This document shows positions 1 to 64,000 of a stretch of DNA of 64,000 bases, in pieces. This stretch comes from Thermomonas flagellata (GTDB taxonomy: Bacteria; Pseudomonadota; Gammaproteobacteria; Xanthomonadales; Xanthomonadaceae). The position numbers were made by a program, and so were the translations under genes. The notes beneath the pieces are model-generated. The model was not told the origin of the DNA and searched no databases. It worked only from the letters and a program-made list of their open reading frames with translations. Position 1 is the stretch's first letter. The number at the start of each line of letters is the position of its first letter. Where the stretch lies: NCBI RefSeq assembly GCF_022419185.1, contig NZ_JAJOZK010000001.1, positions 1-64,000 of the forward strand, given 5' to 3'.

Positions 1-379
1 CTCGCCGGCGAGACCGCCGGCATCCTGCCCTCGCCGGAATGGAAGGCCAAGAACGCGCCGCGCCAGGGCAAGTGGTACCCGGGCGACACCGTCATCACCG
101 GCATCGGCCAGGACTTCTGGAAGGTGACCCCGCTGCAGCTGGCGCAGGGCCAGAACGCGGATGCCGCCGCGGTCGCGTTCGATGCCCTGCAGGCCGCGCG
201 TGGGCGGCGAGGCGGCGGCGAACATGCCCGCCGCCCCGCAGGCGGTCGCGGCGAAGGTCTCTGCGCCCGCGGCCTCCCCCGCGGCGCCGGCCGCCGGCGA
301 AGCGCCGGGGTCGCTGCTCGGGCGGATCGGCCGGCGCCTGCGCGCGCTGGTCACCCGCGCGCCGCGCCAGCAGCACTGA
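1..379 (+). pseudogene. Broken 3' part of a penicillin-binding protein 2 gene (mrdA-like)
   Basis: The first 47 or so codons (frame 1) read as the PBP2 transpeptidase segment that follows the SxN motif: LAGETAGILPSPEW, then WYPGDTV, GIGQDFW and TPLQLAQ, all family hallmarks. In PBP2 about 100-150 residues with the KTG motif should follow. Here family similarity stops right after TPLQLAQ. The frame continues as low-complexity Ala/Arg sequence, and a second frame (from about 161) gives an Ala/Pro-rich tail ending RAPRQQH at the stop at 377-379. I see no KTG motif, so the piece could not be a working transpeptidase as read. An internal deletion with frameshift, or an assembly join, would explain it. 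mrdA normally sits with mreBCD/rodA, so its place before ftsE is also unexpected. Confidence 0.55.
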
Positions 380-506
380 GCGCGCCCGCCGCCGCGGCGC
401 GGCCACGCGCGTCCGCGGCCGTGGCGTCCGGCGCCGGCTGGTCGCCGCCGCCGGCAGCGGCGATACTGCGTGCCGGCCCGCGCCCGCCGCGCCTGAAGGC
501 ATCCGC

Positions 507-1196
507 ATGACGGTTCTGCGCTTCGACAACGTGAGCAAGCAGTATCCCGGCGGCCAAGCCGCGCTGGCCGGGGTCAGCTTCGCGGTCGAGCCCGGCGAGA
601 TGCTGTTCGTGACCGGCCACTCCGGCGCCGGCAAGAGCACCCTGCTGCGCCTGATCCACCTGGTCGAGCGCCCCAGCAGCGGCGCCGTGCTGTTCGGCGA
701 GCGCAACCTGGCGCGCGTGCGCGGCGGCGGCATCGCCCGCCACCGCCGCCAGATCGGCGTGGTCTACCAGGATCACCAATTGCTCGAGGACCACAGCGTC
801 GCCGAGAACGTCGGGCTGCCGCTGCTGCTGCGCGGGGTCCGCCGCGCGGAGGTCGGCAAGCGCGTGCGCGTGTTGCTGGACCGGCTGGGGCTCGGCGCGC
901 GCGCGCAGGCGCTGCCGGCGCAGCTGTCGGCCGGCGAGCAGCAGCGGGTCGGGATCGCGCGTGCGGTGATCGCCGAGCCGGCGCTGCTGATCGCCGACGA
1001 GCCGACCGGCAATCTCGATCCGACTCTGTCGGCGGAGATCATGGCGCTGTTCGCCGCCCTGCCCGAACGCGGCACCAGCGTGCTGGTGGCCAGCCACGAC
1101 CTGGCGCTGGTCCGGCGCATGCGCCGGCGCGTGCTGGTGCTGGACCAGGGCCGGCTGGTGGACGACATCGCCCCGGAGGACCTGGCCGATGCCTGA
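507..1196 (+). CDS. ftsE: Cell division ATP-binding protein FtsE
   Basis: ABC-type ATPase of the FtsEX complex. It sits on the cytoplasmic face and couples ATP hydrolysis to activation of septal cell wall hydrolases through FtsX. The 229-residue product has Walker A GHSGAGKST at about 37-45, a Q-loop in VVYQDHQLL, signature LSAGEQQR at about 140-147, Walker B LLIADEP at about 160-166 and the switch His in ASHD at about 197. The start is the ATG at 507, giving the usual N-terminus (MTVLRFDNVSKQYPGG); the longer upstream frame is Arg-rich and not protein-like. Its 3' end overlaps ftsX by 8 nt, so the two are probably translated together. Confidence 0.96.
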   Translation: MTVLRFDNVSKQYPGGQAALAGVSFAVEPGEMLFVTGHSGAGKSTLLRLIHLVERPSSGAVLFGERNLARVRGGGIARHRRQIGVVYQDHQLLEDHSVAENVGLPLLLRGVRRAEVGKRVRVLLDRLGLGARAQALPAQLSAGEQQRVGIARAVIAEPALLIADEPTGNLDPTLSAEIMALFAALPERGTSVLVASHDLALVRRMRRRVLVLDQGRLVDDIAPEDLADA

Positions 1197-2142
1197 GCTG
1201 CCGCCGAGCGCAAGCGCCCCTGCGGTCGTGGTCTGGTTCGACCGCCACCTGCAGAGCCTGCTGGCCAGCCTCGGCCGCCTGCTGCGGCGGCCGTGGGCGA
1301 CCGTGCTGACGGTCGCGGTGATGGCGCTGGCGCTGGCGCTGCCGCTCGGGCTGTGGCTGGGCCTCGAGAACCTCGCGCGGCTGGCGGGCCCGGTGCAGGC
1401 CGCCGGCGAGGTCACTGCGTTCCTGCGCCCGGGTGCGCCGGCGGCGGACGCCGAGGCCCTGGCCGCGCGCCTGCGCGCGCGTGGCGACGTGGCGGCGGTG
1501 GCGGTGGTGACCCCGGCGCAGGCGCTGGCGCAGCTGCGCACCCAGGCGGACGTGGCCGCGGCGATCGCCGCGCTCGGCGAGGCGGCCGCGCAGGCGGCGC
1601 TGCCGCCGGCGCTGGAGGTGCGGCCGCGCGGCGACGCCGGCGCGCTGGCCGCGGCGCTGGCCGGCATGCCGGAGGTCGCGCGGGTGGTGCACGACGCGGC
1701 CTGGCAGCAGCGCCTGCGCGCGTGGCTGGCGTTCGGCCGGCGGCTGGCGCTGGTGCTGGCGGTGCTGTTCGGGCTGGGCGCGGTGCTGGTGGTCGGCAAC
1801 ACCGTGCGCCTGGACATCCAGGCGCGCCGGCGCGAGATCGAGGTCCTGCAGCTGCTGGGCGCCAGCGACGGCTTCGTGCGGCGCCCGTTCCTCTACCTCG
1901 GCGCCTGGTACGGGCTGGCCGCCGGCGCGCTCGCGCTGGCGGTGCTGGCCGGCGTCGACCAGGCCCTGCGCGCGCCGCTGGCGGCGCTCGCCGCCAGCTA
2001 TGCCAGCACGTTCGCCCTGACCGGGCTGGACCTGCCGCGCGCGCTGCTGGTGCTGGCCGGTGCCGGCCTGCTCGGCTGGCTCGGGGCCGCGCTCGCGGTC
2101 GGCCACCACCTGCGCCGCGCGCGCGCCGGGGTACGCGCATGA
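1189..2142 (+). CDS. ftsX: Cell division protein FtsX (membrane permease partner of FtsE)
   Basis: Inner-membrane partner of FtsE. The 317-residue product has the family plan: a short cytoplasmic N-terminus, TM1 at about 37-58, a periplasmic domain at about 60-180 (with PGAPAADAEALAARL and a partner-like VVTPAQALAQL region) and three C-terminal helices, with the cytoplasmic loop RREIEVLQLLGAS between them. That loop is the FtsX/MacB-type contact with the ATPase. The start ATG lies inside the ftsE stop region. The stop overlaps the next regulator gene as ATGA, so ftsE, ftsX and the regulator look like one transcript. Confidence 0.95.
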   Translation: MPELPPSASAPAVVVWFDRHLQSLLASLGRLLRRPWATVLTVAVMALALALPLGLWLGLENLARLAGPVQAAGEVTAFLRPGAPAADAEALAARLRARGDVAAVAVVTPAQALAQLRTQADVAAAIAALGEAAAQAALPPALEVRPRGDAGALAAALAGMPEVARVVHDAAWQQRLRAWLAFGRRLALVLAVLFGLGAVLVVGNTVRLDIQARRREIEVLQLLGASDGFVRRPFLYLGAWYGLAAGALALAVLAGVDQALRAPLAALAASYASTFALTGLDLPRALLVLAGAGLLGWLGAALAVGHHLRRARAGVRA

Positions 2143-2984
2143 GCGCCGCGCAGGACTTGCGGCACGTCGTCAGCGATGCGCCGCGGGTGATGGTGGTGGA
2201 CGGCAGCCGGCTGGTGCGCCGGCTGATCGCCGACACCCTGCTGGCCGAGCTGCCGCAGGCGCAGGTCAGCGGCTGCGCCAGCATCGCCGAGGCGCGCGCG
2301 CGCCTGGCCGAGGGCCCGGTCGACCTGGTCACCACCGCGCTGGTGCTGCCGGACGGCGACGGCCTCGCGCTCGCGCGCGCGGTGCGCGAGGCCGCCGGGC
2401 AGAGCTACGTGCCGGTGATCGTGATCTCCGGCAATGCGCAGGAGGCGCTGGAGGCGCGCGCCTTCAGCGAGGACATCACCGACTACTTCGACAAGGCCCT
2501 CGGCCACGGCGCGCTGGCCGCGTTCATCCGCGGCTATGTGCAGCCGGCCCCGATCGAGGGCGCGCGCGTGCTGTACGTGGAGGACAGCAAGGTGGTCGCG
2601 CTGGCGACCCGGCGCATGCTCGAGCGCCAGGGCCTGCAGGTGCTGCACGTGATCTCCGCGGAGGACGCGCTCGAGCACCTGCACCGCTTCCTCGGCCGCC
2701 GCGACGGCGACGTCGGCGCCGACCTGCTGCTGACCGACGTCTACCTCAAGGGCGCGCTGTCCGGGCGCGAGTTGCTCAACCAGGTGCGCGGGGTGTTCCG
2801 CTACGGCAAGCGCCGGCTGCCGGTGCTGGTGATGACCGGCGACGACAATCGCGACAACCAGGCCGCGCTGCTGCGCGAGGGTGCCAATGACCTGGTGCTC
2901 AAGCCGATCGAGGAGCGCCTGCTGGTGACCAAGGTGCTGTTCCAGCTGCGCCTGGCGCGGCTGCCGGAGGCGGGGGCGCGGTGA
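2139..2984 (+). CDS. Double-receiver response regulator with a degenerate first receiver
   Basis: A 281-residue protein made of two receiver (REC) domains and no visible output domain. REC1 (about 16-135) has [10 protein letters not shown] at the acidic-pocket strand and [15 protein letters not shown] where the phosphoacceptor Asp should be; that position is Ala67, and the second acidic residue of the pocket is Gly22. REC2 (about 142-275) is intact: VEDS (E148/D149), phosphoacceptor D200 in LLLTDVYL, T233 in MTGDD and K255 in LKP. Only REC2 is therefore likely to be phosphorylated. The gene overlaps ftsX by 4 nt (ATGA) and ung by 4 nt (GTGA), tying it to the cell-division operon. Partner kinase and output are unknown. 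Confidence 0.85.
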
Positions 2985-3712
2985 GCGCGCCGCCCGCGCT
3001 GCGCCTGGAGCCGGGCTGGAAGGCCCGGGTCGGCGACTGGTTCGCGCGCGCGGACATGCGCGCGCTGGCCGCGTTCCTGCGCGCGCGCAAGGCCGCCGGC
3101 GCCACCCTCTATCCGCCCGGCCCGCAGATCTTCGCCGCGTTCGACGCCACCCCGTTCGAGGCGGTGAAGGTGGTGATCCTCGGCCAGGATCCCTACCACG
3201 GCCCCGGCCAGGCGCACGGCCTGTGCTTCTCGGTGCCGCCCGGGGTGCCGGTGCCGCCGTCGCTGGACAACATCTACAAGGAGCTGGCGCGCGACACTGG
3301 TTTCGTCCGCCCCGACCACGGCTGCCTGCTGCCGTGGGCCCAGCGCGGCGTGCTGCTGCTCAACAGCGTGCTCACGGTCGAGGCCGGCCGCCCCGGTTCG
3401 CACCAGGGCAAGGGCTGGGAGGGCTTCACCGACCACGTGGTGGACGTGCTCAACCGCGAGCGCGAGCACCTGGTGTTCCTGCTCTGGGGCAGCTATGCGC
3501 AGAAGAAGGGCGCGGTGATCGACCCGCGCCGGCACCGGGTGCTCAAAGCGCCGCATCCTTCGCCGCTGTCGGCCCACCGCGGCTTCCTCGGCTGCGGGCA
3601 TTTCTCCGCCGCCAACCAGTACCTGGCGCGAACCGGGCAGGTTCCGGTGGACTGGTCGCTGCCGCCGGCGGCCCTGTTGCAAAACTTTCATCCGGCCCCC
3701 ACACCGAATTGA
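2981..3712 (+). CDS. ung: Uracil-DNA glycosylase, family 1
   Basis: Removes uracil from DNA at the start of base excision repair, in the cytoplasm. The 243-residue protein has the water-activating motif GQDPYH (about residues 68-73), the uracil-pocket Phe in LCFSVPP, the [10 protein letters not shown] strand, LLWGSYAQ, and the minor-groove loop HPSPLSAH with the catalytic His. The start is GTG at 2981 (GTGA overlap with the regulator stop), which gives a normal N-terminus. The gene closes the ftsEX-type operon just before rpoH. Confidence 0.97.
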
Positions 3713-3738
3713 TGGAGGGGATGGGACAGTGCCCCCGA

Positions 3739-3756
3739 GGCCCCGCGGAAGGGGCC
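3739..3756 (+). terminator. Short hairpin between ung and rpoH
   Basis: A perfect 6-bp stem, GGCCCC at 3739-3744 and GGGGCC at 3751-3756, with a 6-nt loop, lies 27 bp after the ung stop. No T-tract follows, so intrinsic termination is uncertain. It separates the ung transcript from the rpoH control region. Confidence 0.35.
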
Positions 3757-3800
3757 GGGTAACGTTCCATGAATGCAACGCTCGGGAACTTTCCTGCGTA

Positions 3801-3827
3801 TTAGCAGTCGAATGTTGCGACTGCTAA
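3801..3827. promoter_or_regulatory. CIRCE-like inverted repeat upstream of rpoH
   Basis: TTAGCAGTC at 3801-3809 and GACTGCTAA at 3819-3827 are perfect inverted repeats separated by exactly 9 nt. The HrcA operator CIRCE is known as TTAGCACTC-N9-GAGTGCTAA. This site keeps the arm length and the N9 spacing and differs by one symmetrical base per arm. It ends 22 bp before the preferred rpoH start, the usual place for a CIRCE operator. HrcA control of rpoH is inferred; hrcA is not in the window. Confidence 0.7.
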
Positions 3828-3849
3828 ACTGCCAGCCATGAGGGAGACC

Positions 3850-4728
<879 letters not shown>

Positions 4729-4750
4729 GCGCCGCCGCCATGCGGTATCC

Positions 4751-4786
4751 CCGACGGCCCGGAGCACTCCGGGCCGTCGGCGTTTT
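4751..4786 (+). terminator. Strong terminator after rpoH, shared with tal
   Basis: A perfect 13-bp stem (CCGACGGCCCGGA at 4751-4763, complement at 4768-4780) with a GCAC loop is followed by CGTTTT (4781-4786). It ends rpoH on the plus strand. Being symmetrical, it may also stop the convergent tal transcript, which ends at 4799. Confidence 0.85.
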
Positions 4787-4798
4787 CCGGAGTCGGAA

Positions 4799-5743
4799 TC
4801 AGCCCGCCAGCCGCGCGGCCAGCAGGGCTTCCAGCGCGCGCTGGTCGGCGGCGAACTTGCGGATGCCCTCGGCCAGCTTGTCGCTGGCCATCGCGTCCTC
4901 GTTGAGCTGCCAGCGGAAGTCGGCCTCGGCCAGCGCCGGCGGCGGGGGCGCGGTGGTCTGCGGGGCGTGCAGCGCGGCGTGTAGTGCGCCCTCCTCGCGC
5001 GCCAGTTGCGCGAGCAGCTCGGGGGCGATCGTGAGGCGGTCGCAGCCGGCCAGCGCCAGCACCTGCCCGGTGTTGCGGAAGCTGGCGCCCATCACCACCG
5101 TGCGGTAGCCGTGCTGCTTGTAGTAGCGCCAGATGCGCGCCACCGACTGCACGCCGGGATCGTCCTGCGCGGTGGCCGGCGCGGGCAGGCCGTGGGCGAG
5201 GTGCCAGTCGAGGATGCGGCCGACGAACGGCGAGATCAGATACACCCCGGCGTCCGCGCAGGCGCGCGCCTGCGCGAACGAGAACAGCAGGGTGAGGTTG
5301 CAGGCGATGCCCTCGCGCTCCAGCCGCTCGGCGGCGCGGATGCCCTCCCAGGTCGCCGCGATCTTGATCAGCAGGCGCTCGCGGCCGATGCCGGCATCCG
5401 CGTACAGCTGCACCAGCCGCCGCGCCTTGGCGAGGGTGGCCTCGGTGTCGAAGCTCAGGCGCGCATCCACCTCGGTGGACACCCGACCCGGGATCAGCTT
5501 GAGGATCTCCGTGCCGATCGCCACCGCGAGCCGGTCGCAGGCATCGCCGAGGCGATCCTCGCCGCCCGCCTGCGCCAGCGCCGCCTCGAGCAGCGGCGCG
5601 TAGGCCGGCAGCGCGGCGGCCTTCAGCAGCAGGGACGGATTGGTGGTGGCATCCATCGGCGCATGGCGGGCGATGGCCTCGATGTCGCCGGTGTCGGCGA
5701 CCACCACGGAATGCTGGCGGAGCTGGTCGAGCAGGGACGGCAT
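4799..5743 (-). CDS. tal: Transaldolase
   Basis: Transfers a dihydroxyacetone unit between sugar phosphates in the non-oxidative pentose phosphate pathway; cytoplasmic. The 314-residue length fits the TalB-type family. Motifs are [12 protein letters not shown] near the N-terminus, the Schiff-base Lys in [12 protein letters not shown], and TLLFSFAQA followed by [11 protein letters not shown]. The start is the ATG at 5741-5743 ([19 protein letters not shown]); the longer open frame upstream is not family-like. It runs the same way as priA, about 50 bp downstream of it. Confidence 0.96.
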
Positions 5744-5795
5744 GGCAGGCTGCGGGCGGAAAAGCGCGCATTCTCGCGCATCGCGGCGCGCGCGG

Positions 5796-7982
<2,187 letters not shown>

Positions 7983-7988
7983 GCGGCC

Positions 7989-7994
7989 AGTCTA
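7989..7994 (-). promoter_or_regulatory. Likely -10 hexamer of a leaderless priA promoter
   Basis: Read on the minus strand the sequence is TAGACT, then 6 nt, then the priA ATG. Transcription would begin at or within a base or two of the start codon. The same hexamer and spacing occur before the LpxL-like gene. Confidence 0.5.
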
Positions 7995-8093
7995 GACGGG
8001 TGCGGCGCAGTGGCTGCGCTGCAGTTGCCGCCGCCAATTCAGGCGTTCTCCATGAAATTTCTGTAAGCCTCTGTCGTAAAAGGAGATCGCTGT

Positions 8094-8320
8094 TTATCCA
8101 CATCGCCTGTGGATAACACTGTGCATGGCCGGCGGCAGAACCCGCGCACGGCGCGCCGCCATGCGCCTGCCCGGGGCTTGGCGAAAAATCCGCCAGTTCG
8201 TTCAAATCATTGAAAATCAATGGGTTGCGTGTGAAACACGGGCGTCATGTGACATGAACGCAACGTGAAACCATGCGGATGACGCCGGGATGACGCCTGT
8301 GCACAACGCAGTTGTCCACA
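8094..8320. promoter_or_regulatory. DnaA-box cluster with IHF site in the priA intergenic region
   Basis: The gene-free stretch 7995-8419 holds two perfect DnaA boxes facing each other, TTATCCACA (8094-8102) and TGTGGATAA (8108-8116), with a 5-bp spacer. A second, weaker pair is TGTGCACAA (8298-8306) and TTGTCCACA (8312-8320), also with a 5-bp spacer. Between them lie an AT-rich part (8190-8222), a perfect match to the IHF consensus WATCAANNNNTTR (8215-8227), a 13-bp palindrome (8245-8257) flanked by GTTGCGT/ACGCAAC arms (8224-8230, 8258-8264), and a direct repeat GGATGACGCC (8277-8286, 8288-8297). dnaA, dnaN and gyrB are not nearby, so this is not the usual oriC setting. A datA- or DARS-like role is an inference. 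Confidence 0.6.
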
Positions 8321-8349
8321 GCCCGCGCCAGCCTTGGCGGAGCCGCCCT

Positions 8350-8382
8350 TGCCCGCGCTGTCAAGCCGCGCCGCGGCAGGCG
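8350..8382. repeat. Intergenic motif shared with 27023-27056 (copy 1)
   Basis: A 19-nt identical core (TGCCCGCGCTGTCAAGCCG) is followed by a near-identical GC-rich stretch that aligns to the copy upstream of topA with one gap and one mismatch. Read on the minus strand the core contains TTGACA. Both copies are in intergenic DNA. Confidence 0.5.
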
Positions 8383-8402
8383 CGGCCGGCGTAGCATGCG
8401 CC

Positions 8403-8423
8403 ATGCCCACGTACCTGCCATGA
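8403..8423 (+). CDS. Possible six-codon leader peptide overlapping the next gene
   Basis: ATG-CCC-ACG-TAC-CTG-CCA-TGA encodes MPTYLP. A TAGCAT hexamer (8392-8397) lies 5 nt before its ATG, matching the leaderless promoter spacing seen elsewhere in the window. Its stop overlaps the next ATG at 8420 as ATGA, so it could couple translation. It is so short that chance is a real alternative. Confidence 0.25.
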   Translation: MPTYLP

Positions 8424-9733
8424 CCGCCGCCCCGCCTTCCCACGCTGCCGCGGTGGCGGCCTTCCTGCGCGGCCAGCAGCGGCGGGCACAGGTGCTGGCC
8501 GCGGTCCAGGCCGGGACCGCCGAGGCCGCGGGCGCCAGCTTGGAGGCGGTCGCGCGGGTGTTCGCCGGCGAGGCCGCGGCGCGCCCGCTCGCGGACTGGC
8601 CGGTGCTGTACTGGCAGCTGCTGCTGGGCCTGCCGGCGATGCGGCACAGCGTGCCGGAGCCCGCCGCCTCGCCGCTGCCGGCGCTGAGCGCGCTGGCCCC
8701 GGGCGTGCGCGCGGCGGTGCTGCTGCAGCTCCTCGGCGGCCTCGACGAGGCCGGCATCGGCGCCGTGCTCGGGGTGCCGGCCCCGACCTGGCAGGACTGG
8801 ATCCGGAACGCCCTGCCGACCGCGGCCGACGGGCAGCCCGACGTGGCGGTCTGGCGCGCCTGGCAGGCGGCCCTGCGGCAGGCGCAGGAGGCCGCGGCGA
8901 CACCTCCCGCCCCGCCCCCGTCGGCGCCGGTTCCCGCAGCGGCGCCGGCGCACATGCGCCCCGCGGCCCGTGCAGGCGCGCGTCGGGGCTGGCGTCTGGC
9001 GGGTGCCGCGCTGCTACTGGCCGTGGCGGCCGCCGCGGCTTGGTGGTGGCTGGCCGCGCCGCGCGGCGGGATCGCGCGCACGCCGCTGCCGCCGGCGGAG
9101 GCGCCGAAGGCGCGCTATGCCGCGGACGATCCCGGATCGGAGCCCGACCGCGCCCTGCTCGAGGTGCCGTCCGAGCTGGCGCTGGCCGAACGCCTGCCGC
9201 TGCTGGCCTGGCTGGAGGCCAGCGAGGTGCCGCTGCCCGATGTGCCGGCGGCCGCACCGCCGACTGCCGCGGGACCGGCCTGGCAGGCGCGCGTGCAGGC
9301 CTGGCGCGCGCTGCCGCCGCTGGAACGCGCGCGCCGGCGGGCGGCGTGGGCGGCTTGGCAGGCACTGGACGCCGATGAGCGCATGCGCCTGCGGGCGCTG
9401 GCCGTTCGCTTCGATGCCCTGCCGCCGGCGCAGCAGCAGGCGCTGCGCGCCGGCTACGAACGCCAGCCGGCGGACGCGCGCGACGGCTGGTGGCTGGGCC
9501 CGCGGCTGGGCCGGGCGTGGCCGGCGATCGCGCCGCTGTTCGCCTACGTGGACGCCGGCGAGCGCGCGGCCTTGCGGGCCGCCCTGCAACAGGCCACCAC
9601 GGAGGAGCTGGCGGTGCTGGCGCGGCTGGCGCAGAGCACCGCCCCGGAGGCGCGCGCCGCCCTGCGCCGCGGCTGGCTGGCGCAGCCGCCCGCGCAGCGC
9701 GCGGCCTGGCTGCAGGCGCGGCTGCAGGGCTGA
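8420..9733 (+). CDS. Membrane protein joining a sigma region 4-like helix-turn-helix to a DUF3106-type domain
   Basis: A 437-residue protein. Residues about 90-132 (ALAPGVRAAVLLQLLGGLDE, then IGAVLGVPAPTWQDWIRN) resemble the helix-turn-helix of ECF sigma region 4.2. A Pro/Ala linker follows, then one membrane helix at about 191-213 (WRLAGAALLL onward, Trp-rich end). The rest would be periplasmic, and its last 140 residues have repeated W-x-LPP-x-ER/AQQQ segments typical of DUF3106. The order predicts DNA contact in the cytoplasm and a Trp/Leu-rich sensor outside. Start ATG 8420 is chosen because upstream codons are Arg-rich; it overlaps a six-codon leader. Function is unknown; the domain reading is mine. 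Confidence 0.7.
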   Translation: MTAAPPSHAAAVAAFLRGQQRRAQVLAAVQAGTAEAAGASLEAVARVFAGEAAARPLADWPVLYWQLLLGLPAMRHSVPEPAASPLPALSALAPGVRAAVLLQLLGGLDEAGIGAVLGVPAPTWQDWIRNALPTAADGQPDVAVWRAWQAALRQAQEAAATPPAPPPSAPVPAAAPAHMRPAARAGARRGWRLAGAALLLAVAAAAAWWWLAAPRGGIARTPLPPAEAPKARYAADDPGSEPDRALLEVPSELALAERLPLLAWLEASEVPLPDVPAAAPPTAAGPAWQARVQAWRALPPLERARRRAAWAAWQALDADERMRLRALAVRFDALPPAQQQALRAGYERQPADARDGWWLGPRLGRAWPAIAPLFAYVDAGERAALRAALQQATTEELAVLARLAQSTAPEARAALRRGWLAQPPAQRAAWLQARLQG

Positions 9734-9853
9734 CTCCGCGCGACCGAGCGCAGAAACGTTCCGGCGCTTTGCTATGGTCCGCGCACGGTCCTGCCGGGTG
9801 CGCGGAGGCGCAGGGACCTGTCTTTTTCCACTGACAACCCTCGGGAGACCACC

Positions 9854-12304
9854 ATGCCGCCTCGCACTTCGTTCCGCCGGCCCGCCCGCCGGCCGCTGGC
9901 CATCGCCCTGTCCCTGCTCGTACTGGCCGCGGCCGGCCCCGTATTCGCCGCCGACCGTCCCTGCGTGGACAGCAACGGCAACCCCACCGGGGCCTCGACC
10001 AACCAGGGCACGGAAGACACCGGCAGCGCCAACGGCGAGAACAGCACCTGCACCTCCACCTCCACCGCCTACGGCTGGAGGAACATCTCCAGCGGCACCT
10101 ACAGCAGCGCGTTCGGCTACTACAACACCGCCAGCAACTATGCCGGCAGCGCATTCGGCGTGTTCAACATCGCCAGCGGCACTTACAGCAATGCCTTCGG
10201 CTACCTCAACAATGCCAGCGGCGACGTCAGCGTCGCGATGGGCGTGATCAACCTCGCGAGCGGCGCGACCAGCAATGCCCTCGGCTATCGCAACACCGCC
10301 AGCGGAACCACCACCAGTGCGCTCGGCGTGGCGAACACCGCCAGCGGCGACGGCGGCAGCGCCGTCGGCCTGTCCAACACCGCCGGCGGGGTGAACAGCA
10401 GCGCCGTCGGCGCCGTCAACAGCGCGAACGGCAATTTCAGCAGCGCCTTCGGGTACCAGAACACGGCTGACGGCGCCTTCAGCAGCGCCGTCGGCGCGTT
10501 CAATGCATCCCCGGCCACGCTCAGCAATGCCTTCGGCCACGGCAACCTGGCCTACGACAACAGCAGCGTCGCGGTCGGCACCTACAGCCAGGCCGGCAGC
10601 GTCGACGGCGACCCGACCAACGCGCGCAACAGCGTCGCCGTCGGCACCTGGTTCGACGCCAACGGCAACGGCGCATTCGACTCCGGCAGTGATCGTCGCA
10701 ACACCGCCAGCGCGATATATGCCAGCGCATTCGGCGTCGGCAACAGCGCCAGCGGCTATGCCAGCAGCGCGTTCGGCTACCTCAACGTCGCCAGCGCCTT
10801 CGGCGCCAACGCCTTCGGCCACTACAACAACGCCAGCGGCTACGGCAGCAACGCGATCGGCTACCTGAACACCGCCAGCGGTTTCGGCAGCAGCGCGCTC
10901 GGCAATTTCAACAACGCCAGCGGGCAGGCGGCCAACGCGGTCGGCAACTTCACCATCGCCAGCGGCAACTACAGCAATGCCTTCGGCACCGAGGCGCAGG
11001 CGCTCAACACCGGCAGCACCGCCCTCGGCTACCTGGCGATCGCCGACCGCGACTACAGCGTGTCGATCGGCAGCACCGGCAACGAGCGCCAGCTGATCCA
11101 CGTCGCCGCCGGCACCGCCGACACCGACGCGGTGAACCTGGGTCAGATGAACGCGGCCATCAGCACCGCGGTCGGCGGCATCAGCACCTATGCGGGCTTT
11201 GCGATCACCGCTGACGGCGGCGCCACCCGCGCGACCATCGGCAGCGGCGATACCGTGCAGTTCCAGGCCGACGATGCGAACGGCAACCTCACCGTCACCC
11301 GCAGCGGCAACACGATCAGCTACGGCTTCAGCAGCGCGCCGACCTTCCTCGGGCTGACCGTCGGCGGCGGTGGCGGCAATTTCACCATCGTCAACAACAC
11401 CACCATCAACATGGGCGGCAACGTGGTGGGCAACGTGGGCAACGGCGTCGCCGCCACCGACGCGGTGAACAAGGGCCAGCTGGACACCGCGGTGGCCGGT
11501 GCCAACGCCAATGCCGCCAGCGCGCAGGCCACTGCCAACGCCGCTCTGGCCGCCGCCGGCACCGCGCAGGCCACTGCGGACGGCGCCGCCACCGCCGCCA
11601 GCAATGCGCAATCCACGGCCGACACCGCGCTGACCGCCGCCAACAATGCCCAGGCCTCCGCCGACGCGGCGCAGGCCACCGCCAACACCGCGCTGGCCGC
11701 GGCGAACAATGCCCAGGCCACCGCGGACACGGCGCTGAGCACGGCCAATGCCGCGCAATCCACCGCCAACACTGCACTCACCGCGGCGAACAATGCGCAG
11801 GCCACCGCGGACACGGCGCTGACCGCGGCGAACAACGCGGTGGGCACCGCCAATGCCTATACCGATGCCCGCGAAGCGGCGATCCGCACCGACATGGTGG
11901 CCGGCGATGCGGCCACCCTGGCCTCGGCCAAGAGCTACACCGACACCTCGTCGGCGCAGACGCTGGCGGCCTCCAAGGCCTATACCGATGCCAAGTTCGC
12001 CGCCTGGAACGACAGCTTCACCCAGTACCAGCAGCAGGTGGATCGCCGCTTCGCGCAGACCGACCGCCGCATCGACCGGATCGGCGCGATGGGCACGGCG
12101 ATGACCCAGATGGCGGTGAACGCGGCGATCGGCAACAGCCCGCGCGGGCGGGTGGCGATCGGCGTGGGCGCGCAGGGCGGCCAAGGCGCGGTGTCGATCG
12201 GCTACGGCGTGCGGATCGGCGAGCGCGGGTCGTTCTCGGCCGGCGTCAGCTTCGGCGGCAACGGCGAATCCTCGGCCGGCGCGGGCTTCGGCCTGGATCT
12301 CTGA
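9854..12304 (+). CDS. YadA-type trimeric autotransporter adhesin
   Basis: A surface adhesin expected to form a trimer anchored in the outer membrane. The 816-residue protein has a signal peptide (cut after about 33, VFAADRP), then a head of about 14-residue repeats of the type SGTYSNAFGYLNNA from about 70 to 400. It continues with a neck motif (DTDAVNLGQMNAA), a second one (ATDAVNKGQLD), an Ala/Asn/Thr coiled-coil stalk and a four-strand membrane anchor at about 745-816. The head is interrupted by a segment with FDANGNGAFDSG, which looks like a DxNxNG calcium loop. The last residue is Leu rather than the usual aromatic. Start ATG 9854 has CGGGAG about 8 nt upstream. It is a single-gene unit ending at a strong hairpin. 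Confidence 0.92.
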   Translation: MPPRTSFRRPARRPLAIALSLLVLAAAGPVFAADRPCVDSNGNPTGASTNQGTEDTGSANGENSTCTSTSTAYGWRNISSGTYSSAFGYYNTASNYAGSAFGVFNIASGTYSNAFGYLNNASGDVSVAMGVINLASGATSNALGYRNTASGTTTSALGVANTASGDGGSAVGLSNTAGGVNSSAVGAVNSANGNFSSAFGYQNTADGAFSSAVGAFNASPATLSNAFGHGNLAYDNSSVAVGTYSQAGSVDGDPTNARNSVAVGTWFDANGNGAFDSGSDRRNTASAIYASAFGVGNSASGYASSAFGYLNVASAFGANAFGHYNNASGYGSNAIGYLNTASGFGSSALGNFNNASGQAANAVGNFTIASGNYSNAFGTEAQALNTGSTALGYLAIADRDYSVSIGSTGNERQLIHVAAGTADTDAVNLGQMNAAISTAVGGISTYAGFAITADGGATRATIGSGDTVQFQADDANGNLTVTRSGNTISYGFSSAPTFLGLTVGGGGGNFTIVNNTTINMGGNVVGNVGNGVAATDAVNKGQLDTAVAGANANAASAQATANAALAAAGTAQATADGAATAASNAQSTADTALTAANNAQASADAAQATANTALAAANNAQATADTALSTANAAQSTANTALTAANNAQATADTALTAANNAVGTANAYTDAREAAIRTDMVAGDAATLASAKSYTDTSSAQTLAASKAYTDAKFAAWNDSFTQYQQQVDRRFAQTDRRIDRIGAMGTAMTQMAVNAAIGNSPRGRVAIGVGAQGGQGAVSIGYGVRIGERGSFSAGVSFGGNGESSAGAGFGLDL
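10050..11000 (+). repeat. 42-bp tandem repeats encoding the adhesin head
   Basis: About twenty degenerate copies of a 42-bp unit encode the 14-residue head repeat, with GCCAGCGGC/AACACCGCC words recurring. They are protein-coding repeats, not a CRISPR array: there are no unique spacers. Confidence 0.8.
11500..11860 (+). repeat. Repeats encoding the adhesin stalk
   Basis: Recurrent 42-bp and shorter units encode NNAQATADTALTAA-like 14-residue blocks of the coiled-coil stalk. Near-identical units could allow recombination that changes stalk length. Confidence 0.75.
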
Positions 12305-12315
12305 CCTGCGTACAC

Positions 12316-12345
12316 CCGCCCCGGCGCATGCCTGCGCCGGGGCGG
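12316..12345 (+). terminator. Terminator hairpin after the adhesin gene
   Basis: A perfect 13-bp stem (CCGCCCCGGCGCA at 12316-12328, complement at 12333-12345) with a TGCC loop starts 12 nt after the adhesin stop. There is no T-tract, but the stem is very stable. Confidence 0.65.
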
Positions 12346-12403
12346 CCACGGCGCGCCGGCAGGCCCTAAGATGCGCGGCCGCCCGTCCCGCGCAGGATCC
12401 CCG

Positions 12404-13756
12404 ATGCCCGCTGCCGTCCGCTTCCGTGCCGAGGTGCGCGCCAGCGCGCGCCTGGCCGCGCCGCTGGCGGCCGGGCATGTGTCGCACGGGCTGGTCGGCT
12501 TCGTGGACACGGTGGTCGCCGGCCACCACGGCACCCATACCCTGGCCGCGGTCGCGGTCGGAACCGCGCTGTTCTGGCTGCCGATGCTGGTGCCGCTGGG
12601 GATGCTGATGGCGGTACCGCCCTCGGTCGCGCAGCTCGACGGCGGCGGCCGCCGCGGCGAGATCGCCGCGCTGTTCCAGCAGGCGTTGTGGCTGGCGCTG
12701 GCGCTGGGGCTGGCGATGTTCGCGCTGATCTCGCTGCTGCCGCCGCTGCTGCCGGCGCTCGGGATCGACCCGGCGATCGTGCCGGGCGCGGCGCAGTTCC
12801 TCGGCGCGATCCGCTGGGGCATCCCGGGCTTCACCCTGTACCTGGCGATGCGCTACCTGAGCGACGGCCTGCACTGGTCGCTGCCGACCATGGTGTTCGG
12901 CTTCGGCGGGCTGGTGCTGCTGGCGCCGCTGGGCTATGTCCTGACCCATGGCCGCCTTGGGCTGCCGGCGCTCGGCGCGGCCGGGCTGGGCTGGGCCTCG
13001 GCGGCGATGTTCTGGGTGCAGGCGCTGGCGTTTGCGCTGTACCTGGCGCGCGCGCGCCGGTTCGCGCCGCTGGCGCTGTTCGCGCATTGGCGGCGCCCGC
13101 ACCTGCCGACGTTGGCGGGGCTGGTGCGCACCGGGCTGCCGATCGGGGTCACGGTGACGATGGAGGGCAGCCTGTTCATCGTCACCGCGCTGCTGATCGG
13201 GCGCCTCGGCGAGGTGCCGGTGGCCGCGCACCAGATCGCGATCAACGTGGCCACGCTGTGCTTCATGCTGCCATTCGGGATCGCGGAGGCGACCACCGTG
13301 CGGGTCGGCCATGCGCGCGGGCGCGGCGACCGCGCCGGCCTGCGCCGCGCGTGGTGGGCCGGGCTGGTCCTGGTGCTGGTGACCCAGGCGGTGTCGGCGG
13401 CGGCGCTGGTCGGCGGGCACCGCGCGATCGCCGCGCTGTACACCGCCGACCCGCTGGTGGCGGCGCTGGCCGCGCGCCTGCTGCTGTACGCCGCGCTGTT
13501 CCAGTTCCCGGACGGGATCCAGGTGCTGTCGGCCGGCGCCCTGCGCGGGCTGAAGGACACCCGGGTGCCGATGTGGCTGGCGGCGCTGGCCTACTGGGGC
13601 ATCGGGATGCCGGTCGGGGCCGGACTCGGGCTCGGCCTCGGCTGGGGTCCGCAGGGGATGTGGCTGGGCCTGACCGCCGGGCTGCTGGTGGCGGCGGTCC
13701 TGCTGGCGCGCCGGTTCCTGCGCCAGAGCCAGCGGGTGGCGCTCGGCGCGGCATGA
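12404..13756 (+). CDS. MATE-family multidrug efflux protein (NorM-like)
   Basis: A 450-residue inner-membrane antiporter expected to export drugs or cationic compounds in exchange for Na+ or H+. It has about twelve hydrophobic helices in two halves. The N-terminal FVDTVVAGHHGTHTLAAVAVG and second-half TMEGSLFIVTALLIGRLGEV, HQIAINVATLCFMLPFGIAEA are classical MatE signatures, as is GALRGLKDTRVP. I chose ATG 12404 (GCAGGA 8 nt upstream) over ATG 12371, which adds an Arg-rich stretch. The substrate cannot be told from sequence. Confidence 0.9.
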   Translation: MPAAVRFRAEVRASARLAAPLAAGHVSHGLVGFVDTVVAGHHGTHTLAAVAVGTALFWLPMLVPLGMLMAVPPSVAQLDGGGRRGEIAALFQQALWLALALGLAMFALISLLPPLLPALGIDPAIVPGAAQFLGAIRWGIPGFTLYLAMRYLSDGLHWSLPTMVFGFGGLVLLAPLGYVLTHGRLGLPALGAAGLGWASAAMFWVQALAFALYLARARRFAPLALFAHWRRPHLPTLAGLVRTGLPIGVTVTMEGSLFIVTALLIGRLGEVPVAAHQIAINVATLCFMLPFGIAEATTVRVGHARGRGDRAGLRRAWWAGLVLVLVTQAVSAAALVGGHRAIAALYTADPLVAALAARLLLYAALFQFPDGIQVLSAGALRGLKDTRVPMWLAALAYWGIGMPVGAGLGLGLGWGPQGMWLGLTAGLLVAAVLLARRFLRQSQRVALGAA

Positions 13757-13831
13757 CCGATGCCGCATCGGACGCGCGCCGGCGGCGGGTAGGATGGTGT
13801 ACCCCCACGTCGCCGTCCCGGAGCTGCCCCG

Positions 13832-15727
13832 ATGTCCTCCGCCCCGCCCTCCCGCGGCCCGATCGCCCGCCTGCTGGTCGGTGCCTGGCATGCCCTCGAC
13901 TTCAGCCGCCGGTTGGTGTTCAACCTGCTGTTCCTGTTGCTGCTGGCGGTGGTGCTGGTGGCGCTGCTGGCCGGCGGCAGGCTCAAGCCGCTGCAGCCGC
14001 GCACCACCCTGGTGGTGGCGCCGCAGGGACGGCTGGTCGAGCAGTACAGCTGCGATCCGCTCAGCCGTGCGATCGCCGAGGCGCGCCCCGGCACCACCGG
14101 CTGCCGCGAGGTGCGCCTGCGCGACCTGCTGCGCGCGCTGGAGGCGGCGCGCAGTGATTCCCGCATCGAGCGGGTGGTGCTGGAGCTGGACCAGCTGCAG
14201 CCGGGCGGCTACGCCGCCCTGCGCGAGGTGGCCGCGGCGCTGGCGCAGCTGCGCGCATCCGGCAAGCAGGTGATCGCGCGCGGCGACAGCTTCAGCCAGG
14301 GCCAGTACCTGCTGGCGGTGCAGGCCGGGGAGATCTACCTCGACCCGATGTCGCCCGGCGGGGTGATGCTGGAGGGCCTGGCCGACTACCGCCAGTACTT
14401 CCACCAGCTGCTGCAGGACAAGCTCGGCATCGACATGCACCTGTTCAAGGTCGGCCGCTACAAGTCCGCGGCCGAGCCGTTCGTGCTGGACGCGGCCTCG
14501 CCGGAGGCCAAGGAAGCCAGCCTGTACTGGATGAACGACATCTGGCAGCGCCTGCTCGCCGACGTGGCGCGCGCGCGCCGGCTCGACCCCGAGGCGCTGG
14601 CGGCGCAGATCGACGACCTGCCCGCGCAGGTGCAGGCGGCCGGCGGCGACCTCGCCCAGCTGGCGCTGCGGCAGAAGCTGGTGGACGGGCTGAAGACCCG
14701 CGACGAGGTGGACGCGCTGCTCGCCGAGCGCGGGGTGGCCGATCCCGACAGCGACACCGGCTACCGCATGGTCGACCTGCCGACCTACCTGCAGCACCTC
14801 GACCTCGGCCTGCCGCAGGTGGATCCGCGCCCGCAGGTCGCGGTGGTGGTGGCCGAGGGCGAGATCGCCTCCGGCCAGCGCCCGCCGGGCAACGTCGGCG
14901 GCGAGTCCACCAGCGCCCTGCTGCGCCAGGCGCGCGAGGACGAACACGTCAAGGCGGTGGTGCTGCGGGTGAATTCGCCCGGCGGCGAGGTGTTCCCGTC
15001 CGAACAGATCCGGCGCGAAGTGGTGGCGCTCAAGCAGGCCGGCAAGCCGGTGGTGGTGTCGATGGGCGACGTGGCCGCGTCCGGCGGGTACTGGATCGGC
15101 ATGAACGCCGACCGCATCTTCGCCGACCCGTCCACCATCACCGGCTCGATCGGCATCTACGGCCTGTTCCCGACCCTCGACCGCGGCCTCGCCAAGCTCG
15201 GCGTGTACACCGACGGCGTGGCCACCACCCGCTATGCCGGCGCGTTCGACCTGACCCGCCCGCTGGCGCCGGGGGTGGCGCAGGTGGTGCAGGCGGTGAT
15301 CGCCAAGGGCTATGCCGAGTTCACCGGCAAGGTGGCCAAGGCGCGCGGGCGCAGCGTCGCGCAGATCGACGCGGTCGCGCAGGGGCGGGTGTGGAGCGGC
15401 GCGCAGGCGCGTGAGCGCGGGCTGGTGGACGCGCTCGGCGGGCTGCAGGACGCGATCGCGGATGCCGCCGCGCGCGCCAGGCTGGGCGCGCGCGAGAAAT
15501 GGCAGGTGCAGTACGTGGAAGAGGCCGCGCAGCCGTTCGCGCAGTGGTTCGGCCGCTTCCTGCAGGGCCGCCTCGGGCAGGCCTTGCTGGGCCAGAGCGG
15601 GGCGGCCGCGCTGCTGCTGCCGCGGCTGCAGGCGCAGGCCCCGCAGGCGCTGCTGGCGCGCCTGGCGGAGCAGGCCGCGCCGGGGCATCCGCTGGCGCTG
15701 GCGCACTGCCTGTGCCAGCCGCGCTGA
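13832..15727 (+). CDS. sppA: Signal peptide peptidase SppA, 67-kDa type
   Basis: Serine protease in the inner membrane that degrades cleaved signal peptides on the periplasmic side. The 631-residue protein has one N-terminal membrane helix (about 31-51) and two tandem S49 domains. The first supplies the general-base Lys in VGRYKSAAEPF (K211), the second the nucleophile Ser in GDVAASGGYWIG (S417). The double-length form with Lys in the first half is the E. coli SppA type, not the short archaeal or Bacillus form. A TAGGAT hexamer near 13790 may be its -10 element. Confidence 0.95.
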   Translation: MSSAPPSRGPIARLLVGAWHALDFSRRLVFNLLFLLLLAVVLVALLAGGRLKPLQPRTTLVVAPQGRLVEQYSCDPLSRAIAEARPGTTGCREVRLRDLLRALEAARSDSRIERVVLELDQLQPGGYAALREVAAALAQLRASGKQVIARGDSFSQGQYLLAVQAGEIYLDPMSPGGVMLEGLADYRQYFHQLLQDKLGIDMHLFKVGRYKSAAEPFVLDAASPEAKEASLYWMNDIWQRLLADVARARRLDPEALAAQIDDLPAQVQAAGGDLAQLALRQKLVDGLKTRDEVDALLAERGVADPDSDTGYRMVDLPTYLQHLDLGLPQVDPRPQVAVVVAEGEIASGQRPPGNVGGESTSALLRQAREDEHVKAVVLRVNSPGGEVFPSEQIRREVVALKQAGKPVVVSMGDVAASGGYWIGMNADRIFADPSTITGSIGIYGLFPTLDRGLAKLGVYTDGVATTRYAGAFDLTRPLAPGVAQVVQAVIAKGYAEFTGKVAKARGRSVAQIDAVAQGRVWSGAQARERGLVDALGGLQDAIADAAARARLGAREKWQVQYVEEAAQPFAQWFGRFLQGRLGQALLGQSGAAALLLPRLQAQAPQALLARLAEQAAPGHPLALAHCLCQPR

Positions 15728-15740
15728 ACATCGCCGCCAC

Positions 15741-15757
15741 GGCCCGCTGAGCGGGCC
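15741..15757. terminator. Small hairpin between sppA and a convergent lipoprotein gene
   Basis: GGCCCGC (15741-15747) and GCGGGCC (15751-15757) form a 7-bp stem with a TGA loop, 14 bp after the sppA stop and 15 bp beyond the stop of the minus-strand lipoprotein gene. No T-tract is seen. Confidence 0.4.
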
Positions 15758-15771
15758 ACGGCAGGCCGGCG

Positions 15772-15921
15772 TCAGCGCGCGTCGGCGGGGCGCGCCGGGG
15801 CCGATTCCACCGGCGCGGGGCCGGCCTGCGGCACCGGGCGGCGCTCCTCGTCCGGCGCGCGCGGGGCGCAGCCCGCGAGCAGGCACAGCAGCGGCAACGA
15901 CAGCAGCAGGATGCGGCGCAT
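15772..15921 (-). CDS. Small predicted lipoprotein, 49 residues
   Basis: The minus strand encodes 49 residues starting [19 protein letters not shown], a clean lipoprotein signal with lipobox LLAGC (Cys at residue 18). The mature part is about 31 residues, rich in Pro, Ala, Arg and acidic residues, with no fold I recognise. The start has GAGGGAGG about 10 nt upstream, which supports translation. It is convergent with sppA and divergent from the SDR gene, sharing the 66-bp gap. It was too short to be seen as a long frame. Function unknown. Confidence 0.7.
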
Positions 15922-15987
15922 GGCGATCGCCTCCCTCGCGGGGACTGGCCTATGCTACGCCGGTCGCAACCTTCGGGGGATTTCCGC

Positions 15988-16767
15988 ATGCCCGCGCAGC
16001 GCTGGCGGCTGGACGGACAACGTGCGCTGGTGACCGGTGCCAGCGCCGGCATCGGCCTTGCGATCTGCCGCGAACTGCTCGGGCTGGGTGCGCAGGTGCT
16101 GATGGTCGCGCGCGACCCGGAGGCGCTGGAAGCCGCGCGCGCCGAACTGGAGGACGCCTTCCCCGGCCCGGAGGATCCGGTGCTGGCGCTGCCCGCGGAC
16201 GTGACCGACGAGGAGCAGCGCGCCGAAATCCTCGACTGGGCGGCCGACCTCGGCGGCCTGCACATCCTGGTCAACAACGCCGGCGGCAACCTGACCCGCC
16301 CCGCGCTGGACTACAGCGACGACCAGTGGCGCGGCATCTTCGAGCTCAACCTGTTCTCCGCGTTCGAGCTGTGCCGCGGCGCGCACCCGCTGCTGGCGCG
16401 CCACGCCGCCTCCAGCATCGTCAACATCGGCAGCGTGTCGGCGCTGACCCACGTGCGCAGCGGCGCGCCCTACGGCATGAGCAAGGCCGCGCTGCACCAG
16501 CTCACCCGCAACCTCGCGGTGGAGTGGGCGGAGGACGGCATCCGGGTCAACTGCGTCGCGCCCTGGTACATCCGTACCCGGCGTACCTCGGTCAAGCTGT
16601 CCAACCCGGACTACCTCGACGAAGTGCTGGTACGCACCCCGCTGGGCCGGGTCGGCGAACCCGAGGAAGTCGCCGCCGCGGTCGCCTTCCTGTGCCTGCC
16701 CGCGGCCAGCTACATCACCGGTGCCTGCCTGCCGGTGGACGGCGGGTTCACCCAGTACGGCTTTTAG
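15988..16767 (+). CDS. Short-chain dehydrogenase/reductase (tropinone reductase-like)
   Basis: A 259-residue NAD(P)-dependent SDR oxidoreductase, cytoplasmic. It has the cofactor motif TGASAGIG near the N-terminus, LVNNAGGN, the active-site Ser in NIGSVSAL and the YGMSK catalytic Tyr/Lys. The C-terminal [10 protein letters not shown] and the stretch [11 protein letters not shown] resemble tropinone reductase-like SDRs; the true substrate is unknown. I start at ATG 15988 ([17 protein letters not shown]), with GGGGGA about 9 nt upstream, rather than at the earlier in-frame ATG 15952. Confidence 0.9.
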
Positions 16768-16782
16768 CCGCGCCGCGGCCGC

Positions 16783-17445
16783 TCACGGACGCGCGGGCGG
16801 CGCCGGGGCCTCGGTGCTGCAGCGGCTGGCGCGCAGCTTCGCGGTGAGGGCGTCGTACTCGGCCTGGCGCTCGGCGCGGTCGTTGGCCGGCCCGTGGCGG
16901 AGGCGGAACTCGGCTTCGTCCACGCGCCGGTACCAGGCCGCGCACAGCTGCGCCTCCGGCACTGCGGTGCAGGTGTCGGCCTTCATCTCGCAGGCGGCAC
17001 CCATGCCGAGCGCGGCGCTGCCGTCGATCCCGACCACCTGCAGCGGGGCGCAGCGCGGCGGCGGGGTATCGGTCTCGCCGTAGTAGGTGGCCCCGTCCCA
17101 GGTGCGGCACTGGAACAGCGCGGGCGGCGGCGGCAGGCGCGCGGCCTCCGGGGCGGGGGCGCGGCGGCTGGCCGGCCCGCTGACCAGCACGAACTCGCCG
17201 GCGGGCGGCACGGCCGGCGCAGGGGTGTCCGCGTCCGCGCGCCGCGGTGGCGGGGCGGCCACCGGCACCGCGCCGATCCGGCGCACCTCCTGCCGCTGCC
17301 CGGGCGGGCAGGGCGTGCCGTTCTGCAGGGTCACCGTGCCGCGCGCGTCGGTGCATTTGTAGATGGTGGCGTCCTGCGCTGGCAGCGCGGCGGGCCGCAA
17401 GCCGGCAAGCAGGACCGCCGCCAACGCGAGGCGCCGACAGGGCAT
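16783..17445 (-). CDS. DUF4124-type secreted protein (copy B)
   Basis: A 220-residue protein with a signal peptide (about 1-23, AALPAQD) followed by the DUF4124 pattern IYKCTDARGTVTLQNGTPCPPGQ (shown to its known ends only in part: YKCTD, TLQNGTPC). A second Cys-containing block, LFQCRTWDGATYYGETDTPP, repeats the motif later on. The C-terminal third is helical and charged (AERQAEYDALTAKL). It lies 2 bp after its paralogue upstream and probably shares its message. DUF4124 proteins are common in Xanthomonadaceae and their function is unknown. Confidence 0.75.
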   Translation of the reverse strand: MPCRRLALAAVLLAGLRPAALPAQDATIYKCTDARGTVTLQNGTPCPPGQRQEVRRIGAVPVAAPPPRRADADTPAPAVPPAGEFVLVSGPASRRAPAPEAARLPPPPALFQCRTWDGATYYGETDTPPPRCAPLQVVGIDGSAALGMGAACEMKADTCTAVPEAQLCAAWYRRVDEAEFRLRHGPANDRAERQAEYDALTAKLRASRCSTEAPAPPARP

Positions 17446-17447
17446 GC

Positions 17448-18155
17448 TCAGCCCTCCGCGCAGGCCGCGGCCAGGCGCGTCTGCAGCATGCGCCGCTGGG
17501 CGCGCAGGTGGTCGCGCTCGCGTTCCTGCGCGTTGAAGAAGCGCGTCTCGAGGGCATCGCGTTCAGCGCGCAGCTGCGCGCAGGCCTGCGCCGGCGGCAG
17601 CGGGGTGCAGGGGTCCGGCTGCCAGATGCCGCCGACCGCGACCGGCCCGCCCCAGCGCGGCGGCAGGTGCGTCGGACCCGGCAGTGCCGGCGGCAGCCGG
17701 TCCAGTTCCGGGGCCGAGGGCCGCGCCGGCAGCAGGCCGGGGCGGGCGGCGGGCGCGGGCGCGGGATGCCAGTGGCCGAAGCCCCAGCCGGCGAAGGCCC
17801 AGGCCGGCTGCCAGCGCAGCTGGCCGCGGCCGTCCTCGTTCAGGTAGCGGTGGCCGTCCGGGGCGATGCACTCGAACAGCGGCGGCGGCTGCCGCACCAC
17901 CACCGGGGCGGGAGCGGGCGGCGGCATGGAGGGCGCAGTGGGCGCGGTGGGCGCGGGGGACGGCGGCGGATCCTGTGGCCGCTGCCAGTGCTCGACCTGC
18001 TGCGCCTGCCCGCGCGGGCAGGGCGAATCGCGCAGGCTCTGGCGGCCGTCGGGCGCGGTGCAGCGGTAGATCGCCAAGGTCGCCTGCGCGCGCGCGCCGG
18101 CTGCGGTCGGCAGCAGCAGCAGGGCCAGCAGGCAGGCGGGCAGGCGACGGCGCAT
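17448..18155 (-). CDS. DUF4124-type secreted protein (copy A)
   Basis: A 235-residue paralogue of the next gene: signal peptide (about 1-24), then IYRCTAPDGRQSLRDSPCPRGQ-like DUF4124 motif (YRCTAPDG, SPCPRGQ), a Pro-rich linker, a second block (LFECIAPDGHRYLNED) and a charged helical C-terminus with paired Cys. ATG 18155 is taken as start; an in-frame GTG 6 nt earlier is possible. A GATCAT hexamer 6 nt before the ATG fits the leaderless promoter spacing weakly. The two genes look like a tandem duplication. Confidence 0.75.
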   Translation of the reverse strand: MRRRLPACLLALLLLPTAAGARAQATLAIYRCTAPDGRQSLRDSPCPRGQAQQVEHWQRPQDPPPSPAPTAPTAPSMPPPAPAPVVVRQPPPLFECIAPDGHRYLNEDGRGQLRWQPAWAFAGWGFGHWHPAPAPAARPGLLPARPSAPELDRLPPALPGPTHLPPRWGGPVAVGGIWQPDPCTPLPPAQACAQLRAERDALETRFFNAQERERDHLRAQRRMLQTRLAAACAEG

Positions 18156-18201
18156 GCGCACATGATCGCGCCGCGCCGGGCGGGCGGGAATCCCCGCCGG
18201 T

Positions 18202-24134
<5,933 letters not shown>

Positions 24135-24199
24135 GGGTGCTCCGTGGTCGAGGACGCATCCGCGGCGGACGCGCGCGGTGCGGGGTCGTCCCGACTAGA

Positions 24200-24212
24200 G
24201 CACAAATTGTGC
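24200..24212. promoter_or_regulatory. Palindrome upstream of gltB
   Basis: GCACAA-A-TTGTGC is a perfect 13-bp palindrome 66 bp before the gltB ATG, and TTGTG/CACAA arms recur just beside it (24207-24222). Position and symmetry suit an operator for gltBD. The regulator is unknown. Confidence 0.4.
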
Positions 24213-24350
24213 GCTGCCACAACGGACGGTTGCAGCGGAAAATCATTGCCGTGGGAACCGCCTGGCGCAGCGCATCCGGTGCGGCGGTCGCCGGCCGTGG
24301 CGACAGGCCGCAGGCCGCCCGCGGCGCCTCCCCGCGCACACGGGCCGCCT

Positions 24351-26909
<2,559 letters not shown>

Positions 26910-26962
26910 GGCGGGCGGTCCGGGGTCGCGGGAGGTGGCGCGGACGCGGCGTCCGCAGATGC

Positions 26963-26993
26963 CAACGCCCGGGGCGGACGGCCCCGGGCGTTG
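26963..26993. terminator. Hairpin between smg and topA
   Basis: CAACGCCCGGGG (26963-26974) and CCCCGGGCGTTG (26982-26993) form a perfect 12-bp stem with a 7-nt loop. On the minus strand it follows smg and precedes topA. No T-tract is seen in that direction, so it may only weaken read-through. Confidence 0.5.
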
Positions 26994-27022
26994 CTGTGCT
27001 TATTACAGTGGAATCACGCCCA

Positions 27023-27056
27023 TGCCCGCGCTGTCAAGCCGGCGCGGCGGCGGCAG
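27023..27056. repeat. Intergenic motif shared with 8350-8382 (copy 2)
   Basis: This copy of the 19-nt core (27023-27041) plus a similar GC-rich flank lies between smg and topA. On the minus strand it has a perfect TTGACA, but the nearest good -10 (TGTAAT) is 24 nt away, too far for a standard promoter. Confidence 0.5.
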
Positions 27057-27083
27057 GCCCGCGTGCGGGCCCGGAACGCGGCC

Positions 27084-27575
27084 TCAATGCACCGGTTCGG
27101 GCTCGTCCAGGAACATCTGGGTCTCCATCCAGGCGTAGGCGGCCTCGCTGCCGGGCTGGTCGAACAGCACCATCAGCACCACCCACTTGAGGTCGTCCAG
27201 GTCGATCTCGTCCTGGTCCAGCGCCATCGCCCGATCCAGCACCAGCTCGCGCTGGTCGGCAGTGAGGATGCCGTGCTGTTCGAGGAACAGCAGAAAGCCG
27301 CCGGCCTCGCGGGTCAGCTTGGCCGCCTCGGCCGCGTGCAGCACCCGCACCGGGCCTGGCGCGTGCGCCGGGGCCGCGGCAGGGCGCTGGCGCGCCAGCG
27401 CGTCCAGCCAGTCGAAGGCCTTGCCGATCTCCGCCGGCGAGAACCCGGCCTGGGCCAGCTCCTTCACCAGCGGGCCCTCGGCGGCGGTGAGGTCGGGGTC
27501 GGTCGGCGCGTAGGCGTCGGTTGCGAAGTAGTGCTCGAACAGGTACAGCAGGACGTCCAGGATGCTTTCTTTCAT
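27084..27575 (-). CDS. smg: Smg protein (DUF494)
   Basis: A 163-residue cytoplasmic protein of the Smg/DUF494 family, whose genes sit next to dprA in many gammaproteobacteria; the molecular function is not established. The N-terminus [17 protein letters not shown] and the C-terminal [17 protein letters not shown] with [10 protein letters not shown] are family hallmarks. Start ATG 27575 is chosen over an upstream in-frame ATG because MKESILDVL is the usual beginning. It follows dprA by 50 bp. Confidence 0.92.
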
Positions 27576-27625
27576 GGCCCTCGGCCTGCGCCGCACGCGG
27601 CGCGGTGGAAGGAAACCGCTGGTGC

Positions 27626-28789
27626 TCACACCCCGATCCGGGAGTAGCGGCCGTGTGCGGACGCGACCCGCCCTTCCAACTCCAGCGCCAGCAGGATGGA
27701 CGAGGCCCGGGCGGGCGTCAATCCGCTGCGTTCGAGCAGTTCATCCATAGCGGTTGGGTCGTGGCCGAGTGCCTGCCACAACCGCTGGTGGTCGGCGTCC
27801 GGCTCGGACGGGCCGCCGGCGGGCGCGGGCGGGCCGGGCGGGGGCGCTGCGGCGGCGAGCCCGCCCGGCTGCAGTTCGCCCTTGAGCTGCGCCGCCAGGG
27901 CGCGCACGGCCGGGGCCAGCGCCTCCACGATCTCCTCCGGCGCTTCGACCAGCCCCGCCCCGTCGCGCAGCAGGCGGTGGCAGCCGCGCGCCTGCGGGTT
28001 GTCGATCGAGCCGGGCAGGGCGAACACCTCGCGCCCGGCCTCGGCGGCCAGGCGCGCGGTGATCAGCGCGCCGGAACGGGCCGCGGCCTCCACCACCAGC
28101 ACGCCAAGGGCGAGCCCGGCGAGGATCCGGTTGCGCGCCGGGAAGTGCGCGGCGCGCGCGCCGGTGCCCGGCAGGTGTTCGCTGACCACCGCGCCGGTGG
28201 CGGCGATTCGCGCCTGCAGCCCGGCGTGGCGCGGCGGGTAGGCGCGGTCGGGACCGGTGCCGAGCACCGCCAGGGTGACCCCGCCGGCGTCCAGGGTGGC
28301 CTGGTGCGCGGCGGCGTCGATCCCGGCCGCCAGTCCGCTGGCGATCGCCAGCCCGGTCGCGGCCAGGGCGCGGGCGAAGCGCGCCGCATGCGCGCGGCCG
28401 CCCGCGGTGGCGGCGCGGCTGCCGACGATCGCCAGCGCCGGCCGCCACAGCAGGGCGGGGTCCCCGGCCACGAACAGCGCCGGCGGCGGGCCGGGGATGC
28501 GCCGCAGCAGCGGCGGGTAGTCGGGATCGCGCCAGCCGAGCAGGTGGTGGCCGGGTTCGGCCAGCCACGCTTCGCCGCGCGCCAGCCGCGCCGGGTCGGG
28601 CCGGCGCAGGGCGCGGCAGGCCTCGGCATCGAGCCCGTGGCTGGCCCAGTCGCGCGGGCCGGCGGCGAGCACCGCGGCGGCATCGCCGTGGCTGTCCAAC
28701 AGGCGGCGCAGCGGCGCCGGGCGCACGCCGGCGGCGAGCAGGCGCAGCAGGGCATGGGCGGCGGCGGGCGGTGCGGGCGTGCGGGGCAT
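27626..28789 (-). CDS. dprA: DNA processing protein DprA
   Basis: Binds incoming single-stranded DNA in natural transformation and loads RecA. The 387-residue protein has a SAM-like N-terminal region, a Rossmann-like core ([74 protein letters not shown]) and a C-terminal winged helix (about 335-387) after a Pro-rich linker. Start ATG 28789 follows the natural N-terminus MPRTPAPP. All motifs are intact, so competence is plausible, but the uptake genes are not in the window. Confidence 0.95.
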
Positions 28790-28812
28790 GCCGCCAGCGT
28801 GGCCCGCAAACG

Positions 28813-28838
28813 GCGACGGCGCCCTCGGGCGCCGTCGC
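28813..28838 (-). terminator. Terminator for the LysM gene
   Basis: GCGACGGCGCC (28813-28823) and GGCGCCGTCGC (28828-28838) form a perfect 11-bp stem with a CTCG loop. On the minus strand the stem is followed by CGTTTG. It lies between the LysM gene and dprA. Confidence 0.6.
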
Positions 28839-28866
28839 GGTGGTCGGTCGGAGGATGCCGCCGGCC

Positions 28867-30066
28867 TCAGTAGGGCGCGTCCGGATGCTTGAGCTCGTAG
28901 CCGACCCGGGTCGGCTTGACGCTGCTCATCACCAGCGCATAGCTGACGTCGCCGAAGGTGCGGAACACCATGGCGTGGCCGGCGTACTCGTCGGGCAGGC
29001 GCACCTTGTTCTCGAACAGGGTCAGGTCCTCGTCGCGGTCCAGCCCGTCCTTGACCCGGTCGGTGACCGAGTGGCCGCGGCGCCAGATCGAGAACACGGT
29101 GCCGTTGTCGATGCCCTGGCGGCTGCCGCCGGAGATCGCGATCACGTCGCGCGGGCCGGCGGTGGTGTACATGTCGGCCACCGCCATCACCTGCAGGCGC
29201 CCGTACGGCAGCTGCTGCTTGGGCGGATGCGGGAAGAACTGCAGGTCGTAGGGCTGCGCCTGCACCGGGATCAGGCGGTCGCCGACCCGGACCTCGCGGC
29301 CCTCGCTGTCCAGCAGCACGGTCGCGGCCTGGATGCCGCCGACCTCGCCGCGGGTGACGGTGCCGGTGGACTGGGTCATCAGCTCGTAGCCCAGGAACTC
29401 GGCGTTCTTGGTCGGGAACACCACCTCGCTCCAGTACGAGTCGCCGCTCAGCAGCGGCTTGCCGCGCGCATCCAGGTCCTGGGTCACCACGCGGTCGCAG
29501 CACAGGCCGGCGCGCTCGAGCAGGCGGTAGCGCTTCTGCGGGCGCACGATCAGGTAGCGGGTGCCGGGGGTCGCATCCTGCAGGCCGCGCACGTAGGCCA
29601 GCTGGCCGTTGCTGCCGCGCAGGCGGTCCTCCTCGAGGCCGACCACGTAGGGCAGCTCGTCGATGCTGTCCACCACCCGCAGGTCCTTCAGGAACGGCTC
29701 GATCTGGGCCAGCGGGATGGCGTTGATCGGGGCCTCGGTGCGCGGGCCGGGCTGCACGCTGGCGCTGGCCACGCGGCCGAGGTAGGCCAGGCTCAGCACG
29801 TCGCCGGGGTAGATCAGGTGCGGGTTCTTGATCTGCGGGTTGGCCTGCCAGATCTCCGGCCACAGCCAGGGCTTCTTGAGGAAACGGCCGGCGATGTCCC
29901 ACAGGGTGTCGCCGCGCTTGACCACGTAGGTGTCGGGGTGGTCGCCACGCAGGTCGACCGCCACCGCGTAGGTGGCCACGGTCAGCAAGGCCGCGGCGAG
30001 TACGGCGCGCAGCCCGCGCGCGGCCGGCGCGGCACCGCCCAAGGTCCGGGAAACTCGTTCAAGCAT
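28867..30066 (-). CDS. LysM-domain protein, secreted
   Basis: A 399-residue exported protein. It has a signal segment (about 15-36, AVLAAALLTVATYAVAVD), then one LysM peptidoglycan-binding domain (YVVKRGDTLWDIAGRF, WLWPEIWQANPQI, HLIYPGDVLSL) and a long C-terminal region of unknown fold that is well conserved next to dprA in this group. Start ATG 30066 (MLERVSRTL) is preferred to the upstream GTG/ATG choices. A TATAGT hexamer (minus strand, 30116-30121) is a likely -10, back to back with that of def. It probably acts at the cell wall. Confidence 0.9.
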   Translation of the reverse strand: MLERVSRTLGGAAPAARGLRAVLAAALLTVATYAVAVDLRGDHPDTYVVKRGDTLWDIAGRFLKKPWLWPEIWQANPQIKNPHLIYPGDVLSLAYLGRVASASVQPGPRTEAPINAIPLAQIEPFLKDLRVVDSIDELPYVVGLEEDRLRGSNGQLAYVRGLQDATPGTRYLIVRPQKRYRLLERAGLCCDRVVTQDLDARGKPLLSGDSYWSEVVFPTKNAEFLGYELMTQSTGTVTRGEVGGIQAATVLLDSEGREVRVGDRLIPVQAQPYDLQFFPHPPKQQLPYGRLQVMAVADMYTTAGPRDVIAISGGSRQGIDNGTVFSIWRRGHSVTDRVKDGLDRDEDLTLFENKVRLPDEYAGHAMVFRTFGDVSYALVMSSVKPTRVGYELKHPDAPY

Positions 30067-30169
30067 GGCAGCCAACTCCCCGCTCCGTATGGTGAAATCC
30101 CCCTGAAGCCGCGCCACTATAGCCCACAAAAACCGCCCCGGGGCAAGCGGCGGGCGGCGGCGGCCGCGC

Positions 30170-30175
30170 TACAAT
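30170..30175 (+). promoter_or_regulatory. Likely -10 hexamer for def
   Basis: TACAAT is 46 nt before the def start codon, and GGAG (30210-30213) serves as its ribosome site, so this transcript would have a normal leader. It faces the LysM gene promoter. Confidence 0.45.
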
Positions 30176-30221
30176 CGTGTCGCCGTTCGCAATTGCGACG
30201 CCCCGACCCGGAGTGCCCGCC

Positions 30222-30737
30222 ATGGCCCTGCTGCCGATCCTCGAGTTCCCCGACCCCCGCCTGCGCACGGTGGCGGCCGAGGTCGACCCCGCCGAGCTGG
30301 CCACGCCCGAGTTCCAGCGGCTGATCGACGCCATGTTCGAGACGATGTACGCGGCCCCCGGGATCGGCCTGGCCGCCAGCCAGGTCGACGTGCACAAGCG
30401 CTTCATGGTCATCGACGTGAGCGAGGACCGCAGCCGGCCACTGGTGTTCGTCAATCCGCGGATCGTCGCCAGCGAGGGCGGGCAGGTCTACCAGGAGGGC
30501 TGCCTGTCGGTGCCGGGGATCTTCGCCGACGTCACCCGCGCCGACACCATCACCGTGGAATTCCTCGACCGCCACGGCCAGCCGCAGGTGCTGACCTGCG
30601 ACGGCCTGCTCGCGGTCTGCATCCAGCACGAGATGGACCACCTGATCGGCAAGCTGTTCGTGGACTACTTGAGCCCGCTCAAGCGCGAGATGGTCCGCAA
30701 GAAGCTGCAGAAGGCCAAGCGCGCCGCCGCGGCCTGA
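30222..30737 (+). CDS. def: Peptide deformylase
   Basis: Removes the formyl group from N-terminal fMet of new proteins. The 171-residue protein has motif 1 GIGLAASQ, motif 2 EGCLSVPG (Cys metal ligand) and motif 3 QHEMDHLIG (HExxH metal site). Start ATG 30222 ([14 protein letters not shown]) has GGAG 8 nt upstream, while the longer frame starting at 30177 lacks one. It leads the def-fmt-rsmB operon, a conserved gamma-proteobacterial order. Confidence 0.97.
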
Positions 30738-30741
30738 GCCG

Positions 30742-31659
30742 ATGCGGATCGTCTTCGCCGGCACGCCGGAATTCGCCGTGCCCAGCCTGCGTGCGGCCGC
30801 CGCGCGCGGCGAGGTGGTCGGCGTGTACACCCAGCCCGATCGCCCGGCCGGGCGCGGGCGCGGGCTGACGCCCTCGCCGGTGAAACTTGAGGCCGTGCGG
30901 CGCGGCCTGCCGGTGTACCAGCCGGAGAATTTCCGCACCGCCGAATCCAGGGCCACCCTGCGCGCGCTGCAGCCGGACCTGATGGTGGTGGTCGCCTATG
31001 GGCTGCTGCTGCCGCAGGCGGTGCTGGACATCCCGGTGCACGGCGGCTGGAACGTGCATGCCTCGCTGCTGCCGCGCTGGCGCGGCGCGGCGCCGATCCA
31101 GCGCGCGATCGAAGCCGGCGACACCCGCACCGGGGTGTGCCTGATGCGGATGGAGAAGGGCCTGGACACCGGCCCGGTGCTGCTGGCGCAGGCCACCGAC
31201 ATCGGCCCCGAGGAGACCGCCGGCCAACTGCACGACCGCCTGGCCACGCTCGGCGCGCAGGTGCTGGGCGATGGCCTGGGCCTGCTGCGCGCCGGCCTGC
31301 TGCCGGTGCCGCAGCCGCAGCCGCAGGCGGGCGTCACCTACGCGCACAAGCTGGACAAGGCCGAGGCCCGGCTCGATTGGTCGCAGCCGGCCATCACGCT
31401 GGCCAACAAGGTGCGCGCGTTCCACCCGTGGCCGGTGGCGGAAGCGCCGCTGGCCGGCGAGCGCGTGCGCATCCATGCCGCGCGCGCGCTCGACGAGGCG
31501 CACGCCGCTGCCCCCGGCAGCGTGTTGCGCGCCGGGCGCGAGGGCATCGACGTCGCTTGCGGGCAGGGCGTGCTGCGCCTGCTGAGCCTGCAACGCGAGG
31601 GCGGCAGGCCGGTGTCCGCGCAGGATTACCGCAACGCCCGCCGCGACGTGTTCGCGTGA
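30742..31659 (+). CDS. fmt: Methionyl-tRNA formyltransferase
   Basis: Formylates initiator Met-tRNA with 10-formyltetrahydrofolate. The 305-residue protein has [16 protein letters not shown] at the start, [12 protein letters not shown], and the catalytic stretch [17 protein letters not shown], followed by the C-terminal tRNA-binding domain ([11 protein letters not shown]). It lies 4 bp after def and overlaps rsmB by 4 nt (GTGA). Confidence 0.97.
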
Positions 31660-32942
31660 GCGATGGCGTCGCCCCCCGCGTCGCCGCGGCGCGCACCCTC
31701 GACGCGGTGCTGCACCGCGGACGCTCGCTGAAGGCGGCGCTCGGCGCCGGCCTGCCGGCCCTCGCCGATCCGCGCGACCGCGCGCTGGTGGAAGCCATGG
31801 TGCTGGCCGCGCTGCGCCAGCGCGTGCGCTACAACGCCGCGCTGGATGGGTGGACGCCGCGCCCGCTGGGCCCGCGCGACGCCCTGCTGCGCGCCCTGCT
31901 GCTGGCCGGCTTCGCCCAGCTCGAACTGGGCCTGCCTGCGCACGCGGTGCTCGCGGCCACGGTGGACGCCGCGCGCGCCCTGGGCCGCGCGCACCAGGCC
32001 GGGATGGTCAATGCGCTGCTGCGCCGGGCCACCCGCGAGCCGCTGCCGGCCGCCGCGCCCGAGGCCGCGTGGCCGGACTGGCTGGCGACGCAGGTGCGCG
32101 CGGACTGGCCGCAGCAGGCGGCGGCCATCTTCGCCGCGAGCGCGCAGCTGCCGCCGCTGTGGCTGCGGGTGAACCGCCGCGTGCAGCCGCGCGACGCCTA
32201 CCGCACGCGCCTGCACGAGGCCGGCATCGAGAGCGCGATCGACGACGCGCTGCCCGACGCGCTGCGCCTGTCGACGCCGCTGCCGGTGCAGCAGCTGCCC
32301 GGCTTCGAGGCCGGCGCGGTGTCGGTGCAGGACGCCAGCGCGCAGGCGGTGGCCGACGCGCTGGCGCCCGCACCCGGCGCGCGCGTGCTCGACGCCTGCG
32401 CCGCGCCCGGCGGCAAGGCCGCGCACCTGGCCGAGCGCGATCCCTCCCTGCGCATCACCGCGCTGGACGTGGACGCCCGCCGCGTGCGCCGGATGCAGGA
32501 CACCTTCGCGCGGTTGCGGCTGGGCGCCATTGAGGCGCGCACCGGCGACGCCACCCGCCCCGCCGCGTGGTGGGACGGCACCCCGTTCGACGCCATCCTG
32601 ATCGACGCCCCGTGCAGCGCCACCGGCATCGTGCGCCGCCAGCCCGACGTGCTGCTGCACCGGCGCGCGGCCGACCTCGCCGCGCTCGTGCAGACCCAAG
32701 CCGCGCTGCTGGATGCGCTGTGGCCGCTGCTCGCGCCGGGTGGCGTGCTGGTGTACGCCACCTGCTCGATCCTGCGCGCGGAGAACGCCGCGCAGGTCGA
32801 GGGCTTCCTCGCGCGGACGCCAGACGCGACTCCGGAACCGCTGGATACGCGCTTCGGCCACGCCAGCGGCGCCGGCCGCCAGCGCCTGCCCGGCGAGGGC
32901 GGCAGGGACGGCTTCTTCTATGCGCGGCTGCGCAAGGGATGA
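31656..32942 (+). CDS. rsmB: 16S rRNA m5C967 methyltransferase RsmB
   Basis: Methylates C967 of 16S rRNA using SAM. The 428-residue protein has an N-terminal NusB-like domain (about 5-140) and a Rossmann methyltransferase domain: SAM motif [12 protein letters not shown], motif [17 protein letters not shown] and the catalytic Cys in YATCSI. Start is GTG 31656, overlapping the fmt stop as GTGA; no better ATG exists at the expected N-terminus. It completes def-fmt-rsmB. Confidence 0.95.
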
Positions 32943-32956
32943 GCGGATGCCGCGGC

Positions 32957-32962
32957 TAGAAT
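32957..32962 (+). promoter_or_regulatory. Likely -10 hexamer of the first GT39 gene
   Basis: TAGAAT ends 8 nt before the ATG at 32971 and no Shine-Dalgarno sequence is seen. This suggests a leaderless or very short-leader message. Confidence 0.4.
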
Positions 32963-32970
32963 CCGCCCCC

Positions 32971-34623
32971 ATGCCCGCCGCGCGCCGCGAGACCTGGCTG
33001 TTCTGGGGACTGGCCCTGCTGATCCTGGGCGCGGGCCTGGGCCTGCGCGATCCGTGGCCGGCGGACGAGCCGCGCTTCGCACTGGCGGCGCGGCAGATGG
33101 TGGAGAGCGGGCAGTGGCTGTTCCCGCACCGCGGCGCGGAGCTGTATTCGGACAAGCCGCCGCTGTTCATGTGGCTGCAGGCGGGGCTGCTGTGGCTGAC
33201 CGGCGAGCTGCGCCTCGCCTTCCTGCTGCCCTCGCTGCTGGCCGCGCTGGGCACCCTGTGGTGCGTGGCGGACCTCGGGCGCCGGCTGTGGACGCGCCGG
33301 GTCGGCCTGTATGCGGGCTGGCTGGTGCTGCTGACCCTGCAGTTCACCTGGCAGGCGAAGAAGGCGCAGATCGACCCGCTGCTGGTGTTCTGGATCACGC
33401 TGGCCAACTACGGCCTGCTGCGCCACCTGCTGCGCGGGCCGGACTGGCGCTGGTGGACGCTCGGCTGGGCCGCGGCCGGACTCGGCACCATCACCAAGGG
33501 CGTGGGCGTGCTGGCGCTGCTGCTGCTGCTGCCGGCCGCGTTCGCGGCGCTGCGCGGCTGGCCGGGGGTGCGCGTGCACGCGCGCGACGGCCGCTTCTGG
33601 TTGGGGCCGTTGGCGTTCGTCGCCGCCTGCGGGGTGTGGCTGGGGCCGATGCTGGTGGCCGCGCTCGGCACCGGCAGCGCCGAGTACCGCGCGTATGTGG
33701 ACGACATCCTGCTGCGCCAGACCGTGACCCGCTACGCCGAGTCCTGGCACCACCAGCAGCCGCCCTGGTACTTCCTGGAAGTGGCGCTGACCACCTGGCT
33801 GCCGACCGTGCTGGCGCTGCCGTGGGCGATCCCGGCGTGGCGGCGGCGGCTGCGCCGGCGCGATCCGCGCTACCTGCTGCCGCTGGCCTGGGTGGGGCTG
33901 GTGTTCGTGTTCTTCAGCATCCCGGCGGGCAAGCGTGACATGTACATCCTGCCGGCGCTGCCGATGCTGGCGCTGGCGCTGGCGCCGCTGCTGCCGGGCC
34001 TGCTGCGCCGGCGCGGGCCGCGGCGCCTGCTGGTGGGGTTCGTGCTGGTGTTCGGGCTGGCCCTGCTCGGCGTCGGCCTGGCCCTGGGGCTGGGCGATCC
34101 GCGCCTGGCGCAGAAGGTGCTGGAGGGCCGCGACCCGGCGGTCGTGCACGCGGTCGGCTGGACCCTGGCGCTGGCCGGCGCCAGCGGGCTGCTGGCGTTG
34201 GGGGTCTGGCGGCGCGTGGGGCCGGCGCGCGCGGTGGTGGCCATGCTCAGCGTGCTGTGGGTGCTGTTCGGCGTGCTCGCCGCGCCCGCGCTCAACGACG
34301 GCAGCTCCGCGCGCGGGTTGATGCGCCGGGTCGGCGCGGCGATCGGGCCGCGGGCCGAGCTCGGGCTGGTCGGCTGGCGCGAGCAGCAGCTGCTGATGGC
34401 CGACCGCCCGGCCGCCGAGTTCGGTTTCAAGCGCCCGCCGCAGGCGCAGTTCGCCGCCGGCGTGCGCTGGCAGCAGGCGGCGCCGGCGACGCGCTGGCTG
34501 CTGGTGGAGGAAGGCGACGGGCTGCCGGCCTGCGTCGCGCGCGCGCAGGCGCGCGACATGGGCCAGAGCAACCGCCGCCGCTGGTGGCTGCTGCCCGGAG
34601 GCGCGACCGGTGGTTGCCGCTGA
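32971..34623 (+). CDS. GT39-family membrane glycosyltransferase (ArnT/PMT type), copy 1
   Basis: A 550-residue inner-membrane glycosyltransferase expected to use polyprenyl-phosphate sugars on the periplasmic face. It has the acidic motif of the first loop (DPWPADEPRFALAARQMVESG), SDKPPLFMWLQAGLLWL, KAQIDPLLVFWITLA, TKGVGVLALL, about eleven membrane helices and a soluble C-terminal domain from about 450. The start ATG 32971 suits the hydrophobic N-terminus; ATG 32947 in frame is possible. It overlaps the next glycosyltransferase by 14 nt. Lipid A, O-antigen or protein could be the acceptor. Confidence 0.85.
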   Translation: MPAARRETWLFWGLALLILGAGLGLRDPWPADEPRFALAARQMVESGQWLFPHRGAELYSDKPPLFMWLQAGLLWLTGELRLAFLLPSLLAALGTLWCVADLGRRLWTRRVGLYAGWLVLLTLQFTWQAKKAQIDPLLVFWITLANYGLLRHLLRGPDWRWWTLGWAAAGLGTITKGVGVLALLLLLPAAFAALRGWPGVRVHARDGRFWLGPLAFVAACGVWLGPMLVAALGTGSAEYRAYVDDILLRQTVTRYAESWHHQQPPWYFLEVALTTWLPTVLALPWAIPAWRRRLRRRDPRYLLPLAWVGLVFVFFSIPAGKRDMYILPALPMLALALAPLLPGLLRRRGPRRLLVGFVLVFGLALLGVGLALGLGDPRLAQKVLEGRDPAVVHAVGWTLALAGASGLLALGVWRRVGPARAVVAMLSVLWVLFGVLAAPALNDGSSARGLMRRVGAAIGPRAELGLVGWREQQLLMADRPAAEFGFKRPPQAQFAAGVRWQQAAPATRWLLVEEGDGLPACVARAQARDMGQSNRRRWWLLPGGATGGCR

Positions 34624-35614
34624 CGGATCGCCCTGGCTGAGCCTGCTGGTGCCGGTCTACCAGGTGGAGGCCTACGTCGAGGCCTGCCTGCGCTCGGTGC
34701 TGGCGCAGGCCGATGCCGGGGTGGAGATCCTGGTGCTGGACGACGCCGGCCGCGACGGCTCGTGGGCGAAGGTGGAGGCGCTGGCCGCGGCGCACCCCGG
34801 GCGGCTGCGCCTGCTGCGGCATCCGCAGAACCGCGGCATCGCGGCGGCGCGCAACACCCTGCTCGCGCAGGCGCGCGGCGCGTACGTCTGGTTCCTCGAT
34901 TCGGACGATGTGCTGTTCCCCAGCGCGTTGGCCGCGGTGCGTCCGCTGCTGGCGGCGCCGGATGCGCCGGACCTGCTGCTGTGCGACTTCGCCCTGCTGC
35001 GCGCGCGGCCGCGCCTGCGCCACCGCCTGCGCGGCGAAGGCCACCGGCGCACGCACCTTGCCGCGCCGATCCGCACGTCCAGCGACCGCGCCGCGCTGGC
35101 CGCCGGCTGGCTGTGGCGGCGCCAGCTGCATCCATGGTCCAAGATCGGCCGCCGCCAGGTCTGGCAGCAGGTCGAGTTTGCACAAGGGCGCTACTTCGAG
35201 GACATGGCGGCGATCCCCGACCTGCTGCGTGCCAGCGCCACCTGGGCCTACCTGCCGCGGCCGTTGGTCGGCTACCGCCAGCACCCGGCCAGCATCGTCG
35301 CCAGCCCGACGCCGGCCAAGCTGCGCGACCTGCTGTGGGCGCACGCCCGGCTGCGCACTGGCGTGCTGGCGCTGGCGGAGGGCGGCGATCCGCGCGTGCA
35401 GGCCGCGCTGGACTACTTCGGCCTGCGCACCTTTGCCAACCTGGCGCGCAAGCTGGGGCGCGAGGATCCGGCGCTGGAGGCAGAAGCCCGGGTGGCATTC
35501 GTGGCGGCCTTCCCCGACCTTGGCCGCGCGGCCCTGCGCGCGCTGCGCGCGCGCGGCGAGTGGCTGCGCGCATGGCGGATCCGCCGCAGCCTGGCGCGCC
35601 GGGGCTGGGCATGA
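34610..35614 (+). CDS. Family 2 glycosyltransferase
   Basis: A 334-residue cytoplasmic GT-A enzyme: SLLVPVYQVEAYVEACLRSV, VEILVLDDAGRDGSW, NRGIAAARNTLL and the sugar-nucleotide/metal motif WFLDSDDVLFP. The rest includes an acceptor region (RYFEDMAAIPDLLRAS). Start GTG 34610 has GGAG (34597-34600) nine nt upstream. It overlaps the GT39 gene by 14 nt and the next gene by 4 nt (ATGA), so the three form one unit, probably for an envelope glycan. Confidence 0.88.
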   Translation: MVAADGSPWLSLLVPVYQVEAYVEACLRSVLAQADAGVEILVLDDAGRDGSWAKVEALAAAHPGRLRLLRHPQNRGIAAARNTLLAQARGAYVWFLDSDDVLFPSALAAVRPLLAAPDAPDLLLCDFALLRARPRLRHRLRGEGHRRTHLAAPIRTSSDRAALAAGWLWRRQLHPWSKIGRRQVWQQVEFAQGRYFEDMAAIPDLLRASATWAYLPRPLVGYRQHPASIVASPTPAKLRDLLWAHARLRTGVLALAEGGDPRVQAALDYFGLRTFANLARKLGREDPALEAEARVAFVAAFPDLGRAALRALRARGEWLRAWRIRRSLARRGWA

Positions 35615-36756
35615 GCGCCCCGGTGCGGGTGCTGCACTTCGTCACCGGCGGGTTCTCCGGTGGTGCGACCCAGGTGGCGATCCAGCTGGTCGAGGCGGCG
35701 CGCGCGGGCGGGGCGATCGAACCGCTGCTGGTGCTGCGGCGCAAGCGGCGCACGCCGCCGGAGCGCATCGCCCAGCTGCGCGCGCGCGGGGTGCCGCTGG
35801 CGCTGGTGCCGGGCTGGTCGCACCTGGCCACCGTCCTCGCCCTGGCCGGGCTGTGCCGCCAGTTCCGCCCCGACGTGCTGATCGCGCACGGCTATTCCGA
35901 ACACCTGTGGGGGCGCTACGCCGGGCTGCTGGCGCAGGTGCCGCACCTGGTGCACGTCGAGCACAACACGCGCGAGCGCTACACCCGCTGGCGGCTGGCG
36001 CAGACGCGCTGGCTGGCGCGCCGCACCGACCGCATCGTGGGCTGCTCGGAAGGCGTGCGCCAGGTGCTGCTGGCGATGGGCATGCCCGCCGGGCGCACGC
36101 TGGCCATCCCCAACGGCATCGACCTGACCCCGTTCGCGCAGGCCGAGGCGCATCCGCATGCCGCGCGCATCCCCGGGATCGTGATGGTCGCGCGCTTCTC
36201 CAGGCAGAAGGACCACGCCACCCTGCTGCGCGCGGTGGCGCTGCTGGCGGCGCGCGGCCTGCGCGTGCCGGTGCAGCTGCCGGGCGGCGGCAAGGCCCTG
36301 CACCGCAAGCCGCTGGAACGGCTGGCGGCAGAGCTGGGCATCGCCGCGCAAGTGGAGTTCCCCGGGGTGGTGCGCGACGTGCCGCAGCGGCTGCTGGCGC
36401 ACCAGCTGTGCGTGCTCAGCACCCACTACGAAGGCATGCCGTTGGCGCTGCTGGAAGGCATGGCCGCCGGCTGCGCGGTGGTCGGCAGCGCGGTGCCGGG
36501 CGTGCGCGAGGTGATCGCCGACGGCGTGGACGGGCTGCTGGTCCCGGAGGGCGATGCCGAGGCGCTGGCGCAGGCGCTGGAGCGCCTGCTGCGCGATCCG
36601 GCGCTGGCCGCGCGGCTGGCCGCGCAGGCGCGCGCCACGGCGCTGCGCGAGTACGGGCGCGAGCGCATGCACCGCCGCTACGCGCAGCTGTGCCTGGCGC
36701 TGGCCGGGCGCGTGCCGGACGCGGAGGGGGGCGAGGCGGACGCCGCCAGCGCATGA
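35611..36756 (+). CDS. Family 4 glycosyltransferase
   Basis: A 381-residue GT-B enzyme with FSGGATQVAIQLVEAA at the N-terminal loop, AHGYSEHLWGRYAGLL, NGIDLTPF, VMVARFSRQKDHATLLRA and the catalytic stretch STHYEGMPLALLEGMAAG with GLLVPEGD. The family transfers sugars from nucleotide donors to lipid-linked or polysaccharide acceptors. ATGA overlap joins it to the family 2 gene. It converges on galE, 19 bp away. Confidence 0.9.
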   Translation: MSAPVRVLHFVTGGFSGGATQVAIQLVEAARAGGAIEPLLVLRRKRRTPPERIAQLRARGVPLALVPGWSHLATVLALAGLCRQFRPDVLIAHGYSEHLWGRYAGLLAQVPHLVHVEHNTRERYTRWRLAQTRWLARRTDRIVGCSEGVRQVLLAMGMPAGRTLAIPNGIDLTPFAQAEAHPHAARIPGIVMVARFSRQKDHATLLRAVALLAARGLRVPVQLPGGGKALHRKPLERLAAELGIAAQVEFPGVVRDVPQRLLAHQLCVLSTHYEGMPLALLEGMAAGCAVVGSAVPGVREVIADGVDGLLVPEGDAEALAQALERLLRDPALAARLAAQARATALREYGRERMHRRYAQLCLALAGRVPDAEGGEADAASA

Positions 36757-36775
36757 GCCGCGCGCGCCGGCGCGC

Positions 36776-37765
36776 TCAGCGCCGCCATTCGGCGTGGCGG
36801 CGCTCCCAGGCCCAGGCGTGCGCGAGGATGGTGTCGAGGTCGGCGTAACGCGGCTGCCAGCCGAGCACGCGGCGCGCGGCGCTGGCATCCGCCACCAGCA
36901 CCGGCGGATCGCCCGGCCGGCGCGCGCCCACCTGTACCGGGATCGGATGCCCGGTGGCGCGCCGCGCCGCCGCGATCACCTCGCGCACCGAATGGCCGTT
37001 GCCGTTGCCCAGGTTGTAGCGCGCGCTGTCGCCGCCCTGCAGCAGCTGCCGCAGGGCCAAGAGGTGCGCCTGGCACAGGTCCTCGACGTGGATGTAGTCG
37101 CGGATGCAGGTGCCGTCGGCGGTGGGATAGTCCTCGCCGTACACCGTGATGTGCGGGCGGCGGCCGGAGGCCACCTGCAGGACCAGCGGGATCAGGTGGG
37201 TCTCCGGTTCGTGGCATTCGCCCAGCTCGCCCTCGGGGTCGGCGCCGGCGGCGTTGAAGTAGCGCAGGCAGACCGACTTCAGGCCGTGGGCGCGGTCGAA
37301 ATCCTCCAGCACCTGCTCGACGAACCACTTGCTGCGGCCGTAGGGGTTGATCGGCGCCTTCGGATGCGCCTCGTCGATCGGCACGTACTGCGGGTCGCCG
37401 AAGATCGCCGCGGTGGAGGAGAAGATGAAGCGCGCCACGCCGTGCGCGCGCATCGCCTCCAGCAGCGCCAGGGTGGCGGCGACGTTGTTGCGGTAGTACT
37501 TGCCGGGCGCGGCCACCGACTCGCCGACCTGGATGAAGCTGGCGAAGTGCATCACCGCCGCCGGGCGCAGGGCGGCCAGCAGCGGGCCGACGAACGCGGG
37601 GTCGCCGATGTCGCCGACGTGCAGCGGCGCGCCGAGCACCGCCTCGCGGCGGCCGGAGGACAGATCGTCCGCCACCTGCACCGCGAAGCCCGCGCGGCGC
37701 AGCTGCTTGACCATGTGCGCGCCGATGTAGCCGGCGCCGCCCACCACCAGGATGCAATCGCCCAT
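36776..37765 (-). CDS. galE: UDP-glucose 4-epimerase
   Basis: Interconverts UDP-glucose and UDP-galactose. The 329-residue extended SDR has VVGGAGYIGAHMVKQLRRAG, FIFSSTAAIFGDP, the catalytic YGRSK and the pattern NAAGADPEGELGE and RDYIHVEDLCQAH. It lies between the glycosyltransferase genes and can supply UDP-galactose for their products. Start ATG 37765 gives the canonical N-terminus; the longer frame upstream is Pro/Arg-rich. Confidence 0.95.
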   Translation of the reverse strand: MGDCILVVGGAGYIGAHMVKQLRRAGFAVQVADDLSSGRREAVLGAPLHVGDIGDPAFVGPLLAALRPAAVMHFASFIQVGESVAAPGKYYRNNVAATLALLEAMRAHGVARFIFSSTAAIFGDPQYVPIDEAHPKAPINPYGRSKWFVEQVLEDFDRAHGLKSVCLRYFNAAGADPEGELGECHEPETHLIPLVLQVASGRRPHITVYGEDYPTADGTCIRDYIHVEDLCQAHLLALRQLLQGGDSARYNLGNGNGHSVREVIAAARRATGHPIPVQVGARRPGDPPVLVADASAARRVLGWQPRYADLDTILAHAWAWERRHAEWRR

Positions 37766-37827
37766 CGCCCGTCCGCGGCTCGTGCCTGCCCGCGATTCTC
37801 GCCGATGCCGCGGTCGCCGCGCACCGC

Positions 37828-37833
37828 TATCCT
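37828..37833 (+). promoter_or_regulatory. Likely -10 hexamer of the second GT39 gene
   Basis: TATCCT ends exactly 6 nt before ATG 37840, with no Shine-Dalgarno sequence. The spacing decides the start among GTG 37837, ATG 37840 and ATG 37843 in favour of 37840. Confidence 0.45.
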
Positions 37834-37839
37834 TGCGTG

Positions 37840-39456
37840 ATGATGCTCGCCCGGGATTTGCGTGACCTGCGCGCGCCGCTGCTGGCCTGGGCCGCGGTGG
37901 CGCTGGTGTCGATGTTCCTGCACGGCCCACTGCCGCTGTATTCGACCCGCTCGCTGGCGGTGGCGTGGGAGATGTGGGACCGCGGCAGCTGGCTGGTGCC
38001 GTTGTTCAACGCCGCACCCTACTCGCACAAGACCCCGCTGCTGCCATGGCTGATCCACGCCGGCTGGGCGGTCGCCGGGGTGAACGATGTCTGGCCGCGG
38101 CTGCTGATGGTGCTGCTGGGCACCGTCGCGATCGCCCAGACCGGCCTGCTGGCGCGCCGGCTGGCCCCGGAGCGGCCGGCGCTGGCGCCGCTGGCGGCGT
38201 GGGCGATGGCCGGGCTCTGGTACTACTTCCTGTTCGCCCTGCAGGTGATGTACGAGCTGCCGCTGGCGGTGGCGGTGCTGGCCGGGCTGCTGGCGCTGTG
38301 CCGGCGTGAGGGCGAGGACTGGCGGCCCAGCTGGGCCGGCTTCGCGCTGGCGGTCGGGTTCGGCCTGCTGGCCAAGGGGCCGGTCGCGCTGCTGCACCTG
38401 GGGGTGCCGCTGCTGACCGCGCGCGCCTGGCACCCGGCGGCGCGTGCGGACGGCCGCAGGTTCGCCCGCCGCGCGGCGCTGGCGGTGCTGGGCGGGATCG
38501 CGCTGTTCGCGCTGTGGCTGGTGCCGGCGCTGGTGCTGGGCGACCCGGAGTACCGCCGCGCCCTGCTGCTGACCCAGACCGCCGGCCGGATCAAGGACAG
38601 CTTCGACCATGCCGAGCCGTGGTGGTGGTACGCGCCGATGGTGCTGGTGCTGCTGGCGCCGTGGTGGTGGCAGGCCTGGTGGTGGCGGCAGGTGCCGGCG
38701 CTGTGGCGGGATGCGGCGCTGCGCATGCCGTGGCGGTGGCTGCTCGGGGTGCTGCTGCTGTTCAGCCTGATCAGCGGCAAGCAGCCCTATTACCTGCTGC
38801 CGGATTTCCCGGCGGTGGCCCTGCTGCTGGCGGCGGCGGCCGAACGCCGGCCGCGGCTGGGCTGGATGCCCGGGCTGGTGGTGCTGGCGCTGGCGCTGGC
38901 GATGCTGGCGGCGCCGTGGATCGCCGCGCGGATCGCGCAGCCGTTCCCGCCGACGTTGCCGGCCAGCGCACAGCTGGGCGGCGCCGTGCTGCTGCCGCTG
39001 GCGCTGGCGATGTGGCGCTGGCGCACGCTGCCGGTGCAGGCCGCCGGCGTGCTGCTGGCGGCGGCCGTTCTGCACGCGGCCGGGACCACGCTGCTGCGCG
39101 CGCAGTTCGACCTGACCCCGACCGCGCAGCTGCTCGGGCAGGCGCAGCGTGCCGGCCGCCAGATCGCGTTCATCGGCGAGTACCAGCTGCAGTACCACTT
39201 CGCCGGCCGCCTGCATGCGCCGATCGCGGTGCTGGACGAGGCCGACGCCCGGCGCTGGGCCGAGCGCCATCCCGACCAGCTGATCGTGGTCAACAGCCTG
39301 CAGGCCTGGGATGCGCCGGGGCCGCAGCCGCTGCTGCAGCAGCCCTGGCGCACGCGCTGGGTGCAGGTCTGGCGCGCCGGCACCTGGCGTGCGCTGCCGG
39401 CGCAGCAGCTACCGCTGGCGCCCGCGGCCTACCATCTGCGCTACCAGCCGCGCTGA
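37840..39456 (+). CDS. GT39-family membrane glycosyltransferase, copy 2
   Basis: A 538-residue inner-membrane protein with the same plan as the earlier copy: loop motif PLYSTRSLAVAWEMWDRGSW, SHKTPLLPWLIHAGW, a TKG-like LLAKGPVALLHLG, about eleven helices and a periplasmic tail. The first loop Asp/Glu region is replaced by Ser/Thr/Glu residues, so the catalytic acid may differ. The Trp-rich stretch WWWYAPMVLVLLAPWWWQAW is striking. Its 3' end overlaps the convergent PH-domain gene by 48 bp. Substrate unknown. Confidence 0.82.
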   Translation: MMLARDLRDLRAPLLAWAAVALVSMFLHGPLPLYSTRSLAVAWEMWDRGSWLVPLFNAAPYSHKTPLLPWLIHAGWAVAGVNDVWPRLLMVLLGTVAIAQTGLLARRLAPERPALAPLAAWAMAGLWYYFLFALQVMYELPLAVAVLAGLLALCRREGEDWRPSWAGFALAVGFGLLAKGPVALLHLGVPLLTARAWHPAARADGRRFARRAALAVLGGIALFALWLVPALVLGDPEYRRALLLTQTAGRIKDSFDHAEPWWWYAPMVLVLLAPWWWQAWWWRQVPALWRDAALRMPWRWLLGVLLLFSLISGKQPYYLLPDFPAVALLLAAAAERRPRLGWMPGLVVLALALAMLAAPWIAARIAQPFPPTLPASAQLGGAVLLPLALAMWRWRTLPVQAAGVLLAAAVLHAAGTTLLRAQFDLTPTAQLLGQAQRAGRQIAFIGEYQLQYHFAGRLHAPIAVLDEADARRWAERHPDQLIVVNSLQAWDAPGPQPLLQQPWRTRWVQVWRAGTWRALPAQQLPLAPAAYHLRYQPR

Positions 39457-40899
39457 CAGCGCGCGCGCCTCCGCCTGCGGCAGGTGCCGCAGCAGCAGCG
39501 GCGTCCCGTGCGCGCCGCCGCCGGCGGTGTCCAGCAGCAGGCTGGCCATGCCAAGCCGGCGCTGCAGCGGCGACTGCCGCAACTGCAGCGCCTGCAGCTT
39601 GGCGATCTCGGCCAGGTGCCAGCGGTGGTCGAGCCAACCGCTGCGCCAGGCCACGTGGCGGCCGTCGCAGGCCCAGGCGCAGGCGCGCGCCAACCGGCGT
39701 GCGCGCCACAGCGCGAGCGGCAGCAGCACCAGCGCCAGCGCGCCCATGGGGCCGATCCGCCATGCCAGCAGCCCCGCCGACGCCAGCACCAGCAGCACGC
39801 CGGGCCCGGCCAGCAGCCGCCAGGCGCGCGGATGCAGCGGCTGCCAGGCCAGGCCATCCCAGTCCAGTCCCGGCAGGAAGTGCTGCAGCAGGGCGCGGCA
39901 GCGCGCCGGGGTGGCGATCGGCGCGATCTCGCGCAGGGGGTGGCCGCCGGCATCCTCGGTGTGTGGGGTGGCGGCGGTGTCCACGCCCAGGCTGCAGCGA
40001 TGGAACAGCCGGTGCAGCAGGCTCTCGCGCAGGCGCCAGGCCTGGATCCGGCGCAGCGGCGCCGCGGTGCGCGTGCGCGCCAGCAGGCCGCGTTCGACCT
40101 GCAGGCGGCCGTCCTCCTCGCGCAGGGTGAAGCCGTGGAACTGCACCAGCGCCAGCAGCACCGACAGCAGGCGCAGCCCGACCACCACCGCCAGCAGCAG
40201 GCCGAACGCGGCCAGTCCCAGCGCCAGCGGGCCGTCGTGCAGGTGGCGGCCGAGGCCGCGGCCGAGCGCGTCCAGCGCCCACCGGCCCCAGCGTTCGAAC
40301 AGCGCGTACAGCACGTTCTCGCCGGCCTGGCTGAGCGCGCCGAAGGCCGCCGCCACCACCAGCAGGCCGCGGTTGGAGATCAGCCCGAGCCGCACCAGCT
40401 CGGCGTCCGTCAGGGTCAGCAGCGGCGGCGCGCTGTCCTCGGCGCTGCCGGCCTGCCCGCGCTGGCGGCGCACCAGCGCCTCCAGCGCCAGCGCCTGGTC
40501 GAGCCGCAGCACCCGCATGCGCGCCTCGGCGCCGGCGCCGCCGGCCGATTCCAGGCGCACTTCGGCGACCCCGAACAGGCGGTGCAGCGGCGACTGGTGC
40601 AGGCTGACGTTGTGGATGCGCGCGAACGGCAGCTCGCGCCGGGTGCGGTGCAGCCAGCCGCGGCGGATGGTGATCGCCTGCGCGCCGATCGCATAGCGGT
40701 AGGTCAGGGACTCGGCGAACGCGGCCAGCACCAGCACCGCCACCGCGAGCAGGCCCCACAGGTCGTGGCGGTCGCCGCGCCCGGCGACCAGCAGCACCAG
40801 CAGCGGGACGATGAACTGCTGCAGCTGGTGCAGCAGCACGAACAGCCACGACAGCGGATGCAGCCGCTGCTCCGGCGCCGGTACGTCCGCGGCGCTCAT
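39409..40899 (-). CDS. PH-domain membrane protein, YdbT type
   Basis: A 496-residue membrane protein with three bacterial PH (bPH2) domains separated by membrane helices. Each PH unit shows the R-x-LPFARIHNVSLHQSPLHRLFG-like motif (FARIHNVS; RRIQAWRLRESLLHRL; AKLQALQLRQSPLQRRLG). N-terminal helices at about 20-60; a helix pair at about 185-260. The family (with YdbS) is of unknown role and is often found in envelope operons. It is the last gene after the LpxL-like and YdbS-type genes, 21 bp downstream. The C-terminal 16 codons overlap the second GT39 gene on the other strand. Confidence 0.85.
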   Translation of the reverse strand: MSAADVPAPEQRLHPLSWLFVLLHQLQQFIVPLLVLLVAGRGDRHDLWGLLAVAVLVLAAFAESLTYRYAIGAQAITIRRGWLHRTRRELPFARIHNVSLHQSPLHRLFGVAEVRLESAGGAGAEARMRVLRLDQALALEALVRRQRGQAGSAEDSAPPLLTLTDAELVRLGLISNRGLLVVAAAFGALSQAGENVLYALFERWGRWALDALGRGLGRHLHDGPLALGLAAFGLLLAVVVGLRLLSVLLALVQFHGFTLREEDGRLQVERGLLARTRTAAPLRRIQAWRLRESLLHRLFHRCSLGVDTAATPHTEDAGGHPLREIAPIATPARCRALLQHFLPGLDWDGLAWQPLHPRAWRLLAGPGVLLVLASAGLLAWRIGPMGALALVLLPLALWRARRLARACAWACDGRHVAWRSGWLDHRWHLAEIAKLQALQLRQSPLQRRLGMASLLLDTAGGGAHGTPLLLRHLPQAEARALSARLVAQMVGRGRQR

Positions 40900-40920
40900 C
40901 GGCGCGCATGCGGCGTGCGC

Positions 40921-41430
40921 TCACAGCGCATCGCCGGCCTCGTCGAGCGGTCGCGCGAGGGCGTCGCGCAGCGCCTCGGCGTCGGCGCGGTCCAGCCCGC
41001 GCACCGCCACGCCGGCCAGGTGCGCGGCGGCGGTGTGCACCACCAGGGTCGCCAGCCCCAGGCGCCGCTGCAGGGGGCCGTGCTTGAGGTCCACGTGCTG
41101 GACCCGGCTCGCCGGCACCCGTGTCTCGCGCCACCACAGCCGGCCCTGGCGCAGCCACAGGCCGTCGCCGTCCAGTTTCCAGCGCTGGTAGCGCAGGCGC
41201 GCGCCGAGCAGCGCGCCGAGCGCGGCGGCCAGCCCCAGCAGCGCGGCCGCGGCCGGGCGCAGCGCCGGCACCCGGCTGCCCTCCGCGGCCAGGTCGAGCA
41301 GCAACAGCGCCGGCGGCAGCGCCAGCGCGGCCAGCGCCAGCGCCCACAGCGCGGCCTGCAGGCGCACCGCGCGCGCCGGCGGCGCGTGCCAGCCGGCCGT
41401 GGGCTCGGGGGGGATGACGGAGGCGCTCAT
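40921..41430 (-). CDS. PH-domain membrane protein, YdbS type
   Basis: A 169-residue protein with two membrane helices (about 24-45 and 56-76) and one bPH2 domain (RYQRWKLDGDGLWLRQG, PASRVQHVDLKHGPLQRRLG). It is the partner expected for the YdbT-type gene downstream. The ATG overlaps the acyltransferase stop by 4 nt, so translation is coupled. Function unknown. Confidence 0.85.
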   Translation of the reverse strand: MSASVIPPEPTAGWHAPPARAVRLQAALWALALAALALPPALLLLDLAAEGSRVPALRPAAAALLGLAAALGALLGARLRYQRWKLDGDGLWLRQGRLWWRETRVPASRVQHVDLKHGPLQRRLGLATLVVHTAAAHLAGVAVRGLDRADAEALRDALARPLDEAGDAL

Positions 41431-42347
41431 CGGTACAGGTCCCAGTACGGGTTGCCCTCGCCGCTGCCGGGCGGGCGCAGGGTATAGCGCTTGTAGGTCC
41501 ACTGGTACTGGCTGAAGTCGCGGCGCGCGACGGCCTCCACCGCGGCGTTGAGCGCGGCCACGGCCCGCACCGGGTCCGGGTCGGCGATGTCCGCCGGCGC
41601 CGGCGCGAAGTGCAGCGAAAAGCGCGGCGGACCCTCGCCCGGCAGGCGTTCGCACCAGGCCAGCAGCACCTGCGCGCCGCTGCGCGCGGCCAGCCGCGAC
41701 AGCAGGGTCATGGTCAGCGCCGGCTTGCCGAAGAACGGCGCGAACGCGCCCTCGCCTGCCTTGGGCTGCTGGTCGGGCAGGATCCCGACCACCCCGCCGG
41801 CCTGCAGGCGCTTGAGCAGGGTGCGCACGCCCGCGGCCTCGGCGCGCACCTGCTCCACCTGCTGCCCGGCGCGCGCGCGCACCCGGCGCAGGAAGGCCTC
41901 GCCCAGGGCCGATTCCGGCGGCCGGTACAGGATCGCCAGCGGGGTGTGCGCCGCCAGCCACTGGTTCAGCAGCTCCCAGTTGCCCATGTGCGGGGCGGCC
42001 ACGATCAGCCCGCGCGGATCGGCCAGGGCGGCGTCGAACAGGGCGCGCCCGTGCACCTCCACGATGTCCGCGAGGTTGCGCGCCGGCGGCCGCGTCCACA
42101 GGCGCAAGGTCTCGACCGCCTGGCGCGCGGTGGTGCGCACGATCCGGCGCAGCAGCGCCTCGCGCGCGGCGGCGTCGAGATCCGGCCGGATCAGCTCGAG
42201 GTTGCGCCGCGCGACCCGCGCCTCGCGCGCATCGGTGGCGACGGCCGCGGCGGCGAGCGCGTCCGCCAGCGCGCGCAGCAGCGGCCACGGCCACCGGGCC
42301 ACGGCCCAGGCCAGCGCATACAGCAGGGCCGCGGCGAGATCACGCAT
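41427..42347 (-). CDS. LpxL/HtrB-type lipid A acyltransferase
   Basis: A 306-residue inner-membrane-associated lysophospholipid-type acyltransferase that adds a secondary acyl chain to lipid A precursors. It has the catalytic HX4E motif APHMGNWELLNQWL, YRPPESALGEAFLRRVR, GVVGILPDQQPKAGEGAFAPFFG and the C-terminal WTYKRYTLRPPG. TAGACT lies 6 nt before the ATG with no Shine-Dalgarno sequence, so the operon message is probably leaderless. The exact acyl position cannot be told. Confidence 0.88.
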   Translation of the reverse strand: MRDLAAALLYALAWAVARWPWPLLRALADALAAAAVATDAREARVARRNLELIRPDLDAAAREALLRRIVRTTARQAVETLRLWTRPPARNLADIVEVHGRALFDAALADPRGLIVAAPHMGNWELLNQWLAAHTPLAILYRPPESALGEAFLRRVRARAGQQVEQVRAEAAGVRTLLKRLQAGGVVGILPDQQPKAGEGAFAPFFGKPALTMTLLSRLAARSGAQVLLAWCERLPGEGPPRFSLHFAPAPADIADPDPVRAVAALNAAVEAVARRDFSQYQWTYKRYTLRPPGSGEGNPYWDLYR

Positions 42348-42353
42348 GGCGGC

Positions 42354-42359
42354 AGTCTA
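42354..42359 (-). promoter_or_regulatory. Likely -10 hexamer of the LpxL-type operon
   Basis: On the minus strand TAGACT is followed by 6 nt and the ATG. It is identical in hexamer and spacing to the priA site. The dtd promoter hexamer lies 24 bp away facing the other way. Confidence 0.5.
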
Positions 42360-42383
42360 TCCGCGGCGGTCAGCGTTCGCGGT

Positions 42384-42389
42384 TACCCT
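42384..42389 (+). promoter_or_regulatory. Likely -10 hexamer of dtd
   Basis: TACCCT ends 7 nt before the dtd ATG, with no ribosome-binding site. It suggests a leaderless dtd message divergent from the acyltransferase promoter. Confidence 0.4.
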
Positions 42390-42396
42390 TGCGCGC

Positions 42397-42837
42397 ATGC
42401 TCGCCCTCATCCAGCGCGTGACCGAAGCCCGGGTGACCGTCGCCGGCGACACCGTCGGGGCGATCGGCCCGGGCCTGCTGGCCCTGGTCGGGATCGAGCC
42501 CCGGGACGGCGATGCGCAGGTGGCGCGGATGGCTGGGCGCCTGCTCGGCTACCGCGTGTTCGCCGACGCCGAGGGGCGCATTAACCGCTCGCTCTCCGAC
42601 ACCGGCGGCGGCCTGCTGCTGGTCAGCCAGTTCACCCTCGCCGCCGACACCCGCTCCGGGATGCGCCCGGGCTTCAGCACTGCGGCCGCACCGGCGCAGG
42701 CGCGGGCGGTGTTCGAACGGCTGCTGGACGCCTGCCGCGCGCGCCATCCGGCAGGGGTGGAAAGCGGCCGCTTCGGCGCCCATATGCAGGTCAGCCTGGT
42801 CAACGACGGCCCGGTGACCTTCCTGCTGCGCGCCTGA
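42397..42837 (+). CDS. dtd: D-aminoacyl-tRNA deacylase
   Basis: Removes D-amino acids (and glycine from tRNA-Ala) from mischarged tRNA. The 146-residue protein has the two motifs of the dimer active site, SQFTLAADT and VNDGPVTF (the Gly-Pro motif). Its start is ATG 42397 (MLALIQRVTEARVTVAG). It lies divergently from the acyltransferase gene and 117 bp before rpoD. Confidence 0.96.
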   Translation: MLALIQRVTEARVTVAGDTVGAIGPGLLALVGIEPRDGDAQVARMAGRLLGYRVFADAEGRINRSLSDTGGGLLLVSQFTLAADTRSGMRPGFSTAAAPAQARAVFERLLDACRARHPAGVESGRFGAHMQVSLVNDGPVTFLLRA

Positions 42838-42890
42838 GCCCAGACCCCGAAACTGAACGGCGCGCGCGGGTAAGTCCTTGGCCGCGCAGG

Positions 42891-42896
42891 TATAAT
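42891..42896 (+). promoter_or_regulatory. Consensus -10 hexamer upstream of rpoD
   Basis: A perfect TATAAT lies 58 nt before the rpoD ATG in otherwise very GC-rich DNA. I do not see a convincing -35 at 16-18 bp. The leader is about 52 nt. Confidence 0.5.
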
Positions 42897-42954
42897 GCAA
42901 GGTTCCCCGCGCCGGCGGCTGCCGGCGCCCCGCTCCCGACACGGTGCCCGATCC

Positions 42955-44820
<1,866 letters not shown>

Positions 44821-44843
44821 CGGCGCCTGCCCGCCGGGTTCCT

Positions 44844-44873
44844 GCCGCGGCCCGCCCTCCGGCGGGCCGCGGC
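44844..44873 (+). terminator. Terminator hairpin after rpoD
   Basis: GCCGCGGCCCGCC (44844-44856) and GGCGGGCCGCGGC (44861-44873) make a perfect 13-bp stem with a CTCC loop, 23 nt after the rpoD stop. The following sequence CGTTGCA is not a T-tract. Confidence 0.6.
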
Positions 44874-44885
44874 CGTTGCAGCCCC

Positions 44886-44891
44886 TACAAT
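44886..44891 (+). promoter_or_regulatory. Likely -10 hexamer of tRNA-Ile
   Basis: TACAAT ends 9 nt before the first base of the mature tRNA. No clear -35 is seen because the rpoD hairpin occupies the place. Confidence 0.4.
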
Positions 44892-44900
44892 TCCCGCCGC

Positions 44901-44976
44901 GGGCCTATAGCTCAATGGTCAGAGCAGGGGACTCATAATCCCTTGGTTCCAGGTTCGAGTCCTGGTGGGCCCACCA
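44901..44976 (+). tRNA. tRNA-Ile with CAT anticodon (lysidine type, ileX/ileY-like)
   Basis: A complete 76-nt cloverleaf with encoded CCA. The acceptor stem GGGCCTA pairs with TGGGCCC (one T-G wobble), with discriminator A at 44973. The anticodon loop is CTCATAA with CAT at 44934-44936. The arm GGGACTCATAATCCC and the CTTGGT variable region match the minor tRNA-Ile type (CAU read as lysidine-modified, AUA codon) rather than elongator tRNA-Met. It is transcribed after rpoD. The 3' end of the histidine kinase gene overlaps it on the other strand. Confidence 0.9.
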
Positions 44977-46180
44977 GCCCCGCGTCGGGGGCGCCGATGC
45001 CGCTGACCGTGATCGCGGCCACGCCTTCCCACTGCACCTGCCAGCCGAGCCGCTGCGCCAGCCGCTCCAGCAGTGCGGAGCCTGGCCCGGCGTCGGCCGT
45101 TGCGGCGGGGGCGGGGCCGGCCTCCGGCGCGGCGGCTAGGCGCAGGCGGTGCCCGCGCGCGTCCAGCACGAGTCCCTGCCCCGGCGCGCCGGCCTGCAGC
45201 TGGCGCAGCAGCGCGGCCAGCAGCAGGCGCGCCTCGCGCCGCGGCAGCCGCCAGCGGCCGCGGCCATCGATGCGTACCCCGGCCGCGGGCAGCCCGGCGG
45301 CGTCGGCCACCTCGGCCAGGAACGCGGCGGCATCCACTGTCTCGGCCTGCAACGGCTGCCGGCGCGCGGCCGCCAGCAGGCTCTCCAGCAGTTCACGCAT
45401 CTGCGCGATCCCGCGCTCCAGCCGCTGCAGGCGCGCCGCCGTGGCCGGATCGGCGCCGGCGTCGTCGAGCAGCACTTCGGTCACGCCCTGGATCACCGCC
45501 AGCGGCGTGCGCAAGGCGTGGCTGGCATCAGCGAAGAAGGCCTGCTCGCGGGCGTCCGCGGCGACCAGCCGCGCCTGGTAGGCGTCGATCGCGCGCGCCA
45601 GCCGCCCGAGATCGTCGCGGCTGGCGGTCTGCGCCAGCGCGGTCGCGGTCGGCTGGTCGGGCAGGGCGTCGACCGCCTCCGCCAGCCGGTGCAGCGGCGC
45701 CAGCGCCAGCCCGGAGAACCACCAGCCCAGCGCGCCGGCGAGCAGGGTCCCGAGCACCACCATCGCCGCCATATAGCCGTGCAGGTGGCGCTCCAGGGCC
45801 TCGATGTCGCCGAGGTCGATGGTGAACACCAGCCGCCCGGCGGCGGTGTCGAACACGCCGACGTGGATGTCCGGCTGCGCCGGATCCTCGCGCACCCCGG
45901 GCGGGAAGCCGGCGTAGGCCGGCGGCAGCGCGGGGTCACCCTGGCGGTAGCCGCTCAGGCGCTGGGTGCGCGGCAGCCGCGCGCGCTGCCCGGTGGCCAG
46001 CAGCAGGCCGTAGTCGTCGGCTTGCCCGCGCAGGATCTCGGTCGCCACCAGGTATTCGTAGTCCTCCGCCAGCCAGGCCGCGGTGCCGGCGGCCAGCAGG
46101 CTCAGCAGCAGGCCGAGGGCGGTCGCCACCAGGGTGGCGCGCAGCCGCAGCGGCAGCGGGCGCCGCGCGGCCGCGCTCAT
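44933..46180 (-). CDS. Sensor histidine kinase with a reduced ATP-binding domain
   Basis: A 415-residue membrane kinase of a two-component system. TM1 at about 15-36 and TM2 at about 137-159 frame a periplasmic sensor of about 100 residues, then a HAMP region and the dimerisation H-box FFADASHALRTPLAVIQG (His221). The following ATP-binding domain is short and lacks the usual N-box Asn (LLAALLRQLQAG in its place); only a remnant of a GPGxxL motif (DAGPGSALLERLAQRLGW) remains. The reading frame then runs into the tRNA-Ile gene antisense: residues about 402-415 (GPPGLEPGTKGL) and the stop lie there. The start overlaps the regulator stop as ATGA. Kinase activity is doubtful. Confidence 0.85.
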   Translation of the reverse strand: MSAAARRPLPLRLRATLVATALGLLLSLLAAGTAAWLAEDYEYLVATEILRGQADDYGLLLATGQRARLPRTQRLSGYRQGDPALPPAYAGFPPGVREDPAQPDIHVGVFDTAAGRLVFTIDLGDIEALERHLHGYMAAMVVLGTLLAGALGWWFSGLALAPLHRLAEAVDALPDQPTATALAQTASRDDLGRLARAIDAYQARLVAADAREQAFFADASHALRTPLAVIQGVTEVLLDDAGADPATAARLQRLERGIAQMRELLESLLAAARRQPLQAETVDAAAFLAEVADAAGLPAAGVRIDGRGRWRLPRREARLLLAALLRQLQAGAPGQGLVLDARGHRLRLAAAPEAGPAPAATADAGPGSALLERLAQRLGWQVQWEGVAAITVSGIGAPDAGLVGPPGLEPGTKGL

Positions 46181-46857
46181 GCCGGCGGCACCAGGCGGTA
46201 GCCGACCCCGCGCACCGCGTGCAGCAGCGGTGATGCGAACGGGCGGTCGATCTGCGCGCGCAGCTCGTAGATCTGGGTCTGCAGCGCGGCCAGGTCGGCG
46301 CCATGCTCGCCCCAGCCGGCCGCGATCAGGCGCGCATGCGGCACGATTCGCGGGCAGTGCTGCAGCAGCAGCTGCAGCAGCGCGCCCTGCAGCCGGGTGA
46401 GCGGGATCGCGCGGCCGTCGCGGGTGGCGGTGCGGGTCTGCGGGTCGTAGCGCAGCGGTCCGCAGGCGAGGGCATGGTCGGGCGGATGGGTGCGCCGGTG
46501 CAGGGCCAGCAGGCGCGCCTCCAGCTCGCGTAGGGCGAACGGCTTGACCAGATAGTCGTCGGCACCCTCGGCGAATCCGCGCAGCTTGTCCTCCAGGGTG
46601 TCGCGCGCGGTCAGCATCAGCACCGGCACGCCGTGGCCGGCCTCGCGCAGGCGCCGGCACAGCGCCAGTCCGTCCAGCCGCGGCAGGCCGAGGTCGAGCA
46701 CGATCGCGTCGAACCCGCCCTGCAGCGCGCGCGCCAGCCCGCTGCCGCCGTCTGCACAGTGGTCGACGGCATGCCCGCGGCGTTCCAGGAAGTCCCAGAT
46801 GTTGGCGGCGATGTCGTGCTGGTCCTCGATCACCAGCACGTGCAGGCGGGGCGGCAT
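46177..46857 (-). CDS. OmpR-family response regulator
   Basis: A 226-residue regulator: REC domain with VLVIEDQHDIAANI, phosphoacceptor Asp in IVLDLGLPRLDG, LMLTARDT and the Lys in YLVKPFALREL, followed by an OmpR winged helix (TRLQGALLQLLLQHCP, HAVRGVGYRLV). It forms an operon with the kinase downstream (4-nt overlap). I start at ATG 46857 (MPPRLHVLVIED). A PmrA-box-like direct repeat lies in the divergent region to the LTA-synthase-type gene, so the regulator probably controls that gene and itself. Confidence 0.93.
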   Translation of the reverse strand: MPPRLHVLVIEDQHDIAANIWDFLERRGHAVDHCADGGSGLARALQGGFDAIVLDLGLPRLDGLALCRRLREAGHGVPVLMLTARDTLEDKLRGFAEGADDYLVKPFALRELEARLLALHRRTHPPDHALACGPLRYDPQTRTATRDGRAIPLTRLQGALLQLLLQHCPRIVPHARLIAAGWGEHGADLAALQTQIYELRAQIDRPFASPLLHAVRGVGYRLVPPA

Positions 46858-46915
46858 GGCGGCAGGGGCGGTGGCGGCGCGCATAGCCTGCCACGGCCGC
46901 GCGACCACGGGCGGC

Positions 46916-46932
46916 CTTAACGAAAGCTTGAA
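46916..46932. promoter_or_regulatory. PmrA-box-like direct repeat between regulator and LTA-synthase-type gene
   Basis: CTTAAC (46916-46921), 5 nt, then CTTGAA (46927-46932) give an 11-bp repeat period as in PmrA/BasR-type OmpR-family boxes (CTTAA repeats). It lies in the 119-bp divergent gap, 44 bp before the downstream start. Binding is inferred. Confidence 0.45.
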
Positions 46933-46976
46933 CTGCGGCTGAGACCGGCTTAGCCAAGCCGTGGGATGCTGGACGG

Positions 46977-48950
46977 ATGCCTGCGATCCCCGCCCCCGTC
47001 CGCGCCGCCCTCGCCAGCCCGCTGGGCCAGCGTTTCCGCCCGCTGCTGTGGCTGGCGGCCTGCTTCCTCGTGCTGTCCACCCTCACCCGGTTGGCGCTGC
47101 TGGTGGCCACCGGCGCCGGGGTGCCGCCCAACCCCGGCTATTGGCTGTACGCGTTCGCGGTCGGGTTCGGCTACGACCTACTGGCGCTGGTGTACTTCGC
47201 CTGGCCGCTGGTCCTGCTGCTGTGGCTGCTGCCGCGCGGCTGGCTGCTGCGCCGGCGCGGGCGCTGGCCGGTGGCGGCGCTGTCGCTGCTGTTGCTGTAC
47301 GTGCTGCTGTTCGTGGCGGCGGCGGAGTGGACGTTCTGGGACGAGTTCCAGGCGCGCTTCAACTTCATCGCGGTGGACTACCTCGTCTACACCACCGAGG
47401 TGATCGGCAACATCCGCCAGTCCTACCCGGTGGGCTGGATCCTGTCGGGGCTGGCGGTGGTGGGGATCGCGGTGTTCGTCCTGACCCGGCGCTGGCGCCA
47501 GCCGCGCGCGGACCGCGCCGGCTTCGGCGCGCGCTCGCTGGTGCTGGCGGTGTGGCTGGCGGCGAGCGTGCTCGGCACCTGGCTGGTGAGCGGCGAGCTC
47601 AAGGACCGCACCGCCAACACCTACGTCAACGAGCTGGCCGGCAACGGCATCTACCAGTTCTTCGCAGCCTACCGCAGCGCGGCGCTGGACTACCCGCGCT
47701 ACTACCGCACGGTGCCGGACGCCGAGGCGTGGGCGACGGTGCGCGCGCAGATCGCGCGGGCGCAGCCGGACGCGCGCTTCACCGGCCCCGAGGGCATCGG
47801 GCGCTGGGTGCTGACCCCCGGCCCGGAGCGGCGCCTGAACGTGGTGCTGATCAGCGTGGAGAGCCTGTCGGCGGACTTCTCCGGTACCTACGGGCGCGCC
47901 GACAGCCTGACCCCGCAGCTGGACGCGCTGGCCCCGGCCAGCCTGGTGTTCACCGACCTGTGGGCGACCGGCACCCGCACCGTGCGCGGGCTGGAGGCGC
48001 TGGCGCTGTCGGTGCCGCCGACCCCGGGCGAGTCGATCGTCAAGCGCGAACGCAATGAGGGCCTGTACACCCTCGGCCAGGTGTTCCGCGACAAGGGCTA
48101 CCACGCCATGTTCCTGTACGGCGGGTACGGCGCGTTCGACAACATGAACTACTTCTTCGGGCACAACGGCTACGACGTGCACGACCGCACCGAGATCCCG
48201 TCGGCGCAGATCCACCACGAGAACGTGTGGGGGGTGGCCGACGAGGACCTGTACACCATGGCGATGCGCCACTTCGACGCCGACGCCGCGGCCGGGCGGC
48301 CGTTCTTCGCCCACATCATGACCACCTCCAACCACCGCCCCTACACCTTCCCGGCCGGGCGCGGGCCGTGGCCGCAGGGCAAGCGCGAGAGCGCGGTGGC
48401 CTACACTGACTGGGCGATCGGCGACTTCCTGCGCCGCGCACGCGCGCACCCGTGGTTCCGCGACACCCTGTTCGTGATCACCGCCGACCACTGCGCCTCC
48501 AGCGCCGGGATCGCCGCGCTGCCGGCCTTCCGCTACCGCATCCCGCTGTGGATCTATGCCCCCGGCGGGCAGGTCGCGCCAGGACGTCACGACCGCATGA
48601 CCAGCCAGATCGACATCGGCCCGACCGTGCTCGGCCTGCTCGGCATGCGCTACTACAGCCAGTTCTACGGGGTCGATGCGCTGCGCCAGCCGCCCGGCAG
48701 CGAGCGCGCCTTCATCGGCACCTACCAGCTGCTGGGCTACCTGCGCGACGGCGTGCTGGTGCAGCTGGCCCCGCACCGCCAGGTCGCGACCCTGCGCCCG
48801 GCGCTGCAGCGCGACCAGCCGCAGCCGCCGCTGCCGGAGCGGCCGCAGCTGACCCTGGAGGCGATCAGCAACTATCAGACCGCGGCTGCGGCGTTCACCG
48901 GCGGCGCGCTGCGGGTGCCGCGCGCGTTGCCGCCGGTGCCCGCGCGCTGA
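46977..48950 (+). CDS. LTA-synthase/sulfatase-type membrane phosphotransferase
   Basis: A 657-residue inner-membrane enzyme of the alkaline phosphatase superfamily. About five N-terminal helices (25-205) are followed by a periplasmic catalytic domain from about 285: VVLISVESLSADFSGTYG (metal site), the nucleophile Thr in GTRTVRGLEAL, ITADHCASSAG and YAPGGQVAPGRHD, with MTTSNHRPYTFP. Gram-negative members modify envelope glycans or lipids, for example with phosphoglycerol or phosphoethanolamine. The two-component system upstream, divergent, may control it. The substrate is not certain. Confidence 0.88.
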   Translation: MPAIPAPVRAALASPLGQRFRPLLWLAACFLVLSTLTRLALLVATGAGVPPNPGYWLYAFAVGFGYDLLALVYFAWPLVLLLWLLPRGWLLRRRGRWPVAALSLLLLYVLLFVAAAEWTFWDEFQARFNFIAVDYLVYTTEVIGNIRQSYPVGWILSGLAVVGIAVFVLTRRWRQPRADRAGFGARSLVLAVWLAASVLGTWLVSGELKDRTANTYVNELAGNGIYQFFAAYRSAALDYPRYYRTVPDAEAWATVRAQIARAQPDARFTGPEGIGRWVLTPGPERRLNVVLISVESLSADFSGTYGRADSLTPQLDALAPASLVFTDLWATGTRTVRGLEALALSVPPTPGESIVKRERNEGLYTLGQVFRDKGYHAMFLYGGYGAFDNMNYFFGHNGYDVHDRTEIPSAQIHHENVWGVADEDLYTMAMRHFDADAAAGRPFFAHIMTTSNHRPYTFPAGRGPWPQGKRESAVAYTDWAIGDFLRRARAHPWFRDTLFVITADHCASSAGIAALPAFRYRIPLWIYAPGGQVAPGRHDRMTSQIDIGPTVLGLLGMRYYSQFYGVDALRQPPGSERAFIGTYQLLGYLRDGVLVQLAPHRQVATLRPALQRDQPQPPLPERPQLTLEAISNYQTAAAAFTGGALRVPRALPPVPAR

Positions 48951-49009
48951 CGCGGGCGGCATAATCGCCGCCCATCCCCGGCCCGTCGCCCCACCGCCCC
49001 GTCGCCGCC

Positions 49010-49678
49010 ATGCTCGAGACCGTCGAACACCAGACCGGGCCAGACCCGCAGTGGGCCGTGCTGTGGCTGCACGGGTTGGGCGCCGACGGCCACGACTTCG
49101 CGCCGATCGTGCCGGAGCTGGTGCGCGCCGGCTGGCCGCCGCTACGCTTCGTGTTCCCGCATGCGCCGGTGCGTCCGGTGACGATCAACGGCGGCATGCG
49201 CATGCGCGCCTGGTACGACATCCGCGACCTCGACCTCGCCCATCGCGCCGATCTGGCGGGCGTGGATGCCTCGGTGGCGGAGGTGGAGGCACTGATCGCG
49301 CGCGAGGCGGCGCGCGGCATCCCGCCGCAGCGGCTGCTGCTGGCCGGGTTCTCGCAGGGGGGCGCGATCACCCTCGCGGCCGGGCTGGCGCGCCGGCAGC
49401 CGCTGGCTGGGCTGGTCGCGCTGTCCACCTACCTGCCGCTGCCGGCGGAGACAGCCCGGCAGCGGATGCAGCCGGAGGCCAGCGCGCAGCCGGTGTTCCT
49501 CGCCCATGGCCGGCTCGACCCGGTGGTGCCGTTCGCTGCGGGCGAGGCGGCCGCGGCCGCGCTGCGCCGGTTCGGCTTCGGCGTGGACTGGCACGCCTAC
49601 CCGATGCAGCACGCGGTGTGCGCGGAGGAGATCGCCGACCTCGGCGACTGGCTGCAGGCCCGGTTCGCCCGGGGCTGA
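49010..49678 (+). CDS. Carboxylesterase/phospholipase (alpha/beta hydrolase)
   Basis: A 222-residue serine hydrolase of the family of E. coli YpfH-like and Pseudomonas carboxylesterases. The triad residues are visible: Ser in LLAGFSQGGAIT, Asp in AHGRLDPVVPF and His in YPMQHAVCAEE. The N-terminal AVLWLHGLGADGHDF is also typical. It acts on short-chain esters; natural substrate unknown. A CATAAT hexamer about 48 nt upstream may be its -10. Confidence 0.92.
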   Translation: MLETVEHQTGPDPQWAVLWLHGLGADGHDFAPIVPELVRAGWPPLRFVFPHAPVRPVTINGGMRMRAWYDIRDLDLAHRADLAGVDASVAEVEALIAREAARGIPPQRLLLAGFSQGGAITLAAGLARRQPLAGLVALSTYLPLPAETARQRMQPEASAQPVFLAHGRLDPVVPFAAGEAAAAALRRFGFGVDWHAYPMQHAVCAEEIADLGDWLQARFARG

Positions 49679-49742
49679 CATGGCCGCGCCCGCCGCCGCG
49701 GGCTACCATCGGGACCGCGCCATCTGCCGGATGGAGGCCAGC

Positions 49743-50483
49743 ATGGGGACACCGCCGCTGCGGGTGCTGATCGTGGACGACGAGCCGCTGGCGCGCGCGC
49801 GCCTGCGCACGCTGCTGCAGGCCGATCCGACGGTGGTGGTGGCGGGCGAGGCGGCGGACGGCGAGGCGGCGCTGGCGGCCTGCCGGTCGCAGCCGCCGGA
49901 CCTGGTGCTGCTGGACATCGCCATGCCCGGGATGGACGGGCTGCAGACCGCGCGCGCGCTGGCCGAGTGCCAGCCGCGCCCGGCGGTGGTGTTCTGCACC
50001 GCGTACGACGCGCACGCGCTGTCGGCGTTCGAGGCCGAGGCGCTCGACTACCTGGTCAAGCCGGTGCGCGCCGAGCGCCTGGCCGCGGCGCTGGCGCGGG
50101 TGCGCACCTTCCTCGCCGGGCGCGCCGCCCCGGCCGCGGACGCCCCCGGCGCGCGCCGCCACCTGACCGCGCGCCTGCGCGGCAGCCTGCGCCTGATCCC
50201 GATCGAGGAGGTGCACTACCTGCAGGCGGAGGAGAAGTACGTGGTGGTGCACCATGCGCGCGGCGAGGACCTGATCGAGGAGCCGCTGAAGGCGTTGGAG
50301 GCCGAGTTCGCCGGGCGCTTCGTGCGCATCCACCGCAACTGCCTGGTGGCGCGCGCGCAGCTGGCCGAGCTGCGGCGCACCGCGGACGGCCACGTGCAGG
50401 CGGTGCTGCGCGACGTGCCGCGGCCGCTGGACGTCAGCCGCCGCTGCCTGGGGCCGCTGCGCGAGCTGCTGCAGCCACGCTGA
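49743..50483 (+). CDS. LytTR-family response regulator (AlgR-like)
   Basis: A 246-residue regulator: REC domain ([13 protein letters not shown], phosphoacceptor Asp in [36 protein letters not shown]) and a C-terminal LytTR DNA-binding domain ([33 protein letters not shown]). GGAGG at 49733-49737 sits 5 nt before ATG 49743 and decides that start over ATG 49731. In Pseudomonas algR is followed by hemC, as here, but no sensor gene is adjacent. It may control envelope or twitching genes. Confidence 0.92.
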
Positions 50484-50527
50484 GCAGGCCTGCGGCCGCG
50501 CGGGCCCGCGTGCCAGCCGCGAGCGGC

Positions 50528-50533
50528 GATAAT
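50528..50533 (+). promoter_or_regulatory. Likely -10 hexamer of hemC
   Basis: GATAAT ends exactly 6 nt before the hemC ATG and there is no Shine-Dalgarno sequence. A leaderless hemC message is predicted. Confidence 0.45.
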
Positions 50534-50539
50534 CCGCGC

Positions 50540-51454
50540 ATGACCCGCCTGCGCATCGCCACCCGCAAGAGCCCGCTCGCCCTGTGGCAGACCGAGCACG
50601 TCGCCGCCCGCCTGCAGCAGGCGCACCCCGGCCTTGCGGTCGAGCTGGTGCCGCTGAGCACCCGCGGCGACGAGATCCTCGACCGCTCGCTGGCGGCGAT
50701 CGGCGGCAAGGGCCTGTTCCTGAAGGAACTGGAGCTGGCGATGCAGCGCGGCGAGTCCGACTGCGCCGTGCATTCGCTCAAGGACGTGCCGATGGAGCTG
50801 GAGCCCGGCTTCGCGCTGGCCGCGATCCTCGCCCGCCACGACCCGGCCGATGCCTTCGTCAGCCCGCGCTTCGCGGACCTGGCGGCGCTGCCGCCGGGCG
50901 CGCGGGTCGGCACCTCCTCGCTGCGCCGGCAGGCGCAGCTGCGCGCGCTGCGCCCCGACCTCGACCTGCGCGACCTGCGCGGCAACGTGAACACCCGCCT
51001 GGCCAAGCTCGACGCCGGCGACTACGACGCGATCGTGCTGGCCTGCGCCGGGCTGGAGCGGCTGGGGCTGGGCGCGCGCGTGCGCGCGCGGCTGGCCGCG
51101 CCGGACTGGCTGCCGGCGCCGGCGCAGGGCGCGATCGCGATCGAATGCCGCAGCGACGATGCCACCACCCGCGCGCTGTGCGCGGCGCTGGACGATCCCG
51201 CCACCCGCACCTGCGTGGAGGCCGAGCGCGCGATGAACCGCGCCCTGCACGGCAGCTGCCACGTGCCGGTGGCGGCGCTGGCCACCCTGGACGGCGCGCG
51301 CCTGCACCTGCAGGGGCTGGTCGGCAGCGCCGGCGACGGCCGCCGGGTGCGGGCAGCGGCGGAGGGCGCGGCGGACGCGCCGGAGGCGCTCGGGCAGGCG
51401 GTGGCGCAGGCGCTGCTGGCGCAGGGGGCGCGCGCGCTGCTCGACGCCGGCTGA
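50540..51454 (+). CDS. hemC: Porphobilinogen deaminase (hydroxymethylbilane synthase)
   Basis: Condenses four porphobilinogens into hydroxymethylbilane for haem. The 304-residue protein has the N-terminal [29 protein letters not shown], the arginine-rich [16 protein letters not shown] and [11 protein letters not shown], and the dipyrromethane-cofactor Cys in [10 protein letters not shown]. It lies behind the AlgR-like gene. hemD does not follow; a minus-strand gene does. Confidence 0.97.
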
Positions 51455-51462
51455 GCCCGCGG

Positions 51463-52098
51463 TCAGAACGCGTAGCGCAGGGTCAGGTTGGCGTCGGTCT
51501 GGTTGCGGCTGCGCACGTCGCTGTCGCGGCGCAGCTCCAGGCCGGAGTCCAGGGTCCAGGCCGGGCGCAGGGTCCACTGCAGCTGCACGCTGTTGCGCAG
51601 GTAGGTGCCGCGCTGGCCGGTCTCGACCCGGGTCACCTGCGACAGCCGCGCGTTCGGCCACAGCGCCTGCTGCCATTCCATGCGCCCGCGCAGGACCGGG
51701 CCGGTGCCGGCGATCCCGTCCTCGGCGTAGGCCTGCAGCCGCCAGCCGGTGTCGACCGCCAGCTTGAGCCGGGTGGCCTCGGTGTCCATCGCCTCGATCC
51801 CGTACTGCAGGCCGAACCGCGCCTTGCTGCCCTCCGGCTTCATCCATTCGCGGTGGCGCGCGTCGGCCAACTGCAGCTGGACCCGCCCGCCGGGCAGCGC
51901 GTCGGCATCCACCCGCAGCTGTCCGGCCGGGATCGCCGGCTGCGCCTGCGGGTTCCACTCGCTGTCCAGGCAGCGCATCCAGCCGCAGGCGGGGACCGCC
52001 AGCAGGCGCGCGGCCAGCACCGGCTGCGGCAGCACCGGCGGGGCGTGTTCGAGCGCGATCGGCGGGGCGATGAACGCCGGCCACAGCAGGGCGAGCAT
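51463..52098 (-). CDS. Predicted outer-membrane beta-barrel protein
   Basis: A 211-residue protein with a signal-like hydrophobic start (about 1-15). Its second half alternates hydrophobic and polar residues in likely beta strands (RLSQVTRVETG, YLRNSVQLQWTLRP, WTLDSGLELRRDSDV) and ends in Phe (NLTLRYAF), the C-terminal signature of outer-membrane barrels. I do not recognise a family; it is reminiscent of DUF481-like short barrels. A TACAAT hexamer (minus strand, about 52130-52135) is a likely -10, about 31 nt before the start. Confidence 0.65.
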   Translation of the reverse strand: MLALLWPAFIAPPIALEHAPPVLPQPVLAARLLAVPACGWMRCLDSEWNPQAQPAIPAGQLRVDADALPGGRVQLQLADARHREWMKPEGSKARFGLQYGIEAMDTEATRLKLAVDTGWRLQAYAEDGIAGTGPVLRGRMEWQQALWPNARLSQVTRVETGQRGTYLRNSVQLQWTLRPAWTLDSGLELRRDSDVRSRNQTDANLTLRYAF

Positions 52099-52180
52099 GC
52101 AGGGCGCAGGGGCGGGGGAACCTGCGCCGATTGTAGGCGCCGCACATGAACGCGGCGTGCCGGCCGGCGCCGGCCGGCGC

Positions 52181-52900
52181 TCACTGCGGCGCGGCGATGG
52201 CGATGGCCGGGTCGTCCCAGCGCGAGTACTGCAGCGTCACCTGCCGCGGCGGCTGGCCGGTGCGGGCTTCCAGCTGGATCGGATAGCCGCTGCGATCGAT
52301 CCACCACACCACCTCGCCGGCGTCGCTCGCAGCGCGGCGCAGCACGAACTTGCGCGACGGTCGGCCCTGGACCATTTGCATCCCGGCCGCTTCGGCGGTG
52401 TATTGGGACAGCCCGCGCGCGATCTCCTGCGGCAGCCGCAGCGCCGCCAGCGTGGCCGGGTCCGCTGCCTGCTTGGTGGCCTGGCCCTGGCGCGGCCGGT
52501 GGACGGCATCGCCGATCACGACCTGGGTGCCGCCGGTGGCGGACTGCAGCCGGTAGCGGTCGGGGGCGACGAAGTCCAGTTCGGTTTCCTGCGGCTTGCC
52601 GGTCGCGCCGCTGCGGGTGGTCAGGCGCGCGTGGTAGCGCTGCAGGGCGAGGAACTTCTGCGCCGAGGCCTGCACCTGGGCTCGCGCGTCGGCACTGCCC
52701 GACGCGGGTGTGGCGGTGCCGGCGATCGCTGCCGATGGAGCCGCGGCCGCCGCAGGTGTCGGCGTGGTGGAGGGCGCCTTGGCCTCGGCCGCGGCGGTAG
52801 CGGTGGCGGCCGTGGAGGCAGCGGGCGGGGTGACGGGCTGGCAGGCGGCCAGCGACAGGGCGGCGAGCAGGGTGGCAGCGGGGCGCAGGGCGGTCGGCAT
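52181..52900 (-). CDS. Predicted lipoprotein with a LolA/DUF2092-like fold
   Basis: A 239-residue lipoprotein: signal peptide with lipobox LSLAAC (Cys20), an Ala/Thr/Pro-rich linker to about residue 75, then a domain with FLALQRYHARLTTRSG, TELDFVAPDRYRL, VVIGDAVHRP and a final VVWWIDRSGYPIQLEAR that looks like the convex beta-sheet of LolA-type or DUF2092 proteins. ATG 52900 is the start used because it gives the lipobox at the proper distance. Function unknown; probably periplasmic face of a membrane. Confidence 0.7.
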   Translation of the reverse strand: MPTALRPAATLLAALSLAACQPVTPPAASTAATATAAAEAKAPSTTPTPAAAAAPSAAIAGTATPASGSADARAQVQASAQKFLALQRYHARLTTRSGATGKPQETELDFVAPDRYRLQSATGGTQVVIGDAVHRPRQGQATKQAADPATLAALRLPQEIARGLSQYTAEAAGMQMVQGRPSRKFVLRRAASDAGEVVWWIDRSGYPIQLEARTGQPPRQVTLQYSRWDDPAIAIAAPQ

Positions 52901-52940
52901 GCGGGAGTCCTCGGGCGGCGGGCCCAGGCCCGCCAAGCGG

Positions 52941-52946
52941 CATAAT
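52941..52946 (+). promoter_or_regulatory. Likely -10 hexamer of the WYL regulator
   Basis: CATAAT ends exactly 6 nt before the ATG at 52953, with no Shine-Dalgarno sequence. A leaderless message is predicted. Confidence 0.45.
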
Positions 52947-52952
52947 CGTCGC

Positions 52953-53921
52953 ATGGACCGCTATGAACGCATCATCGCCCTGCACCGCACCTTCAAGGCG
53001 GCGCGGCAGCCGGTGCCGCTGCGCCGGCTGCAGGACGAGCTGGGCTGTTCGCGCGCGACCGTGTACCGCGACCTCGCCTACCTGCGCGATGCGCTGATGG
53101 CCCCGGTCGAGGGCGATGCCGAGGCCGGCTTCCGCTACACCCGGGACGAGGGCGAGCGGTTCGAGCTGCCCGGCCTGTGGCTGACCTCCGAGGAGCTGCA
53201 CGCGCTGATCGCCGCGCAGCAGCTGCTGGCGCGCAGCGGCGGCGGGATGCTGGCCTCGGCGCTGGCGCCGCTGCAGCAGCGGGTGGAGCGCCTGCTGGCG
53301 CTGCACACCGGCGGCCGGGCGCTGCCGCTGCAGCGGGTACGGGTGCTCACCCACCACGGCCGCCGGATGGACGAGCACGTGTTCCGGATCGTCGCCTCGG
53401 CGGTGCTGGAGCGGCGCCGGCTGGCGTTCGACTACCGCGCGCGCAGCACCGGCGACCTCACCCGGCGCACCCTCAGCCCGCAGCGGCTCACCCACTACCG
53501 CGACAACTGGTACCTCGACGCCTGGGACGAGGAGCGCGCGGCGCTGCGCAGCTTCTCGCTCGACCGCATCAGCGGCGTGCGCGTGCTCGACGGGCTCGCG
53601 CGCGACGTGCCCGAGGCCGAGCTCGATGCGCACCTGGCCGCCAGCTACGGCATCTTCTCCGGCAGCCCCAAGGGCTGGGCCACCATCCGCTTCTCGGCCA
53701 AGGCCGCGCGCTGGGTGGCGGACGAGCGCTGGCACTCGCAGCAGCAGGGCCGCTTCCTGCCCGACGGCCGCTACGAGCTGAAGGTGCCGTACTCGGTGCC
53801 GCGCGAGCTGCTGATGGACGTGCTGCAATACGGCGCCGACGCCGAGATCGTGGAGCCGCTGGCGCTGCGCGAGCAGATGAAGGCCATGCTGCAGCTGGCG
53901 CTGTCCAGCTACGAGGCGTGA
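52953..53921 (+). CDS. WYL-domain transcriptional regulator
   Basis: A 322-residue regulator. Residues 1-55 are a DeoR-like helix-turn-helix (RTFKAARQPVPLRRLQDELG, SRATVYRDLAYLRDAL); residues about 145-210 form the WYL domain (RRLAFDYRARST, TLSPQRLTHYRDNWYLDAWD) and the C-terminal part is a WCX extension (YGIFSGSPKGWATIRFSAKA). WYL proteins sense nucleic acids or nucleotides and often sit near DNA repair or defence genes; no such genes are near here. It faces away from the lipoprotein gene. Confidence 0.92.
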   Translation: MDRYERIIALHRTFKAARQPVPLRRLQDELGCSRATVYRDLAYLRDALMAPVEGDAEAGFRYTRDEGERFELPGLWLTSEELHALIAAQQLLARSGGGMLASALAPLQQRVERLLALHTGGRALPLQRVRVLTHHGRRMDEHVFRIVASAVLERRRLAFDYRARSTGDLTRRTLSPQRLTHYRDNWYLDAWDEERAALRSFSLDRISGVRVLDGLARDVPEAELDAHLAASYGIFSGSPKGWATIRFSAKAARWVADERWHSQQQGRFLPDGRYELKVPYSVPRELLMDVLQYGADAEIVEPLALREQMKAMLQLALSSYEA

Positions 53922-53996
53922 GCGCGGCGGAGGCGCGTCGCAGCCGGTGAGATGGCGGCGCGGCAGGCTGGCGCCAGTCCTGATGGAGCCGCCGCC

Positions 53997-54269
53997 ATGA
54001 CCCGCGAAGACCTCGACCGCCTGCTCCGCCACCTGGTCACCCTCGGCGCCCTCGCCGTGCTGCTGATCCCGGCCGCGCGCGGCCATGGCGAATGGCTCGG
54101 CTGGCGCCCGCTGTGGCTGCTGGGGATGCCGCTGGCGGCGTGGTGGAGCCTGCGCGGCTGCCCGCTGCCGGCGTGGCGGCTGCGCCTGCCGCGCCGCCGC
54201 CGAGCGCAGGCGCGCCGCTGCGTTCCGCGCGCCCGGCGCTTCTGCGCGGCCGGCCTGCGCCGCGCCTGA
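53997..54269 (+). CDS. Small basic membrane protein
   Basis: A 90-residue protein with one or two hydrophobic helices (about 14-28, VTLGALAVLLIPAA, and about 35-50) and a very Arg-rich tail (RLRLPRRRRAQARR). GGAG at 53985-53988 sits 8 nt before ATG 53997. I recognise no family. Coding status is moderate: the basic tail may be read in a GC-rich frame by chance. Confidence 0.5.
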   Translation: MTREDLDRLLRHLVTLGALAVLLIPAARGHGEWLGWRPLWLLGMPLAAWWSLRGCPLPAWRLRLPRRRRAQARRCVPRARRFCAAGLRRA

Positions 54270-54359
54270 GGGCCGCCCCAGGCGGCATGGCCTTGGGCAC
54301 ATGGGGCGGGCGCGCGCCTGTGCTAGCGTTCCGGGCTTCTTCACACCGATGCTCCGCGC

Positions 54360-56450
54360 ATGTCCCAGCTCGCCCACGCCGCCCTGCTCGCCAGCCTCGC
54401 CGTCGCCGGCGGCGCGTCCGCCCAGACCCCGCCCGACGCCGATCCCTATGCCTGGCTGGAGGACGTGCAGGGCGAGCAGGCGCTGGACTGGGTGCGCGCG
54501 CGCAACGCCCGCACCGAGGCCGACATCGCCGCCACCCCCGCGTTCCAGGCGTTGGAGGCGGACATCCGCGCCATCCTCGATTCCAGCGCCAAGATCCCCG
54601 CGGTGCAGAAGATCGGCGCCTACTACTACAACTTCTGGAAGGACGCCGAGCACCCGCGCGGGCTGTGGCGGCGCACCACCCTGGAGGAATACCGCAAGCC
54701 GGAGCCGCGCTGGGAGACGGTGCTCGACCTCGACGCGCTCAACGCCGCCGAGGGCGCCCAGTGGGTCTGGCAGGGCGCCGACTGCCTGCGCCCGAAGTAC
54801 CAGCGCTGCCTGATCGCGCTCTCGCCCGGCGGCTCGGACGCCAACGTCACCCGCGAGTTCGACCTCGCCACCAAACAGTTCGTCAAGGACGGCTTCTTCC
54901 GCCCCGAGGCCAAGGGCGGGCTGGCGTGGATCGACGAAGACACCGTGTACGTGTACACCGACTTCGGCCCCGGCAGCCTGACCAGCTCCGGCTACCCGCG
55001 GATCGTCAAGCAGTGGAAGCGCGGCACCCCGCTGGCGGCGGCCACCGTGGTGTACGAGGGCAAGCCGGACGACATGTACATCGCGGCCATGCGCGACCAC
55101 ACGCCCGGCTACCAGCGCGATTTCGTCAGCCGCACCCTGGCCTTCTACAACGACGAGCTGTACCTGCGGAACGCGGACGGCCGCCTGACCAAGATCAATG
55201 CGCCCAACAGCGCGCAAAAGAGCGTGCACAAGGACTGGCTGCTGCTGGAGCTGCGCGAGCCTTACACCGCCGGCGGCAAGACGTGGAAGCCGGGTTCGCT
55301 GATCGCGACGAAGTTCAATGACTTCATGGCCGGCAAGCGCGACTTCACCGCGCTGTTCGAGCCGACCGACAAGTCCTCGCTGGCCGGCTACACCTGGACG
55401 CGCGACCACCTGGTCCTGAACGTGATGGAGGACGTCAAGAACCGCCTGTCGGTGCTGACCCCCGGCAAGGCCGGATGGACGGCCGCGCCCTTCGTCGGTG
55501 CGCCGGCGATGGGCACGGTCGCGGTGGCCGCGGTCGATCCGGACGCGAGCAACGCGGTGTGGCTGACCGCCACCGACTTCCTCACGCCGACCACGCTGTC
55601 GCTGGCCGAGGTCGGCAAGGCGCCCGAGGTGCTCAAATCCAATCCCGCGTTCTTCGACGCCAGCCGCGACGTGATCGAGCAGCACTTCGCCACCAGCAAG
55701 GACGGCACCAAGGTCCCGTACTTCCTGGTGCGGCCGAAAGACCTCAAGTTCGACGGCCGGGCGCCGACCCTGCTGTACGGCTACGGCGGCTTCGAGATCT
55801 CGATGACGCCGACCTATTCCGGCGCGGTCGGCAAAGGCTGGCTGGAGAAGGGCGGGGTGTACGTGCTGGCCAACATCCGCGGCGGCGGCGAGTACGGCCC
55901 GCGCTGGCACCAGGCCGCGCTCAAGGCCAACCGCCACAAGGCCTACGAGGACTTCGCCGCGGTCGCCGACGACCTCGTCGCGCGCAGGATCACCTCACCG
56001 GCGCACCTGGGCGCGATGGGCGGCAGCAACGGCGGCCTGCTGATGGGCAATATGCTCACCCAGTACCCGGACAAGTTCGGCGCGATCGTGATCCAGGTGC
56101 CGCTGCTGGACATGAAGCGCTACAGCCACCTCTTGGCCGGCGCCTCGTGGATGGCCGAATACGGCAACCCGGACACCGCGGACTGGGAATTCATCAAGAC
56201 CTTCAGTCCCTACCACCTGTTCGACCCGGCGCGCCGCTACCCGCCGGTGCTGCTGCTGACCTCGACCAAGGACGACCGCGTGCACCCCGGGCATGCGCGC
56301 AAGATGATGGCCAAGCTGGAAGCGGCCGGGAAGGACGCGCACTACTACGAGAACATCGAGGGTGGCCACGGCGGCGCCGCCGACAACGCGCAGGCCGCGC
56401 ACATGGCCGCGCTGGCCTACACCTTCCTGTGGCAGCGGCTGGCGCGATGA
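54360..56450 (+). CDS. Prolyl oligopeptidase-family S9 peptidase, exported
   Basis: A 696-residue serine peptidase with a signal peptide (about 1-22, GGASAQT). It has a beta-propeller N-terminal part and an alpha/beta hydrolase C-terminal part: Ser in AMGGSNGGLLMGNML (near 556), Asp in TSTKDDRVHPGHARKM (near 638) and His in EGGHGGAADNA (near 669). The signal predicts a periplasmic enzyme that cleaves short proline-containing peptides. The stop overlaps the next gene by 4 nt. Confidence 0.92.
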   Translation: MSQLAHAALLASLAVAGGASAQTPPDADPYAWLEDVQGEQALDWVRARNARTEADIAATPAFQALEADIRAILDSSAKIPAVQKIGAYYYNFWKDAEHPRGLWRRTTLEEYRKPEPRWETVLDLDALNAAEGAQWVWQGADCLRPKYQRCLIALSPGGSDANVTREFDLATKQFVKDGFFRPEAKGGLAWIDEDTVYVYTDFGPGSLTSSGYPRIVKQWKRGTPLAAATVVYEGKPDDMYIAAMRDHTPGYQRDFVSRTLAFYNDELYLRNADGRLTKINAPNSAQKSVHKDWLLLELREPYTAGGKTWKPGSLIATKFNDFMAGKRDFTALFEPTDKSSLAGYTWTRDHLVLNVMEDVKNRLSVLTPGKAGWTAAPFVGAPAMGTVAVAAVDPDASNAVWLTATDFLTPTTLSLAEVGKAPEVLKSNPAFFDASRDVIEQHFATSKDGTKVPYFLVRPKDLKFDGRAPTLLYGYGGFEISMTPTYSGAVGKGWLEKGGVYVLANIRGGGEYGPRWHQAALKANRHKAYEDFAAVADDLVARRITSPAHLGAMGGSNGGLLMGNMLTQYPDKFGAIVIQVPLLDMKRYSHLLAGASWMAEYGNPDTADWEFIKTFSPYHLFDPARRYPPVLLLTSTKDDRVHPGHARKMMAKLEAAGKDAHYYENIEGGHGGAADNAQAAHMAALAYTFLWQRLAR

Positions 56451-58639
56451 ACGCCCGCCGCCGCGCCGCCGCCCTCGCCCTCCTGATCGCAGGCGCCCTG
56501 TCGATGAGCATGCCCGTGACCGCCCAGACCCCGCCGACTCCGCCCCAGGCCGCGCAGCGCCCGCACGTGGTGAAGGCGCCATTCGGCGCCGAACGCAGCG
56601 ACCCGTACTACTGGCTACGCGACGACCGCCGCCAGGACCCGCAGGTGCTGGGCTACCTCGCGGCCGAAAACGCCTATGCCGATGCGGTGCTGGCGCCGCT
56701 GAAGCCGCTGCAGGACGCGCTGTACGCCGAGTTCACCGCGCGCATCCAGCAGGACGACGCCAGCGTGCCCTACCGCGAGCGCGGCTGGTGGTACTACACC
56801 CGCTTCGAGGCCGGCAAGGATTACCCGATCCACGCCCGCCGCGCCGATGCTGCGGGCGTGGACGCCGCGGCCATCTTGGCCGCCAACGCCGCCGGCGACT
56901 TCGCCGGCGAACAGGTGCTGCTGGACGTCAACGCACTGGCCGCGGGCAAGGACTACTACGCCATCGGCGGGCGCGCGGTCAGCCAGGACAACCGCTGGCT
57001 GGTGTACGCCGAGGACACCAACGGCCGCCGCCAGTACACCCTGCGGATCAAGGACCTGGACAGCGGGCGGGTGCTGGACGAGGCGATCCCCGGCACCGCC
57101 GGCGACGCGGTGTGGGCGGACGACAACCGCACCTTCTTCTACATCGAGAACGATCCGGTGACCCTGCTCGGCAACAAGGTCCGCCGCCACGTGGTCGGCA
57201 CCGATCCCAAGCAGGATCCGGTGGTGTACGCGGAGCCGGACGACAGTTTCTACATGGGCTTGGGCCGCACCCGCGACGACCGCTACCTGCTGATCGTGCT
57301 CGACAGCACGGTCTCCAACGAGGTGCGCTATGCGCCGGCCGACGCGCCGGACGCGTTCGCCGTGCTCGCTCCGCGCGAGCGCGGGGTGGAGTACGACGCC
57401 GACCACCACGGCGGGCGCTGGGTGATCCGCACCAATGCCGACGGCGCCACCAACTTCAAGCTGGTCACCGCCGCCGACGGCAGCACCTCGCGCCGCGACT
57501 GGCAGGACTGGATCGCGCACGACCCGCAGGTGTTCATCGAGGGCTTCGAGCTGTTCGACGGCTTCACCGCGGTCGCCGAGCGCAGCGGCGGGCTGGAGCG
57601 CGTGCGCGTGCATCGCGCCGACGGCAGCGAAGAGTACTTGGCCGCCGACGAGCCGGCCTATGCGATGGGGCTGGACGTCAACAGCGAGCCGGACAGCGAC
57701 TGGCTGCGCTACGGCTACACCTCGCTGACCACCCCGGCCACGGTGTACGAGACCAACGTGCGCACCGGCGAGCGCCGCCTGCTCAAGCGCCAGCCGGTGC
57801 CGGGCTACGACCCCGCGCAGTACGTCACCGAGCGCGTGTGGGCGCCGGCCCGGGACGGCACCCGGGTGCCGGTGTCGATCGTCTACCGGAAGGGCTTCGC
57901 GAAGAACGGCAAGGCGGCGCTGCTGCAGTACGGCTACGGCAGCTACGGGCTGTCGATGGACCCGGCGTTCTCGCCGACCGTGGTCAGCCTGCTCGACCGC
58001 GGCATGGTCTATGCCATCGCCCACATCCGCGGCGGCCAGGAGCTGGGCCGGCAGTGGTACGAGGACGGCAAGCTGCTCAAGAAGCAGAACACCTTCACCG
58101 ACTTCATCGACGTCACCGACTTCCTAGTGCGGGAAGGCTATGCCGCGCCCGACCGCGTGGCCGCCTACGGGGGCAGCGCCGGCGGGCTGCTGATGGGCGC
58201 GATCGCGAACATGGCGCCGCAGAAATACCGGGTGATCCTGTCGCAGGTGCCGTTCGTGGACGTGGTGACGACCATGCTCGATCCCAGCATCCCGCTGACC
58301 ACCAACGAATACGACGAGTGGGGCAACCCGGAGCAGCCGGAGTACTACCGCTACATGCTGGGCTATTCCCCGTACGACAACCTGCGCGCGCAGGCCTACC
58401 CGGCGATGTTCGTCGGCACCGGGCTGTGGGACTCGCAGGTGCAGTATTGGGAGCCGGCCAAGTACGTGGCGCGCCTGCGCACGCTGGACACCTCCGGGCA
58501 ACCGGTGGTGTTCCGGATCAACATGGAGGCCGGCCACGGCGGCAAGTCCGGGCGCTTCCGCCGCTACCGCGAGCAGGCGGAGATGTACGCCTTCCTGCTC
58601 GATCGCCTGGGCGTGCCGGCGCGCGCGGACGCGCGCTGA
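56447..58639 (+). CDS. Oligopeptidase B-type S9 peptidase, exported
   Basis: A 730-residue serine peptidase related to oligopeptidase B, which cuts after Arg or Lys in short peptides. It has a signal peptide (about 1-26, SMPVTAQT), so it is probably periplasmic, unlike the cytoplasmic E. coli enzyme. The family stretch RSDPYYWLRDD is followed by VWADDNRTFFYI, HIRGGQELGRQWYEDGK, and the triad Ser in AAYGGSAGGLLMGA, Asp in GLWDSQVQYWEPAKYV and His in EAGHGGKSGR. ATGA overlap with the previous S9 gene couples the two. Confidence 0.93.
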   Translation: MNARRRAAALALLIAGALSMSMPVTAQTPPTPPQAAQRPHVVKAPFGAERSDPYYWLRDDRRQDPQVLGYLAAENAYADAVLAPLKPLQDALYAEFTARIQQDDASVPYRERGWWYYTRFEAGKDYPIHARRADAAGVDAAAILAANAAGDFAGEQVLLDVNALAAGKDYYAIGGRAVSQDNRWLVYAEDTNGRRQYTLRIKDLDSGRVLDEAIPGTAGDAVWADDNRTFFYIENDPVTLLGNKVRRHVVGTDPKQDPVVYAEPDDSFYMGLGRTRDDRYLLIVLDSTVSNEVRYAPADAPDAFAVLAPRERGVEYDADHHGGRWVIRTNADGATNFKLVTAADGSTSRRDWQDWIAHDPQVFIEGFELFDGFTAVAERSGGLERVRVHRADGSEEYLAADEPAYAMGLDVNSEPDSDWLRYGYTSLTTPATVYETNVRTGERRLLKRQPVPGYDPAQYVTERVWAPARDGTRVPVSIVYRKGFAKNGKAALLQYGYGSYGLSMDPAFSPTVVSLLDRGMVYAIAHIRGGQELGRQWYEDGKLLKKQNTFTDFIDVTDFLVREGYAAPDRVAAYGGSAGGLLMGAIANMAPQKYRVILSQVPFVDVVTTMLDPSIPLTTNEYDEWGNPEQPEYYRYMLGYSPYDNLRAQAYPAMFVGTGLWDSQVQYWEPAKYVARLRTLDTSGQPVVFRINMEAGHGGKSGRFRRYREQAEMYAFLLDRLGVPARADAR

Positions 58640-58674
58640 GGGCCACGCGCGGGGGGCGCGTGACGCCGCCGGCC

Positions 58675-59034
58675 ATGCGCGCGCTGTGGTGGCTGCTGGC
58701 GTGGGCGAGCCTGGCGCTCGGCCTGCTCGGGGTGCTGCTGCCGGGACTGCCGACCGTGCCGTTCGTGCGGCTGGCCGCGTTCGCGGCGGCGCGCGGCTCG
58801 CCGCGGCTGCGCGCGCGCCTGCTGGCGCACCGCCGGTTCGGGCCGCTGATCCGCGACTGGGAGCGCCACGGTGCCGTCGGCCGCCGCGCCAAGTGGCTGG
58901 CCACGGCGATGATGGCGGCCAGCGCCGTGCTGCTCGGGCTGTTCGCCGCGCGCGCCTGGCAGGCCGCGCTCGGTATCGCCGCGATGGCGGCCGTCGCGGC
59001 CTGGCTGTGGCGGCGCCCGGAGCCGCCACCGTGA
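58675..59034 (+). CDS. DUF454 (YbaN-type) membrane protein
   Basis: A 119-residue inner-membrane protein of the DUF454 family: LLAWASLALGLLGVLLPGLP then TVPFVRLAAFAAARGSPRL and a basic stretch DWERHGAVGRRAKWLAT before a second helix pair (about 75-110). I start at ATG 58675; a GTG at 58660 with a GGGGGG stretch before it is possible. Family function unknown. Confidence 0.85.
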   Translation: MRALWWLLAWASLALGLLGVLLPGLPTVPFVRLAAFAAARGSPRLRARLLAHRRFGPLIRDWERHGAVGRRAKWLATAMMAASAVLLGLFAARAWQAALGIAAMAAVAAWLWRRPEPPP

Positions 59035-59047
59035 GCGGGCACGCAGG

Positions 59048-59053
59048 TACACT
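59048..59053 (+). promoter_or_regulatory. Likely -10 hexamer of lptM
   Basis: TACACT ends 6 nt before the lptM ATG with no Shine-Dalgarno sequence. The operon lptM-dapF-DUF484-xerC would then begin with a leaderless gene. Confidence 0.45.
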
Positions 59054-59059
59054 GCCGGC

Positions 59060-59221
59060 ATGACCAAGCGCCTGGCCCTGCTGACCGTGCTCGCCTGCCT
59101 GCTCGCTGCCTGCGGCAACAAGGGGCCGCTGGTGCGGCCGCCGCCGGCGGAGCCGCAGGACGCGCCCGCGCCGAGCGCCCCGGCCGCGGAGCCGGCCACC
59201 GGTGACGGCGCCCCGGCCTGA
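59060..59221 (+). CDS. lptM: Small lipoprotein LptM (YifL-like)
   Basis: A 53-residue lipoprotein too short for the usual length cut. The signal ends with lipobox LLAAC (Cys18) and is followed by CGNKGPLVRPPP, the CGxKGPLxxP signature of the LptM family, which helps mature the LptD/E complex of LPS export. It stands 3 bp before dapF, the same place as yifL/lptM in E. coli. Symbol rests on the motif and position. Confidence 0.8.
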   Translation: MTKRLALLTVLACLLAACGNKGPLVRPPPAEPQDAPAPSAPAAEPATGDGAPA

Positions 59222-59224
59222 GCC

Positions 59225-60067
59225 ATGGCCGGCATCCGCCGCTTCAGCAAGATGCACGGGGCGGGCAACGACTTCGTCGTGCTCGACCTGCGCGACGGCC
59301 AGCCGCCGCCGACGCCCGCCGAGTGCGCGCGGATCGCCGACCGCCATCGCGGGGTCGGCTGCGACCAGCTGCTGACGATCGAGCCGGCGTCCGGCGCGGA
59401 CGCGGTCGCGGCCTACCGGATCTGGAACGCGGACGGCAGCGTGGCCGGGCAGTGCGGCAACGGCGCGCGCTGCGTGGCGGCCTGGCTGGTGCGCGCGGGC
59501 GCGGCGCCGGCCGACGGCGGCTTCGCGATCGCCAGCCCGGCCGGCCTGCATCCGGTGCAGCGCGACGGCTCCGGCGAGTTCGTGATCGACATGGGCGCGC
59601 CGCGCTTCGCCCCGGAGGCGATCCCGCTGCTCGGGTTCGCGCAGGCGCAGGACGCCTACCCGCTGCAGGTGGACGGCCGCGTGCTCACGGTCGGCGCGGT
59701 CTCGATGGGCAACCCGCATGCGCTGCTGGAGGTGGACGATCTCGCCGCCGCGGACGTCGCCGGGATCGGCGCCGCCCTGCAGCGGCACCCGGCCTTCCCG
59801 CAGTCGGTCAACGTCGGCTTCGCGCAGGTGCTCGCGCCGACGCGCATCCGCCTGCGCGTGTACGAGCGCGGCGCCGGCGAGACCCTGGCCTGCGGCAGCG
59901 GGGCCTGCGCGGCGGTGGCGGTGCTGGACCGGCGCGGGCGGGTGGCGGCCGCGGACGGGGTGGCGGTGGCATTGCCGGGTGGGGTGCTGCGGATCCGCCG
60001 CGACCGCGACGGCCACCTGTGGATGGCTGGTCCGGCCGTGTTCGTATTCGAGGGAGAATGGGCGTGA
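59225..60067 (+). CDS. dapF: Diaminopimelate epimerase
   Basis: Makes meso-diaminopimelate for lysine and peptidoglycan. The 280-residue protein has both active-site Cys: CGNGARCVA (first half) and [12 protein letters not shown] (second half), and [22 protein letters not shown] and [11 protein letters not shown]. It sits 3 bp after lptM and overlaps the DUF484 gene by 4 nt. Confidence 0.97.
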
Positions 60068-60762
60068 GCAAGGACCTTGACGGCATCACCGAGAAGCTGG
60101 GCGCGCACGAGGTCGCCGCCTGGCTGCGCCGGCATCCGACCTTCCTGCAGCAGTTCCCGGATCTGGCGCTGACCCTAGTGGTGCCGCGCGAGCAGGGCCA
60201 GACCGCCTCGCTGGCCGGCTACCAGCTGGAGATCCTGCGCGAGAAGAACCGCGAGCTGACGCGCCGCCTGCACGAGCTGATGGCCAACGCGCAGGAAAAC
60301 GAGCGGCTGGCCGTGCGCACCCACCAGCTCACCCTGGCCCTGCTCAAGCAGCCGACCGCCGCCGCCAGCGTGCGCGCGCTGGCCGCCGGGCTGGCCGAGG
60401 ATTTCCACGGCGATCTGGTGCGGGTCGTGCTGTTCCACCCCGTGCCGGGCCTGGGCGAGGCCGACTGGCTGCAGGTGATCGCCGAGGACGATCCGCGCCT
60501 GGCCGGTTTCCGCGACCTGCTGGCCAGCGGCGAGCCGGTGTGCGGGCGGCTGCACCCGGACAAGCTCGCGCTGCTGTACGGCGCGCAGGCGGGGCAGGTG
60601 CACAGCAGCGCACTGCTGGTGCTGCCGGGCACCGGCCTGGTCGCGGTCGGCAGCCATGATCCCCACCGCTTCTACCCGGGGATGGGCACGCTGTTCCTGC
60701 GCATGATGGGCGAGGCACTGCAGGCCGCGCTGCAGCGCGGGGACTGCGTGCCGCCGCGATGA
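60064..60762 (+). CDS. DUF484 family protein
   Basis: A 232-residue cytoplasmic protein of the DUF484 (YigA) family found between dapF and xerC in many gammaproteobacteria. It has [20 protein letters not shown], a coiled coil ([19 protein letters not shown]) and a GAF-like C-terminal domain. The start is GTG 60064: AGGGAG at 60051-60056 lies 7 nt before it, whereas ATG 60058 would follow with only 1 nt spacing. GTGA overlaps the dapF stop. Function unknown. Confidence 0.88.
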
Positions 60763-61640
60763 GCGCGGCGGACGACCCGGTCGCGGCCTACCTGGCGCAC
60801 CTGGCCGAGGAACGCCGCGGCTCCCCGCATACGCTGGACGCCTATCGCCGCGACCTCGGCGCGCTGCAGGCCTGGGCCGCGGGGCGCGATCTGCTGGCGC
60901 TGGGCGAGGCCGACCTGCGCGCCTTCATCGCCGCCGGCCACCGCGCGGGGCTGGCCCCGACCTCGCTGCAGCGGCGGCTGTCGGCCTGCCGCGGTTTCTA
61001 CCGCTGGCTGCTGCGGCACGGCCGGGTCGCGACCGATCCCTGCGCCGGGGTGCGCGCCCCGAAGGCCGCGCGCAAGCTGCCGCAGGTGCTGGACGTGGAC
61101 GAGGCGGTGCAACTGGTCGAGCTGGCGCCGGACGGCCCGCTCGGCCTGCGCGACCGCGCCCTGCTGGAGCTGTTCTATTCCTCCGGGCTGCGCCTATCGG
61201 AGGTCTGCGCGCTGCGCTGGCAGGACCTCGACCTCGACGGCGGGCTGGTGACGGTGCTCGGCAAGGGCAGCAAGCAGCGCATCGTGCCGGTCGGCCGCCA
61301 CGCGCGCGCGGCGCTTCAGGCCTGGCGCGCGGCCTGCGCGGCGGGCGAGGCGGCCTACGTGTTCCCCGGGCGTGGCGGCGCGCGCATCAGCGCGCGCGCG
61401 ATCCAGCTGCGCCTGCGCCGGCTGGCGCAGCGCCAGGGCATCTTCAAGCGCATCCATCCGCACCTGCTGCGGCACAGTTTCGCCAGCCATCTGCTGGAAT
61501 CCTCCGGCGACCTGCGCGGCGTGCAGGAGCTGCTGGGCCACGCCGACATCGCCACCACCCAGATCTACACCCACCTCGACTTCCAGCACCTGGCCAAGGT
61601 GTACGACGCCGCGCATCCGCGCGCCAGGCGCAAGCGCTGA
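60759..61640 (+). CDS. xerC: Site-specific tyrosine recombinase XerC
   Basis: Acts with XerD at dif to resolve chromosome dimers. The 293-residue protein has the core-binding N-terminal domain and the catalytic set: Arg in [13 protein letters not shown], Lys in [29 protein letters not shown] (H-x-x-R), the His in [10 protein letters not shown] and the nucleophile Tyr in [10 protein letters not shown]. Position after DUF484 in the dapF operon identifies it as XerC rather than XerD. Confidence 0.96.
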
Positions 61641-61734
61641 ATGCGCGTCGCTGTTTCCCAACACGCGCGATGGGGGCGCCGCGCGTTCCCCGTTCGCGCA
61701 TCGGCGCGCTGGCAGGGACGCCGCCGGATACCCG

Positions 61735-61762
61735 CTTGAAGCCGCGGTGCGCGGCCCCACAT
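61735..61762 (+). promoter_or_regulatory. Sigma-32-type promoter of hslVU
   Basis: CTTGAA (61735-61740) plus G, 13 nt, then CCCCACAT (61755-61762) match the RpoH consensus CTTGAAA-N(11-14)-CCCCATNT with one mismatch in each part. It ends 22 nt before the hslV start. The target, heat-shock protease hslVU, is a known RpoH target in E. coli. Confidence 0.7.
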
Positions 61763-61784
61763 CGGCTGTTCCAAGGAGATGCCG

Positions 61785-62336
61785 ATGGATCCCCGCCAGA
61801 ACCCCCAGGTGTTCCACGCCACCACCATCGTCTCGGTGCGCCGCGGCGGCCAAGTGGTGATCGCCGGCGACGGCCAGGTCACGCTCGGCCACACGGTGAT
61901 GAAAGCCAACGCGCGCAAGGTGCGCCGGCTGGGCAAGGACGGCCGCGTGCTGGCCGGCTTCGCCGGCGCGGCGGCGGATGCGTTCACCCTGTTCGAGCTG
62001 TTCGAGGCCAAGCTGGAGAAGCACGGCCAGCTGACCCGCGCGGCGGTGGAAATGGCCAAGGATTGGCGCACCGAGCGCCGCTTCGGCAAGCTCGAGGCGC
62101 TGCTGGCGGTGGCCGATGCCGACACCTCGCTGGTGATCTCCGGCACCGGCGACGTGATCGAGCCGGAGGACGGCCTGATCGCGATCGGCTCCGGCGGCAT
62201 GTACGCGCTGGCCGCGGCGCGCGCGCTGCTGGCGCATACCGCGCTCGACGCGAAGGCCATCGCCACCGAGGCGCTGGGCATCGCCGGCGACATCTGCATC
62301 TACACCAACCGCAACATCGTGGTCGAGACGCTCTAA
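61785..62336 (+). CDS. hslV: HslV protease subunit of the HslUV ATP-dependent protease
   Basis: Threonine protease that forms a dodecamer capped by HslU. The 183-residue protein has the nucleophile Thr13 in [12 protein letters not shown] after a 12-residue propeptide, longer than the Met-only form of E. coli. The motif [21 protein letters not shown] and [13 protein letters not shown] follow. AAGGAG at 61773-61778 is 6 nt before ATG 61785 and decides that start over ATG 61779, which abuts it. A sigma-32 promoter lies upstream and a hairpin downstream. Confidence 0.96.
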
Positions 62337-62354
62337 AGCCCGCGCTGCGGCGTG

Positions 62355-62415
62355 CCGAGGGCAGACCGATCAACCAAGCGAGTATCGGGGAGCGACTTGA
62401 TCGGTCTGCCCTCGG
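62355..62415. repeat. Large perfect inverted repeat between hslV and hslU
   Basis: The 19-nt arms (62355-62373 and 62397-62415, beginning CCGAGGGCAGACCGATCAA) are perfectly complementary, with a 23-nt loop. Beyond two mismatched bases a further 5 bp can pair (CGGCG/CGCCG). It fills most of the 103-bp hslV-hslU gap, with no T-tract. It may stabilise hslV mRNA, weaken read-through to hslU, or be a palindromic repeat element. Confidence 0.7.
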
Positions 62416-62439
62416 TGCGCCGCCTCCAGGACATCCGAC

Positions 62440-63813
<1,374 letters not shown>

Positions 63814-63833
63814 CGCGCGCGCCCGGACGGGGC

Positions 63834-63839
63834 CATAAT
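63834..63839 (+). promoter_or_regulatory. Likely -10 hexamer of ubiE
   Basis: CATAAT ends 6 nt before the ubiE ATG at 63846, again with no Shine-Dalgarno sequence. The same hexamer and spacing are used by the WYL regulator gene. Confidence 0.45.
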
Positions 63840-63845
63840 CGCGGC

Positions 63846-64000
63846 ATGGACGCGCACGGCGACACCGACAAGGGCACCACCCACTTCGGCTTTCGCGAGG
63901 TGCCGGTGGCGGACAAGCAGAAGCTGGTCGGGGCGGTGTTCTCCTCGGTCGCCGGCAAGTACGACCTGATGAACGATGCGATGTCGCTGGGCATCCACCG
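63846..64000 (+). CDS. ubiE: Ubiquinone/menaquinone methyltransferase UbiE, 5' part
   Basis: The first 51 codons of a C-methyltransferase for ubiquinone (and menaquinone) synthesis, cut by the window end. The stretch [17 protein letters not shown] followed by [21 protein letters not shown] is the UbiE N-terminus, and the SAM motifs should follow outside. It starts 32 bp after hslU. Confidence 0.92.

Follow-up and report, generated by a model that had tools for sequence, protein, structure and literature searches.

The question raised by a group of DnaA boxes upstream of priA in Thermomonas flagellata is what DnaA does at this place. We analysed a stretch of 64,000 nucleotides (the window) and compared the element with related genomes and with the known DnaA-binding sites of E. 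coli. The element is probably a DARS2-type DnaA-reactivating site. Its sequence, spacing, conservation and gene content were observed directly; ADP release and reactivation of DnaA are inferred, with no biochemistry behind them.

DnaA boxes and flanking sites beside priA

The core of the element has three DnaA boxes at 8094-8128. Box I (8094-8102, + strand) is TTATCCACA, with eight positions invariant and one kept in 44 of the 46 aligned rows. It is followed by a 5-bp spacer (8103-8107), constant in length and variable in letters, and by box II (8108-8116), which is TTATCCACA on the - strand. Box III (8120-8128, - strand) lies 3 bp past box II and reads TGTGCATGG on the + strand (CCATGCACA); TGTG at its place was seen in 45/46 rows and matches the box III place of both E. 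coli DARS1 and DARS2. The window core thus reads TTATCCACA, 5 bp, TGTGGATAA, 3 bp, TGTGCATGG. Since the 46 rows (45 loci and the window) were picked for a pair with no more than 2 mismatches, the conservation of the pair is partly a matter of choice. Boxes I and II are the sole matches to TTWTNCACA in the whole 64 kb, against 0.10 expected; two matches were reached in 1 of 100 shuffles.

Three properties expected of a DARS were found here: the core is non-coding, it lies outside oriC, and it has three boxes with box I opposite to boxes II and III, spaced as in DARS1 and DARS2. On one side of it is priA (primosomal protein N', PriA; 5796-7982, - strand), with the start codon 111 bp from box I. 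On the other side is a divergent gene for a DUF3106 protein (8420-9733, + strand), with a sub-threshold match to sigma-70 region 4 near the N-terminus; such a neighbour was found by tblastn at 16 of 89 priA loci. Further out, the window codes for a sigma-70 family factor with matches to regions 1.2, 2 and 4 (3838-4728), presumably RpoH-like, and for a trimeric autotransporter adhesin-like protein with YadA stalk and head matches (9854-12304). A search against Rfam returned tRNA only.

An exact match to the IHF consensus, AATCAATGGGTTG, is located at 8215-8227 (+ strand), +121 from box I. It is accompanied by a second, inverted match with 1 mismatch (8203-8215) and overlapped by the AT-rich dyad ATTGAAAATCAAT (~8209-8221). 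A DARS2-type element is expected to have an IHF site on the side of box III, at a fixed distance; such a site is present, albeit as a consensus match only and about one helical turn from the E. coli distance. Between the core and the IHF match, near +86, there is a Fis-consensus-like place, GGCGAAAAATCCGCC (8180-8194), common in relatives and poor in the window: the A-tract and its GG and CC ends are kept, and the block is too degenerate to match the consensus within 1 mismatch, which we counted against the DARS2-type reading. A conserved fourth box, TTGTGCACA (TGTGCACAA on the + strand), is found at 8298-8306 on the - strand, +204 from box I, and a weak box, TTGTCCACA, at 8312-8320 on the + strand.

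The sequence-only reading had described two perfect boxes facing each other across 5 bp, a weaker pair at 8298 and 8312, and a perfect IHF match. The positions, strands and spacing of the first pair and the exactness of the IHF match were verified, while box III, a member of the same group, had gone unnoticed. Both boxes of the weaker pair do exist, in divergent orientation as opposed to the convergent boxes I and II. Only the left one is conserved, the right one showing no conservation in a 25-row alignment; hence, the second pair was rejected as a unit, and TTGTCCACA is probably outside the element.

No convincing -35 and -10 elements of a priA promoter were recognized by eye in the 25-row alignment; the priA side has conserved blocks, near -60, -41 and -30, that remain unexplained. 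Unexplained conserved blocks in the window (8033-8093, 8231-8238 and 8359-8366) include GTGAAACA right after the IHF match, TGTCAAGC beyond it, and those at about -60 and -30 relative to box I.

Conservation in the family and in the class

We observed the exact pair, with variable spacer letters, in 227 of 247 genomes of the source organism's family (its own included), mostly once per genome; the reversed control gave 0. Among the remaining 20 genomes, 13 had a core with 1-2 mismatches, which brings the total to 240/247. In the other seven no core was found within 2 mismatches, and two of these genomes (G005 and G151) are 99-100% complete, a result counted against the DARS2-type reading. All but one of the 44 family loci examined adjoin priA: 29 of the 30 fetched exact-pair loci, the exception (L116) lying on a contig that stops soon after the pair, and 14/14 near-match loci (13 genomes).

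From a PriA scan of named genomes, the best 80 of 577 loci were analysed. Upstream of priA, at a distance of up to 1.5 kb, 45 of these 80 loci have a pair with at most 1 total mismatch and exactly 5 bp between the boxes. They are L009-L049, L055 and L057, whose titles point mostly to Lysobacteraceae and Rhodanobacteraceae, as well as L067 and L086; groups were assigned by record title and counted by hand. With spacers of 0-19 bp permitted, 5 bp was the length in the best pair of each locus that had one. The element was found in 0/31 of the Pseudomonas priA loci among the best 80 of 577, which was counted against the DARS2-type reading. Also, no pair was seen upstream of priA in L074, L082, L084 and L087, the contig of the last one stopping short of the upstream region.

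The position of the flanking sites was determined in 67 rows that met the conditions on core and flank length (L009-L045, L048, L055, L057, L089-L118 and the window; L046, L047, L049, L067 and L086 were left out), of which 61 remained after dropping rows at least 85% identical. In 54/61 rows, an IHF consensus with at most 1 mismatch started between +120 and +123, counted from box I (shuffle maximum 3), and in 29/61 it was without mismatch (shuffle maximum 1); its absence from the expected place in 7/61 rows was counted against the DARS2-type reading. The Fis consensus with at most 1 mismatch started at +85 to +88 in 35/61 rows (shuffle maximum 13), and without mismatch in 15/61 (shuffle maximum 4). 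The fourth box, TGTGNACAA, at +202 to +215 was present in 51/52 rows of nearer relatives and in 6/15 others, with an approximate grouping. Over 26 rows, the core and priA were separated by 109-200 bp (sd 20.8), with an uncertainty of up to ~24 bp because the PriA match begins at one of residues 1-9. In three loci (L009, L026 and L153) the core is duplicated, each copy having its own IHF match (at most 1 mismatch) at +120 or +121, and the two core-plus-IHF modules, both upstream of priA, are separated by ~360-400 bp. Therefore, the core and the IHF site seem to move as a single module.

Beyond the family, a pattern fitting both E. coli cores was found in 184 of 369 genomes of Gammaproteobacteria, compared to 0 for the reversed control. 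In 185/369 genomes there was no exact core match anywhere, which counts against the DARS2-type reading. In a sample of the phylum, the pattern was detected in 81/398 genomes, 67/137 inside the class and 14/261 outside it (hand count). A PriA search was run on 80 of the 103 core-bearing class genomes among the matches listed, all of them outside the family; priA scored above the cut-off in 77, and the core was just upstream of priA in 29/80 (18/45 families), with one orientation in all 29. Among 30 loci fetched across the class, 9 had the core at priA and 21 had it not within 1.5 kb of priA. No matches to DnaA, DnaN, RecF, RpmH, UvrB, MutH, MraZ or DnaB were detected in the flanks (up to 1.5 kb) of these 30 loci.

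For 29 of the 30 loci (L147 was too short and was excluded), an IHF match at +119 to +121 was present in 15 cores (11/21 non-priA and 4/8 priA; shuffle maximum 2) and lacking there in 14, the latter being counted against the DARS2-type reading. In 22/29 cores there was a Fis-like site starting between +84 and +89 (shuffle maximum 6). The offset windows used here were set after the earlier offset results had been seen. A few other cores had IHF at +97, +109 or +131; these steps of about one helical turn were spotted post hoc.

Other DnaA boxes, DnaA-cycle proteins and competing explanations

Genome-wide, TTATCCACA has 5 matches compared to 4 in the reversed control; therefore, the count of the 9-mer alone is not unusual. 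The five are the window pair and one each upstream of dnaA, dnaB and mraZ, the last two genes being named from their translated starts. The box before dnaB is on the + strand (L005 1501-1509, C8:13986-13994; L200-L229 in relatives). Among 30 loci of 29 family genomes, 27 had a box with at most 1 mismatch within 400 bp upstream of dnaB, 21 of them perfect; the first 400 coding bases, used as a control, had a box in 0/30. The box before mraZ, the first gene of the division cluster, is mostly at ~-190 on the - strand (L007 1501-1509, C15:109096-109104; L171-L199) and was found in 20/29 family loci (13 perfect; control 0/29). Judged from sequence, the dnaA, dnaB, mraZ and priA boxes together look like a small DnaA regulon. 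Because boxes are also upstream of dnaB and mraZ, DnaA may act at such sites mainly as a transcription regulator, a point counted against the DARS2-type reading.

The genome encodes the proteins of the DnaA cycle. Its DnaA is 53% identical to that of E. coli, and residues D269, R285 and L290, as read from the alignment, are kept, while AID-1 R227 aligns with Q, which we counted against the DARS2-type reading. Thus, of the residues implicated in ADP release, D269 (DARS1) and L290 and R227 (DARS2), the first two are retained and the third is changed to Q. In E. coli, R227 is important at DARS2 (PMC4245941). Hda (36% identical to E. coli) and Fis are encoded in the organism's own genome, and IhfA and IhfB scored over the NCBIfam cut-offs on the matched stretches.

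If the E. coli biochemistry holds here, ADP-DnaA produced by Hda-dependent hydrolysis after initiation would bind boxes I and II, with the AAA+ domains of the two molecules head to head. Such contact of DnaA molecules bound at boxes I and II is described in PMC8682772. IHF, perhaps with Fis, would bend the DNA so that the distal part contacts the core; ADP would leave, and apo-DnaA would drop off and take up ATP. The level of ATP-DnaA would then climb towards the next round at oriC.

What else could the boxes be? That they are a chance cluster is hardly credible. The lone 9-mer is indeed not rare, as its count against the reversed control tells, but the pair occurs in 227/247 family genomes, mostly once each, with a variable spacer, and never in the control; the sequence-only reading had asked for boxes kept across relatives, and this is what was found. 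A second or true replication origin, which DnaA boxes, an IHF match, AT-rich DNA and a shallow cumulative-skew low ~4 kb off could favour, is very improbable. An origin should adjoin dnaA, and dnaA lies on another contig (C13) of the 2.52 Mb, 15-contig assembly, with dnaN- and rpmH-like genes beside it (by reading of translations rather than by search). In six single-contig relatives, out of 12 in which dnaA was looked for, 265-652 kb separate the pair from dnaA, or 7.3-12.0% of the rounded genome size; priA was seen beside the pair in the two of the six that were fetched (L090 and L092). Being 7-12% of the chromosome away from dnaA, the pair would be copied soon after initiation; simple arithmetic on fetched coordinates puts E. 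coli DARS2 at ~20% and DARS1 at ~34%. The flanks of the 30 class-wide loci, without DnaA, DnaN, RecF or RpmH, argue against an origin too, and the GC skew of the window is weak, its cumulative curve having a shallow low near 12 kb that carries no weight either way. The oriC reading was rejected, and the earlier claim of a site distinct from oriC, to be refuted by dnaA lying here, stood. A datA-like site that lowers free ATP-DnaA by titration or ATP hydrolysis is also improbable, if somewhat less so. It would be in line with the perfect boxes, the IHF match and the fair proximity to dnaA in relatives; on the other hand, there are only three to four boxes, and a head-to-head pair at 5 bp with box III at 3 bp is the layout of DARS. 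Judged by layout alone, the datA reading was rejected. From the initial description of the locus as 'datA- or DARS-like', the DARS half survived, supported by the spacing and orientation of the three boxes and by the IHF match, rigidly spaced, on the side of box III; for the datA half the layout gave no support.

A promoter controlled by DnaA and IHF, at which DnaA would turn priA (or the divergent gene) up or down and so link restart capacity to the DnaA cycle, is an unlikely reading. It draws on the adjacency to priA in 29/30 exact-pair and 14/14 near-match family loci and in 29/80 other gammaproteobacterial genomes, there in a single orientation, and on the family's boxes before dnaB (27/30) and mraZ (20/29). 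However, the distance from the core to IHF is nearly fixed, whereas that to priA ranges over 109-200 bp; three relatives carry the core and IHF duplicated 360-400 bp further off; 21/30 class-wide cores have no priA within 1.5 kb, and 11/21 of those keep IHF at +119 to +121. A plain promoter would have no need of the three-box DARS geometry either. Regulation of priA by the same boxes alongside a DARS role is possible and not excluded; DARS1 and DARS2 themselves lie in the promoter regions of uvrB and mutH (PMC5835720).

The distribution across the class suggests that the DnaA-recharging way of timing replication is widespread, with the function itself inferred. One may go further and suppose that the core, the Fis-like site at ~+86 and the IHF site at ~+120 form an ancestral class-wide reactivating module, most commonly housed in the priA promoter region, from which E. 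coli DARS1 and DARS2 were derived and relocated; this we offer tentatively, with chances that we would put a little short of even. If true, its place beside priA would tie DnaA recharging to the restart of replication. With the core in 184/369 class genomes and 240/247 family genomes, the generality of DnaA recharging becomes directly testable; natural variants show which spacings matter, and the matches give a list of candidate sites for work beyond E. coli.

Comparison with known DnaA-binding sites

In the fetched E. coli stretch, at the place that we take to be datA, no three-box core with 5/3 spacings was among the neighbouring pairs listed. A short box query against E. coli genomes (blastn) gave no match and was too uninformative to be weighed. 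Unlike a DARS, datA promotes ATP hydrolysis, through an IHF-bent complex, and not ADP release. It is similar to the element in having DnaA boxes and an IHF site outside oriC (PMC5742627).

Titles and abstract openings of open-licence literature contained no report of DARS in Xanthomonas or Lysobacter (Lysobacterales) or at priA. Within what was searched of that literature, the known DARS are those of E. coli, its near relatives and Vibrio, and a location at priA is new there. The sites of V. cholerae and of E. coli-like species are of the same kind as the element; in contrast to it, they are reported at the uvrB and mutH positions of E. coli (PMC6090056, PMC5010248 and PMC4245941).

In E. coli K-12, the fetched stretches, with neighbouring boxes listed, gave the core TTATCCACT-5-TGTGGATAA-3-TGTGTATTA at the uvrB place (DARS1) and TTATTCACC-5-TGTGGATAG-3-TGTGAAGAA at the mutH place (DARS2). 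PMC5742627 likewise reports equal box spacing at the two sites, with box I opposite to boxes II and III; according to PMC5835720, they sit in the uvrB and mutH promoter regions. DARS1 has the same three-box core, with boxes I and II nearly perfect. It differs in the gene (uvrB) and in lacking, between +20 and +260, any IHF match with at most 1 mismatch.

The comparison with DARS2 goes further in both directions. E. coli DARS2 sits at mutH and the element here at priA, so the element is not at the position expected of a DARS2 ortholog, nor was MutH found in the flanks of the 30 class-wide loci. Boxes I and II are perfect in the window, another difference. The activity of E. coli DARS2 needs IBS1-2 and FBS2-3 and is cut by a 5- or 10-bp shift of IBS (PMC4245941). 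We found IHF matches there at +93 and +109 (IBS2 starts at +109), and the Fis consensus is matched perfectly at +145. With IHF at +121, the element has it about one helical turn further out. The Fis sites (FBS2-3) are beyond IHF in DARS2, while the Fis-like site here is between the core and IHF, which we counted against the DARS2-type reading. What the two have in common is the three-box core with its 5/3 bp spacings and orientations, IHF on the box III side, and a further DnaA box ~210 bp from box I.
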